A stretch of 64,000 nucleotides of DNA from Phaeobacter sp. B1627. GTDB lineage: Bacteria; Pseudomonadota; Alphaproteobacteria; Rhodobacterales; Rhodobacteraceae. The DNA lies in assembly GCF_006265095.1 (NCBI RefSeq), contig NZ_VCNK01000025.1, positions 1-64,000 on the forward strand, given 5' to 3'. A program made the translations under genes and the position numbers. This document shows, in pieces, positions 1-64,000 of this stretch; within the stretch, counting starts at the first letter, position 1, and every line of letters begins with the position of its first letter. Under the pieces are notes generated by a model. It was not told the origin of the DNA. It ran no database searches and was given only the letters and a program-made list of their open reading frames with translations.

Positions 1-396
1 GCCTCAGCGCCGCCGGTGAGGGGCTGTCTACGGATACCCACCCAAACCCGCAACCCCAAAATTCAAAAAACGCACAGGAAATGTGAACTTTCTCACAAAA
101 AGTCACAAAAACAATAACTTACACCCCACGCACCGGCATCAAAACCCGCACCCATCCCCGGAACCCCAGACAACTTCCCAGGCTCAAACACCCCGAAATC
201 TCCAAAACCAGCCCTTATCCACAGCAGAACCAAACTTACCCACAGACTCAACGCCCGGAACTCCAAGATCATCAAACGATATCACCCGAGTCGCCCAAAA
301 CCACAGAGCCAGAGCAGGATGGCAGCAATGCCAGAGTGGCCTTCGGGAAAGGTCAGCGCCCCGACGCGAACACACTCACCGAAGCGTTGCAGGCCG
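1..396. other. AT-rich gene-free stretch with DnaA-box-like sites
   Basis: No credible gene was found here; the ORFs in this stretch have no recognisable protein features and low-complexity composition. Bases 55-120 are strikingly A/T-rich for this genome, with several runs of A. A perfect DnaA-box 9-mer TTATCCACA lies at 215-223, and a one-mismatch copy TTACCCACA at 236-244, same strand, 21 bp apart. The only flanking gene in view (puuD) ends at 397, so this is a 3' flank on that side; what lies to the left is outside the window. It could be part of a replication-origin region or simply an intergenic spacer. Confidence 0.5.
215..244 (+). promoter_or_regulatory. Two DnaA-box-like 9-mers
   Basis: TTATCCACA at 215-223 matches the consensus bacterial DnaA box exactly. 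TTACCCACA at 236-244 differs at one position. The start-to-start distance of 21 bp is two helical turns, so both would face the same side of the DNA. They lie 95-160 bp from the A-rich tract at 55-120. Binding is inferred from the motif only. Confidence 0.45.
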
Positions 397-1650
397 TTAT
401 CGTTGCGCCACGAAGAACGGCAGAGCTGATGCGCCATCTGCGTACCATTTACGGATCAAGGACCGCTCCGCGGCTTCCATAAATGTGACATTCGCGGGTG
501 GCATCGCATGGGTCACCCCCGCCTGAAGATAAATCAGCCGCGCGGATTTAGCGACGTCCGCCGGCGTTTCGAGCAGGATATTCTTTGGCGCGCGACGGAT
601 GCCTTCGTAGTAGGGCTCGCGTGCGTGACACATTGCACAACGTCCGGGCACAACATTCATGATGTCGTCAAAATGATCGGACGCGGCAAATGCCATCTCG
701 GTCCTGGTCAGCCCACGGGCCTCCGACTCTTCATAAGTATCCTGCATCAACGGGGCCTGGCTCAGCGCCATGATGGCGATGAACAACAAGATCGTGACCA
801 GCCAGGTCCAGGTCGGGTTGCCCGCACGCGCGTGTCGCGTGTTGAAGTAATGGCGGATCGTCACGCCCATCAGGAACACCAATGCCGCAATCACCCAATT
901 GTACTGTGTCGCAAATGCCAATGGATAGTGGTTCGACAACATCAGGAAGATCACCGGCAGGGTCAGGTAGTTGTTATGAGTTGACCGCAGCTTGGCGATT
1001 TTCCCGTATTTTGGATCCGCCCGTCGGCCCGCCGTCAGATCCGCCACCACGATGCGCTGGTTCGGCATGATGATGAAGAACACGTTTGCTGTCATGATGG
1101 TTGCCGTGAACGCACCGAGGTGCAACAGAACGGCCCGCCCGGTGAAGACCTGATTGTAGGCCCAGCCCATCACGACCAGCAAAACGAACAGCAAGACCAT
1201 CAGCACCGTCGGACGCGCGCCCAGCGCAGATTTGCACAAATAGTCGTAGATCAGCCATCCGACGCTGAGAGAGATCGCGGAGATCGCAATCCCTTGCCAC
1301 AGGGCCAGATCAGCCTTGGCCGCATCGATCAGGTAGAGCTCGCCTCCGGCCCAATAGACGATCATCAAAAGCGCCGCCCCGGAGAGCCAAGTGGAATAGC
1401 TCTCCCATTTGAACCAGGTCAGATGCTCCGGCATGCGCTCCGGCGCCACGAGGTATTTCTGCACATGATAGAAGCCACCGCCATGCACCTGCCACTCCTC
1501 GCCATCGGCCGGGCCGGAAATATCGCGGTTCAGCCCGAGATCGAGAGCAATGAAATAGAAGGAAGACCCGATCCAGGCCATCGCCGTGATGACATGCAGC
1601 CAGCGCACGGCAAGGGCCAACCAATCCCACATGATCACGAGTTCTTCCAC
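397..1650 (-). CDS. puuD: Urate hydroxylase PuuD (membrane-bound, cytochrome c domain)
   Basis: Oxidises urate to 5-hydroxyisourate, the first step of urate breakdown, passing electrons to a c-type cytochrome rather than making H2O2 as soluble uricase does. The 417-residue protein has about eight hydrophobic segments (residues 10-300) forming the DUF989 membrane part, then a small C-terminal haem domain with the CxxCH motif C338-A-M-C341-H342 and a likely axial Met383 in a T-H-A-M-P-P context. This domain layout is diagnostic of PuuD. A strong AAGGAGG Shine-Dalgarno precedes the ATG. It is divergent from the LysR gene across 109 bp and sits with uraH, puuE-uraD and allA, so the assignment is firm. 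Confidence 0.93.
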   Translation of the reverse strand: MEELVIMWDWLALAVRWLHVITAMAWIGSSFYFIALDLGLNRDISGPADGEEWQVHGGGFYHVQKYLVAPERMPEHLTWFKWESYSTWLSGAALLMIVYWAGGELYLIDAAKADLALWQGIAISAISLSVGWLIYDYLCKSALGARPTVLMVLLFVLLVVMGWAYNQVFTGRAVLLHLGAFTATIMTANVFFIIMPNQRIVVADLTAGRRADPKYGKIAKLRSTHNNYLTLPVIFLMLSNHYPLAFATQYNWVIAALVFLMGVTIRHYFNTRHARAGNPTWTWLVTILLFIAIMALSQAPLMQDTYEESEARGLTRTEMAFAASDHFDDIMNVVPGRCAMCHAREPYYEGIRRAPKNILLETPADVAKSARLIYLQAGVTHAMPPANVTFMEAAERSLIRKWYADGASALPFFVAQR

Positions 1651-1759
1651 GGTGGCCTCCTTGTGCTTTTGCCCAGACCCTAGGCGACGCGTCCATTTTC
1701 ATGTATCGGGGAAAAATTCCAAGCTGTTTCAAACATAAGCTGACAATCTCCCGGACCAC

Positions 1760-2671
1760 ATGGCCTATCTGAACAATATCCGCACATTCGTCCGCGTCTA
1801 TGAACTCGGAAATATGTCTGCAGCCGCTCGGGACATGCGGATTTCTGCAGCGGTGGCGTCCTCCCGGATTTCGCAATTGGAGGAGCACCTCAAAGTCCGG
1901 CTTTTCCAACGCACCACGCGGCTGCTGAACCCGACGGAACAAGGGCAATTGTTCTACACGGGCGCCGTGAAAATACTTGAGGCGGTTGAGGAGGCCGAAG
2001 CGGATATCTCCAATGTGACCCGGACGCCGCGCGGCACGCTCTATGTCGCGGCGCCTCTGGGGTTGGGACAGCGCCTGATCGCACCGGCCGTGCCGCACTT
2101 CAAGGCGGCCTATCCCCTGATCAACATCCGGCTTCGCCTGTCGGACCGAAAGCTGGATCTGGCAGCAGAAGGCCTGGACGCAGCCTTCTTCCTCGGGTTG
2201 CCGGAAGATTCCAACCTCAAGATCCGGAAAATCACCGACTGCCCCCGCGTTCTGTGCGCCGCGCCCGCCTATATCGAACGGCGCGGCATGCCGACCTCCG
2301 GCGATGAGTTGAAATCCGACGCCCATGATTGCCTGAACCTGCGCTACCCCGGCGCCCCGGAATTTCAATGGCCGCTGCAAGGGCCACAGGGCTTGCGCCG
2401 GGTGGCTGTGACGGGGCCGTTTGAATCCGACCATGGCGACGTGCTCACGCAATGGGCGCTCGACGGCCACGGGATCATCCTGAAACCCCTGTTCGAAGTT
2501 GCCGACCACCTGACAAGCGGTCACCTGGTCCCGGTGCTACCGGAGGAGCCCCCGACCACGATTCAGTTGGCATGTCTCTACATGCACAGGCGGCATCAGG
2601 ATCCGAAGGTGCGGCTGTTCCTCGACTTCATGGTCGAACACATCCTTGCCTCCCTGCCAAACGAACCCTAG
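1760..2671 (+). CDS. LysR-family transcriptional regulator of the purine cluster
   Basis: A 303-residue protein with an N-terminal LysR winged helix-turn-helix (about residues 1-60, including N-M-S-A-A-A and R-I-S-Q-L-E-E-H-L signatures) and a C-terminal substrate-binding-like effector domain (about 90-295). It is divergent from puuD and converges on uraH with a 6-bp gap, so control of the urate genes is the natural inference. The effector is unknown; urate or allantoin is plausible. No clear T-N11-A operator was picked out in the 109-bp puuD-lysR gap. Confidence 0.88.
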   Translation: MAYLNNIRTFVRVYELGNMSAAARDMRISAAVASSRISQLEEHLKVRLFQRTTRLLNPTEQGQLFYTGAVKILEAVEEAEADISNVTRTPRGTLYVAAPLGLGQRLIAPAVPHFKAAYPLINIRLRLSDRKLDLAAEGLDAAFFLGLPEDSNLKIRKITDCPRVLCAAPAYIERRGMPTSGDELKSDAHDCLNLRYPGAPEFQWPLQGPQGLRRVAVTGPFESDHGDVLTQWALDGHGIILKPLFEVADHLTSGHLVPVLPEEPPTTIQLACLYMHRRHQDPKVRLFLDFMVEHILASLPNEP

Positions 2672-2677
2672 CCGAGC

Positions 2678-3034
2678 CTAGCTGCCGCGATAGGTGGAAT
2701 AGCCGAAAGGCGACAGCAGAAGCGGCACATGGTAATGGCTGTCCTCTTCGCTCATCCCGAACCGGATCGGCACCTGATCGAGGAAAAGCGGCTCCCCCTC
2801 TGCCAGACCACTGGCGCGCAGATACTCTCCAGCAAAGAACACCAGCTCATAGGTGCCGGGCTTGAACTCGCCCTGCGGCAGGATCGGGCTGTCTGTTCGC
2901 CCATCTTCGTTTGTCACCGCCTCGGCAATCTTGCGATGCGAATTGCCGCTGACCCGGTATAATGCGATCTTGATCCCCTGCGCCGGGCAGCCGCGTGCCG
3001 TATCCAGAACATGCGTGGTCAGATATCCGGTCAT
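2678..3034 (-). CDS. uraH: 5-hydroxyisourate hydrolase (transthyretin-like)
   Basis: Hydrolyses 5-hydroxyisourate to OHCU, the second step of urate breakdown. The 118-residue length matches the family, the N-terminus contains the conserved L-T-T-H-V-L-D segment with the active-site histidine (His8), and the protein ends in the family-defining tetrapeptide Y-R-G-S. It is transcribed away from the fused puuE-uraD gene across a 186-bp gap that carries a perfect palindrome, and it ends tail to tail with the LysR gene. Confidence 0.95.
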   Translation of the reverse strand: MTGYLTTHVLDTARGCPAQGIKIALYRVSGNSHRKIAEAVTNEDGRTDSPILPQGEFKPGTYELVFFAGEYLRASGLAEGEPLFLDQVPIRFGMSEEDSHYHVPLLLSPFGYSTYRGS

Positions 3035-3084
3035 GAATAGTGTCTCCTGTACGACATGGTGTCCAGCCCATTGACAGGCAGGGC

Positions 3085-3098
3085 CTGACAGCTGTCAG
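3085..3098. promoter_or_regulatory. 14-bp perfect palindrome in the uraH/puuE divergent promoter region
   Basis: CTGACAG|CTGTCAG is a perfect inverted repeat between the divergent uraH and puuE-uraD genes. A third half-site, TTGACAG, lies just upstream at 3071-3077. The position suits an operator for a dimeric regulator of the purine genes. Which regulator binds cannot be told from sequence; the nearby LysR protein is one candidate. Confidence 0.45.
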
Positions 3099-3220
3099 CT
3101 GAATTTATCGTCATATTGCGCGCAGGCTGCCCGTCATGCACGCAGAAGCATCAAACAGCACTTTCAAAAATTGTGGTAAAGCCTCGCGGTCGCATCCATC
3201 GTATATCATGAAACAATCAT

Positions 3221-4657
3221 ATGACTCCGGAGTTCTCAAGAGTGACACGCTATCCCAGAGACATGCGTGGATTTGGGGCGCACGCGCCGCATCCGCATTG
3301 GCCACATGATGCAAAGATCGCCGTCCAGTTCGTGTTGAACTATGAAGAAGGCGGCGAGAATTGCGTCCTACACGGCGATGCCGCCTCAGAGGCGTTTCTG
3401 TCCGACATCCCCGGTGCGGCACAATGGGCCGGTCAACGGCACTGGAACATGGAGTCGATCTATGAATACGGCGCACGTGCGGGCTTCTGGCGCCTGCACC
3501 GCCTGTTCACAGATGTTGAGATCCCACTGACCATATATGGCGTCGCCACGGCCCTTGCCCGCAGCCCTGAACAGCTTCAGGCGATGAAAGATGCGGATTG
3601 GGAGATCGCCTCCCATGGGCTCAAATGGGTCGAACACAAAGACATGCCCGAAGAGGAGGAGCGCGCCTCCATCGCAGAGGCCATCCGGCTCCACACCGAA
3701 GTGGTCGGAATCCGCCCCAAAGGCTGGTACACCGGACGATGTAGCGCCAACACCGTGCGGCTCGTGGCAGAGGAAGGTGGCTTTGAGTATGTGTCGGATA
3801 CATATGATGACGACCTGCCCTATTGGCTGGAGGTCGGCAGCCGCGATCAGCTGGTGATCCCATATACGCTGGAGGCCAACGACATGAGGTTCGCCACCGC
3901 CCCCGGCTGGGTCACAGGTGAACATTTCGGAGCCTATCTGACGGATGCCTTCGATACGCTTTATGCCGAGGGACAGGCTGGGGCGCCCAAAATGATGACC
4001 ATCGGGTTGCATTGTCGCCTGATTGGCCGCCCGGGCAAGATCGCAGCGTTAAAGCGGTTCATCGACCACATCCAACAGCACGAAGGTGTCTGGTGTCCGC
4101 GCCGCATCGACGTGGCACAGCATTGGGCGAAAACCCACCCCCATCGCCGCCGGGATCGTCCCAGCCAAATGTCGCGCGACGCCTTTGTCACTGCATTCGG
4201 CGGTATATTCGAGCATTCCCCCTGGATTGCCGACCGTGCCTTTGATCTGGAGCTGGGCCCTGCGCATGACTGCGCTGCGGGCATACACAACGCCCTGTGC
4301 CGTATTTTCAGAACCGCGACAGAAAACGAGCGCCTCGGCGTTCTGACCGCTCACCCGGATCTCGCAGGGAAACTGGCCGCCGCCGGGCGGCTGACATCCG
4401 AGAGCACCTCAGAGCAGGCCAGCGCCGGGCTAGATATGCTCACCGATGCAGAACGCGAGACCTTCACGACGCTCAATGCCGCATATGTCGCAAAACACGG
4501 CTTTCCCTTCATCATCGCGGTGCGCGATCATGACAAGGCCTCGATCCTCACGGCATTTCAGCGCCGGATCCAAAATGACCGGAGCACCGAGTTTACAGAG
4601 GCCTGCCAGCAAGTCGAACGCATCGCCCAGATCCGCCTGACGGATCTGCTGCAATGA
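3221..4657 (+). CDS. puuE: Fused allantoinase PuuE / OHCU decarboxylase UraD
   Basis: A 478-residue two-enzyme protein. Residues 1-305 are the polysaccharide-deacetylase-like, cofactor-independent allantoinase PuuE, recognised from Y-P-R-D, Q-F-V-L-N-Y-E-E-G-G-E and the W-Y-T-G-R-C-S segment. Residues 318-478 are OHCU decarboxylase, with H-P-D-L-A-G-K (catalytic His378), E-S-T-S-E-Q (Glu394, Glu398) and a late arginine (Arg435). The chain thus carries two consecutive steps, OHCU to S-allantoin and allantoin to allantoate, in reversed order along the polypeptide. The start is the first ATG before the conserved YPRD block; no strong Shine-Dalgarno is visible. Its stop overlaps allA by 4 nt. Confidence 0.92.
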   Translation: MTPEFSRVTRYPRDMRGFGAHAPHPHWPHDAKIAVQFVLNYEEGGENCVLHGDAASEAFLSDIPGAAQWAGQRHWNMESIYEYGARAGFWRLHRLFTDVEIPLTIYGVATALARSPEQLQAMKDADWEIASHGLKWVEHKDMPEEEERASIAEAIRLHTEVVGIRPKGWYTGRCSANTVRLVAEEGGFEYVSDTYDDDLPYWLEVGSRDQLVIPYTLEANDMRFATAPGWVTGEHFGAYLTDAFDTLYAEGQAGAPKMMTIGLHCRLIGRPGKIAALKRFIDHIQQHEGVWCPRRIDVAQHWAKTHPHRRRDRPSQMSRDAFVTAFGGIFEHSPWIADRAFDLELGPAHDCAAGIHNALCRIFRTATENERLGVLTAHPDLAGKLAAAGRLTSESTSEQASAGLDMLTDAERETFTTLNAAYVAKHGFPFIIAVRDHDKASILTAFQRRIQNDRSTEFTEACQQVERIAQIRLTDLLQ

Positions 4658-5148
4658 GCCGGGTTCTGGAGGCCCGCAGGCTGACGGCCGATCGCTTTGC
4701 CCCTTTTGGCGATGTTCTTGCGCCCAAACCGGTTCCGGACAAGATGATCAACCAGGGCAAATGCGCGCGGCATCACGATCTGGCGCAGCTCGATTTCGCA
4801 GATGGCAGGGCGGGCATCAGCCTGTTCGACGCCGAAGCCCGCGCCCTGCCCTACAGCGTTGAGCTGGTCGAGCGGCACCCCTCGGGCAGCCAGGCCTTTG
4901 TGCCCCTCGACGGCGTTGCGATGCTGATAATCGTCGCTCCTGACGCAGAGGGCAAGCCCGGCCCGCTTCAGGCCTTTGTCAGCCAACCCGGTCAATCCAT
5001 CAACCTGCACCGCGGAACCTGGCACGGGGTCCTTGCCCCGCTCGGCGCCCCCGGAAAATACATTGTGATAGATCGCATTGGCGCGGGCGCCAATCTCGAA
5101 GAACATTGGTTTGACGATCCATGGACCGTCACCGCGATCAAAGACTGA
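4654..5148 (+). CDS. allA: Ureidoglycolate lyase
   Basis: Splits ureidoglycolate into glyoxylate and urea, the last nitrogen-releasing step of allantoin breakdown. The 164-residue length and cupin-like sequence fit AllA, including F-A-P-F-G-D-V near the N-terminus, the R-H-H-D-L region, and H-R-G-T-W-H-G-V around residues 120-130. The ATG overlaps the stop of the puuE-uraD fusion in an ATGA arrangement, indicating translational coupling. The glyoxylate produced could feed the glycerate kinase encoded 2.6 kb downstream. Confidence 0.93.
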   Translation: MSRVLEARRLTADRFAPFGDVLAPKPVPDKMINQGKCARHHDLAQLDFADGRAGISLFDAEARALPYSVELVERHPSGSQAFVPLDGVAMLIIVAPDAEGKPGPLQAFVSQPGQSINLHRGTWHGVLAPLGAPGKYIVIDRIGAGANLEEHWFDDPWTVTAIKD

Positions 5149-5225
5149 TCACAGGACAGCAAACCGGATCATCCCCCCCGAGAAACGAGGTCGGGGAGGT
5201 CCCATACCAACAGGGAACTGAAAAC

Positions 5226-6638
5226 ATGACTGACACTTCCATAGGGACTCCGGATCAGCTCCGCGATCCCGACTACATGCCCCCGCTCGCCACGGCCGTA
5301 CCGCTGGGGATCCAGCACGTTCTGGCCATGTTCGTCTCAAACGTGACGCCGGCCATTATCATCGCGGGCGCCGCCGGATTTGGCTTCGGATCAAACTCGC
5401 CTGATTTTCCGGAACTTCTGTACCTGATCCAGATGTCCATGCTGTTCGCGGGGGTCGCGACCTTGCTGCAGACGATATCGATCGGTCCGGTCGGAGCACG
5501 GTTGCCGATCGTGCAGGGAACCTCCTTTGCCTTTTTGCCGATCATGATCCCGCTGGTCGCGGGCAAGGGCGTGGATGCGCTTGCGGCTCTCTTCGGCGGC
5601 GTATTGATCGGCGGTCTGTTTCACGCCTGCCTCGGCCTCTTCATCGGTCGCATCCGCTTTGCCCTGCCGCCGCTGGTCACCGGCCTCGTGGTGACGATGA
5701 TCGGCCTCGCGCTGGTCAAAGTGGGCATTCAATATGCGGCGGGCGGGGTCCCTGCCATCGGCACGCCCGAATATGGATCGCTCCTGAATTGGTCTGCGGC
5801 GCTTGTTGTCATTGTGGTGACTGTTGGCCTCAAGTTCTTCACCCGGGGGATGTTGTCGGTCTCGGCCGTCCTGCTTGGTCTTGTTGCAGGCTACATCTAC
5901 GCGCTGCTTGTGGGCATGCTGTCGGTGGAGGCCATCACCGGATCCTGGGACCGCGCGGTAACCTTTGCCTTGCCACAGCCGTTCAAATACGGGTTTGAGT
6001 TCTCCTTTGCCGCCATCATCGGTTTTTGCCTGATGGCGTTTGTGTCGGCCGTTGAAACCGTTGGCGACGTCTCGGGGATCACCAAGGGCGGCGCCGGACG
6101 CGAGGCCACCGACAAGGAAGTGGAAGGCGCGACATTCGCCGATGGCGTCGGCTCCGCCGTTGCCGGGCTGTTTGGCGGGCTGCCCAATACCTCCTTCAGT
6201 CAGAACGTCGGCCTGATTGCCATGACCGGCATCATGAGCCGCCATGTGGTAACCTGCGGCGCGATCTTCCTGATTATCTGCGGTTTGGTGCCCAAGGTCG
6301 GTGCCGTCATCCGCACCGTGCCGATCGAAGTGCTTGGCGGCGGGGTCATTGTCATGTTCGGCATGGTGGTCGCAGCCGGGATTTCCATTCTTGCGGATGT
6401 GAACTGGAACCGCCGCAATATGGTGATCTTTGCAATCTCGCTCTCAATCGGGCTCGGTCTGCAACTGGAGCCCGGCGCGCTGCAGCATATGCCCGACACC
6501 GGACGGATCTTGCTGACCAGCGGCTTGCTGCCCGCTGCGGTTCTGGCCATCGCCCTCAATCTCCTTTTGCCGCAGGATCTTGCGGCAGAAGCAACCGATG
6601 AAGTGTCCGGTGGGATGGCCGGTCAGGGCAAGGGCTAG
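5226..6638 (+). CDS. NCS2 family purine/xanthine permease
   Basis: A cation-coupled nucleobase transporter of the nucleobase-cation symporter-2 family, about 470 residues with roughly 14 hydrophobic segments. Family marks are Q-H in the first transmembrane segment (G-I-Q-H-V-L-A-M-F) and the signature Q-N-V-G-L-I-A-M-T-G near residue 320. The substrate is probably urate, xanthine or another purine, judging from the flanking catabolic genes; sequence alone does not separate these. The ATG at 5226 is preferred over the in-frame upstream start at 5121 because homologues begin close to it and the upstream part overlaps allA. A strong terminator follows. Confidence 0.9.
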   Translation: MTDTSIGTPDQLRDPDYMPPLATAVPLGIQHVLAMFVSNVTPAIIIAGAAGFGFGSNSPDFPELLYLIQMSMLFAGVATLLQTISIGPVGARLPIVQGTSFAFLPIMIPLVAGKGVDALAALFGGVLIGGLFHACLGLFIGRIRFALPPLVTGLVVTMIGLALVKVGIQYAAGGVPAIGTPEYGSLLNWSAALVVIVVTVGLKFFTRGMLSVSAVLLGLVAGYIYALLVGMLSVEAITGSWDRAVTFALPQPFKYGFEFSFAAIIGFCLMAFVSAVETVGDVSGITKGGAGREATDKEVEGATFADGVGSAVAGLFGGLPNTSFSQNVGLIAMTGIMSRHVVTCGAIFLIICGLVPKVGAVIRTVPIEVLGGGVIVMFGMVVAAGISILADVNWNRRNMVIFAISLSIGLGLQLEPGALQHMPDTGRILLTSGLLPAAVLAIALNLLLPQDLAAEATDEVSGGMAGQGKG

Positions 6639-6644
6639 GCCATG

Positions 6645-6677
6645 GACAGGCATGTCAGATAAATAGACAGGCATGTC
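6645..6677 (+). repeat. Two direct copies of a 12-bp near-palindrome
   Basis: GACAGGCATGTC occurs at 6645-6656 and again at 6666-6677, separated by 9 bp. The unit is itself close to palindromic (GACA..TGTC). The pair lies between the permease stop codon and the terminator hairpin. Function unknown. Confidence 0.6.
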
Positions 6678-6681
6678 GCAC

Positions 6682-6708
6682 AAAAGGGCCGCCCGGTGCG
6701 GCCCTTTT
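6682..6708. terminator. Bidirectional intrinsic terminator between the permease gene and allE
   Basis: A perfect 11-bp stem, AAAAGGGCCGC (6682-6692) pairing with GCGGCCCTTTT (6698-6708), with a 5-nt loop CCGGT. T-runs at the end on both strands suit termination of both the rightward permease operon and the leftward allE transcript, whose coding regions converge here. Confidence 0.88.
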
Positions 6709-6727
6709 CAAAACCCGAAGTCGCCTC

Positions 6728-7558
6728 TCAGCGCGGGGGATGCAGCGGCATGTGCCGGTTTACGTCCTTGTACAGCAGATACCGAAATTTACCCGGTCCA
6801 CCCGCATAGCAGGCCTGGGGGCAAAAGGCGCGCAGCCACATGTAGTCGCCGGCCTCGACCTCGACCCAATCCTGATTGAGCCGATACACCGCTTTCCCTT
6901 CCAGCACATAGAGGCCGTGTTCCATGACATGTGTCTCGGCAAAGGGGATGACCGCGCCGGGTTCAAAGGTCACAATCGTCACATGCATATCATGGCGCAG
7001 ATCGGCCGGATCCACAAACCGCGTCGTTGCCCATTTGCCATCCGTCCCCGGCATCTCCGTCGGCAGGACCGAGGTCTCGTTGGTGACAAAGGCCTCTGGC
7101 AAGGCGATCCCGTCGACCTCCTGGTACGCCTTGCGGATCCAATGAAACCGCACAGGTTGATCTCTGGTGTTTGCCAACTGCCATTGCGCCCCCATCGGTA
7201 GATAGGCGTAGCCACCTTCGCTCATGTCATGAGGAACGCCATCGATGGTGAGAGCCAGCGCCCCTTCGACGACGAACAAAACCGCTTCCACTCCGGTCTC
7301 GGTTTCTGGCCTGTCGGACCCGCCACCGGGCTGGACCTCGGCGATATAGTGAGAAAAGGTTTCTGCAAAACCGGACATTGGTCGCGCGATGACCCAAAAC
7401 CGCGCCTTTTCCCAGAACGGCAGAAAGCTGGTCACAATGTCACTATTGGTTCCTTTTGGAATAACAGCATAGGCCTCAGTGAACATGGCCCTGTCGGTCA
7501 GCAGCTGAGTTTGCGGCGGCAGCCCTCCGTGCGGGGCATAGTATGTGGGTTTTGTCAT
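6728..7558 (-). CDS. allE: (S)-ureidoglycine aminohydrolase
   Basis: A bicupin enzyme that deaminates ureidoglycine to ureidoglycolate, the step just before AllA. The 276-residue protein shows two cupin domains: the first around residues 65-135 (V-E-A-V-L-F-V-V-E-G-A-L), the second around 190-260 with the metal-binding-type segment E-T-H-V-M-E-H-G-L-Y-V-L-E-G-K. The ATG at 7558 is chosen because AGAAAGG lies 7-8 nt upstream and homologues start at this M-T-K-P-T-Y-Y block; an in-frame start at 7648 would add an unrelated leader. It converges on the permease gene and is divergent from the glycerate kinase gene. Confidence 0.92.
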   Translation of the reverse strand: MTKPTYYAPHGGLPPQTQLLTDRAMFTEAYAVIPKGTNSDIVTSFLPFWEKARFWVIARPMSGFAETFSHYIAEVQPGGGSDRPETETGVEAVLFVVEGALALTIDGVPHDMSEGGYAYLPMGAQWQLANTRDQPVRFHWIRKAYQEVDGIALPEAFVTNETSVLPTEMPGTDGKWATTRFVDPADLRHDMHVTIVTFEPGAVIPFAETHVMEHGLYVLEGKAVYRLNQDWVEVEAGDYMWLRAFCPQACYAGGPGKFRYLLYKDVNRHMPLHPPR

Positions 7559-7747
7559 TGCGCGCCTTTCTGAAAGATCCGCCCCCATCAAACCCTGTCC
7601 GCACTCGAAGGCAAATCGAAATCTCGGCACAAATGCAGGAAGGATCATAAGGTCTTATTTGAAAGCAGCCGCCCTGCGGACCATTGACCCCGCCACGCAC
7701 AGGTCGCCAATATGGAAACATCAGCTACTCCATCCGAAAGACCGCGC

Positions 7748-9022
7748 ATGAACACCAGCTTGCAGGATATCGCCCTCGACCTCTTTCGCGTCGCGATTGC
7801 GCGTGCAGATCCCTCCGCTGCGGTCCGGGACCAGCTGGACCTCCATCCCCTGCCTCCCCTTGCCCAAGGCGCGCGCCGGATCGTCATTGCAGTTGGCAAG
7901 GCCGCGGTGCCGATGATGCAGGCGGCGCTCACCCGGCTTCCGGCCCCCCCGTCAGCGGCCCTTGTCATCACCAATCCGGAGAACCTCTGTGATGTTGCGG
8001 GTGCGCAGGTGGTCCCCGGCGCGCATCCAGTGCCGGATGAAACGAGCGCCGCTGCCGGGCAGCAGGTGCTGAGAGTGCTGGAGAACCTGTCCCCCGACGA
8101 TCAGGTGCTGGTGCTGATTTCCGGTGGTGGGTCCGCGCTGATGGTCGCCCCCGCCGCCGGGATTTCGCTCGCCGACAAGGCGGCCGTGAATGAAATCCTG
8201 CTGGCGTCCGGGCTTGAGATCAATCGCATGAACCTGGTGCGTCAATCCCTCTCGCGCCTGAAGGGCGGCGGGTTCTGCCATGCAGCATCCCCGGCCAAGG
8301 TCACCGCGCTGATCCTGTCTGATGTGATTGGTGACGACCTGCGCGCCATCGCCTCGGGTCCGACCGTCGCGCCACTGGGAACGCGCGCTGACGCAAGAGA
8401 CCTGCTGCAGAGCGAAGCGCTTTGGGACAAACTGCCACCGGCGGTTCAAGGCTATCTGATGTCGCCCGACCCCGCCCAGCCCAGCCCGGAAGCAGACAAT
8501 ACCCTGATCGGCTCAAATCGCTTCAGCCTCGACGCGATGAAAGCCCATGCCACGGCGCTCGGCTGGGAGGTCGCGCCCCTCGTCTATGACCTCACGGGCG
8601 ATGTGTCTGACGCCGCAGACCGTGTTGTTTCCCTGGCCCGCGCAGCCCCCACGGATCGCCCCGTCGCCCTGTTGTTTGGCGGCGAGACCACCGTGCGGCT
8701 TCGTGGAACAGGCCAGGGCGGACGCAATCAGGAACTCGCGCTGCGCGTCGCCCGCGCTGCTGCGGAGCTAAAAGGCGAATGGGTCTTTTTGTCTGGCGGA
8801 ACAGATGGGCGCGACGGGCCGACAGATGCAGCCGGCGGCATCGTCACCGCGCAGACATGGGCCGCCATTGCCGCCTCCGGCGCGGATCCCGAGGCCCTGC
8901 TGGCCAACAACGACAGCTATGCCGCGCTCAAGGCCGGTCAGGCATTGGTCTCGGTTGGAGGAACCGGCACGAATGTCGCGGACGTGCAGGTCTTTCTGCG
9001 CCGCCCATCTGCCCCCGTCTAG
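7748..9022 (+). CDS. Glycerate 2-kinase (MOFRL family, TtuD/GckA type)
   Basis: Phosphorylates D-glycerate to 2-phosphoglycerate; this family is often mislabelled hydroxypyruvate reductase. The 424-residue protein has the N-terminal glycerate-kinase domain (V-G-K-A-A-V-P-M around residue 45, I-S-G-G-G-S-A-L around 123, then R-x-x-L-S-x-x-K-G-G-G) and the C-terminal MOFRL motif G-G-E-T-T-V-R-L with G-Q-G-G-R-N-Q-E-L-A-L. The ATG at 7748 fits the usual start of homologues; an in-frame ATG at 7712 is possible. Placed beside allE/allA, it probably finishes glyoxylate use through the tartronate semialdehyde or a related route; the intermediate enzymes are not in the window. Confidence 0.9.
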   Translation: MNTSLQDIALDLFRVAIARADPSAAVRDQLDLHPLPPLAQGARRIVIAVGKAAVPMMQAALTRLPAPPSAALVITNPENLCDVAGAQVVPGAHPVPDETSAAAGQQVLRVLENLSPDDQVLVLISGGGSALMVAPAAGISLADKAAVNEILLASGLEINRMNLVRQSLSRLKGGGFCHAASPAKVTALILSDVIGDDLRAIASGPTVAPLGTRADARDLLQSEALWDKLPPAVQGYLMSPDPAQPSPEADNTLIGSNRFSLDAMKAHATALGWEVAPLVYDLTGDVSDAADRVVSLARAAPTDRPVALLFGGETTVRLRGTGQGGRNQELALRVARAAAELKGEWVFLSGGTDGRDGPTDAAGGIVTAQTWAAIAASGADPEALLANNDSYAALKAGQALVSVGGTGTNVADVQVFLRRPSAPV

Positions 9023-9453
9023 ATGTCCAGTTCGTAAAGATCGTTCAACAGATCCAACAGCGCCTCATAACGCTCGGGGCCCATTTTATCCCGCGTTCTC
9101 TGGATCAGCTCGAGGCTGGCATCGATGTTCTCTTCGATCACCGTCTTGCCGGATCGCGTCAGAGTGACGACCTGTCGGCGCCTGTCCGCCTCGTCGCGGG
9201 CCCGGTCAATCAGGCCCTTCTCCTCCAGTTTTTGAAGGATCCGCGTGAGGCTGGGCAAGAGCAGGCACGCCTGATCCGCGATTTGCGTCGGGTCAATTGG
9301 TCCGCTTTCCTGCACAACGCGCAGGACCCGCCATTGCTGCTCTGTCAAATCCACATCACTCAGTAAATTGCGAATGGGCCCCATGACCCGTTCGCGCGCG
9401 CGCAGCAGAGCAATGGGAAGGGAACGGTCCGTAGAGGGCAAAGCATGTGTCAT
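9019..9453 (-). CDS. hpaR: MarR-family regulator HpaR of homoprotocatechuate degradation
   Basis: A winged-helix repressor of 144 residues. The N-terminal L-P-S-T-D-R-S-L-P-I-A-L-L-R-A-R-E and the L-T-E-Q-Q-W-R-V-L-R and C-L-L-L-P-S-L-T-R-I-L stretches match the HpaR subgroup of MarR proteins, which release DNA on binding 4-hydroxyphenylacetate or homoprotocatechuate. The ATG at 9453 is favoured over 9489 because AGGAAGG sits just upstream. It is divergent from hpaF, with a promoter-operator candidate in the 129-bp gap. Its last 4 nt overlap the convergent glycerate kinase gene. Confidence 0.9.
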   Translation of the reverse strand: MTHALPSTDRSLPIALLRARERVMGPIRNLLSDVDLTEQQWRVLRVVQESGPIDPTQIADQACLLLPSLTRILQKLEEKGLIDRARDEADRRRQVVTLTRSGKTVIEENIDASLELIQRTRDKMGPERYEALLDLLNDLYELDI

Positions 9454-9526
9454 GCCTTCCTGTATCGCGCGCGATATCTGTCTTGGCAATCATTTCGCAA
9501 AGTCACGTATTTTCAGGCGACCGGAG

Positions 9527-9559
9527 TTGACAGGGATGTTGCATAAAGATAACATGTTA
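9527..9559 (+). promoter_or_regulatory. Candidate hpa promoter with an embedded palindromic operator
   Basis: TTGACA at 9527-9532, a 17-bp spacer, then TAACAT at 9550-9555 form a near-consensus sigma-70 promoter pointing into hpaF. The -10 box is the left part of the perfect 10-bp palindrome TAACATGTTA (9550-9559). A dimeric repressor bound there would block RNA polymerase. HpaR, encoded divergently next door, is the obvious candidate. Start of transcription would fall near 9562, about 20 bases before the hpaF ATG. Confidence 0.65.
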
Positions 9560-9582
9560 ATCAATTTGGGAGGAGGACCTGA

Positions 9583-9978
9583 ATGCCCCATATCTCGCTG
9601 GACTACGCGCCGCGGCTGGCGGAGGTCGTGGATATTGCCGCGCTCTGCGACCTGCTGCGCCGGACCGCCATAGACACCGGCGTGTTCCCGATGCCCGGGG
9701 TTCGCGTGCGTGCCTTCGCAGCAGACCACGTCAGCATGGCCGATGGCAATCCCGATTTCATGTATGTTGACATCTCGGTTCGCCTGCGCGCGGGGCGGGA
9801 AATGGACATCCGGCGATCCGCCACCGAGACGATCTTCGCAGCCGCCCGCGGCTTTCTCGCGCCTGCCCTGGCGGAGCATCCCATCGCGCTTTCGATGGAA
9901 ATGCGTGACATTGATCCAGACCTCTCTCCGAAATACGGCACCATCCGCGACCACCTGCAATCAGGAGCCCCCGCATGA
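9583..9978 (+). CDS. hpaF: 5-carboxymethyl-2-hydroxymuconate isomerase
   Basis: Tautomerase-superfamily enzyme that isomerises 5-carboxymethyl-2-hydroxymuconate (CHM) in the homoprotocatechuate pathway. The 131-residue length and the start M-P-H-I-S-L-D-Y fit; after Met removal Pro1 would be the catalytic base, as in the family. A strong GGAGGA Shine-Dalgarno precedes the ATG. It is the first gene of a seven-gene operon and overlaps hpaE by 4 nt. Confidence 0.93.
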   Translation: MPHISLDYAPRLAEVVDIAALCDLLRRTAIDTGVFPMPGVRVRAFAADHVSMADGNPDFMYVDISVRLRAGREMDIRRSATETIFAAARGFLAPALAEHPIALSMEMRDIDPDLSPKYGTIRDHLQSGAPA

Positions 9979-11486
9979 GCGACCTTGCTTCAAACCTGGA
10001 CAAACTGGCATCCATACTCGACCGCTACAGAAACACCGGTCTCTCCAACCTAATCGACGGAAAATCCTGTCCCTCGGTCACCGGCCGGACGTTCGAAACC
10101 GCATCTCCGGTGGATGAAAGCGTGATCTGCTCCGTCGCCCGCAGCAATGATGCGGATATCGACGCCGCAGCCAAGGCCGCAAAGGGCGCATTCCCGGCCT
10201 GGCGCGATACGCCCGCCGCCGACAGACAGGCGATTCTGCACCGAATTGCAGATGCCATTGTGGACCGTGCCGAGGAAATTGCCCTGTGCGAATGCTGGGA
10301 CACCGGTCAGGCGCTGCGTTTCATGTCAAAGGCTGCCCTGCGCGGTGCCGACAACTTCCGCTTCTTCGGAGACCGCGCGCTGAGTGCCCGCGATGGGCAG
10401 ATGCTGCCCTCACCAACCCTGATGAATGTGACAACACGGGTGCCAATCGGCCCCGTCGGCATCATTACGCCCTGGAACACGCCGTTCATGCTGTCCACCT
10501 GGAAGATTGCACCTGCGCTGGCGGCAGGCTGCACGATAGTACACAAGCCGGCAGAATTCTCTCCTCTCACCGCACATCTTTTGGCCGAGATCGCGCATGA
10601 CGCGGGCCTGCCTGCCGGAGTATGGAACCTCGTCAACGGATATGGAGAAGAGGCCGGAAAAGCGCTCACCGAACATCCTGATATCAAAGCCATTGCTTTC
10701 GTCGGAGAAAGCAAAACAGGCTCCATGATCATGGCCCAGGGCGCTCCGACGCTGAAACGGGTACATTTCGAACTTGGCGGCAAAAACCCGGTGGTGGTGT
10801 TTGACGACGCAAATCTCGACCGGGCGCTCGATGCCGCGATCTTCATGATCTACTCCTTGAATGGTGAACGCTGCACGTCCTCATCGCGCCTTCTGATCCA
10901 GGAAACCGTTGCCGATGCGTTCGAGGCCCGGTTGATCGAGCGCGTGAACAAGATCCGTGTCGGCCACCCACTGGACTCGACAACAGAAATCGGCCCGCTG
11001 ATCCACAAGGTACATTTTGAAAAGGTGACGTCCTATTTCGATACCGCCCGACGCGAAGGTGCGACAATCGCCGCTGGCGGCAGCCGCCACGGTGACAAGG
11101 GCTGGTTCGTCAACCCCACTCTGTTCACCGACGCCTCCAACGACATGGCCATCGCGCAAGAGGAAATCTTCGGCCCCGTACTCACCATGATCCGCTTTTC
11201 GGATGAAGAAGACGCTTTGGCAAAAGCGAATGACACACCATACGGTCTCACCGGCTATATCTGGACCAATGACGTGACGCGCGCCATGCGATTCTCACAC
11301 CAACTTGAGGCCGGGATGATCTGGGTGAACTCGGAAAACGTCCGCCACCTGCCAACGCCTTTCGGAGGTGTCAAAGCGTCGGGCATTGGCCGCGACGGCG
11401 GCGACTGGAGCTTCGACTTCTACATGGAGCAAAAACACATCGGCTTCGCAACCGGGCAGCACAAGATCCCCCGTCTTGGCGCCTGA
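9975..11486 (+). CDS. hpaE: 5-carboxymethyl-2-hydroxymuconate semialdehyde dehydrogenase
   Basis: NAD-dependent aldehyde dehydrogenase that oxidises the ring-cleavage semialdehyde to the dicarboxylic acid. The 503-residue chain has the aldehyde dehydrogenase hallmarks: P-W-N-T-P (Asn168), the general base Glu266 in F-E-L-G-G-K, and the nucleophile Cys300 in N-G-E-R-C-T-S. Placement between hpaF and hpaD assigns the substrate. The ATG overlaps the hpaF stop. A hairpin repeat of the kind also seen at 56.5 kb follows the gene. Confidence 0.93.
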   Translation: MSDLASNLDKLASILDRYRNTGLSNLIDGKSCPSVTGRTFETASPVDESVICSVARSNDADIDAAAKAAKGAFPAWRDTPAADRQAILHRIADAIVDRAEEIALCECWDTGQALRFMSKAALRGADNFRFFGDRALSARDGQMLPSPTLMNVTTRVPIGPVGIITPWNTPFMLSTWKIAPALAAGCTIVHKPAEFSPLTAHLLAEIAHDAGLPAGVWNLVNGYGEEAGKALTEHPDIKAIAFVGESKTGSMIMAQGAPTLKRVHFELGGKNPVVVFDDANLDRALDAAIFMIYSLNGERCTSSSRLLIQETVADAFEARLIERVNKIRVGHPLDSTTEIGPLIHKVHFEKVTSYFDTARREGATIAAGGSRHGDKGWFVNPTLFTDASNDMAIAQEEIFGPVLTMIRFSDEEDALAKANDTPYGLTGYIWTNDVTRAMRFSHQLEAGMIWVNSENVRHLPTPFGGVKASGIGRDGGDWSFDFYMEQKHIGFATGQHKIPRLGA

Positions 11487-11504
11487 TCCGCTTCATCTTT
11501 TGTC

Positions 11505-11539
11505 AAATACCTCGGGGAGTGTGAGGGGCAGAGCCCCTC
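11505..11539 (+). repeat. Intergenic hairpin repeat, family B copy 1
   Basis: Begins with AAATACCTCGGGG (11505-11517), followed by a perfect 7-bp hairpin GAGGGGC-AGA-GCCCCTC (11523-11539). The same two blocks recur in inverted orientation at 56468-56513. It lies between hpaE and hpaD and could act as an attenuator or mRNA-stability hairpin within the operon. No T-run follows. Confidence 0.75.
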
Positions 11540-11585
11540 GCCCGAAACCACCCCCGGAGGCCTGTCAATCCGGAGGAATCACGAT

Positions 11586-12566
11586 ATGCCCGTTCCCGCC
11601 CCGACGCTCTATCCCCCCTTCAACATCCTGCGCCTCAGCCACGTGGAATACGAGGTTACCAATCTCGCGGCATCCCGCGCCTTCTATGCCGACGTCCTCG
11701 GCCTTCAGGTCACTTTCGAGGATGACAGCGCCGTCTACCTGCGCGCCATGGAGGAACGCGGACACCACTGCGTGATCCTGCGACAGGCCAAAACCGCCGA
11801 TGTGGCCTGCCTCGGCTTCAAACTGTTTGACCTGCCGGATCTGGAAAAAGCGGAGGCCTTTTTCACCGCCAAGGGCCTGCCGGTGGAATGGATCGAGCGT
11901 CCCTTCATGGGCCCTGTTCTGCGGACCCGTGACCCATGGGGCGTGCCGCTTGAATTTTATGTCAAGATGGATCGCCTGCCACCAATTCATCAGGAATACA
12001 GGCTCTACAAGGGTGTAAAGCCGCTCCGGATCGACCATTTCAATCTGTTTTCCGCTGATGTGGATGCAGCTATCGCCTTTTACAGCGAGCTGGGTTTTCG
12101 CGTCACCGAGTACACCGAAGATGAAGACAGCGGCCGGGTCTGGGCCGCCTGGATGCACCGCAAGGGAGGCGTGCATGACATCGCCTTTACCAATGGCACA
12201 GGTCCGCGCCTGCACCATTCCGCCTTTTGGGTGCCGACACCGCTCAATATCATCGACCTGCTCGATCTCATGGCCACCACCGGCTACGTCGCCAATATCG
12301 AACGCGGCCCCGGGCGGCATGGAATTTCCAATGCCTTCTTCCTGTATGTGCGCGACCCCGACGGCCACCGGATTGAAATTTATTGCTCTGACTACCAGAC
12401 GGTTGACCCGGATCTGGAGCCGATCAAATGGTCGCTCGCCGACCCCCAACGTCAGACCCTATGGGGTGCACCTGCCCCGCGCAGCTGGTTTGAGGAGGGC
12501 TCAAGTTTCAAAGGAGCCGAGACTCGCGATAGTGATCTCGCCGCACAGCCAATCATCGCCCCATAA
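11586..12566 (+). CDS. hpaD: 3,4-dihydroxyphenylacetate 2,3-dioxygenase (extradiol, type I)
   Basis: Opens the ring of homoprotocatechuate by meta cleavage. The 326-residue protein has two vicinal-oxygen-chelate modules (about 15-130 and 145-270). The 2-His-1-carboxylate metal site is visible as His151 (R-I-D-H-F-N-L-F), His210 or His211 (R-L-H-H-S-A-F-W) and Glu264 (H-R-I-E-I-Y-C), resembling the Brevibacterium/Arthrobacter HPCD/MndD type rather than the LigB-type HpaD of E. coli. A GGAGGAA Shine-Dalgarno precedes the start. The stop codon lies inside a decaying 15-bp tandem repeat. Confidence 0.93.
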   Translation: MPVPAPTLYPPFNILRLSHVEYEVTNLAASRAFYADVLGLQVTFEDDSAVYLRAMEERGHHCVILRQAKTADVACLGFKLFDLPDLEKAEAFFTAKGLPVEWIERPFMGPVLRTRDPWGVPLEFYVKMDRLPPIHQEYRLYKGVKPLRIDHFNLFSADVDAAIAFYSELGFRVTEYTEDEDSGRVWAAWMHRKGGVHDIAFTNGTGPRLHHSAFWVPTPLNIIDLLDLMATTGYVANIERGPGRHGISNAFFLYVRDPDGHRIEIYCSDYQTVDPDLEPIKWSLADPQRQTLWGAPAPRSWFEEGSSFKGAETRDSDLAAQPIIAP

Positions 12567-12594
12567 ATCACCGCCCCGTAAATCACCGCATCTT
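12550..12594 (+). repeat. Decaying 15-bp tandem repeat across the hpaD stop codon
   Basis: Three successive 15-mers, starting at 12550, 12565 and 12580, share AATCA.CGC. Within them, a 15-bp unit beginning CCC(A/G)TAAATCACCGC at 12560 and 12575 differs at a single position. The hpaD stop TAA (12564-12566) is inside the array, so a change of phase or copy number could alter the C-terminus. Confidence 0.65.
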
Positions 12595-12658
12595 CAATCA
12601 GCGGCACACTCACTGCGAAAGCGCCCGCGTCAAAACCGAGGCAAAGAGGAGACATAGG

Positions 12659-14071
12659 ATGAACTGGAACGAATTCGCAGGATGGGGTCGAAAGGTTGCT
12701 GACTGGGCACAGGATTACCACATGACGGTCGGCGACCGTCCGGTGCGTGCTCAAACGGCACCGGGCGACATGCTCAACGCACTGCCGAGCACCCCGCCCG
12801 AGCAGGGCGAAGGCATGGATGAAATTTTTGCCGATTTTGAAAAGAGCGTGATGCCCGGTATCACCCATTGGCAACATCCACGTTTCTTCGCCTATTTTTC
12901 GTCCAATGCCGCCGCCCCTTCGGTGCTGGCAGAGTTCCTGACCGCCGCCATCGCGCCGCAATGCATGCTGTGGCAGACCTCGCCTGCTGCGACCGAAATG
13001 GAAACCCGCATGATGGATTGGCTGCGCCAGTCTTTGGGCCTGCCAGAGGTGTTTCAGGGCGTCATTCAGGACAGCGCCTCCTCGGCCACCCTTGCCGCCG
13101 TTCTCACCATGCGCGAACGCGCTCTGAACTGGCAGGGCAATCAACAGGGGCTCGCCGGGCAGCCGACATTGCGCATCTATTGCTCCAGCGAAGTCCATAC
13201 GTCCGTCGATCGCGCCATCTGGGTCGCAGGTATCGGGCAGGCCAACCTCATTCGGGTCCCCGTCGCGGGCGACTGGCGGGGCATGGACCCTGCGGCTCTT
13301 GACGCAGCGATCACTGCCGACAAGGCCGCGGGCCATTTGCCCGCCGGCGTCATTCTCTGTGTCGGCGGCACGGGAACCGGGGCCACAGATCCGATCGCGG
13401 ACTGTATCGCCATCGCCGCGAAACACGGGCTTTATACGCATGTCGACGCGGCCTGGGCGGGATCTGCCATGATCTGCCCGGAATTTCGCGACTACTGGCC
13501 CGGTATCGAAGACGCCGACAGCATCGTCTTCAACCCTCATAAATGGCTCGGCGTGCAGTTCGATTGCTCGGCACATTTTCTGAAAAACGCCAATGACCTC
13601 GTGAGGACCCTCGCCATCAGCCCGGAGTATCTGAAGACCCACGGTCACGATGGTATCATCAACTATTCCGAGTGGTCCGTCCCCCTTGGTCGCCGCTTTC
13701 GCGCGTTGAAAATCTGGTTCCTGATCCGCACCTACGGGCTCGAAGGTCTCAGAAACCGCATCCGCAACCACATCGCATGGTCCAGACAGCTTCACGACAA
13801 GCTGTGCGCCGAACCCGATTTCGAGAGTGTCACCCCTCCGATGTGGTCGCTGTGGACGTTCCGGTATGTGCCGGAGGGCGCCGGGGATCTGGATGCGCTC
13901 AATCTCGATCTGGTCAACAGGATCAACGACGACGGCCGGATCTACCTCACCCAGACCCGCGTCGACGGCAAATTGGTCATCCGGTTTCAGGCGGGCACAT
14001 TTGAAACCACAGAAGGAGATGTGATGATGGCCCATGATGTGATTTGCGACATCGCAAGGAGCCTGAGCTGA
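12659..14071 (+). CDS. PLP-dependent aromatic-L-amino-acid decarboxylase
   Basis: Group II decarboxylase of 470 residues, the size of tyrosine/DOPA/tryptophan decarboxylases. Visible residues are His180 (S-S-E-V-H-T-S, stacking on PLP), Asp263 (H-V-D-A-A-W-A-G) and the PLP lysine Lys295 (N-P-H-K-W). It is inserted in the hpa operon between hpaD and the hpaG-like gene, with its own AGAGGAG site, and its stop overlaps the next start (TGATG). The context suggests it turns tyrosine or DOPA into tyramine or dopamine, which could be oxidised to hydroxyphenylacetates feeding the ring-cleavage enzymes; the amine oxidase and aldehyde dehydrogenase needed are not here. Exact substrate is unknown. Confidence 0.88.
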   Translation: MNWNEFAGWGRKVADWAQDYHMTVGDRPVRAQTAPGDMLNALPSTPPEQGEGMDEIFADFEKSVMPGITHWQHPRFFAYFSSNAAAPSVLAEFLTAAIAPQCMLWQTSPAATEMETRMMDWLRQSLGLPEVFQGVIQDSASSATLAAVLTMRERALNWQGNQQGLAGQPTLRIYCSSEVHTSVDRAIWVAGIGQANLIRVPVAGDWRGMDPAALDAAITADKAAGHLPAGVILCVGGTGTGATDPIADCIAIAAKHGLYTHVDAAWAGSAMICPEFRDYWPGIEDADSIVFNPHKWLGVQFDCSAHFLKNANDLVRTLAISPEYLKTHGHDGIINYSEWSVPLGRRFRALKIWFLIRTYGLEGLRNRIRNHIAWSRQLHDKLCAEPDFESVTPPMWSLWTFRYVPEGAGDLDALNLDLVNRINDDGRIYLTQTRVDGKLVIRFQAGTFETTEGDVMMAHDVICDIARSLS

Positions 14072-14928
14072 TGCGCATAGCCACCTATTCCGCTGGTCAC
14101 GACACGGTCTACGGGGCCATAACCGATAGCGGAGCGATCAATCTGTCGGCAGATTTCCCGGACTGGCCCACGCTGCGCGACGTGATCGAGGCCGATGGGC
14201 TTCACCGGCTGGCAACGGCTGCTCAGGGTCGCGCGCCAACGCACGCGCTGTCGCAGATCACCTATCAGATCCCCATTCCGCGCCCCGAAAAAATCATCTG
14301 CGTCGGGGTCAACTTCCCCAACCGCAATGCAGAGTACAAGGATGGTCAGGACGCCCCGCCCAATATGTCCCTGTTTCCGCGTTTTGCGCGCAGCTTCACC
14401 GGGGCGGACTGTCCCCTGATCCGCCCACCCGAAAGTCACCAGCTCGACTATGAGGGTGAGATCGCCATCGTGATCGGCAAGGGCGGGCGCCGCATTTCAG
14501 AGGCAGAGGCCTATGATCACATCGCGGCGCTGACCCTTTGCAATGAAGGGACGATCCGGGACTGGGTCCGGCATGCAAAGTTCAATGTAACGCAGGGCAA
14601 GAACTGGGACGCCTCCGGTGCCATCGGCCCCTGGCTGGTGCCGTTTACCGCAGCGGCGCAGCTGGATGACATCCGGCTGACGACCAAAGTGAACGGAGAG
14701 CTGCGACAGGATGACCGCACCTCCAACATGCTGTTCCCGATCCGCCGTCAGATCGCCTATATTTCCACCTTCACCACGCTGGTGCCCGGCGACATCATCA
14801 TCACAGGAACCCCCACTGGCGCCGGCGCGCGCTTTGACCCGCCAAGATTTCTCAGGCCCGGCGATGTGATCGAAGTAGAGGCCGAAGGCATCGGCATCCT
14901 GAGCAACACGGTAAAGGACGAGATGTGA
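14071..14928 (+). CDS. hpaG: Fumarylacetoacetate-hydrolase-family enzyme, HpaG-like
   Basis: A 285-residue FAH-fold protein. Metal-binding and fold marks are I-I-C-V-G-V-N-F, then D-Y-E-G-E-I-A-I-V-I-G-K-G, G-K-N-W-D and T-G-T-P-T-G-A-G. In homoprotocatechuate pathways this family decarboxylates 5-oxo-pent-3-ene-1,2,5-tricarboxylate and isomerises the product (HpaG). E. coli HpaG is a tandem fusion of two such domains; here only one copy is present, so one protein may do both steps or the partner lies elsewhere. It starts at the ATG overlapping the decarboxylase stop. Confidence 0.85.
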   Translation: MRIATYSAGHDTVYGAITDSGAINLSADFPDWPTLRDVIEADGLHRLATAAQGRAPTHALSQITYQIPIPRPEKIICVGVNFPNRNAEYKDGQDAPPNMSLFPRFARSFTGADCPLIRPPESHQLDYEGEIAIVIGKGGRRISEAEAYDHIAALTLCNEGTIRDWVRHAKFNVTQGKNWDASGAIGPWLVPFTAAAQLDDIRLTTKVNGELRQDDRTSNMLFPIRRQIAYISTFTTLVPGDIIITGTPTGAGARFDPPRFLRPGDVIEVEAEGIGILSNTVKDEM

Positions 14929-15731
14929 CCCCGGATCAGCACAAAGACGCCGCCCAATTGCTTCTTCAGGCGGAGGAAACAGGCCATCAATGCGGTCTGT
15001 TGTCCCTGGCCTATCCCGATATGACCCTGGATGACGCCTATGCGGTGCAGCAGGCCTTGGTGATGCAAAAACTGTCGAACGGGCGCCGGAAAATCGGCTG
15101 GAAAATCGGCCTCACCAGCCGGGCCATGCAACAGGCGCTGAACATCACCACTCCCGACAGCGGCGTGCTGCTGGATGATATGGCGTTTCCCAGTGGCGCC
15201 ACCGTGCCCGCCGGGCGGTTTATCCAGCCACGGGTTGAGGCCGAAATCGCTTTTGTGATGAAATCCCCCCTGTCCGGAGCAGATTGCACAGCCGCCGATA
15301 TCATCGCCGCAACCGACTATGTGACCCCGGCACTGGAGATCCTCGACACCCGCATTCTGCGCAGCGATCCGGAAACCGGGAAATCGCGGATCATCACCGA
15401 CACCATCAGCGACAATGCCGCCAACGCCGGTCTCGTGACAGGCGCGGATCGGCACCCCATCCAAGCGCAGGATCTGCGCCGTACCGGGGTGATCCTGAAA
15501 CGCAACGGCGAGGTGGAGGAAACCGGTCTTGGCGCCGGGGTGCTGGACGATCCGGTCACCTCTGTGCTCTGGCTTGCGCGCCGGATGGCCGACTATGGAC
15601 AACAGATCGAGCCCGGCGATATCGTGTTGTCCGGATCGTTTGTCCGGCCCGTCGAATGTCCGCCGGGCACCTATATTCACGCCGACTTCGGCCCGTTTGG
15701 CTCCGTCGAGATATCATTTGCACAAGGATAG
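14925..15731 (+). CDS. hpaH: 2-oxo-hept-3-ene-1,7-dioate hydratase
   Basis: Hydrates 2-oxo-hept-3-ene-1,7-dioate to the 4-hydroxy compound for the HpaI aldolase. The 268 residues fit the HpaH/MhpD hydratase branch of the FAH fold, with G-R-R-K-I-G-W-K-I-G-L-T-S, P-R-V-E-A-E-I-A-F and the late V-L-S-G-S-F. It starts at a GTG that overlaps the previous stop by 4 nt, and hpaI follows after 9 nt. Confidence 0.93.
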   Translation: MTPDQHKDAAQLLLQAEETGHQCGLLSLAYPDMTLDDAYAVQQALVMQKLSNGRRKIGWKIGLTSRAMQQALNITTPDSGVLLDDMAFPSGATVPAGRFIQPRVEAEIAFVMKSPLSGADCTAADIIAATDYVTPALEILDTRILRSDPETGKSRIITDTISDNAANAGLVTGADRHPIQAQDLRRTGVILKRNGEVEETGLGAGVLDDPVTSVLWLARRMADYGQQIEPGDIVLSGSFVRPVECPPGTYIHADFGPFGSVEISFAQG

Positions 15732-15740
15732 AGGTACGCC

Positions 15741-16514
15741 ATGGCCGCGCCGCTGAACCGTTTCAAACAAGCTCTTGCCGATGGCTCTCGCCAGATCGGT
15801 TGCTGGTCAAGTTTCGGCGAGGCCGTCACCGCCGAAATCATGGGCACTGCCGGTTTTGACTGGCTGGTGATCGACGGCGAACATGCACCAAACGATATCC
15901 GCTCAATCCGCGACCAGCTGATGGCGCTGACATCCTCGCAGACCGAAGCGGTGGTGCGTGTGCCAATCGGCGAGACATGGATTATCAAGCAGGTGCTGGA
16001 TGCAGGCGCGCAAACGGTGCTCATTCCCATGGTCGAGACCGCCGAACAGGCCGCCGAGCTGGTCCGCGCATGTCGCTACCCGCCAGAGGGAACCCGCGGC
16101 GTCGGCGCGACGGCCGCGCGTGCGTCACGCTATGGCAGCGTCCCGAATTACATACAGACCGCCGACGCCCAGATCTGCCTGTTGTTGCAGGTCGAAAATC
16201 GCAAGGGTCTGGAGAACCTGGATGCCATATTGGCCGTCGATGGCATTGACGGGATTTTTATCGGGCCCGCAGATCTGTCAACGGATATGGGATATCAGGG
16301 GGACTCTGCCCATCCCGATGTGCGCGCGGCGATAAAAGATGCCATCAAACGGATCAAAGCGGCGGGCAAGGCGCCCGGAATTCTCGGTGTGACTGACGAT
16401 GCCACCGCAGCCTACGCCGAGATGGGCGCACAGTTCCTCGCCGTTGGAATTGATATCCTGCTTCTGGCGCAGGCAGCGCGTGCCCTGGCCGCAAAATGGG
16501 ATCAGCAGAAGTAA
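15741..16514 (+). CDS. hpaI: 4-hydroxy-2-oxo-heptane-1,7-dioate aldolase
   Basis: Class II (metal-dependent) HpcH/HpaI aldolase splitting the hydroxy-oxo-acid into pyruvate and succinate semialdehyde, the last pathway step. The 257-residue protein has the family segments W-L-V-I-D-G-E-H-A-P (His48), V-V-R-V-P (Arg73), E-N-R-K-G-L-E-N and I-F-I-G-P-A-D-L-S. An AGAGGT Shine-Dalgarno precedes the ATG. It is the last recognisable gene of the hpa operon; the next gene is on the other strand. Confidence 0.94.
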   Translation: MAAPLNRFKQALADGSRQIGCWSSFGEAVTAEIMGTAGFDWLVIDGEHAPNDIRSIRDQLMALTSSQTEAVVRVPIGETWIIKQVLDAGAQTVLIPMVETAEQAAELVRACRYPPEGTRGVGATAARASRYGSVPNYIQTADAQICLLLQVENRKGLENLDAILAVDGIDGIFIGPADLSTDMGYQGDSAHPDVRAAIKDAIKRIKAAGKAPGILGVTDDATAAYAEMGAQFLAVGIDILLLAQAARALAAKWDQQK

Positions 16515-16629
16515 TCCGGGCGCAGCGGAAAATCAGGCGGTGAAACGGGCTGTGCCGCAGGGAAACACCACCGGCCGAGCCAGATCACAAGCCACAGCAT
16601 TTGCGCGCTCAACGCCGGAGCGGGCGCCC

Positions 16630-16959
16630 TCAGTGCATTTGCGGATATCCGCCAAAGCGTTTTTCAAGTTCGACCCGAGGATGGCCCAGCAGACCGAACG
16701 TGCAGATTTCCACCCGGCTTTGAAGATCAACCAGCCGCAAACGTCCCTCGCGGGACAGCATGTCAAAGCCCTTGCCGCGCAACAGGTCCCGCAATGAGGG
16801 CCAGCTATCGGCCTTGTCCATCGGATCGTTCAGACTGATCCGCAACATCATCATTGCCTCTGAATCCAGTCGCTGTCGCATCTGCGCGCAGCCCCAAGGT
16901 GTCTGGCTATAGGCAAGGTCTTCGCTGTCGGTCGTTGTTTTCACATCGCTGTCGCTCAT
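16630..16959 (-). CDS. Small conserved-type hypothetical protein (109 aa)
   Basis: Not recognised. The composition looks like a genuine soluble protein, not an antisense shadow: an acidic N-terminus, then a compact segment with L-D-S-E-A-M-M-M-L-R-I-S-L-N-D-P-M and W-P-S-L-R-D-L-L-R-G-K-G-F, ending in R-F-G-G-Y. No signal peptide or membrane segment. It stands alone on the minus strand between hpaI and the DUF4139 gene, so neighbours give no clue to function. Confidence 0.6.
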   Translation of the reverse strand: MSDSDVKTTTDSEDLAYSQTPWGCAQMRQRLDSEAMMMLRISLNDPMDKADSWPSLRDLLRGKGFDMLSREGRLRLVDLQSRVEICTFGLLGHPRVELEKRFGGYPQMH

Positions 16960-17088
16960 GGTTCACCCTCCGCTCCACTCACGATCCAGACTACCTGACA
17001 GAATGGCGAAAATGCGGCGCTCGCAGGTTCCGGATTTGGCCCAACGATAAAGTTTGTGCCGGTTTCAAACGAACGGCCGCTGCGGATG

Positions 17089-18720
17089 CTAGCGCAGCAC
17101 CTTGCCATCCGGCCAATCCAGACGGGTGTTCAGGGTGATTGCACGGGTTGATCCCGGCTGTAGGTCCAGATCCCAGGCGAGTATCCCACGCTGTTTTTCA
17201 ACATTCACCTCGCTCGGCGTCGGGCTCGCGGACCAGGTGACTTGGAGATCTTCCTGTTCTGAATAGGGAACGCGGTCGGTGATACGCAGCGCCCAGGCCT
17301 CCTGTGTCAGGTTCTCGACCTCGATTTCTGCCGTCGCATTGCGCTGATTGCTGCGGCTGATCACGCCACGCTCGCCTTCGCTTTGCTCCAGAACCACGCG
17401 ACTGACACGCAAACCGTCGATGGGACCGAAGCCCAATTCGCCCTCCGCCTCTGCGATCAAGCCGTCAAATCCCTGCCGTCCGACAAGCTCTCCGCCAATG
17501 AAGAACGCGGCGCTCTCGCTGGGCAACAGCTCCTGTCCGGTCTCATTCGTGATTTTTGCCACCCGATAGGCCGTCTGGTCCCGGATCGGAGCGGCAATGG
17601 CTGACACCTCCGCTGCAAATGTGACAGGCGCCAGGCTCAGGAACACCAGCTCGGATGTCGACCGAATACTGACAGGTTCGGCAAAGCTGTAGGTCACGCC
17701 CGCCTCGCTGCGCCCCACAAGAACCCTGCTTTCGGCGGCTTCCGCCATCACCGGAGCGTCATCGAGCGATGTCGCATGTGCGGTGTAGAGCCGCTGATCC
17801 TGAGTGGATTTCTGCAGTTGATCCGGATCCTCGATGCGGCGCAGCTCCGGATAGATCTGCGTTCCGCTGATCCTCTGGTTCGGGGTGGACGTTGAAACCC
17901 GCAGATCCACGTTTGTCCAATCCTCGCCTGTGCCCTGCGTTATCTTGATATCGCGCCGCAAGGTAATGACGGGATCAGCCCCCGTTTCCAGATCGAACTC
18001 GTAGGACGGGGACCATGACACCTCATAGGCGGGATAGGAAATGGTGATTGGCACGCTGGTATCGGTCGCGGCCACCACATCAAGGGCCAGATACATCCGT
18101 TCCTTGTTTTGCTGGGACAACGCATCAAGTTCGGCCTGAGCCGCCGCACGCCGCACCTCCAGATCTTCCACCTGCCTTTGGATTTCCGCGCTCTCCGCTT
18201 CGGAGCGAAGTATGGTTTCATGCGCCGCAGCCGTCTGCTCGGCAAGGGTGTCGACCAGATCCTGCAGCTGCTCTGCCGTTGGCAAAACTGTCGCCTGGGC
18301 GCGGCCGAGCTGGCCCAAAAAGCCGACAACGGCCTCGGCACCCTCTGCGGCCAGACGCGCCTCGGCAACCGCGCGTCGCACGGCGGCAATCTCTGCCTCG
18401 ATCTCGTTTACCCGCGCCTCTGCAGCGTCGCGTTCAGGCGTATCGAGATCCTCATGAACCGGAAAATCCTGACGCAGGTACAGCCCCATGCGCTCCAGTC
18501 CGGGGTGGTTGACCTGCAGCATGCTGACAAGTTCCACATCCGGCAGCCCCCGGACGACAATGCGGTGACGTCCGGCAGGCACCTCCAGTTCGGCCTTGCG
18601 CGTTATCAACGCCTCGCTGGGATATACCGTCACCGCGCTGACCCGGCTTGCCACGGAATATGTATCGGCCAAAGCGGCAGAGGCCATCAGTGTCGCGGAG
18701 AGGGACAAAATAAAGCGCAT
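17089..18720 (-). CDS. DUF4139 (mucoidy-inhibitor-A-like) secreted protein
   Basis: A 543-residue exported protein. The N-terminus is a Sec signal peptide (hydrophobic F-I-L-S-L-S-A-T-L-M-A-S-A-A-L-A, cleavage near residue 19). DUF4140-like residues follow (about 25-110), then a long charged coiled coil rich in Ala/Glu (about 100-200), then the DUF4139 beta-rich domain (about 200-540) with S-Y-P-A-Y-E-V-S-W-S-P-S-Y-E. The family's biochemical role is unknown. The ATG at 18720 is chosen over 18741 because it begins the signal peptide and has AGGTG at suitable spacing. It is downstream of asd, separated by a hairpin. Confidence 0.87.
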   Translation of the reverse strand: MRFILSLSATLMASAALADTYSVASRVSAVTVYPSEALITRKAELEVPAGRHRIVVRGLPDVELVSMLQVNHPGLERMGLYLRQDFPVHEDLDTPERDAAEARVNEIEAEIAAVRRAVAEARLAAEGAEAVVGFLGQLGRAQATVLPTAEQLQDLVDTLAEQTAAAHETILRSEAESAEIQRQVEDLEVRRAAAQAELDALSQQNKERMYLALDVVAATDTSVPITISYPAYEVSWSPSYEFDLETGADPVITLRRDIKITQGTGEDWTNVDLRVSTSTPNQRISGTQIYPELRRIEDPDQLQKSTQDQRLYTAHATSLDDAPVMAEAAESRVLVGRSEAGVTYSFAEPVSIRSTSELVFLSLAPVTFAAEVSAIAAPIRDQTAYRVAKITNETGQELLPSESAAFFIGGELVGRQGFDGLIAEAEGELGFGPIDGLRVSRVVLEQSEGERGVISRSNQRNATAEIEVENLTQEAWALRITDRVPYSEQEDLQVTWSASPTPSEVNVEKQRGILAWDLDLQPGSTRAITLNTRLDWPDGKVLR

Positions 18721-18780
18721 AGGGTTCACCTGCAGTTTCAATCACTGCCCGGAGGCTGGCGTGCGCGACCCTCAAATGCA

Positions 18781-18804
18781 AGGGGCGCCCCGCAGGACGC
18801 CCCT
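18781..18804 (-). terminator. Hairpin downstream of asd
   Basis: AGGGGCG (18781-18787) pairs perfectly with CGCCCCT (18798-18804) around a 10-nt loop. It lies 29 bp beyond the asd stop on the minus strand. A U-run is weak, so termination may be partial and some transcript may read into the DUF4139 gene. Confidence 0.5.
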
Positions 18805-18832
18805 CTCTTTCCGATTTCAGCCGATTGGCGCG

Positions 18833-19855
18833 TCAGCCTTTTTTCAAGACTTCGCGGCCAAGCAGCTCGGCGATCTGTACCGCGTTCAGCGCTGCGCCCT
18901 TGCGCAGGTTGTCGCTGACACACCACAGGTTCAGCCCGTTGTCGATTGTCGAATCCTGACGGACGCGGCTGATGAAAGTGGCAAAGTCGCCGACGCATTC
19001 CACCGGCGTGACGTAGCCACCGGCCTCGCGTTTGTCGATGACCATGATGCCCGGGCTTTCCCGCAGAATGTCGCGGGCCTCATCCTCATCGAGGAAGTCC
19101 TCGAACTCGATGTTGATCGCCTCGGAGTGCCCCACAAAGACCGGCACCCGCACACAGGTCGCGGTCAGCTTGATCGAAGGGTCGATGATCTTCTTGGTTT
19201 CCGCGACCATCTTCCACTCTTCTTTGGTGGAACCATCGTCCATGAACACGTCGATATGCGGGATCACATTGAACGCGATCTGCTTTTGGAACTTGTTCGG
19301 CGGTACATCCGTCGTAGGATTGTAGACCGCTTTGGTCTGATCCCACAGCTCGTCCATGCCTTCTTTGCCAGCGCCCGACACGGACTGATAGGTCGAGACG
19401 ACAACGCGCTTGATCTTGGCCCGGTCATGCAGCGGCTTCAGCGCCACGACCATCTGGGCGGTCGAACAGTTCGGGTTGGCTATGATGTTCTTCTTGGCAA
19501 ACCCATGCACGGCCTGCGGGTTCACCTCCGGAACGATCAGAGGCACGTCAGGGTCATACCGGTAAAGCGAGGAGTTATCGATCACAACGCATCCCGCCTT
19601 TGCAGCCTTCGGCGCATAGGTTTTGGTCGCATCGGACCCGATGGCGAACAAGGCCATATCCCAACCGGCGAAATCGAACGTGTCGAGATCCTGGGTCTTC
19701 AACGTCTTGTCGCCAAATGTGACCTCTGTTCCCAGCGATCTGCGAGAGGCCAGAACGGCAATCTCATCCACTGGAAACTGGCGTTCCGCCAGAATATTCA
19801 GCATTTCACGGCCCACGTTGCCCGTGGCGCCGGCGACAACGACGCGATAACCCAT
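18833..19855 (-). CDS. asd: Aspartate-semialdehyde dehydrogenase
   Basis: Reduces aspartyl phosphate to aspartate semialdehyde, the branch point for lysine/diaminopimelate, threonine and methionine. The 340-residue protein has the NADP-binding G-A-T-G-N-V-G (residues 9-15) and the nucleophile Cys130 in N-P-N-C-S-T-A-Q. The ATG at 19855, with GGAG 8 nt upstream, is preferred to the in-frame start at 19885. It is monocistronic or loosely linked to the downstream DUF4139 gene. Confidence 0.96.
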   Translation of the reverse strand: MGYRVVVAGATGNVGREMLNILAERQFPVDEIAVLASRRSLGTEVTFGDKTLKTQDLDTFDFAGWDMALFAIGSDATKTYAPKAAKAGCVVIDNSSLYRYDPDVPLIVPEVNPQAVHGFAKKNIIANPNCSTAQMVVALKPLHDRAKIKRVVVSTYQSVSGAGKEGMDELWDQTKAVYNPTTDVPPNKFQKQIAFNVIPHIDVFMDDGSTKEEWKMVAETKKIIDPSIKLTATCVRVPVFVGHSEAINIEFEDFLDEDEARDILRESPGIMVIDKREAGGYVTPVECVGDFATFISRVRQDSTIDNGLNLWCVSDNLRKGAALNAVQIAELLGREVLKKG

Positions 19856-20165
19856 GATAAATTCTCCAATATAGGCCGGCCTCATGACCGGCTGCGGTGT
19901 GATATAGCCTATGCACCCGGTTTGAAAGCCGCCATTCGGCGCGAAATGTGCATTATCGTCGATTTGTACCGCTTGTTTTCCCCAAAACGCTCTTCTGAGC
20001 GCCGTTTTCGGCCGCCGCGCGCCCTACTCAAAGAGTCCGGCAGGTCTCTGCGCGCGGCGACCGCAGGTATGTCTGATGCCGTCCAGGGACAAACTCAGAT
20101 GCAGAAACCTCTGCAAGTTTAGCGAGAAACGATTGGAAAGAGGACGCGTTCAGATACTCACGCAA
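19856..20165. other. Gene-free stretch between asd and the carbonic anhydrase gene
   Basis: Contains the asd promoter side (19856-19930) and the 3' flank of the carbonic anhydrase gene. Two hairpins stand out: CGCTC-TTCT-GAGCG at 19988-20001, flanked by A4 that reads as T4 on the minus strand, and a bulged hairpin at 20091-20120. No protein or known RNA was recognised. Confidence 0.5.
20091..20120. terminator. Bulged hairpin 3' of the carbonic anhydrase gene
   Basis: TGCAGA-AACC-TCTGCA is a perfect 6-bp stem with a 4-nt loop, extended by AAACT/AGTTT beyond a 4-nt bulge. It lies 46 bp past the carbonic anhydrase stop on the minus strand, a normal place for a 3' end. It lacks a long T-run, so termination is only a guess. 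Confidence 0.35.
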
Positions 20166-20816
20166 TCACACCGGAGCAAATCCGTTGCTCTTTGGATCAT
20201 AGCATTCCAGCCCGCCCTCGCCGATGTCGGTCCACAGACCGTGCAAGCTCAGCTCGCCCGCCGTTACCGCATCGCCCACAAACGGGAACGTCATCAGGTT
20301 TTCCAGTGAGGCCACAACCGCCTGGCGCTCGAACTGGCGCGCCTGCTCATGCTCGTCTTCGATATTTTCCACCTCGGCAAAGCGCGGTTTCAGAATATCC
20401 ATCCAGCGCCCGACGAAACTGGTTTTCTCTTCCAGCGCCGGCGCATGGCCTTTGCACATGTCAATGCAGCCCTGAACCCCGCCACATTGCGAGTGCCCCA
20501 GCACGATGAGATGCGCAACTTTCAATACCGTCACCGCATACTCCACCGTGGCGGAGGTCCCGTGGTGGTCACCGTCGGGCGCATAGGGCGGCACCAGATT
20601 GGCGATATTGCGGTGGATAAAGAACTCGCCCTGGTCTGCACCAAATATCGAGGTCACATGCACGCGACTGTCGCAGCATGAAATCACCATCGCACGCGGG
20701 CGCTGACCTTCTTTGGCCAGACGCCGATACCAGCCCTGGTTTTCCTGGTAGGATGTGGCTTTCCACCCATGATAGCGCGTTACCAGATAGCTCGGCAGGG
20801 GTTTAGCGTAGTCCAT
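20166..20816 (-). CDS. Beta-class carbonic anhydrase
   Basis: Interconverts CO2 and bicarbonate. The 216-residue protein has the beta-CA zinc site: Cys47-x-Asp49-x-Arg51 (within C-C-D-S-R) and His108-x-x-Cys111 (G-H-S-Q-C-G-G-V). The ATG at 20816 gives GAGG about 9 nt upstream; an ATG two codons earlier sits too close, and the far upstream start at 20960 adds an unrelated leader. It is divergent from the small Hpt-like gene. Confidence 0.93.
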   Translation of the reverse strand: MDYAKPLPSYLVTRYHGWKATSYQENQGWYRRLAKEGQRPRAMVISCCDSRVHVTSIFGADQGEFFIHRNIANLVPPYAPDGDHHGTSATVEYAVTVLKVAHLIVLGHSQCGGVQGCIDMCKGHAPALEEKTSFVGRWMDILKPRFAEVENIEDEHEQARQFERQAVVASLENLMTFPFVGDAVTAGELSLHGLWTDIGEGGLECYDPKSNGFAPV

Positions 20817-20968
20817 TTGCATACACCTCGGTTGATCGACTGACTGGCTTGATAGCCCCAATTCATACCAAATTCGAGAGATATACGCAGCCTGTGGAAA
20901 CCTTTTGACAACCAGTGAGGCGCAGATTGGGCTCATGCCGTGGGGGCATACCGAATACAAGGTGAATT

Positions 20969-21352
20969 GTGGTGGCCAATATTTTGACAGTCAATCATAG
21001 GGAACATGTCCACTTGGACCCGCAAAAGCTGACCGACCTATACTCACAGCTTGGCGAAACAAGTGCCGAAGATGTCGTATGTCGTGCCATAGAGGAACTG
21101 GCGGTGCGCCTCACGCATTGCGAACGCCTGTGGCGGCAAAATGATTTCGATAACCTGCGCAAGAGCGCGCGATCCCTGATCGCGATCTCAGAGCAGATCG
21201 GCATGATCGCCATGGCCGGCATCGCGCAGGATGTGACAACAGCAATTGACGCAGATGATTCGCCGGCCGTGGCCGCGACGCTGTTTCGCCTGATCCGGGT
21301 CGGAGAGAGCTCTCTGACGGCGGTTTGGGAACAGCACGACATGTCAATCTGA
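20969..21352 (+). CDS. Small helical protein resembling a degenerate Hpt domain
   Basis: A 127-residue, probably all-helical cytoplasmic protein. The helix around residues 64-90, with S-A-R-S-L-I-A-I-S-E-Q-I-G-M, aligns by eye with the phospho-acceptor helix of Hpt domains (A-H-x-L-K-G-x-x-x-x-x-G). Here the histidine is Arg and the following Lys-Gly are Ile-Ala, so phosphotransfer would be lost. The start is GTG (20969, followed by a second GTG) with AAGGTG upstream. A 15-bp tandem duplication covers its stop codon. It precedes the aminopeptidase gene by 138 bp. The Hpt relation is an inference. Confidence 0.65.
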   Translation: MVANILTVNHREHVHLDPQKLTDLYSQLGETSAEDVVCRAIEELAVRLTHCERLWRQNDFDNLRKSARSLIAISEQIGMIAMAGIAQDVTTAIDADDSPAVAATLFRLIRVGESSLTAVWEQHDMSI

Positions 21353-21369
21353 ACCATGTCAATCTGAAC
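21340..21369 (+). repeat. Perfect 15-bp tandem duplication across a stop codon
   Basis: CATGTCAATCTGAAC is repeated exactly at 21340-21354 and 21355-21369. The stop TGA (21350-21352) of the small helical protein lies in the first copy, so the second copy is untranslated. Identity of the copies suggests a recent event. Confidence 0.85.
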
Positions 21370-21490
21370 AAGGTGCCCTCCGGGCGCGTGTACTATAATG
21401 TCGGCCCGGTTGGGCTTGCGGCGGCGGCTGCGACGGATACTCTGACGGCAACGGTCTACCTGACCAAAGCCATGCACAGAGGACCTGTCG

Positions 21491-22891
21491 ATGCAGCCGA
21501 ATTTTGCCGTGCCCACCGAGGCCAGCCTTCCCCTTTCCTGCGTAGAAGAAACAGAGTGCCAGAACTGGATCGACACTCAGACGCCACAGATTGCGGCCTG
21601 GTCACAGGCGATGGGGTTCACCGGGAGCTGGGGGCAGGTTTTGGTTCTTCCGGGGCCCGACGGCGCCCCCTCGGGGGCCGTGATTGGAACCGGAACATCC
21701 AAATCACGCGCGCGCACCCGTTTCGTACTGGCAGCCGCGGCCGCCAAACTGCCCGAAGCCACATATTCCCTTGCCAACAGCCTGCCTGCAGACCTGTCTC
21801 TCGACGTTGAGTGCTTTGGCTGGCTGATGGCGCAGTATGCGTTTGATCGCTACGCGCCGTCCAAGGGAGCCAAGGCAAGGCTTGTGGCCCCCACGGGCGT
21901 CGATGCAAAGCGGATAGAATGGATCGCCGCCGGGGAATGCCTCACGCGCACACTGATCAACACCCCCGCCGAGGATATGGGGCCCGCCGACCTGCAAACA
22001 GCCGTCGAAACATTGGCCGCCGTGCACGGCGCGACTGTATCCACAATCGCGGGTGACGATTTGCTGACCCACAACTTTCCGCTGATTCACACCGTTGGCC
22101 GGGCGTCTGACCGGGCGCCTCGGCTGATTGATCTGCGATGGGGAACCGAAGGGCCGGCGCTCACTCTGGTCGGCAAGGGGGTCTGTTTTGATACCGGGGG
22201 GCTCAACCTGAAACCGGGCGCCAGCATGGGGTTGATGAAAAAAGACATGGGCGGTGCCGCCAATGTGCTGGGCCTTGCCCATATGATCATGGCCGCCGGT
22301 CTGCCGCTGCGGTTGCGCGTGCTCATACCCGCGGTGGAAAACGCCGTGTCGGGTCCAGCCTTCCGGCCCGGCGACATTCTCAGGTCCCGCAAGGGGCTGA
22401 CGGTAGAGGTCAACAACACCGATGCGGAGGGGCGGCTGGTCCTGGCCGATGCACTGGCGCTGGCCGAGGAGGAAAATCCGGATCTGCTGATCTCCATGGC
22501 GACGTTGACCGGGGCGGCCCGGGTTGCCGTCGGGGCAGATCTCGCGCCGTTTTTCACCGATCGCGACAGCGACGCAGCCGCCCTCGCATCGGCGGCAATT
22601 GAAGCCGGTGATCCGGTCTGGCGTCTGCCCTTTCACGAATCCTATGAGACCATGATAGAACCCGGCATCGCAGATCTCGACAACGCGCCCTCCGGCGGGT
22701 TTGCTGGCGCGATCACGGCGGCGCTCTTCCTGCGCCGGTTCGCCGGAGAGGCCCGCTACATGCATTTTGATATATACGGCTGGAGCCAGACCAACCAACC
22801 CGCTCGGCCCAAGGGCGGTATCGGGCAAGGGATACGGGCCTTGTTTGAAGCTCTGCCAGAGATGTTGGCGCCGCCAAAGGACACCATATGA
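21491..22891 (+). CDS. Leucyl aminopeptidase family protein (M17)
   Basis: Cytosolic metallo-aminopeptidase releasing N-terminal residues. The 466-residue protein carries the two-metal M17 site: Lys229 and Asp234 (V-G-K-G-V-C-F-D-T-G-G), Lys241, Asp252, and the signature N-T-D-A-E-G-R-L with Asp311, Glu313 and Arg315. The N-terminal part is shorter than in PepA, as in the alphaproteobacterial second M17 group. It overlaps the NlpC/P60 gene by 4 nt, suggesting the two act together on peptides, perhaps from murein. Confidence 0.92.
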   Translation: MQPNFAVPTEASLPLSCVEETECQNWIDTQTPQIAAWSQAMGFTGSWGQVLVLPGPDGAPSGAVIGTGTSKSRARTRFVLAAAAAKLPEATYSLANSLPADLSLDVECFGWLMAQYAFDRYAPSKGAKARLVAPTGVDAKRIEWIAAGECLTRTLINTPAEDMGPADLQTAVETLAAVHGATVSTIAGDDLLTHNFPLIHTVGRASDRAPRLIDLRWGTEGPALTLVGKGVCFDTGGLNLKPGASMGLMKKDMGGAANVLGLAHMIMAAGLPLRLRVLIPAVENAVSGPAFRPGDILRSRKGLTVEVNNTDAEGRLVLADALALAEEENPDLLISMATLTGAARVAVGADLAPFFTDRDSDAAALASAAIEAGDPVWRLPFHESYETMIEPGIADLDNAPSGGFAGAITAALFLRRFAGEARYMHFDIYGWSQTNQPARPKGGIGQGIRALFEALPEMLAPPKDTI

Positions 22892-23628
22892 ACCTCGCCC
22901 GTATCTGTCGGCCGGTTGCGGACTTGCGCACGCGTCCGGAGGGTGACCGCGCACGCCAGATCCTGATGGGCGCGGCGGTCGAGATCCTCGCGCGGCAGGG
23001 TGAGTGGTGCCAACTGCGCGCCGTCAGGGATGGCTATACCGGATGGGTGCCTGCGGATCATCTGGCGCCCCCCGCCGCGATGACCCACTGGATCAGCGCC
23101 CCTGCCACGCATGTCTACAGCGGCCCCGATTTCAAATCCGCAGACCTCCTGTCCCTGAGCCTCGGCAGCCAGGTCCCGGTCAGGCGCATCACCGGGCGGT
23201 TTGCTGAAACCGATCAGGGCTACGTGCCGCTAGCTCACCTGACCTCTCTGGAGGAACAGGCCTCCGATCCGGTCGCGATTGCCGAAACGCTGCTTGGCAC
23301 GCCGTACCTCTGGGGCGGCAATAGCCGCTGGGGCATCGATTGCTCTGGTCTGGTGCAGCTTTGCTGCCATCTGTGTGGCATTGAGTGCCCCGGCGACAGT
23401 GGCCCGCAGGAGGCCGATTTGGGCACTTTCCTGCCCGGCGGTCGCGATTATCAAAGAGGCGATCTCCTGTTCTGGAAAGGGCATGTCGCCTGGGTCCGCG
23501 ACCCAGAGACCCTCCTGCATGCAAATGTGCACGCCATGGCCGTTGCCTCAGAACCACTGCAGGCTGCGATCTCCCGGATCGAAACACAGGGAGACGGCCC
23601 CGTCACGGCGCACAAGCGGATAATCTGA
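22888..23628 (+). CDS. NlpC/P60 family hydrolase with SH3 repeats
   Basis: Probable murein-peptide endopeptidase of 246 residues. Two bacterial SH3-like segments lie at about 5-60 and 68-118; the NlpC/P60 domain follows at about 125-246, with catalytic Cys152 (G-I-D-C-S-G-L), His199 (K-G-H-V-A-W) and a likely third residue His211. There is no signal peptide, so it probably works on recycled cell-wall peptides in the cytoplasm, in line with the coupled M17 aminopeptidase gene upstream (4-nt overlap). Confidence 0.92.
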   Translation: MNLARICRPVADLRTRPEGDRARQILMGAAVEILARQGEWCQLRAVRDGYTGWVPADHLAPPAAMTHWISAPATHVYSGPDFKSADLLSLSLGSQVPVRRITGRFAETDQGYVPLAHLTSLEEQASDPVAIAETLLGTPYLWGGNSRWGIDCSGLVQLCCHLCGIECPGDSGPQEADLGTFLPGGRDYQRGDLLFWKGHVAWVRDPETLLHANVHAMAVASEPLQAAISRIETQGDGPVTAHKRII

Positions 23629-23656
23629 AACGGTCAAAATCACGGGCGGAGGGGCG

Positions 23657-24001
23657 CTAGTCGACCGCCCGGATCAGCTTGCGTTCCAGCACGCGCAGCA
23701 CGGTGCCAAGATCATTGCCCCGTTTCAGAATTTGCCCGTCCATGCCAACAACTGCGTATTGGCCCTGCCGGTTGCGCAATTTTGGCCGTTTCTCAATGCG
23801 ATAGAGGGGGTTTTCGGCGGTGCGCCGAAAGACCGAGAACACCGCAAGATCGCGCAGGGTCGATATGCCGTAGTCCCGCCACTCCCCCGCCGCCACCATG
23901 CGCCCATAAAGCGACAGGATGATCGACAGCTCCCGCCGGTGAAAGGCAACTTGCTCGCAATAGGGGGGCGTCGGGAAAGACCCGTTAGATTGATAGCTCA
24001 T
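23657..24001 (-). CDS. DUF2794 family protein
   Basis: A 114-residue soluble protein of an alphaproteobacterial family of unknown function, recognised by Y-R-I-E-K-R-P-K-L-R-N-R-Q-G-Q-Y and the preceding H-R-R-E-L-x-x-I-L-x-L-Y-G-R-M-V-A-A-G-E-W-R-D-Y. The ATG at 24001 is preferred over a TTG three codons earlier. It lies 32 bp downstream of the ArsR-type regulator on the same strand and converges on the NlpC gene. Confidence 0.85.
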   Translation of the reverse strand: MSYQSNGSFPTPPYCEQVAFHRRELSIILSLYGRMVAAGEWRDYGISTLRDLAVFSVFRRTAENPLYRIEKRPKLRNRQGQYAVVGMDGQILKRGNDLGTVLRVLERKLIRAVD

Positions 24002-24033
24002 ACCGTCCAACGTCCGGTCATTTGGTCACCAAA

Positions 24034-24759
24034 TCAAGCCTCTTCGCGCTTGGGTGACACAATTATTTGATCCAGCTGCGCTCCGATCCCCAATATGTCG
24101 TGCAGGGCGCGCTGTCCCGATGGTGTCACCTCCAGCCCGCGCCCCCGCATCGAACCGTGCAGCGGACGGTGCAACCAGCCTGCGTCCAGTGCCCGCGTCA
24201 GGATCTGGCGCCCCATTGGTCCGGCAATATGCAGGCGCCGTTCGGTCCAGTCCATACAAGGGCGGGCAAAAGGCGCGCGCCCGGCCCGTTCCGGCAGGTC
24301 AACACCAAGCTGCGCCCAAACCGGTCCTGCGTGCGGGATAAAGCCGCCGTTTTTTTCTCGCAGATGGCCGCGTGACATCAGCGCCTCGGTCATCGCAACC
24401 GCCAGCGGCCCGGCAAGGTGATCATAGCAGCTGCGGACCTGCGCCAGCCCGCCCGCCTTGCGCCGCTGCGCCCGATACAGGCTGTCTGCCGGTGCAATCG
24501 CCGCCAATTGTTCCAACGCCTGTGCCACATCCGGCCCGGAGAGGCGATGATAGACGCATCGTCCCCGCTTTTCCGCGATCACCAAACCGGCGTGCTGCAA
24601 AAGGCGGAGATGCGCGGTCGCGGTTTGCGGCGTAATGCCTGCAGCGCCCGCCAGTTCCTTGTTGGTGAACGATCGCCCCTCCATCAGTTCGCAGAGCATC
24701 CGTGTGCGGCTCGCGTCGCTGATCGCCTGTCCGATAATGTCAAACCGAGGTGTCGCCAT
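24034..24759 (-). CDS. ArsR-family helix-turn-helix regulator with C-terminal extension
   Basis: A 241-residue regulator. Residues 10-85 are a winged helix of ArsR type (S-R-T-R-M-L-C-E-L-M-E-G, then I-T-P-Q-T-A-T-A-H-L-R-L-L-Q-H-A-G-L-V). The C-terminal 150 residues resemble other large ArsR-type regulators (Y-D-H-L-A-G near 115) and have no obvious metal-binding cysteine pair. It lies 83 bp downstream of imuB on the same strand, upstream of DUF2794. Target and ligand are unknown. Confidence 0.85.
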   Translation of the reverse strand: MATPRFDIIGQAISDASRTRMLCELMEGRSFTNKELAGAAGITPQTATAHLRLLQHAGLVIAEKRGRCVYHRLSGPDVAQALEQLAAIAPADSLYRAQRRKAGGLAQVRSCYDHLAGPLAVAMTEALMSRGHLREKNGGFIPHAGPVWAQLGVDLPERAGRAPFARPCMDWTERRLHIAGPMGRQILTRALDAGWLHRPLHGSMRGRGLEVTPSGQRALHDILGIGAQLDQIIVSPKREEA

Positions 24760-24842
24760 GTGAGGATCCTAGCCTTTGTTCCGGGGGTTGCCCATCCTCA
24801 ACACTTCGCTGCAGACCGCAGTGTTCTTGTCTGGTCCGGACC

Positions 24843-26522
24843 TCAGGCAAATGCGCCCTGGCAGAACCAGCCCCGCGACGCCCCGCCACCATGGGCAAAA
24901 TAGAGCCATAGTCGCGCTCCGCATTCGGTGACCACCTCCCAATAATCCCGTACCCCGCTGCGCCACTGCGGATCATCCAGCCACCACTCGGGCGCGATAC
25001 GTTCCGGCCCTGTGGCTCTGGCCAGCGCCCAGTCCCGGCCCCGCCAGCGAAATCGCAACGGCAGCTTCGGCAGTTCCTCCGCCATGACCAGCTCAGGCGC
25101 CCACAACAACACCGGGCGCGGCCGCCGGGGATGAGGCCAGTCCTGTGCCGGATTACTCCAGGCAGCGGCCATGACCTGTGCCGTCTTTTCCGGAATATGA
25201 GTGTCGACCGGATGACGGCGGGTGATGTTCTCCAACCCCATCCGGGCCCCGATGCGGCCCATCAGATCCTCAAGCTCCCGATTGCCCGCCCCGCCCCCGT
25301 TCATACGCGCGCGGGCCTTGTCTGTGGCCACCGCATGCCCGGTATGGGTGACGCCCTGCAGCCGTTCCACCTGCACCGCCTCCAGCCGCAGTACGTCTAT
25401 GCCAAAGCCCGCGTCGATGCTCTCCAGCTTCATTTCCAGCAGCGGACGCATACGGGCGCTGTCACGGGTCGGACGCGCCAGTGCCAGTGTCACCACCTCT
25501 GCCGCCTGATCGCTACGATGTGCCTCAAGCCGCAGCACACGTGCCCCCATACCACGATCTTCCAACCGGGCGCAGAGGCGGGGCAGCAGGCGGTCAATCG
25601 CCGCCATCATATCCTCCATCAGACCAATCGGCTCCGGCAGGCTGAAGCGGACGGCAAAATGCTCCGGTGCGCGGGCGGGCGAAATCGGTTCCGGCGCCGC
25701 GCCAATCGCCTGATCCAGCCGCAGAACCAGACCGCGGCCAAAGCGACGCCCAAGGCTGGCCCGTGGCTGTCCGAGCAGATCCCCGATCCGCCGCAATCCA
25801 AGGCGATTGAGCTGTGCGACCACATTGTCGTCGAGCCTCAGGGCGGCGACCGGCAAGGGGCTGAGTACACCATAGGCCTGCCCCGGCGCGGCCACCCGGA
25901 CCTGGCTGTGCGGCTGGCGCACCGAATGGGGCGCCGCTCCGCCTCTGGTCCAGTGCCTGCCCTTCACCGGCCGACGATGGGCACGCGAGCGGGTGGCCCG
26001 AGCCTCCTGGTCAATCGCGTCTCCGTTGCGGTCCGATCCCGCCTCCAGCCCCGCGTAGCGCGCCAAAGCCCAGGCCGCACCCAGCGTGTCAGCCACCCCC
26101 ATCTGCACGCTCAGCCCCATATCAGCGCAATCCTGCTCCACCAGCGGCAAAAGCCCGTCCTCCCCGCCAAAGAGATGCGCACAGCCGGTCAGGTCGATCG
26201 TCAAACCGTCCGGCGGCGCCTCGGCCACCCAGGGTGAGAATTTCCCCGCCCAGCGCCGCAGAGCGGTCAGGAACCGCGCCTCGGCGAGCGGCTGGCGACT
26301 GCGGGTGATCAGCCCGCCACACATGGCACAGGCGTCCCGCAGAGGCTGCCCCACCCACAGCCCTGCCGCCTCGGCCTCGGCACTTAACGCAGAAATAACC
26401 TGGGTGTTGGACACTTCCCCCACCACGGCCAGCGGCCCGCTGATGCCGCCCTGTTCTGCACGCAAGACGCGCTCCGCCCCGAGACGCGGAAACCAGAGCG
26501 ACAGAATACGGCGATTTGGCAT
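24843..26522 (-). CDS. imuB: Y-family polymerase-like protein ImuB
   Basis: Non-catalytic Y-family polymerase homologue that bridges DnaE2 to the sliding clamp during damage-induced mutagenesis. The 559-residue protein starts with R-I-L-S-L-W-F-P-R-L-G-A-E-R (ATG at 26522; the in-frame start at 26591 adds an unrelated leader). It contains the palm/finger-like region without the usual acidic catalytic pair, the little-finger region, and a C-terminal DUF6504-type segment ending W-F-C-Q-G-A-F-A. A LexA-type operator lies about 100 bp upstream. Unusually, no imuA precedes it and dnaE2 is 25 kb away. Confidence 0.9.
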   Translation of the reverse strand: MPNRRILSLWFPRLGAERVLRAEQGGISGPLAVVGEVSNTQVISALSAEAEAAGLWVGQPLRDACAMCGGLITRSRQPLAEARFLTALRRWAGKFSPWVAEAPPDGLTIDLTGCAHLFGGEDGLLPLVEQDCADMGLSVQMGVADTLGAAWALARYAGLEAGSDRNGDAIDQEARATRSRAHRRPVKGRHWTRGGAAPHSVRQPHSQVRVAAPGQAYGVLSPLPVAALRLDDNVVAQLNRLGLRRIGDLLGQPRASLGRRFGRGLVLRLDQAIGAAPEPISPARAPEHFAVRFSLPEPIGLMEDMMAAIDRLLPRLCARLEDRGMGARVLRLEAHRSDQAAEVVTLALARPTRDSARMRPLLEMKLESIDAGFGIDVLRLEAVQVERLQGVTHTGHAVATDKARARMNGGGAGNRELEDLMGRIGARMGLENITRRHPVDTHIPEKTAQVMAAAWSNPAQDWPHPRRPRPVLLWAPELVMAEELPKLPLRFRWRGRDWALARATGPERIAPEWWLDDPQWRSGVRDYWEVVTECGARLWLYFAHGGGASRGWFCQGAFA

Positions 26523-26607
26523 GGCAGCCCCGGTGACAGGTTCAGACGACGGATATGACACGGACACACAACCAGAAGCGTGTCGCATCACAATAAACCG
26601 GCAAGGG

Positions 26608-26633
26608 AATATAGGTTTGTTCTACATTTGTTC
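26608..26633 (-). promoter_or_regulatory. LexA (SOS) box and -10 element upstream of imuB
   Basis: GTTC-N7-GTTC, the alphaproteobacterial LexA operator, is exact at 26619-26633 (read on the minus strand as GAAC-N7-GAAC). Five bases further towards imuB, a TATATT -10-like hexamer lies at 26608-26613 on the minus strand, so LexA bound here would cover the -35/spacer region. The box is also 55 bp upstream of the divergent cytochrome gene, which it might influence. Confidence 0.82.
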
Positions 26634-26687
26634 CATAAATTCGATTCGGTCAACCGGTGATCCCCTATGCTATTTCACAGGTGCCGC

Positions 26688-27164
26688 ATGACCCATCCAA
26701 CCCCGGCCTTTGCCCTGATCCTGGGGGTCGTTCTGGCGCTGGTGATCGGTGCTCCGGCGACGACCGGCACGCCCCACATTGCCGACAAGTACATCCAGAA
26801 ACGCATGGCCCTGATGAACAGTCAGAGAGTCGCCCTGACCGCGCTCACCGACATGAGCGCAGGCCGCATTCCGATGGACAGCCGAAGCGCCCGACAAACC
26901 CGGCGTTTTCTGATAGCGACCACCGCCAGCATTCCAAAACGATTTCGCAAGCGACGCTTTGATCCGAACTCTCACGCGCGCCCCGACATATGGACCAACT
27001 GGAAGGACTTCGAACTGCGTGCAAAACGCGCCGAGGCCGCGGCAAAAGGTCTGAAAACGCGATCCCTGGACAGTCTGCGCCGCACCCTGCCTGATCTCAT
27101 TCAGGCATGTCACAGCTGCCACGGGAGCTATCGCGCGCATGTGAACGAATTCACTACGCATTAG
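26688..27164 (+). CDS. Class II c-type cytochrome (cytochrome c'-like)
   Basis: A 158-residue exported haem protein. A signal peptide covers about residues 1-27 (A-L-I-L-G-V-V-L-A-L-V-I-G-A-P-A). The mature part is helical and highly basic, and ends with the haem motif C141-H-S-C144-H145 near the C-terminus, the layout of cytochrome c'/c-556. The early helix I-x-x-R-M-A-L-M-N fits the family. The ATG at 26688 is preceded by AGGTG; an in-frame ATG at 26667 would lengthen the signal sequence. Periplasmic electron transfer or NO binding is typical, but the partner is unknown. Confidence 0.82.
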   Translation: MTHPTPAFALILGVVLALVIGAPATTGTPHIADKYIQKRMALMNSQRVALTALTDMSAGRIPMDSRSARQTRRFLIATTASIPKRFRKRRFDPNSHARPDIWTNWKDFELRAKRAEAAAKGLKTRSLDSLRRTLPDLIQACHSCHGSYRAHVNEFTTH

Positions 27165-27196
27165 GCGACAGCCCCGCAAACGCCACAGCCCCGCGC

Positions 27197-27811
27197 CTAA
27201 ACGCCGTAGCGGGCGAGGAACATCTCGACCGTGGCTCGCACCACGCGTTCGACGTCTTCCTCATCAACACTGTCGCGAATGTTGAAAATCAATCGCGGGA
27301 ACAGATCCGCCCGGCACAGCGCCATCCATTGCTCGGCAGCCATATCGAAATCGTCGATCTGCAGTTCGCCACGCCGAACCGCTTCGCCAAAATAAACCTT
27401 GAGCTTTTCGCGCTCCACCTGAGGGCCGCTTTCAAAAAACTGCCGCCCAAGGTCCGGAAAGCGCTCTGTCTCGGCCACGCAAATGCGGAATATCCTGCGT
27501 CCAAAGTCAGACAGGATCACCGACAGCATATGCCGCGCAACCTCGGTCAGCACCACGTCCGGGCTGGACCCTTCGGGAATGTCGAGATGCCGTCCGGCGT
27601 GACGGGCACATTCGCTGCGCGCCACTTCCATGAACAAGAGGCGCTTGTCCGGGAAGTAGCTATAAAGCGTCGCCTTGGACACTTCGGCCACCCGCGCGAT
27701 ATCATCCACGCTGGCCCCCTCAAAGCCATCCGCCAGAAAAACCTTGCGCGCGCCCTCAAGCACCTGATCGAATTTCCGCCCCGTGCGCAGAACGACTGCA
27801 CTCTGGTTCAT
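27197..27811 (-). CDS. TetR-family transcriptional regulator
   Basis: A 204-residue repressor. The N-terminal helix-turn-helix (about 12-60) shows G-A-R-K-V-F-L-A-D-G-F-E-G-A-S-V-D-D-I-A and V-S-K-A-T-L-Y-S-Y-F-P-D-K; the remaining helical domain is the ligand and dimer part. It is divergent from the AEC transporter gene across 234 bp, so that transporter is a possible target, but nothing in the gap proves it. Confidence 0.9.
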   Translation of the reverse strand: MNQSAVVLRTGRKFDQVLEGARKVFLADGFEGASVDDIARVAEVSKATLYSYFPDKRLLFMEVARSECARHAGRHLDIPEGSSPDVVLTEVARHMLSVILSDFGRRIFRICVAETERFPDLGRQFFESGPQVEREKLKVYFGEAVRRGELQIDDFDMAAEQWMALCRADLFPRLIFNIRDSVDEEDVERVVRATVEMFLARYGV

Positions 27812-28045
27812 TCCCTGTCCATCCCTGTTGAACCGTCGTTCGGGCCGTCCCTTGCCCGCCCAACGGCGTCACTCAAAATATTCGCAAGAGTACAGGTCGT
27901 AGAGACTGCCCCGACCCGGACCTCTTGCGGGTTTCAGCCATAGCGCACAAGCTCGCAGCAGGAAAGCACCCTGCCGAAAGCTCCGATCAGATCCCTCTGC
28001 AAAAACACTTTTGATTTTGGTCAGCTCAGGTTACCAATCGCCGGG

Positions 28046-28978
28046 ATGACCGAAATCTTTTTCCGCACGCTTCCCTTTTTCGCAATCATCGGCCTGGGCT
28101 ACTGGGCCGGTCGCACACGATTTTTCACCGAAGAGGCAACCGCCTTCCTGACGAAATTCGTGTTCTTCTTCCCCCTCTCGGCCATGATCTTTCGGTTCGC
28201 CGCCAACCTTTCCTTCAGCGAAATATTCGACCCCAACCTGATCCTCGGCTACCTCGTTGGCACATTATGCGTCTACGTCATTGCCACCGTCGTCGCGGGT
28301 CTCCGCAGGCAGGATATCTCGACGGCAGCGGTGGAGGCGCAATGTGCAGCCATCGGCAACGTCGGGTTTCTTGGCATACCGATGATGGTGCTGCTGTTCG
28401 GGGACGCCGCGGTGGGGCCGATGATGATTGTGCTCGCCGTGGATCTGGTGGTCTTCTCCTCGCTGATTGTCGTGCTGATCAATATTCATCGCGGGGCGGG
28501 GTTCAGCGCCGCCACCCTGCGCCTCGTCGGGCTTGGCCTGCTCAAGAATCCGATGATCCTGTCGATTGTCGGGGGGCTCGCCTGGTCTGCAGGACAGGTT
28601 CCGATCCCGACGCCGATGAATGATTTCCTGGCCATTCTCGGCGGGGCGGCCACCCCCGGCGCTCTCTTTGCGATCGGGGCCTCGCTGGCGTCGAAATCCG
28701 CCGAACGGGTCGAGGTCGCAGGCTGGCTCAGCTTTTCCAAGCTGGTCCTGCATCCGGCCGGCGTGGCTTTCGGGGTTCTGTGGTTGATGCCCGTCGCACC
28801 CTTTTCTGCCGCAGTGGCGATCTCCGCCGCAGCCCTTCCGGTCGCAGGGAATGTCTACATGCTGGCCCAGCATTATGGTGTCGCTCCGCAACGCGCCTCA
28901 GCGGCGATCCTGATTTCCACCATGGTGTCCATTGTCACCGTGCCGCTGGTCATCGCCTGGGTCAATACGTTGCTCTGA
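28046..28978 (+). CDS. AEC-family (auxin efflux carrier) transporter
   Basis: A 310-residue inner-membrane transporter with about ten hydrophobic segments spread over the whole chain and the typical N-terminal G-L-G-Y-W-A-G-R segment. Bacterial members export or import organic acids such as malate or malonate; the substrate here cannot be told. It is alone on its transcript, divergent from the TetR gene, with fghA starting 156 bp downstream. Confidence 0.88.
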   Translation: MTEIFFRTLPFFAIIGLGYWAGRTRFFTEEATAFLTKFVFFFPLSAMIFRFAANLSFSEIFDPNLILGYLVGTLCVYVIATVVAGLRRQDISTAAVEAQCAAIGNVGFLGIPMMVLLFGDAAVGPMMIVLAVDLVVFSSLIVVLINIHRGAGFSAATLRLVGLGLLKNPMILSIVGGLAWSAGQVPIPTPMNDFLAILGGAATPGALFAIGASLASKSAERVEVAGWLSFSKLVLHPAGVAFGVLWLMPVAPFSAAVAISAAALPVAGNVYMLAQHYGVAPQRASAAILISTMVSIVTVPLVIAWVNTLL

Positions 28979-29134
28979 AACCCGCACCCGGCGTGAAATT
29001 GCGCTGCCGGAACCACGACTTCAGCCTTTTGAAACCTTCTCGCGCAAAAAGGGATGCAGTCAACGCGGCAACACTGGATTAATCTGTCCCATCCCGGTAG
29101 CGGTAGGCCCAACACCGACTTCAGGAGGTCTTCG

Positions 29135-29968
29135 ATGGAAACCGTATCCGAGAACCGGGCCTATGGCGGCATTCAGGGCGTCTACCGCCACGCCAGCCCA
29201 TCCACCAACTGCGATATGACCTTTGGTCTGTTCCTGCCGGAAGAGGCCCGGGATGGTCCGGTGCCGGTGCTCTGGTACCTCTCCGGCCTGACCTGCACCC
29301 ATGAGAACGCCATGACCAAGGCGGGTGCTCAGGCCTGGTGCGCCGAGCAGGGCATCGCCATCGTCTTTCCCGATACCTCTCCACGCGGCGAAGGTGTGGC
29401 CAATGACGAGGCCTATGATTTGGGTCAAGGTGCCGGTTTCTACGTCAATTCGACCCAATCCCCCTGGGCGCCTCATTTCCGGATGTGGGATTACATCGCT
29501 GAGGACCTCCCGGCCCTTCTGGGCGAGACCTTCGAGCTCGATATGTCCCGTCAGGCGATCACGGGACACTCCATGGGCGGGCACGGTGCCTTGACGCTCG
29601 CAATGAATTTGCCGGGCCGCTTCCGCTCTGTCTCTGCCTTTGCGCCGATCTGCAACCCGACGGCCAGCGACTGGGGCCGCAAGCAGTTCACGGCCTATCT
29701 CGGCGAGGATCAAAGCACATGGGAACCGCACGATGCCACCCTGCTGATGCGGGACAAAGGGTTCGACGGCCCGCTTCTGATCGACACGGGCACCAGCGAC
29801 CAGTTCTTTGATCTGCTGCGGCCCGGTGCCTTTGCTGCGGCCGTCGCAGACAAGCGTCAGGATGCGACCATTCGCCTGCAAAAGGGCTACGATCACAGCT
29901 ATTTCTTCGTTTCCACCTTCATGGAGGAGCATGTCGCCTTCCATGCGGATGCACTCTACCGGGAGTAA
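29135..29968 (+). CDS. fghA: S-formylglutathione hydrolase
   Basis: Hydrolyses S-formylglutathione to formate and glutathione, the second step of glutathione-dependent formaldehyde removal. The 277-residue esterase-D-type protein has Y-L-S-G-L-T-C-T-H-E-N near residue 50, the nucleophile Ser146 (G-H-S-M-G-G-H-G) and a C-terminal D-H-S-Y-F-F with the catalytic His. AGGAGG precedes the ATG at 29135; the in-frame start at 29054 lacks support. The usual partner, glutathione-dependent formaldehyde dehydrogenase, is not adjacent. sthA follows after 4 nt. Confidence 0.93.
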   Translation: METVSENRAYGGIQGVYRHASPSTNCDMTFGLFLPEEARDGPVPVLWYLSGLTCTHENAMTKAGAQAWCAEQGIAIVFPDTSPRGEGVANDEAYDLGQGAGFYVNSTQSPWAPHFRMWDYIAEDLPALLGETFELDMSRQAITGHSMGGHGALTLAMNLPGRFRSVSAFAPICNPTASDWGRKQFTAYLGEDQSTWEPHDATLLMRDKGFDGPLLIDTGTSDQFFDLLRPGAFAAAVADKRQDATIRLQKGYDHSYFFVSTFMEEHVAFHADALYRE

Positions 29969-29972
29969 TGCA

Positions 29973-31487
29973 ATGACCGAGACCAAATCCGGGTTCGACT
30001 ACGATCTGATCGTCATCGGCTCCGGCCCGTCGGGCCGTACTGCGGCTATCCAGGCCGCCAAGCTGAAACGCCGCGTGCTGGTGATCGACCGCAAGGATCG
30101 TCTGGGCGGCGTCTCGGTTCATACCGGCACCGTGCCGTCAAAGACCCTGCGTGAGACCGTACTTAACCTCACCGGCTGGCGCGAGCGCAGCTTTTACGGG
30201 CGCAGCTACCGGGTCAAAGACCAGATCAAGGCGGACGACCTCAAGGCGCGCCTCGATATCACCCTGGGCCACGAAGTTGACGTGCTCGAACATCAATTCA
30301 ACCGCAATCACGTCGAAGTGCTTGCAGGTATGGCGCATTTCATCGGGCCGAACGAAGTCGAAGTCGAGATCGAGGCCGGTGACACAACCCGCGTGACCGG
30401 TGAGAAATTCCTGATCGCGACCGGAACCCGCACCTATCGCCCGGACTATGTGCCCTTCAACGGCTCCACCATTGTGGACGGGGATGAATTCCTGGAAATG
30501 GAGGAAATCCCGCGCTCGCTGATCGTGGTCGGGGCCGGGGTCATTGGCGTCGAATATGCCACCATGTTCTCGGCTCTTGACGTCCGCGTCACTCTGATCG
30601 AGCCGCGCGACAGTTTTCTCGATTTCATCGACCGCACGCTGATTCAGGAATTCACCCATCAGATCCGTGAAAACGGTGTCGATCTGCGCCTCGGTTCGGC
30701 GATTGAAAGGATCGATGACGAAGATGATCACATCGAAGTGACGCTGGAAAACGGCCGTCATGTGCGGGGCGATATGCTCTTGTTCGCGGCCGGTCGCATG
30801 GGCAACACCGACAAGTTGAACCTCAAGGCGGTGGGATTGGAAACCGACCACCGTGGCCGCCTGCAGGTCGAACGCAAGACCTATCAGACCAAGGTTGGCC
30901 ATATCTATGCCACCGGCGATGTCATCGGCCACCCGTCGCTGGCCTCCACCTCCCTTCAGCAGGGTCGTGTTGCAGCCTGCCACGCGATGGATGTCCCGAC
31001 TGTTCCCGAAAGCCCCTGGTTCCCCTATGGGATTTACTCGGTGCCGGAAATGTCGACCTGCGGCATGTCCGAGGAAGAGCTGAAGGAGCGGGGCGTGCCC
31101 TATGAGATCGGCATTGCGCGGTTTCGCGAAACCTCCCGTGGGCACATCATGGGGTTGGAGCATGGCATGCTGAAAATGCTGTTCTCGCTGAAAACCCGCC
31201 GTGTGCTTGGCGTGCAGATCGTCGGCGAAGGGGCGACCGAACTGATCCACATCGCGCAGGCGGTGCTGAACCTGAAGGGGACTGTCGATTATTTCGTTCA
31301 GAACACCTTCAACTATCCGACCCTGGCAGAGGCCTACAAGATTGCAGGGCTGGACGCGTTCAACCGGATGCCGATCCCGGAAGAATACAAAGACAAAAAG
31401 CCCGCAAAAGACAAGAAAGCGTCAGTGAAAAAAGCCACAGCGAAGGTCGAGGCCAAAGGCAGCAACACGGGCAAGTCAGAAGGGTGA
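29973..31487 (+). CDS. sthA: Si-specific NAD(P)+ transhydrogenase, soluble
   Basis: FAD enzyme moving reducing power between NADPH and NAD+. The 504-residue protein has the FAD-binding G-S-G-P-S-G (16-21), the NAD-binding G-A-G-V-I-G near 185, and T-G-D-V-I-G-H-P in the second FAD site. The redox disulfide of related lipoamide dehydrogenases is absent ([14 protein letters not shown]), as expected for transhydrogenases. The last 30 or so residues form an unusual Lys/Ala-rich tail. It starts at the ATG 4 nt after fghA and overlaps yaiI by 4 nt, so the three genes form one operon. Confidence 0.92.
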
Positions 31488-31939
31488 GCGCACTCTATAT
31501 CGACGCAGATGCCTGCCCGGTGAAGGCTGAGGCAGAGCGGGTGGCGACCCGTCACGGGCTGATCATGTATGTGGTCTCCAACGGCGGATTGCGTCCCTCT
31601 CAGAACCCTTTGGTGGAAACCGTGATCGTTGCGGCCGGCGCCGACGAGGCCGACATGTGGATTGCAGATCGCTGCGGCCCCGGAGATATCGTGGTGACCG
31701 GCGACATTCCTCTCGCCGCAAAATGTATCGAGGCGGGCGCCCGTGTCCTGCGGCACAACGGCGAGGCTTTTACGGCGACCAATATCGGCCAACAGCTCGC
31801 AATGCGCGACCTGATGGCCGATCTGCGTGCCGCGAACCCTTTGGGGATGCAGGGCGGCGGCAAAGGGTTCACCAAGGCGGATCGGTCGCGCTTTCTCGAC
31901 ACGCTTGAGCGGGAAATCCGCGCGGCCAAGCGCGTCTGA
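31484..31939 (+). CDS. YaiI/YqxD family (DUF188) protein
   Basis: A 151-residue protein of the PIN-like DUF188 family, probably a nuclease-fold protein of unknown target. Conserved acidic residues are visible in [10 protein letters not shown] at the N-terminus, D-E-A-D-M-W-I-A-D and V-T-G-D-I-P-L-A; the late [14 protein letters not shown] block is typical. It starts with GTG overlapping the sthA stop by 4 nt. Confidence 0.92.
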
Positions 31940-32145
31940 GCGCCCTCGGCATCCGTAGTCAAACCAAGGCATTATCCGCCGCATTTCCGCACGTTTGCTG
32001 CCCACCGCGAACCTCCGCCGCCGCGACGCCGCTTCTGAAAGCTGAACCAAGCAAAAATTGGTACACTTCTTCATTGTATCTCTCGGCCAATCTGATTGCC
32101 CTCGGGCAAAGCATGGGCCACAACCACCGGGAAAGGATCCCGGAA

Positions 32146-33108
32146 ATGCGCACAACCTTGGTCAGTTCCAATGCATTGGGCATTCTTGCAGCCACTGGCG
32201 CGGCTGTGGCTTTCTCTGTCATCGATGTGACCTTCAAATTTCTGTCCGACAGCTATCCGCTCTATCAGGTCGTGTTCTTTCGGTCGGTTGTCGCGCTCCT
32301 TTTGCTTTTGGTCATCATCATTCCGCTGGAAGGCGGCTATGGCGTGCTGCGGACCCGCAACATCAAGCTCCATCTGCTGCGCATAGCGGCGGTGACATTT
32401 GCCAACCTCTGCTTCTTTTCCGGTTTGGCGATACTGCCTCTGGCGGAAGCGGTCGCAATTGCCTTTGCCACGCCATTGATTGTCACGACACTGTCGGTTC
32501 TGTTTCTCAACGAAAGAGTTGGCCCATGGCGCTGGGGCGCGGTTCTCGTCGGGTTTGTGGGAATCCTCGTAATCGTGCAGCCCGGTGCGGACACCTTTCA
32601 ACCCTATGCCCTGCTGCCCTTCCTTGGTGCCTGCGGCTATGCGACCCTGCATGTTTTGACGCGCCGCGCCGGCGGTTTGGACAAGGCCTCCACTCTGTCA
32701 TTTTACCCCACCCTGGGGTTTCTGGTCATCAGCGCACTTGCCGGATTGCTGTTTGGCCACGGCGCATGGGCGACAGGTGCTCCGCTTCCCGATTTGATTT
32801 TACGGGCATGGGCCTGGCCTCATGGTGTAGAATGGGGCTTGTTCGCCATCGCCGGAGTATCGGGCGCAATCGGAGGCTATCTCGTGGGTCAGGCGTACCG
32901 CCAATGCGAAGCAGGCCTCGTCGCTCCCTTCGAATATATTGCCATGCCGCTTGCCGTGTTCTGGGGTGTGATCGTGTTTTCCGAATGGCCCGATCGCTCC
33001 GTATGGTTTGGCTCGGCCTTGATTATCGGGGCTGGTCTTGTTTCAGTCTGGCGTGAGACCCGCACGCCCGGGGCCCCCACGCGCCCCCGACCCAGATCCT
33101 CCGGCTAG
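32146..33108 (+). CDS. DMT-superfamily (EamA) transporter
   Basis: A 320-residue inner-membrane protein with ten predicted transmembrane segments in two EamA repeats (about 10-145 and 155-300). The first repeat ends with the P-L-I-V-T-T-L-S-V-L-F-L-N-E-R type motif. The substrate is unknown; members export amino acids or other metabolites. The ATG at 32146 is used because an AGGA lies about 10 nt upstream and homologues start at the first hydrophobic segment; in-frame ATGs at 32113 and 32074 are alternatives. Confidence 0.88.
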   Translation: MRTTLVSSNALGILAATGAAVAFSVIDVTFKFLSDSYPLYQVVFFRSVVALLLLLVIIIPLEGGYGVLRTRNIKLHLLRIAAVTFANLCFFSGLAILPLAEAVAIAFATPLIVTTLSVLFLNERVGPWRWGAVLVGFVGILVIVQPGADTFQPYALLPFLGACGYATLHVLTRRAGGLDKASTLSFYPTLGFLVISALAGLLFGHGAWATGAPLPDLILRAWAWPHGVEWGLFAIAGVSGAIGGYLVGQAYRQCEAGLVAPFEYIAMPLAVFWGVIVFSEWPDRSVWFGSALIIGAGLVSVWRETRTPGAPTRPRPRSSG

Positions 33109-33122
33109 TAGAAAGGCCCCCC

Positions 33123-33743
33123 ATGCCCATAACCGCCGTCGTCTTTGACATCGGACGAGTCCTGATCGAATGGGAGCCTGAGCGCTTCTATGACAACCTG
33201 ATCGGTGAAGCGCGCCGCAAAGCTCTCTTCGCCGAAGTGGACCTGCATGGCAGCAACCTCGACGTCGACCGGGGGGCTCCGTTTCGCGAAACGATATATA
33301 CATTGGCGGACCAACATCCCGATTGGTCCGACGAAATCCGGCACTGGCACGACAGCTGGATACAGATGGCGAGCCCGGGCATTCCGCATTCCGCCCGCCT
33401 GTTGCGAGCGCTGCGCGCAAAAGGCGTTCCGGTTTACGCCTTGACGAATTTCGGTGCCGAGACATTTGTCATTGCCCAAACCACCTATCCGTTCCTGCGC
33501 GAATTCGACCAGACGTTTGTCTCGGCGCATCTTCGCTGCATCAAGCCCGACGCCGAAATCTATTCGGAGCTTGAGGCCGGGACCGGGCGCCGTCCGGATG
33601 AGCTGCTGTTCACCGATGACAAGCCGGAAAACATCACCGCCGCGGCCGTGCGGGGCTGGAAAACACATTTGTTCGACAAACCGGACACCTGGGCCGCACG
33701 CCTTGTCGCGGAGGGGCTTCTGACCGAAGAGGAAGCCCGATGA
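33123..33743 (+). CDS. HAD-superfamily hydrolase, YihX-like
   Basis: A 206-residue phosphatase-type HAD protein. Motif I is V-V-F-D-I-G-R-V-L (nucleophile Asp9, with the second position non-acidic as in YihX), motif II A-L-T-N-F-G, motif III the lysine in C-I-K-P-D, and motif IV L-F-T-D-D-K-P-E-N. Substrate unknown; a small phosphate ester is likely. It starts an operon of three genes, each overlapping the next by 4 nt. Confidence 0.9.
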   Translation: MPITAVVFDIGRVLIEWEPERFYDNLIGEARRKALFAEVDLHGSNLDVDRGAPFRETIYTLADQHPDWSDEIRHWHDSWIQMASPGIPHSARLLRALRAKGVPVYALTNFGAETFVIAQTTYPFLREFDQTFVSAHLRCIKPDAEIYSELEAGTGRRPDELLFTDDKPENITAAAVRGWKTHLFDKPDTWAARLVAEGLLTEEEAR

Positions 33744-34657
33744 GCCTTGTTCAGATCGGGTTTGCCGAGGGCGAGGCCCTGCTGGACTGGATCTCATTGA
33801 CAGAGGCCCTTGCGTCGGGACACCAGCGCCCCAAGGCCGAAGTCGGTGATACGTTTCTCTATCGCGGGACCGACACGCTTTTGTCCCGTTCCGCCTGGAT
33901 CGACGGGTTGGGAATCGCCGTCAAAACCGCAACGATCTTTCCAGACAACAGCAGCCGTGATCTGCCTGGCGTCAATGGCAGCGTCTCGCTGTTCTCGGAC
34001 GCGACCGGGCAACTGGAGGCGCTGATTGATTTCCATCTTGTCACCAAATGGAAAACCGCAGGCGATACGCTGCTGGGGGCGCTCCGGCTTGCCAACCCCG
34101 ACACGCGCGAAATCCTGATCGTTGGCGCAGGCACCGTCGCCGGGACATTGATCGAGGCGTTCTCAGTCGCCTATCCCGACGCACAGATCCGACTGTGGAA
34201 CCGCACCCGCGCCAACGCCGACGCTCTGGCCGCACACTACCCGGGGACGCAGGTCGCAGAGGATCTCGAACAGGCTGTGCCCGTGGCGGACATTCTGCTG
34301 ACCTGCACCATGTCCACAACTCCGGTTCTCCGGGGCGCGTGGCTCCGACCGGGGCAGCATGTGAACATGATCGGCGCCTACCGCCCCGATATGCGCGAAG
34401 CCGATGACACCGTGCTGACCCGTTCCAGAATTTATTGCGACAGTTTCGATACCACGCTGGATCACATCGGTGAATTCAAGATCCCACTGGAAACCGGGGT
34501 CTTGGCACGCGAGGACGTGCTGGCGGACTTCTATTCTCTCGACCGCTTTCCTGCCTATGATCCTGCGGCCATCACCCTGTTCAAGAATGGCGGGGGCGGC
34601 CATCTGGATCTCATGACGGGCCGCTATATCCTTGACCTGTGGAACCGGACCGCATGA
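33740..34657 (+). CDS. Ornithine cyclodeaminase / mu-crystallin family protein
   Basis: A 305-residue NAD(P)-binding protein. The family marks are V-K-T-A-T-I-F-P-D-N near residue 62, L-I-D-F-H-L-V-T-K-W-K-T-A-G around 95-108, and the Rossmann motif V-G-A-G-T-V-A-G near 130. The family includes ornithine cyclodeaminase, alanine dehydrogenase and imine reductases, and the true reaction cannot be chosen from sequence. It overlaps both neighbours by 4 nt, so the HAD, this protein and the hydrolase are co-translated. Confidence 0.87.
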   Translation: MSLVQIGFAEGEALLDWISLTEALASGHQRPKAEVGDTFLYRGTDTLLSRSAWIDGLGIAVKTATIFPDNSSRDLPGVNGSVSLFSDATGQLEALIDFHLVTKWKTAGDTLLGALRLANPDTREILIVGAGTVAGTLIEAFSVAYPDAQIRLWNRTRANADALAAHYPGTQVAEDLEQAVPVADILLTCTMSTTPVLRGAWLRPGQHVNMIGAYRPDMREADDTVLTRSRIYCDSFDTTLDHIGEFKIPLETGVLAREDVLADFYSLDRFPAYDPAAITLFKNGGGGHLDLMTGRYILDLWNRTA

Positions 34658-35592
34658 TCTGGCTGCTGATCCTGGCGTTCCTCGCAATTGGAATAGTGTC
34701 TCTGCCCTCGGTACAGGAGGCGTTTCGCAGACCGGTCACGGAAACGATGCGCCGCCTTGCACCCGGCAGATTTGCCGAGCTGACGCAGGGAATGACCCAT
34801 TTTCGGTGGATTGGCCCGGAGCGCGGGCCTGTCGTGGTCTGTGTACACGGCATCACGACGCCCTCCGAAGGGTTCGTGCCGCTGGCGGAACATCTGTCGG
34901 AGAAGGGCTATCGCGTCCTGCTCTACGATCTATATGGTCGCGGCTATTCCAACTATGTGCCCGGGCCGCAGGACCGCGCCTTTTTCCACCAGCAGCTTCA
35001 GGATTTGCTGGCGCATGAAGGCATCGTCGGGGATTTTACCCTGATCGGCTATTCCGTCGGAGGCTGTATCGCCAGTTCCTTTGCTGCCGAAAACCTCGCC
35101 CGGGTGCGGCAGTTGGTCTTGATCGCCTCGGTCGGGCTTCATACACCACGGACACCGGTGGCCGCCTATGCACAAGAACATCCCCGGCTTCGGGAATGGG
35201 TCCTGAAATGGACTTATCCGATGGTCGCACGACGATATATAAACACCGAATTGTCAGACGGCGACACCCCGGCAAAAGTCACCGCAGCTCAGCGCGCACA
35301 GATCCGGCGCCGGGGCTTCCTGCCATCCAATCTGGCCGCCATGCGCGGTCTCCTGCGCGAGAAATTTGATGAGGCCCACCGTGTGCTCCACCGGCAGGGG
35401 CTTCCGGTCCTCGCAATCTGGGGGGGCTCCGACCGGATCATTCCGGCCAGTGTGATCGGACGTATGACCGAACTGAATCGCGCGGCAAGACAGAGCGTGA
35501 TCGAGGACGCAGGTCATGGGATCGTGTATACGCACCCGCAGGAAATCGCTCGGATAATCCACGAAAATCACAGCAAGGGACTCCGGCGTTGA
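34654..35592 (+). CDS. Alpha/beta-fold hydrolase with N-terminal membrane anchor
   Basis: A 312-residue hydrolase. Residues 1-20 are hydrophobic (I-W-L-L-I-L-A-F-L-A-I-G) and probably form a signal anchor. The fold starts with V-C-V-H-G-I-T-T-P near 62; the nucleophile is Ser134 in G-Y-S-V-G-G, with an acid in W-G-G-S-D-R and His in D-A-G-H-G. Lipid-like or ester substrates are plausible. Its ATG overlaps the previous stop (ATGA). Confidence 0.88.
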   Translation: MIWLLILAFLAIGIVSLPSVQEAFRRPVTETMRRLAPGRFAELTQGMTHFRWIGPERGPVVVCVHGITTPSEGFVPLAEHLSEKGYRVLLYDLYGRGYSNYVPGPQDRAFFHQQLQDLLAHEGIVGDFTLIGYSVGGCIASSFAAENLARVRQLVLIASVGLHTPRTPVAAYAQEHPRLREWVLKWTYPMVARRYINTELSDGDTPAKVTAAQRAQIRRRGFLPSNLAAMRGLLREKFDEAHRVLHRQGLPVLAIWGGSDRIIPASVIGRMTELNRAARQSVIEDAGHGIVYTHPQEIARIIHENHSKGLRR

Positions 35593-35635
35593 CCGACCAG
35601 CGCGACACGGCGTTCAGGTTTGATTCAGGCTTCGT

Positions 35636-36874
35636 TCAGGCGGCGACCCCGGTCAGCGGTTTCTCCCGCACCGGCAAGTGGACAATCGCGCTAAACGCAC
35701 CGACACCGACCCCAATCCACCAAACCATCGTGTAGTCGCCGTAAATGTCATACATGCGACCGCCAAGCCAGACCCCCAGAAAGCCTCCGATCTGGTGGCT
35801 CAGGAACACGATACCGTAGAGGGTCCCCATGTAGCGCAGCCCATAGATATGCGCGACCAGCCCCGAGGTCAGCGGCACCGTCGCCAGCCAGAGGGACCCC
35901 ATCCCGACCGAGAACAAAATGACCGAAAGCGGTGTGATCGGCAGCAGGATAAAGGCAGCGGCAACGATCGTCCGGGCTGTGTAAATACCCGCCAGCAGGT
36001 ATTTCTTGGAGTAATATTTCCCAGCCCAACCCGCCAGCAGGGTGCCCGCGACATTGGCCAGCCCGATCAGCGAAATCGACACCGCCCCCAGGGTCGAGGT
36101 GGTGGTGATCCCCAAACCATGCAGCATCCCCCCCGGCATGATCGGCCCGCACATTTCGGTCACAAAGGCCGGAAAATGCGCGGTCACAAAGGCAAGCTGA
36201 TAGCCGCAACTGAAAAAGCCCAGAAAAATCAGCGTATAGGATGGATCACGAAACGCCTTCACCAGGATCTGGCCCAGGCTCTCCTCCAGCTCCGCCTTGC
36301 TCACGGGGGTTGGGGCCCGCATCAGAGGCAGCGACAGGATCAGCGCAAGGACGACGCCCGCAAAGACCAGAAACACCGACTGCCACGGCATCAGCCTGAG
36401 CAGAAATTCAGCGGCAGGCGCGCCGATGACCTGCCCCGCCGATCCGGCCGCTGTCACAATAGCCAGCGACATGGAGCGGTTTTCGGCAGAACTGGCGCGG
36501 CCCACCACGGCCAACACGACGCCAAAGCCGGTCCCGGCGATGCCAAAGCCCACCAGCCACTCGTAGCTCTGCATCTCAAACGGCGTGGTTGCGCCCGAAC
36601 TCAACACCAGCCCGGCGGCATAGACGACCGCGCCGATGACAATCGCCTTTCGGTCGCCAATTTTCTCGGCAATGGCACCAAAGATGGGCTGACCGATCCC
36701 CCAGGCCAAACTCTGGATCGCAATGGCCAGTGAAAACTCACTCCGCAGCCAACCGAAATCCTCGGCGATCGGGATCTGAAAGACGCCAAATGACGCCCGT
36801 ATCGCAAAACTGACCATGATGATCAGGCAGCCCACAAGCAAAACTGGGGTGAACAGGGGCGCCTGACGGTCCAT
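35636..36874 (-). CDS. MFS transporter
   Basis: A 412-residue major facilitator protein with about twelve hydrophobic segments and the loop-2/3 motif region G-A-I-A-E-K-I-G-D-R-K-A. It resembles the oxalate/formate-antiporter-like and monocarboxylate-type groups (twelve segments, G-x-x-x-D-R-x-G-x-R/K variant). Substrate unknown. GGAG lies upstream of the ATG. It converges on the hydrolase operon with a 43-bp gap and is divergent from zapE. Confidence 0.88.
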   Translation of the reverse strand: MDRQAPLFTPVLLVGCLIIMVSFAIRASFGVFQIPIAEDFGWLRSEFSLAIAIQSLAWGIGQPIFGAIAEKIGDRKAIVIGAVVYAAGLVLSSGATTPFEMQSYEWLVGFGIAGTGFGVVLAVVGRASSAENRSMSLAIVTAAGSAGQVIGAPAAEFLLRLMPWQSVFLVFAGVVLALILSLPLMRAPTPVSKAELEESLGQILVKAFRDPSYTLIFLGFFSCGYQLAFVTAHFPAFVTEMCGPIMPGGMLHGLGITTTSTLGAVSISLIGLANVAGTLLAGWAGKYYSKKYLLAGIYTARTIVAAAFILLPITPLSVILFSVGMGSLWLATVPLTSGLVAHIYGLRYMGTLYGIVFLSHQIGGFLGVWLGGRMYDIYGDYTMVWWIGVGVGAFSAIVHLPVREKPLTGVAA

Positions 36875-37024
36875 AGCGGGTCTCCGGGAACGAGGGTTTG
36901 TTGCAGTGTCGCCATTCCCGCGGCCGCGTCAATTCAGGAGTTTTGTGTCCATACATTAGAAAAATTGAACGGTCCTGTTCATGCTGTGCTGCCCTGTGGC
37001 TTTCCTTTGTAAAATCATCCGGCT

Positions 37025-38104
37025 ATGGCTTTGCCTATGACACATATGAGCACCCTCTATCAGACCCGCGTGGCTTCCGGGCAGATCCAGCCCGACGCCG
37101 CGCAACAGGCAGTGCTGCCTGAGTTCGATCGTATTGCTGACGGCCTGCGGGCCGAGCCGGTGAAAAAAGGGCTGTTTCGCAAGGCCGTGAGACCGGATGT
37201 CAAAGGGCTCTATCTGTGGGGCGGAGTCGGGCGCGGCAAATCAATGCTGATGGATCTGTTTGTCGAAAGCCTCGACGATATTCCCAGCCGCCGGGTGCAT
37301 TTCCACGCCTTCATGCAGGAGATCCACGCAAAGATGCATGTCGCGCGGGAACAGGGTGTCCAGGATACGCTGGCCCCCGTCGCCGCAGAGGTGGTTGCCT
37401 CGGTCCGGTTGCTCGCCTTCGACGAAATGCAGATCACCGATATCACCGATGCGATGATAGTCGGGCGCTTGTTCGAAGCCCTGTTCGAGGCGGGCGTAAC
37501 TGTTGTCACGACTTCAAACCGGGTGCCGGACGACCTGTATAAAAACGGTCTCAACCGCCAGCTTTTCCTGCCCTTCATTGACCTCATCAAACAGCAGATG
37601 CACGTCCATGAAATGGTCAGCCCGCATGATTATCGTCAGAACCGCCTGACCGGGAGCCGGGTGTATTTCACGCCACTCAACGCCGAAACACGAGCCGAAA
37701 TTGACGCGATCTGGCGCGACCTCACCGGTGGCTCCGCCGAGCCTCTCTCCCTGACCGTCAAGGGGCGAACGGTCACCCTGCCCGCCTATCGCAACGGCGT
37801 CGCCCGAGCCAGCTTCTTTGATCTCTGCGGCACGATGCTGGGACCCGGTGACTATCTCACCATAGCCGATGCGGTAAAGGTTCTGGTACTGGAGAACATT
37901 CCCAGCCTCGGGCGCTCAAACTTCAATGAAGCCAAACGGTTCGTGACGCTTGTCGATGCACTCTATGAGGCCCGCGTGCGCTTGATCTGTTCCGCCGCAG
38001 CCGAGCCCGAGTACCTCTATATGGAAGGCGACGGTGCGTTTGAGTTCGAACGCACGGCCTCCCGCCTGCGTGAAATGCAGGACAAGAATTGGGCACAAAG
38101 CTGA
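37025..38104 (+). CDS. zapE: Cell division protein ZapE (AFG1-like ATPase)
   Basis: A 359-residue P-loop ATPase that acts on the Z-ring during constriction, especially under stress. Walker A is G-G-V-G-R-G-K-S (66-73), followed by M-L-M-D-L-F; Walker B is L-A-F-D-E-M-Q-I-T-D-I-T-D-A, the ZapE/AFG1 signature; T-T-S-N-R-V-P-D-D-L is sensor-like. The ATG at 37025 is the first, and in-frame ATGs at 37037 and 37046 are alternatives, since no clear Shine-Dalgarno is visible. A strong stem-loop region follows the stop. Confidence 0.92.
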   Translation: MALPMTHMSTLYQTRVASGQIQPDAAQQAVLPEFDRIADGLRAEPVKKGLFRKAVRPDVKGLYLWGGVGRGKSMLMDLFVESLDDIPSRRVHFHAFMQEIHAKMHVAREQGVQDTLAPVAAEVVASVRLLAFDEMQITDITDAMIVGRLFEALFEAGVTVVTTSNRVPDDLYKNGLNRQLFLPFIDLIKQQMHVHEMVSPHDYRQNRLTGSRVYFTPLNAETRAEIDAIWRDLTGGSAEPLSLTVKGRTVTLPAYRNGVARASFFDLCGTMLGPGDYLTIADAVKVLVLENIPSLGRSNFNEAKRFVTLVDALYEARVRLICSAAAEPEYLYMEGDGAFEFERTASRLREMQDKNWAQS

Positions 38105-38128
38105 CCTGATGCTGGCCTGAACTGAACA

Positions 38129-38193
38129 GGTGCCTGAGGGACGCACAGGGGAGGCCGGTTTGGGGGCGGCCCCAAATCGGCACCACAGGCACC
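38129..38193. other. Nested stem-loop element 3' of zapE
   Basis: An outer 8-bp perfect inverted repeat, GGTGCCTG (38129-38136) with CAGGCACC (38186-38193), encloses an 11-bp stem, CCGGTTTGGGG (38055+100 to 38165, that is 38155-38165) with CCCCAAATCGG (38170-38180), loop GCGG, one G-T wobble. It lies 24 bp after the zapE stop in the zapE/folC convergent gap. There is no T-run on either side, so it is not a simple intrinsic terminator. Confidence 0.7.
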
Positions 38194-38275
38194 ACTACAT
38201 CACCACGGCAACCGCTTGTGTAGAATTTGTGCCCCGGTCACCGAATTTGGGCGGGCCGACCGGTCGCCACGCAAC

Positions 38276-38351
38276 CGCGCCGCGTCAGCGGCGCCCGGCC
38301 CAACGGGGGAGGCCGCATGATAATGCTGCCGAGACGGGCGGGAGCCCCCCC
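38276..38351 (+). repeat. Intergenic structured repeat, family A copy 1
   Basis: About 75 bp containing CGCGCCGCG, GGCCCAACGGG, a central hairpin GGCCGCAT-GATA-ATGCTGCC with one mismatch, and GAGACGGGCGGGAG followed by a C-run. The same order of blocks occurs at 54769-54845 in the same orientation. It lies in the gap where zapE and folC converge. It behaves like a dispersed REP-type element. Confidence 0.75.
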
Positions 38352-38403
38352 TCCCGATATGAAACGCAACACGGCCGGCGCAGTCCCGTCAACCCTGTTC
38401 ACA

Positions 38404-39687
38404 TCAACCATTCTCGCGCAGAACATGGCCGGCGAGGTAAAGCGAGCCGCAAATCAGAACCCGGCAATCAGGGTCCCGGGTCAGGACCGCCTGCAACGCC
38501 GCCGCGACGCTATCCGCCGACTGACTGGTCAGTCCCACCGACCGGGCGGCGCTCTCTGTCTCTGCCGCAGAAAGGGTCGCCGTCTCACCGGGAATCGAAA
38601 CCGCCGTCAGGCTCTGCGCCTCAGAGGCCAGCGGCCGCAGATACCCGGTCACATCCTTGGTGTTCAACATGCCGCAAATCAGATGCGTGGGCCGCTCTGG
38701 CAGTCTTGCCAATACCTCCGCCAGAGCAAGCCCTGCCGCAGCATTGTGCCCACCATCAAGCCAGACCTCTGCCGTTCCCGCCAAATCGACCAGCGGACCA
38801 GTCCTCAGGCGTTGCATCCGCGCCGGCCATTGCGCCTTTGTCACTGCTGCCTCACAGGCCGCCTCAGCAGCGCCGAGATGGCGCAGCACAGCCAGCGCAG
38901 CCCCTGCATTCTGCACCTGATGCGCCCCGATCAGCGCAGGCAGCGGCAGATCCAGCAGCCCCCGCTCGTCCTGATAGACCAACCGGCCTGCCTCTTCGGA
39001 TACATGCCAATGCTGGCCACAGGCGATCAGCGGCGCAGCCAGTCGCGCGGCGGTGGCCTCGATCACCTCCATCGCTTCGTCCGGCTGCGGGCCGACGACA
39101 ACGGGCACTCCCCGCTTGATGATCCCGGCCTTTTCGGCGGCAATTTTGGCCAGCGTATCGCCAAGAAACTGCTCATGATCGATGGATATTGGGGTAATGA
39201 CCGAGAGTTCAGGCGTAATCACGTTGGTTGCATCCAGCCGCCCACCGAGCCCCACCTCCAGCAGCGTGAAATCCGCATCCGTCCGGGCAAACGCCAGCAG
39301 TCCCGCCACGGTGGTGATCTCGAAATAGGTGATCGTCTCGCCGCTATTGGCGCTATAACACTCGTCTAGGATGGCACTCAGATGCGGTTCGGTGATCAAC
39401 TCTCCCGCCAGCCGAATACGTTCATGAAACCGCGCCAGATGCGGCGATGTATAGGCGTGCACGGATTTGCCCCAGCCCTCCAGGCCGGCCCGGATCATTG
39501 CCTGGGTTGATCCTTTCCCGTTGGTGCCTGCGATATGGATCACCGGTGGCAGCTTTTCCTGCGGGTTGTCCAATGCGGCCAGAAGACGCCAGACCCGATC
39601 CAGCGTCAGATCGATCACCTTCGGATGCAGCGCCATCATACGGGCAAGAATGGCATCGGATGTATCTGGGATCATATCAGCGGTCAT
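38404..39687 (-). CDS. folC: Bifunctional folylpolyglutamate synthase / dihydrofolate synthase
   Basis: Adds glutamate to dihydropteroate and to folates. The 427-residue Mur-ligase-type protein has the P-loop G-T-N-G-K-G-S (residues 54-60), S-P-H-L-A-R-F-H-E-R-I-R, the G-L-G-G-R-L-D-A-T-N signature and D-G-G-H-N in the C-terminal domain. The ATG at 39687 is preferred over the in-frame start at 39882, which would run back into accD. It lies downstream of accD on the same strand, the common accD-folC order. Confidence 0.93.
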   Translation of the reverse strand: MTADMIPDTSDAILARMMALHPKVIDLTLDRVWRLLAALDNPQEKLPPVIHIAGTNGKGSTQAMIRAGLEGWGKSVHAYTSPHLARFHERIRLAGELITEPHLSAILDECYSANSGETITYFEITTVAGLLAFARTDADFTLLEVGLGGRLDATNVITPELSVITPISIDHEQFLGDTLAKIAAEKAGIIKRGVPVVVGPQPDEAMEVIEATAARLAAPLIACGQHWHVSEEAGRLVYQDERGLLDLPLPALIGAHQVQNAGAALAVLRHLGAAEAACEAAVTKAQWPARMQRLRTGPLVDLAGTAEVWLDGGHNAAAGLALAEVLARLPERPTHLICGMLNTKDVTGYLRPLASEAQSLTAVSIPGETATLSAAETESAARSVGLTSQSADSVAAALQAVLTRDPDCRVLICGSLYLAGHVLRENG

Positions 39688-39709
39688 AGCTATTCTCAGC
39701 CTCGGGATC

Positions 39710-39775
39710 AAAAAAGGCCCGCCCTGCGCCCGCTGGGTGTCCCCGGTGGTGGCAATGGCAGGCCCGTTGGCGCAG
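39710..39775 (-). terminator. Possible terminator between accD and folC
   Basis: On the minus strand, a 7-bp perfect stem (CTGCGCC at 39724-39730 with GGCGCAG at 39769-39775 on the plus strand) encloses a long loop and is followed by GC-rich sequence and six T residues (A6 at 39710-39715). The loop is long, so partial termination or attenuation is more likely than a full stop between accD and folC. Confidence 0.35.
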
Positions 39776-39787
39776 AGTGTTGCGCGG

Positions 39788-40741
39788 CTATTCCGGTTTT
39801 GTTTCTGCAGTCGCGACAGGTTCGGAGGGGGTTTCGACGTTTTCAATCGCCGCCACCGGCTCTGGCGCGGGCAGATCGCCATGCACTTGCGGCGGCAAGT
39901 TCAGCAGCATCCGGATGATGGTGATCAATTCAGCGCGCATCTCGGTGCGCGCCACCACCCGGTCCAGCATCCCGTGATCCAGCAGATATTCCGCCCGCTG
40001 AAACCCATCGGGCAGCTTTTCGCGGATGGTCTGCTCAATTACCCGGGGGCCCGCAAAACAAATCAACGCGTTGGGTTCTGAAATATGCACATCACCAAGC
40101 ATCGCATAGGACGCCGTGACCCCGCCGGTCGTCGGATGCGTCAGGACAACGATATAGGGCAGCCCGGCTTCTTTCAGCATCTGCACGGCGACGGTGGTGC
40201 GTGGCATCTGCATCAGCGACAGGATCCCCTCCTGCATGCGCGCGCCCCCGGCCGCCGAAAACAGCACCAACGGACGGTGAAGCTTCACGGCCTCCTGTGC
40301 GGCTGCGATGATCGCATTGCCGACATACATGCCCATGGAGCCGCCCATGAATGAAAAATCCTGCGCACAGGCCACGATCGGCGTGCGGCCGATTTCGCCC
40401 GTAGCAACCAGCATCGCTTCTTTTTCGCCGGTTTTCTTCTGTGCCGCACGCATCCGGTCCGGATAGCGTTTCTGGTCGCGGAACTTCAGCGGATCGACAA
40501 CCGGCTCCGGCACTTTGACCTCGGCAAAGACACCCGCATCGAACAGCGCCTCAAACCGGTCTCGCGGGGTAATGTGCATATGATGGCCGCAGTTGGTGCA
40601 GACGTTCTGATTGTCGCTCAACTCACGGTGAAACAGCATGGTGCCGCATTCATCGCATTTCTTCCACAGGTTCTCGGGCACTTCGCGGCGCGAAAAGATC
40701 GAGTTGATCCTGGGGCGGACGTAGTTGGTGATCCAGTTCAT
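39788..40741 (-). CDS. accD: Acetyl-CoA carboxylase carboxyltransferase subunit beta
   Basis: Carboxyl transfer from biotin to acetyl-CoA in the first step of fatty acid synthesis, together with AccA. The 317-residue protein has the four-cysteine zinc ribbon (Cys29, Cys32, Cys48, Cys51) and the crotonase-like carboxyltransferase core with G-G-A-R-M-Q-E-G and [12 protein letters not shown] short acidic/Ala-Pro tail ends the chain. AGAGG precedes the ATG. Confidence 0.96.
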
Positions 40742-40892
40742 CTATTGGCCTCTGCCTGGGTGGCGGTTTGCCCTCAGATAAGGGGACTTGGCGTCAATTG
40801 CAATCAGGCCTTATGCGTCAACGTCACCGGCGCGATGCTGGGCCTTTGAAACCAGCCACACGGTGGCCTTCAGGCGCGCCTGCGGCAACGGG

Positions 40893-43800
40893 CTATGATG
40901 CGGGGTCCGGATTGATGCTGCGCAGTGTGCCTGCCTGTACCGCGCGCGCTTCCTGCAATGCGACGGCCGCACCTGACAAATGGCCGGACACCATCTGCAG
41001 CAGCTGCAGCGCCACCGAAATATCGCTTTCGATGACGGTCCGGTATTCCTCGGCGCCGATGCGGAGGAAGACGCAATCCTCTGCTGCGATCAGATCCAGG
41101 CGGCGGGGCTCGTCCACGATCACGGCCAGGTCACCGATCAACCGACCGGGACCGACCAGATTGAGATGCCCCACCTCCCCCGGGAAGCGCAGCTCTGCCT
41201 GCCCCGACAGGCACAGATAAACCGCATCGCCCGGCTCACCTGCGCGAAAGACCGCTGCACCGGTCGGCACACGAACCCATGAGGCCGAAAACGCCAGCAA
41301 TCGGCGATGCCGCGCGTCCAGAGGCCTGAACAGGTCCACATCGCTGACGACCGCCAGCTTTCGGTCGAAATCATCGCCGGCGTTTTCAGCACCAGCCCCC
41401 GGTGACACAGCGCCACCGACTGCGCCGTCCAGACGGCCGTCTTTCAGCTCCAGAAAAAGATCATAGCGGTCCGGGTTCTCAAAGTGATCCTCAATGTGGA
41501 TCATCGTGGTTTTCGGCAACAGCGTCTGTAATCTCGTCCGGGTTTTCAGGCGACTGTCGGCATCATGGCTCGCCAGTACGCGCTCCAGGATCAAAACATC
41601 CGGCCGCTTGATCGCCGCGCGCGTGAACGCGGCCCGTTCCCGAAACACCGGCGCCAGCAGCGCACCACCAAGGCCTGTCGGCAGGTCGTAGATCATCAAT
41701 GCAAGCCGGGCCTTCAGGTCATGGTCGGCCATCACATCGGCGACCACATCCTCTACCGCCTGACCTTTGGCCCCCGCATGAGCCGCGACCCGGCCAAACA
41801 GGGCGTTTTCCAGCACCGTCAACTTGCGCGCATATTCATCTGCCCGGAGACGGCGAAAGACACCGGCGCAGTCGGACAGCAACAAATCACCGCGCCGGGC
41901 GCGCAGCCGCAGGATGTGATTTTTGAACGCCCGCGGCAGGCCGGAGCCAATCTGTTCCTCTGTCAGCAAAAACGGAAGCGTACACAGCAACGCGCGATCC
42001 TCCCGGCTCAGAGTCTGCCCCGCTCCGTGGCGATCTGCGGCCTGTGTAATCCGCACATAGAGGTCCTCATCCAGGCCCAGCCTGCGAAACAGGGGATGTC
42101 CGGTCTCGCCTCTGCCAAAGGTGCGCTGCAGTGTATCCAGCAGAGCCAGGCTGATATTGCGCGTCTCGTCTTCCAGCCCCTCAGCACGCAAGACGCGTTG
42201 GAACGGGCCGTCGGGGTCTGTGAACAGGGCCGTCGGGATCGGCTCCACCGCGAAGGCAAACATCATGTTCTCGGCCAGGGGCAAGGCCGGGTTGTAGCGA
42301 TCCGGCAGAAATCTGTAGACCACATCGCGCAGGCCCTGCTCCACCAATCGCGCCTCGATCTGTGGCCGCAGCGCTTTAATCTGGGCTTCGAGCGCCCTGT
42401 GACGGTCATGCAGCCGGGCGTGCAACGTGCGGTGAAACAGCTGGCCATCGACGCCCATCGCCTCGACTAGTTGAAACCACCAGTCGCGCAGATCTTCGTC
42501 GGAGCCCAATCCGGCGAGGTCCGGGTTCACCCAATCGGCATGGAGCGGGTCAGGGCTGTTCCCCGCCCGCAGGGATTCGGCGCGCTCCGCTGCATCCAGC
42601 TCCATGTCAGAGGCCCGGGGACGGCTGCGCAGCGGCATCAGCACATTGTCCCCCAAAGAGCCGTCGAACAGATAGGGCGCGCTGAAGGCATAGCCGATCC
42701 GCGCGGCGATGACCCCCTGATGCAGCTCCCGCAGCGGGCGGCCCGCAATGACCACCTCGCCGCGCGCGGGCAACACATCCCGTGTCAGCAACTGCGCGAG
42801 CGCCTGACGCTCCGTTGCCGAAGTGCTCTGGATCGCCACCTGCGCACCCGCCGGAATAGTCAGGGTCAGACCATCGAGGATTGGCTTTCCCTCTGCGTCC
42901 TTCACCGTGACATCACGCAGCTCGATCGCACCGCGCAGGTGCGGCAGCTCGGTCGGCTCGCCTTCAAAAAGCTGCTCGTCGATCATGCCGGGAGGGGCAA
43001 ATTTCTCGACCATGACCTGCCAGCGCAGCGACATGTCCTGTACCTGATTGTAGTAGGTCAGCAGCTCTTTCCATGGCCCTGACAGGTCCTTGTAGGCCGC
43101 CAGCGCCGCCACCAGCGCGCCCACCGTGATCTCCCCCCGGATCGCCAGAACCCCGCCGACCGAGTAGAAGAAAAACGGCGTCAGATGACCGATCAGGTTG
43201 TTCAGAAACTTCATGAAGAATTTCTTCGTGTAGATCCGTCGGCGGATTTCGAACAGGCGCCCCAGACGGTTCGAAATCTGCGCCAGGCGATACCGCCAGC
43301 CGCCATTGTTCCGAAGATCGCTCAACCCGGCCGCGGTTTCGCCGATCTCTGCTGCCAGCGCCCGGACCTCGGCAATACGATCCTTGTTCAGCAGGTTTAT
43401 CTGGCGTTGCATCATCGGGATCAGCCAGGCCTGCAGCGGGATCAGCGCGACGGAGGCAAGACCGAACCAGACACTTTGCACAAAGAGAAAGGAAACGATG
43501 GTCAGCATTTGTCCGGCCTGAAAGACAGGCTGGGCCACGGCATCGCCCATCAATCCCCCCATGGGCTCCGATTCGGAGGTGATCATCGACACCATTTCGC
43601 CCTGACTGGTGGTGCGGAAGTAGCTTGTCGGGAACCGCATCATCCGCGCGATCATCTGATACCGCAGACGGCGCAACAGGCGCTCCGACATGATGCCTTT
43701 CATCGTGTTCAACCGCATTTTCATCATGCCGCCGGCCAGAACCGCGCCCAGAAAAGCAAGGCACAGCACCAGCAGGTAATCCTCGGAGGCCAGCCGCCGC

Positions 43801-43970
43801 CCCCATAGCTCGACCATCCCGGTCGGGGAGCCGATGGCATCGTTCACAATCCGTTTCGGCAACTCCAGCGTGGCATAGAGAAACGGAAAGGTCAGCATGG
43901 TCAAAAGCAAGAGCCCCAGCTGCTGCCGTTTTGAATAGCGCCAGATGAAGGCAAACAGGCTCGGCTCCAC
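40893..43970 (-). CDS. Degenerate ABC-exporter-like membrane protein with cyclic-nucleotide-binding domain
   Basis: A 1025-residue protein with a GTG start and GGACAAGG upstream. Residues 15-325 are an ABC exporter transmembrane domain of six helices. Residues 345-445 align with the first half of an ABC ATPase (G-L-T-L-T-I-P-A-G-A at 367-376, Y-L-F-D-G-S-L-G-D-N-V at 433-443), but Walker A reads I-Q-S-T-S-A-T-E-R-Q with no glycine or lysine and the Q-loop Gln is missing. About 310 mostly helical residues (450-760) follow, holding P-L-A-E-N-M-M-F-A. The signature region is D-L-P-T-G-L-G-G (762-769), and Walker B is D-V-L-I-L-E-R-V-L-A-S-H-D without the Asp-Glu pair. Residues 875-1000 form a CRP-type cNMP-binding fold. 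ATP hydrolysis looks impossible; a regulatory or scaffolding role is inferred. Confidence 0.85.
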   Translation of the reverse strand: MEPSLFAFIWRYSKRQQLGLLLLTMLTFPFLYATLELPKRIVNDAIGSPTGMVELWGRRLASEDYLLVLCLAFLGAVLAGGMMKMRLNTMKGIMSERLLRRLRYQMIARMMRFPTSYFRTTSQGEMVSMITSESEPMGGLMGDAVAQPVFQAGQMLTIVSFLFVQSVWFGLASVALIPLQAWLIPMMQRQINLLNKDRIAEVRALAAEIGETAAGLSDLRNNGGWRYRLAQISNRLGRLFEIRRRIYTKKFFMKFLNNLIGHLTPFFFYSVGGVLAIRGEITVGALVAALAAYKDLSGPWKELLTYYNQVQDMSLRWQVMVEKFAPPGMIDEQLFEGEPTELPHLRGAIELRDVTVKDAEGKPILDGLTLTIPAGAQVAIQSTSATERQALAQLLTRDVLPARGEVVIAGRPLRELHQGVIAARIGYAFSAPYLFDGSLGDNVLMPLRSRPRASDMELDAAERAESLRAGNSPDPLHADWVNPDLAGLGSDEDLRDWWFQLVEAMGVDGQLFHRTLHARLHDRHRALEAQIKALRPQIEARLVEQGLRDVVYRFLPDRYNPALPLAENMMFAFAVEPIPTALFTDPDGPFQRVLRAEGLEDETRNISLALLDTLQRTFGRGETGHPLFRRLGLDEDLYVRITQAADRHGAGQTLSREDRALLCTLPFLLTEEQIGSGLPRAFKNHILRLRARRGDLLLSDCAGVFRRLRADEYARKLTVLENALFGRVAAHAGAKGQAVEDVVADVMADHDLKARLALMIYDLPTGLGGALLAPVFRERAAFTRAAIKRPDVLILERVLASHDADSRLKTRTRLQTLLPKTTMIHIEDHFENPDRYDLFLELKDGRLDGAVGGAVSPGAGAENAGDDFDRKLAVVSDVDLFRPLDARHRRLLAFSASWVRVPTGAAVFRAGEPGDAVYLCLSGQAELRFPGEVGHLNLVGPGRLIGDLAVIVDEPRRLDLIAAEDCVFLRIGAEEYRTVIESDISVALQLLQMVSGHLSGAAVALQEARAVQAGTLRSINPDPAS

Positions 43971-44271
43971 GCCTTGTCCTTTCAGTCAGTCAGGGACGCC
44001 GTGGGGCGCAGGGCATTTGGTTCAGATGACATGATCGCCCGATCAAAGGAAACCGCAAGCCCGGTCATGGTGCAACAGGCCCCCGGTCAGGGCAATGCCC
44101 ATGCGAAGGGGCGTCAGGTAAGCGTGTTCTCGCCTCAATTCAAGGGATCGACGGTCAGGCTCTGATAGGCCTTGTCCCGTTTCAAGGCTGCGTTTACATC
44201 TTTTGGGTAAGCAAAACAGGGCTACCGACCTCCGTTAGGACAATAGGCCCTGGCCTGCCACGAGGACAGAT
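43971..44271. other. Gene-free stretch between the ABC-like gene and the lipoprotein gene
   Basis: The two flanking genes are divergent, so both promoters should be here. No protein gene, RNA, strong palindrome or repeat was recognised. The lipoprotein ribosome site GAGGA lies at about 44262-44266. Confidence 0.5.
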
Positions 44272-45075
44272 GTGATCGACACGAGGGTACAGACAGCGGG
44301 GAAAGCCGCGCTCCAGAAGATCCAGCAGCGGGCGGGCTTGTCCCTCCTGCGCGCGCTTGCCCTCTGTGTGGCGCCTCTTGTCTTGGTGGGATGCATGGAA
44401 GGCAATCGGCTGGCCTTCGCCCCCCCGGGAGAGAACCTATCGCATCCCGGGCTGACCCGGGGCCGGACTTTGACGGCCGTTTTTGGCGAGGGAAAGCTCA
44501 TTCTGGCGGCCCCCAACGGCTTCTGCTTTGACGCCCAGATGGAGGAACACACCTCCACAGGCGGCTTCGCCCTGCTGGCCCGCTGCGAAAGTCTGAGGGC
44601 GTTTGGAGGGCTGCGCGCAAACGATGGTGCACTGCTGACAGCGACCGTCGGATCGGTGGCCGCAAATACGCCCGCCCCCTCGGCCGAAGCTTTGCGAACC
44701 GCCTTCACCTCATCGCGCACCGCTGCACGGGTTCTGGAGACCCGCCGCGACACCGAAATCCCACTGGTGAAACTGCATCTGGATGGCCATTCCGCCGCCG
44801 GCGCAAGCGGCACCCACTGGCGCGGTGCGTTTGTCGTGCGCGGCCATCTGGTTTCGGTGGCGCTATATGCGCCGGACGGCAGTAGTTTTCTCGGCGAAAA
44901 AGGCGCGCGCCTGATCCGGGAATTCATGCGCGCAACGCGCAACGCCACCCAGTTGGCAAAGGTCACGACGCCGGCCTCACCGGGTGAGTCCGCCCCTTTG
45001 CGCAGCAAACGCCCCCTCGCACGAACGGACCCCCAAAGCATCACCGCCGAAGCCGCAATCGCCGTCAAAGGGTGA
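44272..45075 (+). CDS. Putative lipoprotein of unknown function
   Basis: A 267-residue protein starting at GTG with GAGGA upstream. After about 25 basic/neutral residues comes a hydrophobic stretch and a lipobox L-V-G-C (Cys41), so it is probably attached to the membrane facing the periplasm. The rest has no recognised domain; two further Cys (F-C-F-D and A-R-C-E) could form a disulfide, and the C-terminus is low in complexity. It lies divergent from the ABC-like gene and upstream of two Rhodobacteraceae-type unknowns. Confidence 0.75.
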   Translation: MIDTRVQTAGKAALQKIQQRAGLSLLRALALCVAPLVLVGCMEGNRLAFAPPGENLSHPGLTRGRTLTAVFGEGKLILAAPNGFCFDAQMEEHTSTGGFALLARCESLRAFGGLRANDGALLTATVGSVAANTPAPSAEALRTAFTSSRTAARVLETRRDTEIPLVKLHLDGHSAAGASGTHWRGAFVVRGHLVSVALYAPDGSSFLGEKGARLIREFMRATRNATQLAKVTTPASPGESAPLRSKRPLARTDPQSITAEAAIAVKG

Positions 45076-45209
45076 CCCTGCCTCCAAAGAGCGCAAAAGA
45101 GATGGCTCAGAAACGGCTTTGTGCGTAGCCTCTAATTGTTTAATATGGCAGGCAAAACCCGGCGAAATGCACGGGCAAGGCATACGAGCACGCAAGCGCC
45201 GGGGGCAGG

Positions 45210-45971
45210 ATGGGCAGACTCCTTGAACGACTGTTGAACGCAGGGACATTGCGCCGCTGGCAAAAAGCGTCACGCGGGGCGACCACTGCGCCGCTCTCCC
45301 GCCTGCGCAGGCACCGGAGCGACGCCCGCAAACTGCGCTTCTACCTGGATCAGCTCATTCATACAGCCGACGGTCGGCTGGCACTGCCGCTGGTCGGGTC
45401 GTCCTATTTCCCGCGCCCCCAGGGCACCGAATGGTCCTGGCGACCGGAGCTATGGCGCGGCCCCCTGCCGGTCCCCGGCCTGTCATCAGTGCCCAGCAAG
45501 ACCAGACTGGGCGAGGAGGTGCAGCTCTTTCATGACTGCGCGATCTCCGAACTCACCCTGCGGCAACTGCGCAATCTGCGCGAAGAAGATCTGGCCCCCT
45601 TCTGTCTGCGCATGGATGTGTTCAAATTCGACGGCTCCTTTCTGTCACTCGTTATTGATATCCCCGTCGAGGCGACAATCGGTCTCACCCGTCAACACCT
45701 GATCCGGATGGATTGCATTGTCGAAACCGAGCAGCCGATCGAGATTTTCGCCCGTCTGAACGTCAAACACGGCCCCAACACCGAACAATTCGTCCGGGAG
45801 TTGCCTCCGGGCGAAAAAGACGTCACCGTTGAATATGATCTGGCCTATTCGCGGTTGAACGAAAAGCGGATCGAAAAAATCTGGATGGATCTGATCTTTG
45901 AGGCTCCTGATCTCAATCAGGTCATTCTGCGTGACGTGACCTTCGCCCGCTATCGTCGCGCCAATATATGA
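45210..45971 (+). CDS. DUF6478-like hypothetical protein
   Basis: A 253-residue cytoplasmic protein without signal or membrane segments. The basic N-terminus (R-R-W-Q-K-A-S) is followed by W-R-P-E-L-W-R-G-P-L and a beta-rich C-terminal half (residues 130-250) resembling a carbohydrate-binding-like sandwich: F-D-G-S-F-L-S-L-V-I-D-I-P, I-E-I-F-A-R-L-N-V-K-H-G-P-N-T-E. The name is from recall of a Rhodobacteraceae family of unknown function. A second small unknown gene follows after 22 bp and is probably co-transcribed. Confidence 0.75.
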   Translation: MGRLLERLLNAGTLRRWQKASRGATTAPLSRLRRHRSDARKLRFYLDQLIHTADGRLALPLVGSSYFPRPQGTEWSWRPELWRGPLPVPGLSSVPSKTRLGEEVQLFHDCAISELTLRQLRNLREEDLAPFCLRMDVFKFDGSFLSLVIDIPVEATIGLTRQHLIRMDCIVETEQPIEIFARLNVKHGPNTEQFVRELPPGEKDVTVEYDLAYSRLNEKRIEKIWMDLIFEAPDLNQVILRDVTFARYRRANI

Positions 45972-45993
45972 TCGTCACATCGGGAGATCCATC

Positions 45994-46374
45994 ATGAGCG
46001 CCCTGACCCTCAGCAAGATCCGCTTTTGCAACGGCACCTGGGAAGGCCAGATCGACAATGCTCCGGCGTCCAGTGCCCGTCCCGAGATTTCGGTGCGCTT
46101 GCTGGACCGAACAATCGACACGGTCACCCTCAGCGAGAGCGAGACGGCGCCGGGCACCTGGACCCTCGCCGTACAGATCCCGCCAGAGGCAATCGGGGAC
46201 GGCGTGCAGACCTTTGTCATCTCCGACACCAAAACCGACCAGAAACTGGGAGATTTCACCCTGATCGCCGGCGACCCTCTCACCGATGACCTGCGCGCCG
46301 AGGTGGCGTTGCTGCGGGCGGAACTGGATATGCTGAAACGCGCGTTTCGCCGTCACTGCCTCGAAACCACCTGA
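45994..46374 (+). CDS. Small hypothetical protein, beta-rich with C-terminal coiled coil
   Basis: A 126-residue protein, not recognised by function. Residues 1-90 look like a small beta domain (I-R-F-C-N-G-T-W-E-G-Q-I, then T-W-T-L-A-V-Q-I-P-P-E). Residues 92-120 form a short amphipathic helix (L-R-A-E-V-A-L-L-R-A-E-L-D-M-L-K-R-A-F-R) likely to oligomerise. GGGAGA precedes the ATG. Its closeness to the preceding DUF6478-like gene suggests a shared role. Confidence 0.75.
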   Translation: MSALTLSKIRFCNGTWEGQIDNAPASSARPEISVRLLDRTIDTVTLSESETAPGTWTLAVQIPPEAIGDGVQTFVISDTKTDQKLGDFTLIAGDPLTDDLRAEVALLRAELDMLKRAFRRHCLETT

Positions 46375-46409
46375 AACGCGGCAGGCGGCACAGACATTGC
46401 CGCCTGCGG

Positions 46410-47480
46410 CTACGCGCTCTGCACGGATCGCACAAAACTGCGTTCGATCTCGATCAGTCGCTGCTTGCGCCACAACCCGCCGCCATAGCCGGTCAAGGCA
46501 CCATCCGCCCCCAGAACCCGGTGGCAGGGGATCATGACCGCGATTTGATTGGCCCCATTCGCCCGGGCCACTGCCCGGCTCGATCCCGGACGGCCAAGGG
46601 CCTGGGCCAACTTGCCATAGCTGCGCGTTTCGCCGGGGGGAATATCCCGCAGCGCCCGCCAGACTTCGGCCTCGAACGCCGTTCCGTGATAGGCCAGTGG
46701 TGTATTGAACTCGGCGCTCTCGCCCGAAAAATAGCGTGAGAGCTCCTCGGCGGCCTGATCGGTCACGGTGGGGCGGCCAAAGCCAATGCCGCCGGGTTGC
46801 CGCTTTTGCAGTTTCGCCACTTCGCGGGGGAGGGCCTTTCGGTCGGCAAATTCGAGCAGGTGCAACTGGTGCTGGCAGGCCACCGCCACCATCGCTCCGA
46901 GCGGCGTTTCGATCCAGTCGGCAAGCAACTGCGCGTCCTTGCGGAACAGTCCCGGTGACACCCCGACCAGCCGGGCAAAGGCGGTGCGAAAGGCGCTGGC
47001 GCTTTCAAACCCCGCATCTATCTGCGCCGCGATCACGGATTCGCCCGCGCTGAGCGTCGTGAACCCTTCGCGCAGGCGCCGTTGCCGGGCCATCTCCAGA
47101 AAGGTCATGCCGAATTGCCGCTTGAAGGCACGGCGCACCGTAGAAGGATCCGCCCCCGTCGCGGCGACATCCGCTTCGGTCCAGCGGTGTGCGGGACGTC
47201 GTTCCAGTGCCGCGAGCAGATCCCGGACAACCGGATCATTGCCCGCCGCCGCATTCACCGGATGGCAGCGCTTGCAGGCCCGAAAACCCGCCTCGATACA
47301 GGCACCCGATGTCGGAAAGAACTGGCAGTTTTCATACTTCGGCTTTCGCGCCGGGCAGGTCAGGCGGCAAAATATGCCAGTCGAGGTCACCCCGACGTAT
47401 GCGCGCCCGTCATAGGCCGCGTCCCGCGCCAGGAGCGCCTTGTAGAGTGTTGGGGAATCGGGCAGGTCAAACATCATCAT
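46410..47480 (-). CDS. ada: Ada: DNA methyl-phosphotriester / O6-methylguanine methyltransferase and activator
   Basis: Repairs alkylated DNA by transferring methyl groups to its own cysteines and then activates the adaptive response. The 356-residue protein keeps E. coli numbering for the N-terminal zinc site (Cys38, Cys42, Cys69, Cys72), has an AraC-type helix-turn-helix (about 85-180), and carries the C-terminal acceptor Cys319 in I-P-C-H-R-V. Three successive ATG codons (47480, 47477, 47474) follow AGAAGG; the third has the best spacing. It stands alone between the ctpA terminator and a convergent unknown gene. Confidence 0.94.
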   Translation of the reverse strand: MMMFDLPDSPTLYKALLARDAAYDGRAYVGVTSTGIFCRLTCPARKPKYENCQFFPTSGACIEAGFRACKRCHPVNAAAGNDPVVRDLLAALERRPAHRWTEADVAATGADPSTVRRAFKRQFGMTFLEMARQRRLREGFTTLSAGESVIAAQIDAGFESASAFRTAFARLVGVSPGLFRKDAQLLADWIETPLGAMVAVACQHQLHLLEFADRKALPREVAKLQKRQPGGIGFGRPTVTDQAAEELSRYFSGESAEFNTPLAYHGTAFEAEVWRALRDIPPGETRSYGKLAQALGRPGSSRAVARANGANQIAVMIPCHRVLGADGALTGYGGGLWRKQRLIEIERSFVRSVQSA

Positions 47481-47569
47481 CCTTCTGTTTTAGACGCTGG
47501 ATCTGGCCGTGCCGCCGAAATTCGGGCGTCTATTCTGATATTTTATCGACGCATGAGCGGTGACGAAAA

Positions 47570-47594
47570 AAGGTCGCCCGGGCGGGGCGACCTT
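47570..47594 (-). terminator. Intrinsic terminator of the gpmI-envC-ctpA operon
   Basis: AAGGTCGCC (47570-47578) pairs with GGCGACCTT (47586-47594), and on the minus strand the stem is followed by a T-run (A residues at 47566-47571). It lies 48 bp beyond the ctpA stop and before ada, so it ends the ctpA transcript and separates ada from it. Confidence 0.88.
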
Positions 47595-47641
47595 CTGCAG
47601 ATACAATGAACCGGCCCCCGTCAGGGTTTCAGCCCGGGACT

Positions 47642-48979
47642 TCAGTCTTTTGGTCCCAATGCCGACAGCCCCTTGAGGATATCGATCGCATAGGCAAGCT
47701 GGTAGTCTTCCTCGCGCAGCTCCGCCGCTTTCTCGGCTTTTTCGCGGTCAGCCTCGATCTGACGCGCCTCATCCTCGGACAGGCTGTCATTATTCAGGCT
47801 GCCACGCAGATCAGCCTCGGAGCGCTGACGGAAGACGCTGCTGGCAGGTTCTTCTTCCTCGGCCTCCGGACGACTGCGCGGTTGTTCGACAATGATGTCG
47901 GGACTGACGCCCAGCGCCTGGATCGAGCGACCGGACGGGGTGTAGTATCGCGCCGTGGTCAGGCGCATGGCACCATCGCCGCGCAATGGCATCACCGTCT
48001 GTACGGATCCCTTGCCAAAAGATTTGGTACCAACCACGATCGCCCGGCGATGGTCCTGCAGAGCGCCGGCAACGATTTCAGAGGCCGAGGCAGAGCCGCC
48101 GTTGATCAGCACCACCACAGGTTTGCCGCCCACCAGATCGCCCGGTGTCGCGTTGAAACGTTCGCCGTCTTCGGGGTTGCGGCCACGCGTCGAGACAATC
48201 TCGCCGCTTTCCAGGAAACTGTCGGCCACGCTGATCGCCTGATTGAGCAACCCGCCCGGATTGTTGCGCAGGTCCAGAACAATGCCGTTCACATTGTCCA
48301 TACCGCCCAGTTCCTCGATTTGCTCCCGCAGGCTCTCTTCGAGGTTCGGCGTGGTCTGCTCGTTGAAGGTGGTGACCCGCAAAACAACCGTGTCGCCCTC
48401 GGTGCGCGCCCGCACGGCGGTCATGGTGATGGTGTCGCGAATGATCGAAATATCAAACGGCTCGTCCTCACCTTCCCGCACCACGGTGATGATGATCTCC
48501 GATCCCACCGGGCCGCGCATCAGCTCTACCGCTTCGTCCAGCGACAGGCCCAGAAGGCTCTCACCATCAACATGAGTGATGAAATCACCGGCCTCCACAC
48601 CGGCCTCATCCGCCGGGGTGTCATCCATCGGCGAGACGACTTTGACGAAACCGTCTTCCTGCGTGACCTCGATACCAAGTCCGCCGAATTCGCCTCGGGT
48701 CTGGACGCGCATCTTGCTGGCGTCATCCGGGGACAGGTAGCTGGAATGCGGATCGAGCGATTGCAGCATGCCACCGATGGCGGCCTCGATCAGCTCGGTT
48801 TCATCCACGTCTTCGACGTATTGCGCCCGGATACGCTCAAAGATGTCGCCGAACAGGTCAAGCTGCTCGTAAACGCTCGTCTCATTGCTTTCCTGAGCCA
48901 GCAAGGGGGCCGCCACATAGGTCGTTGCCACAATGCCCGCGAGCGTGCCGCCCAGAGCCGCCATCGCAAATTTCTTCAT
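47642..48979 (-). CDS. ctpA: C-terminal processing peptidase (S41 family)
   Basis: Periplasmic serine protease of 445 residues. A signal peptide or anchor covers 1-30, a PDZ domain lies at about 85-165 (F-G-G-L-G-I-E-V), and the S41 domain at about 185-370 carries the Ser-Lys dyad: Ser in G-G-S-A-S-A-S-E and Lys in K-S-F-G-K-G-S-V-Q-T. The acidic/Gln-rich tail is typical of the alphaproteobacterial form. The ATG at 48979 starts the signal sequence; a GTG at 48994 is possible. It follows envC by 7 bp, the common gpmI-envC-ctpA order. Confidence 0.93.
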   Translation of the reverse strand: MKKFAMAALGGTLAGIVATTYVAAPLLAQESNETSVYEQLDLFGDIFERIRAQYVEDVDETELIEAAIGGMLQSLDPHSSYLSPDDASKMRVQTRGEFGGLGIEVTQEDGFVKVVSPMDDTPADEAGVEAGDFITHVDGESLLGLSLDEAVELMRGPVGSEIIITVVREGEDEPFDISIIRDTITMTAVRARTEGDTVVLRVTTFNEQTTPNLEESLREQIEELGGMDNVNGIVLDLRNNPGGLLNQAISVADSFLESGEIVSTRGRNPEDGERFNATPGDLVGGKPVVVLINGGSASASEIVAGALQDHRRAIVVGTKSFGKGSVQTVMPLRGDGAMRLTTARYYTPSGRSIQALGVSPDIIVEQPRSRPEAEEEEPASSVFRQRSEADLRGSLNNDSLSEDEARQIEADREKAEKAAELREEDYQLAYAIDILKGLSALGPKD

Positions 48980-48986
48980 CTCTTGC

Positions 48987-50138
48987 CTATCCACCTTGCC
49001 CGGTCCGGAACCACGTCTCAGGGTCCACGGGACTGTTTTCCATTCTGACCTCTATATAGAGCGTTTCTGTCCGGCCAGTTCCACCCCCTTCACCGCTAAG
49101 TGACAAAATCGCGCCGCTCTGCGCCGATTCCCCCCCCATCAGACCAATGGGGGTGCCTTCGGGAATCACCTGACCCGTCTCGCCAAACACCTCCGCCAAT
49201 CCGGAGAGGATGAACAATGTGTCCGGCTGCGGCTCCAGAATGGCCACACGACCCAGATCCAGAAGCGGGCCGAGATAGCGGATGGTGGCAGCCGTCGGGC
49301 TGACAACGAGCGCCCGGGGCCGGGTCGCCACCAAAATGCCCGACCGTACAACGCCTGCTGCATCGCGCTCGCCGTAACGGCGCAGCAGCAGCCCCTCTAC
49401 CGGAAGCGGCACGTCGCCCCGCTGGTCCGAGATATCGGCCGAGCTGGTCTCAACCCCGTTGGCCTCTGCAATCAGGGCCAGCCCATCGGCAAACCCGGTG
49501 AGCGTCTCGGTCGAGGAAATCAGAATAGCTGTCTGGACCGGATCATCGGTAAAGCGTTTCGGCAGATCCTGTCGGTCGGCGATCGCCGTAGACAGGGCCG
49601 CGCGGGCCGCCTGTACGCCCTGCAACCCCTCCTCCAGACGTTGCGCCGCGCTTTGCTGCAGGAGGCGCAGATCGCGGACCTCCTGCAAATCATTGCGCAG
49701 GGCATCTGCACGCGTCTGCAGCCCCGGTGTGACCTCGGCCAGCATCATCGCCGAACGGGCTGCCCCCAAAGGGCCCGATGGGTGCAGCATCAACACCGGC
49801 GGAGTCGAGGTTTCAATGGTCGTGATGATCCCCAGAAGGTCTGCCACCTCATCCTCGCGCGCCTTCAGCTGGGTGGTGAGCTGGGTGTCACGCCGCGCGA
49901 CCCGGCGCAATCCGTCACGCATGGCCTGAAGGCCCGCCTCATAGGCGCGCACCGTTTCGGTCAGGGCCTTTACCCGATCTGCGGCGCTTTTGGCCTGATC
50001 CATCCGCTCCGAGGCGGCCTCCAGCGCGCGGGCCGCTTCGGCTGCGGCCTCCGTCGGGGACTGGGCCGCGGCTGGCGTCGGCATGGCTGCGGTCAGCGCA
50101 AAGGCCAATGCCACAATCAGCGCGCTGAATTGCCTCAT
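48987..50138 (-). CDS. EnvC-like murein hydrolase activator with degenerate LytM domain
   Basis: A 383-residue periplasmic protein. Residues 1-26 are a signal peptide ending A-A-A-Q. A long coiled coil follows (about 30-240), then a C-terminal M23/LytM-like domain (about 265-383). The zinc-binding histidines of active M23 peptidases are missing (S-G-I-L-V-A-T-R-P where H-x-G-x-D is expected; no H-x-H), as in EnvC, which activates amidases instead of cutting murein. The ATG at 50138 overlaps the gpmI stop by 4 nt. Confidence 0.9.
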   Translation of the reverse strand: MRQFSALIVALAFALTAAMPTPAAAQSPTEAAAEAARALEAASERMDQAKSAADRVKALTETVRAYEAGLQAMRDGLRRVARRDTQLTTQLKAREDEVADLLGIITTIETSTPPVLMLHPSGPLGAARSAMMLAEVTPGLQTRADALRNDLQEVRDLRLLQQSAAQRLEEGLQGVQAARAALSTAIADRQDLPKRFTDDPVQTAILISSTETLTGFADGLALIAEANGVETSSADISDQRGDVPLPVEGLLLRRYGERDAAGVVRSGILVATRPRALVVSPTAATIRYLGPLLDLGRVAILEPQPDTLFILSGLAEVFGETGQVIPEGTPIGLMGGESAQSGAILSLSGEGGGTGRTETLYIEVRMENSPVDPETWFRTGQGG

Positions 50139-51655
50139 GCCAGCAGGCTCTCTCCGGTCATCTCCTCGGGCTGCTGCAACTGCATCAGAGCCAGCAGTGT
50201 CGGGGCCAGGTCCGCGAGTTTGCCATCCCGCAAGCTGACCCCCTCCGGCCCGTTCACCAGCGCCACGGGCACCAGATTTGTGGTATGCGCGGTATGCGCG
50301 CCGCCGGTGACCGGATCCACCATCAGCTCGCAATTGCCGTGGTCGGCGGTCACGATCATGGTGCCGCCCGCTTTTTTCAGGGCCTCCACCACCCGCCCGA
50401 GGCCCTGGTCCACGGCCTCGCAGGCCTTGATTGCGGCCTGCAGGTCACCGGTGTGGCCCACCATGTCGGGGTTGGCGTAATTCGTCACGATCAGATCATA
50501 TCCAGCGGCGATGGCCTCGACGAATTTTTCGGTCACCTCGGGTGCCGACATTTCCGGCTGCAGATCGTAGGTCGCGACCTTGGGCGATTTTGGCATCGCG
50601 CGATCTTCGCCGACTTCGGGGGTTTCCTTGCCCCCGTTGAGGAAAAACGTCACATGCGGGTATTTCTCGGTCTCGGCCAGCCGGAACTGACGCTTGCCCT
50701 GCTTTGCCACCCATTCCCCCAGCGTGTTTACGATCGCCGTCTTGGGATAGGCCGTCGTCATATAGGCATTGTGGCCGTCCGAGTATTCGACCATTCCCAG
50801 CAACGCCGCCAGATCTGGGCGGGTGCCGACGTCGAATTCGGCAAACTCAGGCTCGCCGATGGCCCGCAGGATTTCCCGTGCGCGGTCGGCCCGAAAGTTG
50901 AGACAAAAGACCCCGTCGCCCTCCCGTATACCTTTGAAATCCCCGACCACTGTGGCTTTTACAAATTCATCAAGCTCGTCGCGACCATACGAGGCCTCGA
51001 CCGCCGCCGCCGCCGTCTCAGCCGTGAACTGGCCCCTGCCATGGACCATCGCCTCATAGGCCTGCGACACCCGCTCCCAACGGTTGTCGCGATCCATCGC
51101 ATAGTAGCGCCCGGTGACGGTGGCGATTCTGGCCCCTGCGGCCATTCCGGCCTCAACCTGATCAAGGTAGCCCAGCGCCGATTTCGGAGCCACGTCGCGC
51201 CCGTCGGTCATCGCATGCAGCCACACCGGCACGCCCGCATCTGCAATCGCCTTGATTGCGGCCAGGATATGGGTCACGTGGCCATGCACGCCGCCATCGG
51301 AAACCAACCCCATCAGATGCGCCGCACCACCGGTTTCTTTCAGCCTCGCGATGAACGCCTGCAGCGCGTCATTTTTGAAAAACGATCCGTCCTCGATGGC
51401 GAGGTCGATCTGGCCGAGATCCATCGCCACCACCCGGCCCGCGCCGATGTTGGTATGCCCCACCTCTGAATTGCCCATTTGCCCGCTTGGCAGCCCCACA
51501 TCAGGGCCATGGGTGATCAGCCTGGCCACGGGGCCTTTGGCCATGATGGCATCCAGCGTCGGGGTCTTTGCCAGATAGGGCGCATTTGCTGGGCCCGGTT
51601 CGGCGCTGCCCCAACCATCGAGAATACAAAGGACAACGGGTTTGGGTGCAGGCAT
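50135..51655 (-). CDS. gpmI: 2,3-bisphosphoglycerate-independent phosphoglycerate mutase
   Basis: Interconverts 3- and 2-phosphoglycerate in glycolysis using two Mn ions and a phosphoserine intermediate. The 506-residue protein has L-C-I-L-D-G-W-G at the N-terminus (metal Asp13), the nucleophile Ser63 in G-Q-M-G-N-S-E-V-G-H, and the late T-A-D-H-G-N metal site. GGAG precedes the ATG. It heads the operon with envC and ctpA. Confidence 0.96.
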   Translation of the reverse strand: MPAPKPVVLCILDGWGSAEPGPANAPYLAKTPTLDAIMAKGPVARLITHGPDVGLPSGQMGNSEVGHTNIGAGRVVAMDLGQIDLAIEDGSFFKNDALQAFIARLKETGGAAHLMGLVSDGGVHGHVTHILAAIKAIADAGVPVWLHAMTDGRDVAPKSALGYLDQVEAGMAAGARIATVTGRYYAMDRDNRWERVSQAYEAMVHGRGQFTAETAAAAVEASYGRDELDEFVKATVVGDFKGIREGDGVFCLNFRADRAREILRAIGEPEFAEFDVGTRPDLAALLGMVEYSDGHNAYMTTAYPKTAIVNTLGEWVAKQGKRQFRLAETEKYPHVTFFLNGGKETPEVGEDRAMPKSPKVATYDLQPEMSAPEVTEKFVEAIAAGYDLIVTNYANPDMVGHTGDLQAAIKACEAVDQGLGRVVEALKKAGGTMIVTADHGNCELMVDPVTGGAHTAHTTNLVPVALVNGPEGVSLRDGKLADLAPTLLALMQLQQPEEMTGESLLA

Positions 51656-51806
51656 GTTACATCTCCGTGCGGTGATCGCGGTTCTTGCCCGGTTCTACAG
51701 GCAGACGTGCGGTTGGGAAACCGGGGATACGCGGGTTTGGCAGGCTTTTGCACGCCGGGGCTTTTCTCCTGTGCGCCGCCGCCGTCCCCGGTGCCCTTTC
51801 GGGCGG

Positions 51807-54710
51807 TCAGCTGCCCGGCGGTGTCAGCCGGTCCCGCAGCAACGCCAGCGGGTGCGCTTTCAGGCTGAGGCGCATGGCGACATAATCCTCCACCACTTCT
51901 TCGCCGAGGGTCATTTTCGGCAGGTTGGCGTCGGGCTCATCGATGATTTCGCCATCAATCTCGCGCGCGAACAGCGGCAGGGGTTTTGCCGCCGACACCG
52001 CCTTGGCCGCCCAGAGCGCCTCCCGGCGGTTCAGGCCCAGCGTGGCAAAGGCATCCGCCTCTGCCAGCCGCTCGATCACCCGTGGCGCAAGACCCGCCTT
52101 GCGCCAGACGTCCTCGACCGTGTGATACCCATTGCCGCGGGCCGCCGTCAGCCAGCCCGCGTCCTCTTCCGATATCCCCTTGATCTGCCGGAACCCCAGC
52201 CGCAGCGCCAACCCGCCCCGCGCGTCGGGCTCCATCGTATTGTCCCAATATGAGCTGTTGATGCAGATCGGCCGGACATCGACCTGATGGTCCCGCGCAT
52301 CCCGCACGATCTGCGCCGGGGCATAAAACCCCATTGGCTGCGCATTCAGCAACGCACAGGCGAAAATGCCGGGGTGATGGCATTTGATCCAGGCCGAGGC
52401 ATAGACCAGCAGCGCGAAACTCGCCGCGTGGCTTTCGGGGAAACCGTAGGAGCCGAACCCCTCGATCTGGGAAAAGCATCGCTCGGAAAATTCGGCATCA
52501 TAGCCGTTTTTCGCCATTCCCCGCAAAAACAGCGAGCGGAACTCGCTGACCGAGCCGTGTTTCTTGAAGGTCGCAAGCGAGCGACGCAGGCGATCGGCCT
52601 GCTCGGGTGTGAAGCCTGCTCCGACCATGGCGATCTGCATCGCCTGCTCCTGAAACAGCGGTACACCGAGGGTCTTTCCAAGCACCTCGCCCAACGCATC
52701 CGAGGGGAAAGAGACCGGCTCCTCGCCATTGCGACGCCGGATATAGGGATGCACCATGTCGCCCTGGATCGGCCCCGGACGAATAATCGCAACCTCGATC
52801 ACCAGATCATAGAAATCCCGTGGTCGCATCCGCGGCAAAAAATTCATCTGCGCCCGGCTTTCCACCTGAAACACACCGATGCTGTCAGCGCGACAGAGCA
52901 TATCGTAGACTTGTGGATCTTCTGCCGGCAGGGTGGCGAGGGTGAAATCCTGCCGCAAATGCTGGTGCATCAGGTCAAACGCCTTGCGGATGCAGGTCAG
53001 CATGCCGAGGCTCAGCACGTCGACCTTGAGAATGCCCAGCGCCTCAATATCGTCCTTGTCCCAGCAAATGACCGTGCGCCCCTCCATGCTGGCATTCTCG
53101 ATCGGAACCAGCTCATCCAGGCGGCCTTCGGTAATGACGAAACCGCCCACGTGCTGGCTCAGGTGACGGGGAAAGCCGATGATGTCTTCGACCAGATCCA
53201 TGGTCTGGATCAGTCGCCGATCGCCGGGATCAAGGCCGATTTCCCGCATCCGCTGCGCCTCGAGCCCCTGTGTGCTGAAAAATCCCCAAAGCTGGGAGGA
53301 CAGCGCCGAGATGGTATCCTCGCTAAGCCCCATGGCGCGGCCCACCTCGCGAATGGCGCGTTTGCCACGATAGTGGATCACAGTGGCACAGAGCCCGGCG
53401 CGGTGGCGGCCATAGCGCTCATAGATCCACTGGATCACTTCCTCGCGCCGCTCATGTTCGAAATCCACATCGATGTCGGGCGGCTCATCCCGGGCTTCGG
53501 ACACGAACCGTTCAAAAACCATGGTGCCGATCTCGGGCGGGATGGAGGTGACGCCGAGACAATAGCACACCACCGAATTCGCTGCCGATCCGCGCCCCTG
53601 GCACAGAATATCGCGGGAGCGCGCAAAGGCGACAATGTCATTGACGGTGAGGAAATAGGCTTCGTATTTCAGCTGCGAGATCAGTGCCAGCTCGTGAGAC
53701 AGCATCTGCTGCACCTTGGGACTTGCCCCGCCCGGATAGCGCCATTTCAGCCCCGCATGAGCAAGCCGGTGCAGGCGTTCGGTGGGGGTCTCGCCCTGCC
53801 CTTCATCCGGGTAGTCATAGCGCAGTTCATCAAGGTTGAAATTCAGCCTGCGTGCAAGGTCACCGGCACGGGTCACGGCATCCTCGTAGCCGGCAAATAT
53901 CCGGCGCATGTCCGCTTCTGACCTCAGGCGTTGCTCACCATTGGCCAGTGCATTGCGCCCCAGGGCATCAACCCGGAGTCCAAGCCGGATGGCCGACAGA
54001 ACATCGCCCAGGCGGCGGCGGCACCCGTGATGCATGCGCGGTGCGGCAGCCGCCAGCGTCGGCAGGCAATACCGCTCGGCCATCTCTGTCAGTGCCGCAA
54101 ACCGCAGCGTATCGGCGCCATCATAGGAAGGTGCCATCAACAGATGCATGCGTCCGGCAAAGCGGCGCGTCAGAGCGTCCATATGCGGCCCCCACCCATA
54201 CGCGCCGCATGGTGAGGGATGCGATTGTGGCACCAGAAGCAGGTGGAGATCTTGCGCATGATCCAAAAGGTCCTGCAGTTTCAATATACAAGACCCCTTT
54301 TCCGCACGCAGCCGACCACAGGACAGAAGCCGCGAAAGCCGCCCCCAGCCAATGCGGGTGCGGGGCAGGGCAATCACATCAGGTGCGTCGCGGAACACCA
54401 GTCTCGCCGCGGGGAACAGACGCGGCACCGCATAAATCGGGAAACTCTCGTCCTCCTGCCCTTTCGCCAGATGGTCAGGGCAGGGCGGTCCAATGATCGT
54501 ATGTTCGCGCTCCCAGGCTTGCCGCTCCTCCACCCGCCGGGCGATGTCGCGCACCGCCACATGCGCCCGCACGATCCCCGCAACCGAGTTTTCATCCGCG
54601 ATCGCCAGTCCCGCGATCCCAAGCTCCAACGCACGCATCACGTATTCCTCCGGATGCGTCGCCCCGGTCAGGAAGGTGAAATTGGAAAGACAGGCGAACT
54701 CAACAAACAT
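51807..54710 (-). CDS. dnaE2: Error-prone DNA polymerase DnaE2, C-terminally short
   Basis: C-family polymerase working with ImuA/ImuB in SOS mutagenesis. The 967-residue protein has an N-terminal PHP domain (S-N-F-T-F-L-T-G-A-T-H-P-E-E), the catalytic acids in P-D-I-D-V-D-F, and thumb/finger motifs such as F-Q-E-Q-A-M-Q-I-A. It stops at H-P-L-A-L-L-R-D-R-L-T-P-P-G-S, just where related DnaE2 proteins continue into an OB-fold domain of about 110 residues. The 151 bp to gpmI hold no such sequence in another frame, so no simple frameshift explains it. AGAGAGG precedes the ATG; no exact LexA box is seen in front. Confidence 0.92.
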   Translation of the reverse strand: MFVEFACLSNFTFLTGATHPEEYVMRALELGIAGLAIADENSVAGIVRAHVAVRDIARRVEERQAWEREHTIIGPPCPDHLAKGQEDESFPIYAVPRLFPAARLVFRDAPDVIALPRTRIGWGRLSRLLSCGRLRAEKGSCILKLQDLLDHAQDLHLLLVPQSHPSPCGAYGWGPHMDALTRRFAGRMHLLMAPSYDGADTLRFAALTEMAERYCLPTLAAAAPRMHHGCRRRLGDVLSAIRLGLRVDALGRNALANGEQRLRSEADMRRIFAGYEDAVTRAGDLARRLNFNLDELRYDYPDEGQGETPTERLHRLAHAGLKWRYPGGASPKVQQMLSHELALISQLKYEAYFLTVNDIVAFARSRDILCQGRGSAANSVVCYCLGVTSIPPEIGTMVFERFVSEARDEPPDIDVDFEHERREEVIQWIYERYGRHRAGLCATVIHYRGKRAIREVGRAMGLSEDTISALSSQLWGFFSTQGLEAQRMREIGLDPGDRRLIQTMDLVEDIIGFPRHLSQHVGGFVITEGRLDELVPIENASMEGRTVICWDKDDIEALGILKVDVLSLGMLTCIRKAFDLMHQHLRQDFTLATLPAEDPQVYDMLCRADSIGVFQVESRAQMNFLPRMRPRDFYDLVIEVAIIRPGPIQGDMVHPYIRRRNGEEPVSFPSDALGEVLGKTLGVPLFQEQAMQIAMVGAGFTPEQADRLRRSLATFKKHGSVSEFRSLFLRGMAKNGYDAEFSERCFSQIEGFGSYGFPESHAASFALLVYASAWIKCHHPGIFACALLNAQPMGFYAPAQIVRDARDHQVDVRPICINSSYWDNTMEPDARGGLALRLGFRQIKGISEEDAGWLTAARGNGYHTVEDVWRKAGLAPRVIERLAEADAFATLGLNRREALWAAKAVSAAKPLPLFAREIDGEIIDEPDANLPKMTLGEEVVEDYVAMRLSLKAHPLALLRDRLTPPGS

Positions 54711-54768
54711 ACCTCTCTATATTCCCGTTTTGTTCTGTTCGCGAGTCCTGCCACAATCCCCCCTTCAG

Positions 54769-54845
54769 CGCGCCGCAGGCGCGCTGCCACGCCCAACGGG
54801 CGAGGTTGCATTTTCAATGCAATCGAGACGGGCGGGAGAGCCCCC
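54769..54845 (+). repeat. Intergenic structured repeat, family A copy 2
   Basis: Same block order and orientation as 38276-38351: CGCGCCGC, GCCCAACGGGC, a central hairpin, then GAGACGGGCGGGAG and a C-run. The central stem here is TTGCATT-TTC-AATGCAA, extended by a G-T and a G-C pair. Relative to copy 1 a C-G pair has become T-A, a compensatory change that keeps the stem. Confidence 0.75.
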
Positions 54846-54991
54846 GAAGCCGCAGGATTCGGGTCGCCTCATAGGATGTGGGATTGATAGCTATGGCCAA
54901 TCTGACCCAAAGGGCTCTTCTGGCGCCATATTACCGCAATGCCCACTAAAACCATCCGCGGGTCAATAAAAGGTCAGACATCCTGACGTAT

Positions 54992-55026
54992 TGTTTCGCG
55001 CGCGAAACATTCGCTAAAATGCGAAA
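54992..55026. promoter_or_regulatory. 18-bp perfect palindrome plus adjoining inverted repeat
   Basis: TGTTTCGCG|CGCGAAACA (54992-55009) is a perfect palindrome. Directly next to it TTCGC-N6-GCGAA (55010-55025) repeats the same half-site. A third GCGAAA lies at 55081-55086. The array of TTCGC/GCGAA half-sites looks like a protein-binding region rather than a terminator, since no T-run follows. The binding protein is unknown. Confidence 0.5.
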
Positions 55027-55241
55027 GATATTTTACGCTCGTTTGCTGACAGGGAAAAACACGCACAAACCTCTGAAAAGGCGAAAAATTAACTCCCGGC
55101 ACGGCCAGACCAAGATCGCATAAACTGTCTTTTTCATGCTGGCGTTGCGGAAATTGGCACAGCACCCCCAGAAAAGCCCCCGCGACTTTTGTCACGACAG
55201 GGATCTTGACGAAACAGGACAGGCCGCAGCACTGCGCCATG

Positions 55242-56171
55242 CTATCCGGATTTCGTCAGTGCCAGGAAAACATCCTCAAGATCGGCCTCTTCGGTTTTGA
55301 CATCCCGAATGGAAATCCCTGCGGCCCGCACCGATTCCAGCACGGCCTCGGCGCTGGTTTCATTGCTGTGGTAGCGGAGCACAACGGCCCCGTCGGCCCG
55401 GGTCTCTGCTTCTATGCCGGGCGCCGACGGCAATGTGGTCACGGGAGCCGCCGGCTGAACCACCATGGCGCGCGCATCAAGGCGACCAAGCAGGTTGGCC
55501 GTCGAATCCCGCGCCACCACTTCGCCTTGATTGATGATGGCAATTTCGTCGCACATCTCCTGTGCTTCTTCGAGGTAATGAGTGGTTAGAATGATGGTCA
55601 TGCCGTCTGCATTCAACTTGCGCACATTTTCCCAAAGCATCTGGCGCAATTCGATGTCCACGCCGGCCGTCGGCTCATCAAGGACGAGGATATTGGGGCG
55701 ATGTACCAATGCTTTGCCCAGGAGCAACCGCCGCCGCATGCCGCCGGACAGGGTCCGGGCATAGGCCTCGGCCTTGTCTTCCAACCCGATCAGCCGGAGG
55801 ATCCCGTCGCTGTCACGCCCCGCCTTCGGCACTCCGTACAGTCCCGCCTGCACCTCCAGCGCGCCGCGTGGGGTGAAGAATGGGTCGAGGTTCAGCTCCT
55901 GTGGCATCACTCCGATGGAGGCCCGGCTCTGGCGCGGATTTTCATCCTGATCAAAGCCCCAGATGGTGACCTTGCCCGCCGTTTTCAGCACCAGACCTGC
56001 CAGAATATTGATCAGCGTCGATTTCCCTGCCCCGTTCGGCCCCAACAGACCAAAGACCGATCCTCGCGGCACGGTGAGATCGATGCCCTTAAGTGCGTCT
56101 TTCTCCGGCTGTCCTTTGCGCCCCTTGTAGGTTTTACGCAAAGCTTCGATTCGGATTGCCTCGTCAGTCAT
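55242..56171 (-). CDS. ABC-2-type transporter ATP-binding protein
   Basis: A 309-residue ATPase of the YadG/DrrA-like group: Walker [11 protein letters not shown]-loop V-M-P-Q-E, signature L-S-G-G-M-R-R-R, Walker [13 protein letters not shown], and switch His in T-T-H-Y-L-E-E-A. About 90 extra C-terminal residues follow, as in exporter subunits of this type. The membrane partner (ABC-2 permease) is not next to it in the window, which is unusual. The ATG at 56171 matches homologues; 56198 is an alternative. Confidence 0.92.
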
Positions 56172-56241
56172 CGCGGCTCTTGCCCCCGGTTTTGCCATGG
56201 CTCATAAAGCCACTACCGCATTAGCCAGAGGACTGCCAGCG

Positions 56242-56421
56242 ATGACCATTGAAGCGCCGGAAACCAAAATCGTGGACAGTTACCGCGTTGCCTGTGACGG
56301 CAGCGAAGGCGCATTGGGCCACCCCCGGGTCTATCTGCAGATCCCCGAAGACAGCGGGTTCGTCGAATGCCCCTATTGTGACTGCAAATTCGTCCACAAG
56401 GATTCTGCCGACAAGCATTGA
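56242..56421 (+). CDS. Zinc-finger protein of the zf-CHCC / NDUFS6 type
   Basis: A 59-residue protein with a C...H...CxxC zinc site: V-A-C-D-G, G-H-P-R-V-Y-L and C-P-Y-C-D-C-K-F. This matches the zf-CHCC family, related to mitochondrial complex I accessory subunit NDUFS6. AGAGGA precedes the ATG at 56242, and the in-frame start at 56197 is unlikely. It is divergent from the ABC ATPase gene and lies upstream of polA, with a family B repeat in between. Confidence 0.9.
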
Positions 56422-56467
56422 CCGACGCGCTTGCGTTCCCGGCCCCCGCGCAGGCCCGGGAACCGGC

Positions 56468-56513
56468 AGGGGGCTCTGCCCCCTCGGCTGACGCCTTCAC
56501 CCCCGAGGTATTT
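56468..56513 (-). repeat. Intergenic hairpin repeat, family B copy 2
   Basis: Inverted relative to the copy at 11505-11539. It has the hairpin AGGGGGC-TCT-GCCCCCT (56468-56484) and CCCCGAGGTATTT (56501-56513), the reverse complement of AAATACCTCGGGG. The gap between the two blocks is longer here (16 bp against 5 bp). It lies between the zf-CHCC gene and polA. Confidence 0.75.
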
Positions 56514-56633
56514 CCCGTCAGGTGAAAGGGGGAGGCTGTGATATTGGCCCCGTTGAGCGATTGCATGCGCGTGAGGGATCACGGATAAGGTGGACCGGAC
56601 CAATTGGGAAACGACCTTGGGGGCGCGCGATCC

Positions 56634-59453
56634 ATGACAACTGCTGACACCACGGGCACATTCGGCAAGGGCTGCCACCTGCATCTGATCGACGGCTCCG
56701 CGTTTATCTTTCGCGCCTACCATGCGCTGCCGCCGCTGACGCGGAAATCGGATGGGCTGCCGATCGGGGCGGTCGCCGGATTCTGCAATATGCTGCACCG
56801 CTATGTGGAGGGCAATACCGGCCCCGACGCACCGACCCACGCGGCGGTGATATTCGACCACTCCGGAAAGTCTTTTCGCAACGATCTGTATGATCAGTAC
56901 AAGGCCAACCGCCCCCCCACACCAGAAGATCTTGCGCCCCAGTTTCCCCTGACGCGCGATGCGACCCGGGCCTTCAATATTTCATGCAAGGAAGTCGAAG
57001 GCTTTGAGGCGGATGACATTATCGCCACGTTGGCCTGTCGGGCGCGCGAAGCCGGGGGCCGTGTGACCATCATCTCGTCCGACAAAGACCTGATGCAACT
57101 GGTTGGCGGCGGCGTCGAAATGCTGGATGCCATGAAAAACCAGCGCATCGACTCGGACGGGGTGCGCGAGAAATTCGGTGTCGGACCGGAACGGGTGGTG
57201 GATGTGCAGGCTCTGGCAGGGGACAGCGTCGACAATGTCCCCGGCGCGCCCGGGATCGGGATCAAAACTGCGGCCTTGTTGATCAATGAATTCGGCAGTC
57301 TCGAAGAGCTGTTGGACCGGGCCGGGGAAATCAAGCAACCCAAGCGGCGACAGACGCTGATTGAAAAACGCGACCAGATCGAAATGTCCAAGACTCTGGT
57401 TCAGCTTGACTGCGACATGGCGCTGGATTTCTCGATCGAGGAACTGGCGGTTCAGGATCCCGATCCTGATACATTGTTGGGTTTTCTATCTGAAATGGAG
57501 TTTCGTACCCTGTCCAAACGGCTGGCCACCCAGCTCGGGGTGGAGGCACCGGCAATTCCTGAAGCCCCCGCGCAAAGCCCGGCCGCTCCGGCGATGCCGG
57601 AGGCGCCGGGCTTCGATACGGCCACCTATACGACCGTCCGCGACGCCGAAACGCTGCAGCAATGGATCGACCAGATCCGCGAGTATGGCTATGTCGCGGT
57701 GGACACCGAGACAACAGGACTCGACGAGATGGTCGCGGATCTGGTGGGGATTTCGCTCTGTGTTTTGCCGGGCCAGGCCTGCTACGTGCCGCTCACCCAC
57801 AAGGCCGGCAGTTCAGACGACCTGTTCGGGTCCGACGACTTGGCCGAGGGGCAGATGCCCCTCGCGCAAGCGCTGGAGATGCTGAAGCCGGTGCTTGAGG
57901 ATGATGCCATCCTCAAGATCGGACAGAACATGAAATACGATGCCAAGATTTTCATCCGCAATGGCATCGAAGTGGCTCCCATAGATGACACGATGTTGTT
58001 GTCTTACGCCCTCAATGGGGGGCGTCACGGACATGGGATGGACACCCTGTCGGAGCGCTATCTTGACCATCAGCCGATCCCGATCAAATCCCTGCTGGGG
58101 AGCGGCAAATCAGCGATCACTTTCGACCGGGTGCCGGTTGCGGACGCAACCCCCTATGCTGCGGAAGATGCCGACATCACGCTGCGGCTCTGGCAGCACT
58201 TCAAACCGCAACTGCATCAGAAACAGGTCACCACGGTCTACGAGACGCTGGAGCGGCCATTGGTGCCGGTGCTGGCGCAGATGGAGCGGCACGGGATCAA
58301 GGTTGACCGCGACACGCTCAGCCGCATGTCAAATGCGTTTTCACAGAAAATGGCCGCGTTGGAAGATGAAATCCACAGCCTCGCGGGCGAGAGCTTCAAC
58401 GTCGGCTCACCAAAGCAGCTGGGCGAGATCCTGTTTGACAAAATGTCCCTGCCCGGCGGCAAGAAAGGCAAGACCGGCGCCTATGCCACCGGCGCCGATA
58501 TCCTCGAGGATCTTGCAACCGAACATGAACTGCCGGCACGGGTCCTCGACTGGCGGCAATTGTCGAAACTGAAATCGACCTATACCGACGCATTGCAGGA
58601 TCACATCAATCCCGACACCGGCCGCGTCCATACATCCTATTTGCAGACTGGCGCCAATACGGGCCGGATGGCCTCCTCCGACCCCAATCTGCAGAACATC
58701 CCCGTCCGCAGCGAGGAAGGCCGCCGTATTCGCGAGGCCTTTGTCGCGGAAGAGGGCAATGTGCTGCTGTCGCTTGACTATTCACAGATCGAGCTGCGGA
58801 TTCTGGCGCATGTGGCGGGGATCGACGCGCTGAAGCAGGCCTTTGCCGATGGCCATGACATTCACGCCATGACGGCCTCTGAGGTGTTCGACGTGCCGCT
58901 GGACGAGATGACACCGGATATCCGGCGCAAGGCAAAGGCGATCAACTTCGGTGTGATCTACGGCATCTCGGGTTTTGGGCTGGCCCGCAACCTTCGCATT
59001 CCGCGCAGCGAGGCACAGGGGTTCATTGACCGCTATTTCGAACGGTTCCCCGGCATTCGTCAGTATATGGATGACACGGTTGCCTTCGCCAAGGACCACG
59101 GTTTTGTACAGACTTTGTTTGGCCGCAAGATCCACACGCCTGAAATCGCAGCCAAAGGCCCCCGCGCGAGCTTTGCCAAACGGGCGGCGATCAACGCGCC
59201 GATCCAGGGTACGGCCGCCGATGTGATCCGGCGTGCCATGGTGCGGATGCCCGAGGCCATCGCACATCTGCCGGTCCGGATGTTGTTGCAGGTTCACGAC
59301 GAATTGCTGTTCGAGGTGCCGGAAGGCCACGTCGAAGAGACGATCGAAACCGCACGCAAGATCATGGAAGGGGCCGCCGATCCCGCCGTTCATATGGATG
59401 TGCCTTTGGTGGTCGAGGCGGGACAGGGCAAGAACTGGGCCGAGGCTCACTGA
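56634..59453 (+). CDS. polA: DNA polymerase I
   Basis: Okazaki-fragment processing and repair synthesis. The 939-residue protein has all three parts: the 5'-3' exonuclease (about 12-275, with L-I-D-G-S-A and S-S-D-K-D-L-M-Q-L), an active-looking 3'-5' exonuclease (about 340-520, starting V-D-T-E-T-T-G near 355), and the polymerase (about 560-939) with motif A S-L-D-Y-S-Q-I-E-L-R near 713 and motif C L-Q-V-H-D-E-L near 885. An Ala/Pro-rich linker lies near 305-325. The ATG at 56634 is preferred to a TTG at 56604. Confidence 0.96.
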   Translation: MTTADTTGTFGKGCHLHLIDGSAFIFRAYHALPPLTRKSDGLPIGAVAGFCNMLHRYVEGNTGPDAPTHAAVIFDHSGKSFRNDLYDQYKANRPPTPEDLAPQFPLTRDATRAFNISCKEVEGFEADDIIATLACRAREAGGRVTIISSDKDLMQLVGGGVEMLDAMKNQRIDSDGVREKFGVGPERVVDVQALAGDSVDNVPGAPGIGIKTAALLINEFGSLEELLDRAGEIKQPKRRQTLIEKRDQIEMSKTLVQLDCDMALDFSIEELAVQDPDPDTLLGFLSEMEFRTLSKRLATQLGVEAPAIPEAPAQSPAAPAMPEAPGFDTATYTTVRDAETLQQWIDQIREYGYVAVDTETTGLDEMVADLVGISLCVLPGQACYVPLTHKAGSSDDLFGSDDLAEGQMPLAQALEMLKPVLEDDAILKIGQNMKYDAKIFIRNGIEVAPIDDTMLLSYALNGGRHGHGMDTLSERYLDHQPIPIKSLLGSGKSAITFDRVPVADATPYAAEDADITLRLWQHFKPQLHQKQVTTVYETLERPLVPVLAQMERHGIKVDRDTLSRMSNAFSQKMAALEDEIHSLAGESFNVGSPKQLGEILFDKMSLPGGKKGKTGAYATGADILEDLATEHELPARVLDWRQLSKLKSTYTDALQDHINPDTGRVHTSYLQTGANTGRMASSDPNLQNIPVRSEEGRRIREAFVAEEGNVLLSLDYSQIELRILAHVAGIDALKQAFADGHDIHAMTASEVFDVPLDEMTPDIRRKAKAINFGVIYGISGFGLARNLRIPRSEAQGFIDRYFERFPGIRQYMDDTVAFAKDHGFVQTLFGRKIHTPEIAAKGPRASFAKRAAINAPIQGTAADVIRRAMVRMPEAIAHLPVRMLLQVHDELLFEVPEGHVEETIETARKIMEGAADPAVHMDVPLVVEAGQGKNWAEAH

Positions 59454-59598
59454 CGCTACCCGGTGCACGGGCGTCATATGCGCGAGGCCAATGCGGCCAT
59501 CGCCTGTCAGCGCCAGTGCCAAGGCCAGTCCGCGCTTGCGTCAAGGTCCGCGCCTGCCGCGACCTGCGCGGTCGCGGCCTGTACTGCTCACAGGCGAC

Positions 59599-60366
59599 CT
59601 ACGCGGCCTGAAGCGCGCGCATCCATCGCAGGCTGTCCTCGGTCCGCGGGGTGCTGGGCGTGTATTCTGCACTGACCCAGCCGCTGTATCCGCTGGCATC
59701 GATTGCTGCAAACAGCTCGCTGAAATCCAGCGGCCCGCGCCCCGGTTCACAACGCGACGGCGCGGCTGCAAACTGCACGTGAGCGGCGCGGTGGCCGAAT
59801 GCCTCCCAGACCTTGAGCGCATCCCCATGAATCAATTGGGCGTGATAGGCATCAAACTGAAGAGCGACATTATTGCACCCGACCTCGTCCAGGATGTCGA
59901 CCGCAAGATTGTAGTCATCAAGGAAGTAACCGGGGAAATCGCCGGAATTCAGGGGCTCGATGGTGAATTTCTGATAGGGAGCCGATTCCGCCGCAGCCTT
60001 GAGGTTGCGCACAAAGGTCCTGCGCGCCTCCGCGCCCTTGGCAGGCCCCGCCATCACATGGATATGACCCGCCTTCAGCGCCTCTGCATAGCGCAACACC
60101 CGGCGAATATCGCGCTGAAAGCGGTCTGCCAGCTCAGGCACCGCCGCATATCCCGGATCACCGCCGGTATAGTTCGGCGGTGGCGCATTGATCAGAACCA
60201 GCTCCAGCCCGTTGGCAAGCAGCGCGCGCTGCGTTTCCTTTGCTGCGAATTCATAGGGAAACAACACCTCCACCGCCTCGAAACCAGCCTTGGCCGCAGC
60301 CGAAAACCGGTCCAGAAAAGGCAGCTCCGCAAAGAGCATGGTTAGATTCGCCGCGAACCTTGGCAT
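59599..60366 (-). CDS. hyi: Hydroxypyruvate isomerase family protein
   Basis: A 255-residue TIM-barrel isomerase of the Hyi/OtnI group, converting hydroxypyruvate and tartronate semialdehyde or a related keto-sugar acid. Metal-site residues are suggested by I-E-P-L-N (Glu near 143), Q-F-D-A-Y-H (Asp/His near 180) and the late S-A-E-Y. AGGAGG directly precedes the ATG. It converges on polA. It could work with glycerate kinase in glyoxylate use, although the two genes are 50 kb apart. Confidence 0.87.
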   Translation of the reverse strand: MPRFAANLTMLFAELPFLDRFSAAAKAGFEAVEVLFPYEFAAKETQRALLANGLELVLINAPPPNYTGGDPGYAAVPELADRFQRDIRRVLRYAEALKAGHIHVMAGPAKGAEARRTFVRNLKAAAESAPYQKFTIEPLNSGDFPGYFLDDYNLAVDILDEVGCNNVALQFDAYHAQLIHGDALKVWEAFGHRAAHVQFAAAPSRCEPGRGPLDFSELFAAIDASGYSGWVSAEYTPSTPRTEDSLRWMRALQAA

Positions 60367-60594
60367 TCACACCTCCTGTTGCGCGTGCAGTCCCTGCGTG
60401 GCACCTTACCACAGGCAGCCAGCCGCTGCGGCAAGGTTTACTTTAACTTTGAACTGCACCAGTTGTCTGGTCAAAGGATATGGCCCTGTTGCAGGCAAAA
60501 GAAAATGCCCGCGATTTGCGCAATTTTAACGGCCGCGCTCATTCCTGCCGTTGGCCGCGCCTGCGGTCCCAAAAGACTGGCCCCTGCACTGGAA

Positions 60595-60612
60595 ACAGGC
60601 ACAGGCACAGGC
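60595..60612 (+). repeat. Hexanucleotide repeat ACAGGC x3
   Basis: Three tandem copies of ACAGGC lie in the 262-bp gap between the DUF1285 and hyi genes, just beyond the DUF1285 stop. No other feature was recognised in that gap. Confidence 0.7.
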
Positions 60613-60628
60613 AAGCGATTTGACGCAC

Positions 60629-61222
60629 TCAGGTAAGATCCAGCTCGTTTTCCGGGATCATGCGGAAAAACTGCCCCCCTGACCAAAGCCCAAACCAACC
60701 GTCGACGCTCTCACCAAGCTCGACCAGGCGATAGAAACTCTTGCGGTCTATCAATGCCTCAAGGTCGGCGCGCACATGCACATAAGGGGCGGGTTCGCCT
60801 GTAGCGGCATCGCGCTCCACCCGGATCGGATGGTCCGGTCCTGCCGAGACACGATCACCGACATGGGTATGGAAGGTCAAAACCTGCGCTGCGCCTGTGT
60901 CAGTCACGTCGAAATCCACAGCGACAAAAGGGGCATCATCGACGGTGATTCCGACCTTTTCCACCGGGGTGACGAGGAAATATTTGCCGTCTTCCTTTTT
61001 CAGGATCGATGAAAACAGCTTTACCAGTTCAAAGCGACCAATCGGCGTGCCAAGGTAAAACCAGGTGCCATCACGGGCAATGCGCATGTCCAGATCGCCG
61101 CAGAAAGGCGGATTCCACAGGTGCACCGGCGGTAATCCGCCTTTTCCGGCGGCCTTTGCACTCGCCACAAGGGCATCAGCGGTCGGGGTCACGGCTTTTT
61201 GTCCATTCATTGCTTTTGCCAT
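60629..61222 (-). CDS. DUF1285 family protein
   Basis: A 197-residue soluble protein, recognised by P-P-V-H-L-W-N-P-P-F-C-G-D-L-D-M-R-I-A-R-D-G-T-W-F-Y-L-G-T-P-I in the first third and the repeated two-domain beta layout. Function unknown. The ATG at 61222 fits homologues (61210 is close by); the in-frame start at 61324 would overlap moxR. It is divergent from moxR across only 52 bp, so the two share a promoter region. Confidence 0.88.
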   Translation of the reverse strand: MAKAMNGQKAVTPTADALVASAKAAGKGGLPPVHLWNPPFCGDLDMRIARDGTWFYLGTPIGRFELVKLFSSILKKEDGKYFLVTPVEKVGITVDDAPFVAVDFDVTDTGAAQVLTFHTHVGDRVSAGPDHPIRVERDAATGEPAPYVHVRADLEALIDRKSFYRLVELGESVDGWFGLWSGGQFFRMIPENELDLT

Positions 61223-61274
61223 TTCATCTCTGCGCGGTACACTCAAACCATATAAGCCCAGGGGAAGGGAAGTC

Positions 61275-62282
61275 ATGAGCGAGCCACAGGATCTTTTGTC
61301 CGACATCGAGACGCTGGAAATCAAGCTTCAGGAGGCGCGCCAGTCGATCACCCGCCGGTTCATCGGTCAGGAGCGGGTCGTGGACCTGACCCTCGCGACC
61401 CTGCTGTGTGGGGGCCATGGGCTGTTGATCGGCCTGCCCGGTCTGGGCAAGACGCGGCTTGTAGATGCCCTGTCGACGGTGATGGGGCTGAAGGGCAACC
61501 GGGTGCAGTTCACTCCGGATCTGATGCCTGCGGATATCCTCGGCTCCGAGGTGCTGGACACCGCGCCGGATGGCACCCGGGCGTTCCGCTTTGTCGAGGG
61601 ACCTATTTTCTGTCAACTTCTGATGGCAGATGAAATCAACCGGGCCAGCCCCCGAACCCAATCCGCCCTGCTGCAGGCGATGCAGGAAAAAACCGTGACC
61701 GTCGCGGGCGAAGACCGGCCACTGGACGCCCCCTTCCATGTGCTGGCAACCCAGAACCCGATCGAGCAGGAAGGCACCTATCCGTTGCCAGAAGCCCAGC
61801 TGGACCGGTTTCTTCTGCAGATCGACGTCAATTACCCTGACCGCGAAACAGAGCGCGCGATCCTGCTGGCGACAACCGGTGCCGAAGAAGAAGAGGCTCA
61901 TCAGGTCTTCACCACACAAGAGCTGATCGCGGCGCAGACCCTTTTGCGCCGTATGCCCGTCGGCGAATCCGTGGTGGAGCTGATCCTGGATCTGGTCCGC
62001 GCCTTTCGGCCCGATGAACCGGGCGTATCGGAGCGGGTGGCACAGACCGTGGCCTGGGGGCCGGGACCGCGCGCGGCGCAGGCGCTGATGCTGGCGGTCC
62101 GGGCTCGGGCGCTTTTGCAGGGTCGGCTGGCCCCCAATCCGGAGGATGTCATCGATATGGCCCGGCCTGTGCTGAGCCACCGCATGCAGCTCAACTTTGC
62201 GGCCCGGGCACGGGGCGACAGCCTGGCCAGCCTGATTGATGACACCGCGGCGCAGCTGGTCCGGGCCGAGGCCGCCGCGTGA
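61275..62282 (+). CDS. MoxR-family AAA+ ATPase
   Basis: A 335-residue AAA+ chaperone-like ATPase. Walker A is G-L-P-G-L-G-K-T (53-60), Walker B M-A-D-E-I-N-R-A-S-P, followed by the MoxR block F-H-V-L-A-T-Q-N-P-I-E-Q-E-G-T-Y-P-L-P-E-A-Q-L-D-R-F. GGGAAGGGA precedes the ATG at 61275. MoxR proteins usually work with von Willebrand-type or DUF58 partners, and the DUF58 gene overlaps its stop by 4 nt. Confidence 0.94.
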   Translation: MSEPQDLLSDIETLEIKLQEARQSITRRFIGQERVVDLTLATLLCGGHGLLIGLPGLGKTRLVDALSTVMGLKGNRVQFTPDLMPADILGSEVLDTAPDGTRAFRFVEGPIFCQLLMADEINRASPRTQSALLQAMQEKTVTVAGEDRPLDAPFHVLATQNPIEQEGTYPLPEAQLDRFLLQIDVNYPDRETERAILLATTGAEEEEAHQVFTTQELIAAQTLLRRMPVGESVVELILDLVRAFRPDEPGVSERVAQTVAWGPGPRAAQALMLAVRARALLQGRLAPNPEDVIDMARPVLSHRMQLNFAARARGDSLASLIDDTAAQLVRAEAAA

Positions 62283-63187
62283 GTCTGGCCTCGACCTCCA
62301 GGTCACTGGCCGCACGCGGCCCTGCCGGCCAGATGAGATCGCGCGCCGAAGAGGCCGCAAGCGTCCTGCCGCCGTTGTTGGTGCAGGCACAACAATTGGC
62401 CGGGGCCGTCCTGTTGGGGGACCACGGTCGTCGGCGCGCGGGCGTGGGCGATGATTTCTGGCAATACCGCCCGGTTCAGCAAGGCGACAGCCGCCGTATG
62501 ATTGACCACCGCCGCTCCGCCAGAGGCGATCAGCAATTCGTCCGCGAGCGGGAATGGCAAATCGCTCAGACCGTTCATCTCTGGGTCGATCAGGGTCAAT
62601 CCATGCGCTTTGCCTCTGACGGGGGCCTGCCGCAGAAAATCGAACGGGCGCGACTTTTGGCGCTGGCGGCGGCGGTGCTGATGGTCCGTGGCGGCGAAAG
62701 GGTGGGTCTGACCGGCGGTGTGTTGCCACCGCGGCGCGGCAATGCCCAGATCCTGCGCATTGCAGAGCATTTCACCACCGACGACACCGCGGCCTATGCG
62801 CCGCCCGAACACCGTGGCCTGATCCCGCATGCACGGGCGCTGTTCGTTTCCGACTTTCTCGGTCCGTTCGGGGAGCTGGAAATCGCCTTGACCAAGGCCG
62901 CCGATCGCGGGCTGCGCGGCGTGCTGCTGCAGGTGCTGGACCCGAGCGAAGAGCAGTTTCCCTTTGCCGGCCGCACCCGGTTTGAGAGTATGTCCGCAGA
63001 TGTCCGTCATGAAACGCTGAAGGCCTCGGCCCTGCGGGATCGCTATCTGGAGCGGCTGGCAGAGCGACGGGATGCGCTCAACGCCCTCTGCAGATCGGCC
63101 GGCTGGACCCTGGGCCTGCATCACAGCGGCGACAGTGCCCAATCCGGGTTGCTGTGGCTCTATCACGCATTGGAGCGCCGCCCATGA
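62279..63187 (+). CDS. DUF58 domain-containing protein
   Basis: A 302-residue protein of the MoxR-associated DUF58 group, related to von Willebrand A folds. The core segment is around residues 70-120 (R-M-I-D-H-R-R-S-A-R, then V-R-E-R-E-W, then V-D-Q-G-Q-S-M, a MIDAS-like D-x-S/G-x-S variant). No membrane segment. It starts at a GTG overlapping moxR by 4 nt and overlaps the next gene by 4 nt, so the three are translationally coupled. Confidence 0.9.
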   Translation: MSLASTSRSLAARGPAGQMRSRAEEAASVLPPLLVQAQQLAGAVLLGDHGRRRAGVGDDFWQYRPVQQGDSRRMIDHRRSARGDQQFVREREWQIAQTVHLWVDQGQSMRFASDGGLPQKIERARLLALAAAVLMVRGGERVGLTGGVLPPRRGNAQILRIAEHFTTDDTAAYAPPEHRGLIPHARALFVSDFLGPFGELEIALTKAADRGLRGVLLQVLDPSEEQFPFAGRTRFESMSADVRHETLKASALRDRYLERLAERRDALNALCRSAGWTLGLHHSGDSAQSGLLWLYHALERRP

Positions 63188-64000
63188 CCCTGATCGCGGG
63201 CATCGGTTTCACCAGTCCCTGGCTCCTGTTGGGGTTGCTGGTGCTGCCCCTGCTGTGGTTGCTGCTGCGCGCCATTCCCCCTGCGCCGAAACGCCAGCCC
63301 TTTCCGGCGGTGACCTTGCTGCTCGGGCTGCGCGATGACGAAAGCCTGTCGGACCGCACGCCCTGGTGGTTGCTGCTGCTCCGGATGCTGGCGGTCGCCG
63401 CCGCGATCATCGGCCTGTCCGGTCCGGTTCTGAACCCGGCTCAGGACTACGGAGGTCGCGGCCCTTTGCTGATTGTTCTGGATTCCAGCTGGGCCGGCGC
63501 GCCGAGATGGGATCAGAACCGCGCCCAGATCGAAGCAGAGCTGGCCGAGGCCGGGCGCGCCGGTCGCCCCGTGGCCCTGCTGCGTCTGACCGCGCCGGAG
63601 CCGTTGCAGTTCCTCTCCGCCCCGCAGTGGACCCGCCAGCTCGCCGGGATGGCGCCGCAGCCCTGGACGCCCGGCCCGGCTCAGCTCACACTCGCCCAAG
63701 ACATGATTGCGGCAACCGAAGGGGGCTTTGATACGCTCTGGCTCAGCGATGGGCTGGCGATGGAAGGGCGCGCAGACCTGGTTGCCGCCCTGTCCGATCA
63801 CGGTGAGATCGAGGTCTATGAAAGTGCCACACCGACGCTCGGCCTGCTGCCTGCCACCTACGAAGACGGGGCGATTGTCCTGCGCGCCCAGCGCAGCGCG
63901 TCCGGACTGCCACAGGACATCACCGTGCAGGCGATCGGCCCCGATCCGGGCGGCGCAGAACGCGCCCTGGCCGCCGCCACACTGGCCTTTGAGGCAAACT
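63184..64000 (+). CDS. BatA-type / DUF4159-like membrane protein (partial, runs off the window)
   Basis: The first 272 codons are open to the window edge; the 3' end is missing. Residues 10-30 and 63-82 are hydrophobic segments framing the P-P-A-P-K-R-Q-P-F-P-A-V-T-L-L-L-G-L segment typical of the N-terminal BatA (aerotolerance-regulator) domain. A VWA-like strand follows (L-L-I-V-L-D-S-S-W-A-G). The MoxR-DUF58-this order matches loci whose third gene ends in a DUF4159 domain, but that domain lies outside the window. Confidence 0.85.
   Translation, partial: MTLIAGIGFTSPWLLLGLLVLPLLWLLLRAIPPAPKRQPFPAVTLLLGLRDDESLSDRTPWWLLLLRMLAVAAAIIGLSGPVLNPAQDYGGRGPLLIVLDSSWAGAPRWDQNRAQIEAELAEAGRAGRPVALLRLTAPEPLQFLSAPQWTRQLAGMAPQPWTPGPAQLTLAQDMIAATEGGFDTLWLSDGLAMEGRADLVAALSDHGEIEVYESATPTLGLLPATYEDGAIVLRAQRSASGLPQDITVQAIGPDPGGAERALAAATLAFEAN

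Follow-up and report, generated by a model that had tools for sequence, protein, structure and literature searches.

A split, catalytically dead ABC exporter fold joined to a cyclic-nucleotide-binding-type domain in Phaeobacter: a candidate ATP-independent, messenger-controlled gate

In CFTR and SUR1 the ABC exporter fold has become a gated channel or a regulator that still binds ATP, SUR1 being the regulator of a channel. Two other systems bear comparison: an ABC exporter that carries a domain of the cyclic-nucleotide-binding (cNMP) fold, and type IV transporters that work without ATP. HetC, a cyanobacterial peptidase-type ABC exporter, has an N-terminal cyclic-nucleotide-binding domain (CNB), a C39 peptidase and an essential ATPase, and its cNMP-fold domain bound ppGpp rather than cAMP, so such a domain need not bind cAMP when borne by an exporter (PMC10986499). 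SbmA and BacA (SLiPT) are proton-driven, and are reported to have lost the nucleotide-binding domain (NBD) and the coupling helices together (PMC13316013).

The protein described here is encoded in a 64,000-nucleotide stretch of Phaeobacter sp. B1627 DNA, referred to as the window. It has in common with the type IV exporters TM287/288, TmrAB and MsbA the fold of the transmembrane domain (TMD), the coupling helices, the NBD sheet core and the domain order, but differs from them in having no catalytic motif, an insert of ~286 residues, a fused cNMP domain and an inverted pattern of conservation. Like HetC it combines an ABC exporter and a cNMP-fold domain in one chain, whereas it has no peptidase domain and no essential ATPase and its CNB is C-terminal (Pfam); membership of the HetC-type PCATs was ruled out on the lack of a C39 peptidase and the position of the CNB. 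Its type IV TMD, and its proposed ability to work without ATP, are shared with SbmA/BacA; however, SLiPTs have neither NBD nor coupling helices, and since the window protein has both, and no Pfam SbmA_BacA match, it was excluded from that group as well. In contrast to CFTR and SUR1, its NBD has no nucleotide-binding motif left and its input domain is a CRP-type fold. The features of the locus, all but the last on the minus strand, are as follows.

39788-40741, minus: accD, downstream neighbour (in 37/46 clade loci)
40893-43970, minus: whole gene, pseudo-ATPase ABC exporter with cNMP-binding domain, 1025 aa (ORF, Pfam, AF2)
42981-43970, minus: six-helix type IV exporter TMD, residues 1-330 (Pfam, conservation, AF2, Foldseek)
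43605-43634, minus: coupling-helix-1 loop, residues 113-122, FPTSYFRTTS (canonical length, invariant F113/P114)
42606-42938, minus: N-terminal half of pseudo-NBD, residues 345-455 (Pfam, phmmer, AF2)
42804-42827, minus: Walker A column, residues 382-389, STSATERQ, without Gly or Lys
41736-42605, minus: all-helical insert in the NBD helical subdomain, residues 456-745, without PDB or Pfam relative
42159-42407, minus: insert duplication unit 1, residues 522-604, containing PLAENMMFA (hhalign)
41700-41942, minus: insert duplication unit 2, residues 677-757, containing LTVLENALFG (hhalign)
41421-41735, minus: C-terminal half of pseudo-NBD, residues 746-850 (phmmer, AF2)
41643-41657, minus: signature column, residues 772-776, LAPVF in place of LSGGQ (alignment)
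41580-41600, minus: Walker B column, residues 791-797, DVLILER, without the catalytic Glu (alignment)
40956-41363, minus: C-terminal CRP-type cNMP-binding domain, residues 870-1005 (Pfam, AF2)
41100-41135, minus: phosphate-binding cassette (PBC), residues 946-957, GDLAVIVDEPRR (alignment, 64 clade members)
45210-45971, plus: DUF6478 gene, upstream divergent neighbour (in 37/46 clade loci)

The reading frame at 40893-43970 on the minus strand is unbroken, and its GTG start at 43970 matches the start position of homologues. An earlier reading of the sequence alone had recognized a six-helix exporter domain and an overall ABC outline, and both were confirmed. Pfam identified ABC_membrane (E 5e-20, residues 65-291) and cNMP_binding (E 1e-13, residues 899-982), with a marginal ABC_tran match (E 0.08), and the best phmmer match in the PDB, TM_0288, aligned at residues 90-461 and then at 768-847, as is expected of a split NBD. 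The full-chain AF2 model had the exporter fold at a pLDDT of 86 and pTM of 0.69, this being a monomer run without PAE in which TMD residues 162-174 and 288-290 were poorly predicted. Foldseek matches to it reached an E value of 4e-16, the top single-subunit matches including TmrAB and TM288. The window protein is a type IV (ABCB-like) exporter fold with a split, catalytically dead NBD.

All four ATPase motifs that the sequence-only reading had called broken (Walker A, Q-loop, signature and Walker B) are absent from their alignment columns, which in the window protein read STSATERQ, F/S, LAPVF and LILER, respectively, with D at the H-loop. In the window clade, composed of the Roseobacter group, Moritella and Granulosicoccus, none of the 64 members has the Walker A Lys, a full Walker A (GxxGxGK[ST]), an LSGGQ signature or the H-loop His, and the catalytic Glu and the Q-loop Gln each occur once (1/64), while 48/64 have the aligned Walker B Asp, the window protein not being among them. 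Among 48 members of the wider family the Walker A Lys is present in 25, the full Walker A in one, the catalytic Glu in 19 and the His in 15, and the complete catalytic site is found in 0/112 members (64 clade and 48 wider), all of these counts resting on one MAFFT alignment. Homologues with intact Walker motifs had been named earlier as the observation that would make this a decayed copy. Homologues that keep the Lys do exist (~31-38% identity), but the full set of motifs is found in none of the 112. In a third subfamily (L163, L164, L165) an NBD-insert-NBD module without the Walker A Lys is attached to a TMD that has diverged beyond the reach of the family TMD profile.

The ~310 residues said to separate the two NBD halves correspond to 322 residues between the post-Q-loop and pre-signature columns, compared with 36 in five canonical exporters, a net insertion of ~286. 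Predicted alone, the insert had a pLDDT of 94 and a pTM of 0.85. It contains an internal duplication (hhalign 98.6%, E 1e-15) made up of residues 522-604 and 677-757, both units ending in a YNP...ENLLFG-like segment with weak resemblance to the normal post-Q-loop segment. PLAENMMFA, which had been likened to an ABC post-Q-loop motif, is indeed present at 565-573, with a further copy, LTVLENALFG, at ~717-726; its likeness to a true post-Q-loop segment is weak, and is explained by the repeated unit that the insert carries. The insert was rejected as a known domain: the window sequence matched no Pfam family or PDB sequence, and the best matches of its fold were only E 2.4 in the PDB and E 0.67 among viral structures. 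It was also rejected as a mobile domain, as the profile search with the insert alone that had been suggested earlier found none outside the family in 142 genomes, matching only family-size frames apart from two of 308 and 596 aa that are taken to be contig fragments.

The cNMP domain of the window protein scores 51.3 bits against a Pfam cut-off of 27.5. Such a domain is obligatory in the wider family, where in 48/48 members it is either fused (8) or encoded by the next gene downstream on the same strand (40), and fusion is a single change on the tree. When the PBC consensus G-E-x8-R-[TS]-A was sought, most of the split cNMP partners were found to have a textbook PBC of the type GEIAILCDVPRTATVRA, with Thr-Ala kept. 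In the window clade the Gly and Arg are present in 64/64, Asp replaces Glu in 53/64 and the following Thr-Ala is lost, so the change from G-E to G-D that had been pointed out is real, and the Arg is retained. Judged from these residues, binding of a cyclic-nucleotide-type ligand is plausible, although with the Glu to Asp change and the loss of Thr-Ala the domain may have a ligand other than cAMP or cGMP, or may have lost its ligand. The obligatory linkage (48/48) and the textbook PBC of most split partners make the second-messenger input suggested earlier likely. Six class III cyclase domains are encoded in the genome that the window comes from, and cyclases adjoin some of the relatives, 2 of 14 sampled wider loci lying beside one.

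We propose, with a probability of roughly 0.42, that the window protein is an ATP-independent exporter-fold gate or flippase that is controlled by a second messenger and descended from a cNMP-linked envelope-glycan system. Computation supports the fold, the lost motifs, the selection, the fusion, the obligatory cNMP linkage, the kept coupling helices and the gene context, whereas the dimer state, the ligand, the gating and the substrate are inferred. The protein would be a type IV ABC-exporter-fold dimer in the membrane that no longer burns ATP, its pseudo-NBD keeping the sheet core and, through the coupling helices, a contact with the TMD, while every ATP-handling motif is gone. Input would come from the C-terminal cyclic-nucleotide-binding domain and may reach the TMD by way of the helical insert, with its duplication, and the pseudo-NBD. 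The TMD would thereby open, close or be locked, as a messenger-gated gate or flippase. The putative ancestor would have been an already ATPase-weak alphaproteobacterial exporter whose obligatory cNMP subunit was encoded next door, beside envelope-glycan glycosyltransferases.

A survey of gene neighbours, which the sequence-only reading had recommended, revealed two kinds of setting. The gene of the window lineage is flanked by DUF6478 and accD in 37/46 loci, and a CPBP intramembrane protease gene is also there in 34 clade loci, the window being without one. Wider-family loci, which were a sample and not exhaustive, lie in 10 of 14 cases in glycan clusters, which encode GT28/GT4-type glycosyltransferases and a histidine phosphatase and in many cases also a polysaccharide deacetylase. 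Because the window copy adjoins accD/folC/DUF6478 and not glycan genes, its substrate may differ. A roseobacter-type copy with a dead NBD on a Sulfitobacter plasmid also sits in a glycan cluster of this kind, and a Granulosicoccaceae locus with a roseobacter-type dead-NBD member has the cluster in part. The cluster itself (GT28-like, GT4, GT4, histidine phosphatase, GT, deacetylase) is conserved across Alphaproteobacteria beside the ABC/cNMP pair (L108, L109, L110, L112, L115-L119 and L122), and we found no description of it in the open-licence literature.

Conservation in the family is inverted relative to that of normal exporters, the TMD being its most conserved part. In five canonical exporter sequences the TMD scored 0.42 and the NBD halves 0.54 and 0.74, whereas in wider members the values were 0.59 for the TMD versus 0.40 and 0.43, and inside the window clade 0.75 for the TMD versus 0.48-0.63 for the other parts; the ATPase has been relaxed and the membrane part has not. 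This weighs on the possibility that the protein is a membrane receptor or regulator without transport, using the exporter fold as a sensor scaffold in the manner of SUR1. The ATPase is dead in all clade members, the cNMP domain is obligatory and the genomic place beside housekeeping accD/folC is fixed, all of which suit a receptor, but a TMD that is the best conserved part does not, nor does the lack of a universal adjacent effector protein or the placement of relatives in glycan clusters and not in signalling operons, and we regard this explanation as unlikely. Of the earlier suggestion of a receptor or regulator rather than a pump, the dead ATPase, the exporter fold and a likely messenger input are supported, and "rather than a pump" is not: the kept coupling helices and TMD conservation suit a functioning transporter or gate no less than a receptor.

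The coupling helices also bear on how the TMD might be driven. Their loops have exactly the canonical lengths (30 and 51 residues) in all 64 members of the tree set that have an NBD, whether or not it is dead. Among NBD-less relatives (n=16) the coupling-helix-2 loop is always shorter (38-47) and the coupling-helix-1 loop mostly so (25-38, mean 27.5), mirroring the joint loss of NBD and coupling helices in SbmA-type proteins. The pseudo-NBD thus probably still touches the TMD, and from the retention of the coupling helices we infer that the dead NBD may still be in use as a mechanical element. A secondary transporter, in which the proton motive force acts through the TMD as in SbmA/BacA and the pseudo-NBD is a regulatory remnant, is rather improbable in comparison with a messenger-gated gate. 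The SbmA fold does run on protons after loss of its NBD (PMC13316013), related NBD-less TMD proteins exist, and charged residues are conserved in the family TMD, Lys294-Asp295 in TM6 being nearly invariant and Glu133 and Glu135 invariant, with E133, E135 and D295 as possible counterparts of the SbmA glutamate ladder. However, SbmA-type proteins lack the NBD and coupling helices that the window clade keeps, and there is no Pfam SbmA_BacA match at E<=10.

NBD-less relatives of the family TMD recur in copper-resistance operons, usually in the order TolC, copper oxidase, copper-binding protein, cupredoxin, TMD-only protein and cytochrome c (TMD-only genes at L106 6816-8126, L132 8230-10038, L133 8773-10077, L150 5770-7029, L153 5770-6972 and L154 5773-7077). 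Several of these proteins have an additional hydrophobic segment at the N terminus, and the coupling-helix loops of the group are short, which is reminiscent of SbmA-type transporters. No description of them was found in the open-licence literature.

ATP hydrolysis might instead be supplied by a partner if the window protein pairs with an intact ABC half-transporter to form a heterodimer of the TM287/288 or TmrAB kind. Degeneracy of one site is common in heterodimers, and TmrAB and TM288 are among the top single-subunit Foldseek matches, but neither the annotated clade loci nor the window has a half-transporter gene next to this one (a distant partner is possible), and such a heterodimer is improbable because neither Walker A nor signature is present in the window chain, which would leave both composite sites broken. 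It is less probable still, and in our view very doubtful, that the protein remains ATP-dependent through a non-canonical site formed by the replacement residues Glu387/Arg388 and Asp791. These are conserved in the clade (E387 45/60, R388 52/60, D791 60/60), but no clade member has a P-loop Lys or a signature, and the catalytic Glu column is Glu in only 1/64.

A relative at E<=1e-60 is present in 117/315 good alphaproteobacterial genomes. On a TMD tree, from a quick search and with several NBD-less rows on long branches, the window clade is a single branch (support 100) nested inside the wider family, and seven or more changes of state are required to account for the Walker A Lys. Roseobacter-type copies in the gammaproteobacterial Moritella and Granulosicoccus (L060, L061, L063, L064, L065, L076) suggest horizontal transfer to Gammaproteobacteria. 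The window's own genome has a second dead-NBD paralogue of ~50% identity (C70:379392-382418), which is found in most of the genus. Strong purifying selection acts on the dead NBD: Nei-Gojobori dN/dS for both NBD halves was 0.005-0.14 in computable pairs and saturated in one, was 0.03 for the C-terminal half in the closest pairs, and was similar to that of the TMD. That a normal exporter gene is decaying here into a pseudogene, for which the loss of every ATPase motif would speak, is rejected as next to impossible because the dead NBD is under purifying selection and no full catalytic set occurs in 112 members, the frame being open, dN/dS being well below 1 in every folded domain, and the loss being shared, ancient and spread over many species.

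The family is large, occurs in Alphaproteobacteria and is apparently undescribed, as no published description of it or of the S. meliloti locus (for which locus tags were guessed) was found in the open-licence literature. If our proposal is true, its members would be bacterial counterparts of CFTR/SUR-like ABC proteins, and would represent a widespread family in which the loss of the ATPase is graded, from partial to complete and on to NBD-less relatives, and in which what the NBD does as a mechanical relay can be told apart from ATP hydrolysis. The insert is a confidently predicted domain without a solved relative. Potentially, though this is a tentative and on balance doubtful suggestion, these proteins form a new ABC-fold class whose TMD gating runs on a cyclic nucleotide or similar messenger in place of ATP, whose ATPase motifs have been lost several times and which carries a helical domain not seen before. 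The proposal would also connect signalling of the cAMP type with envelope-glycan gene clusters found across the Alphaproteobacteria.
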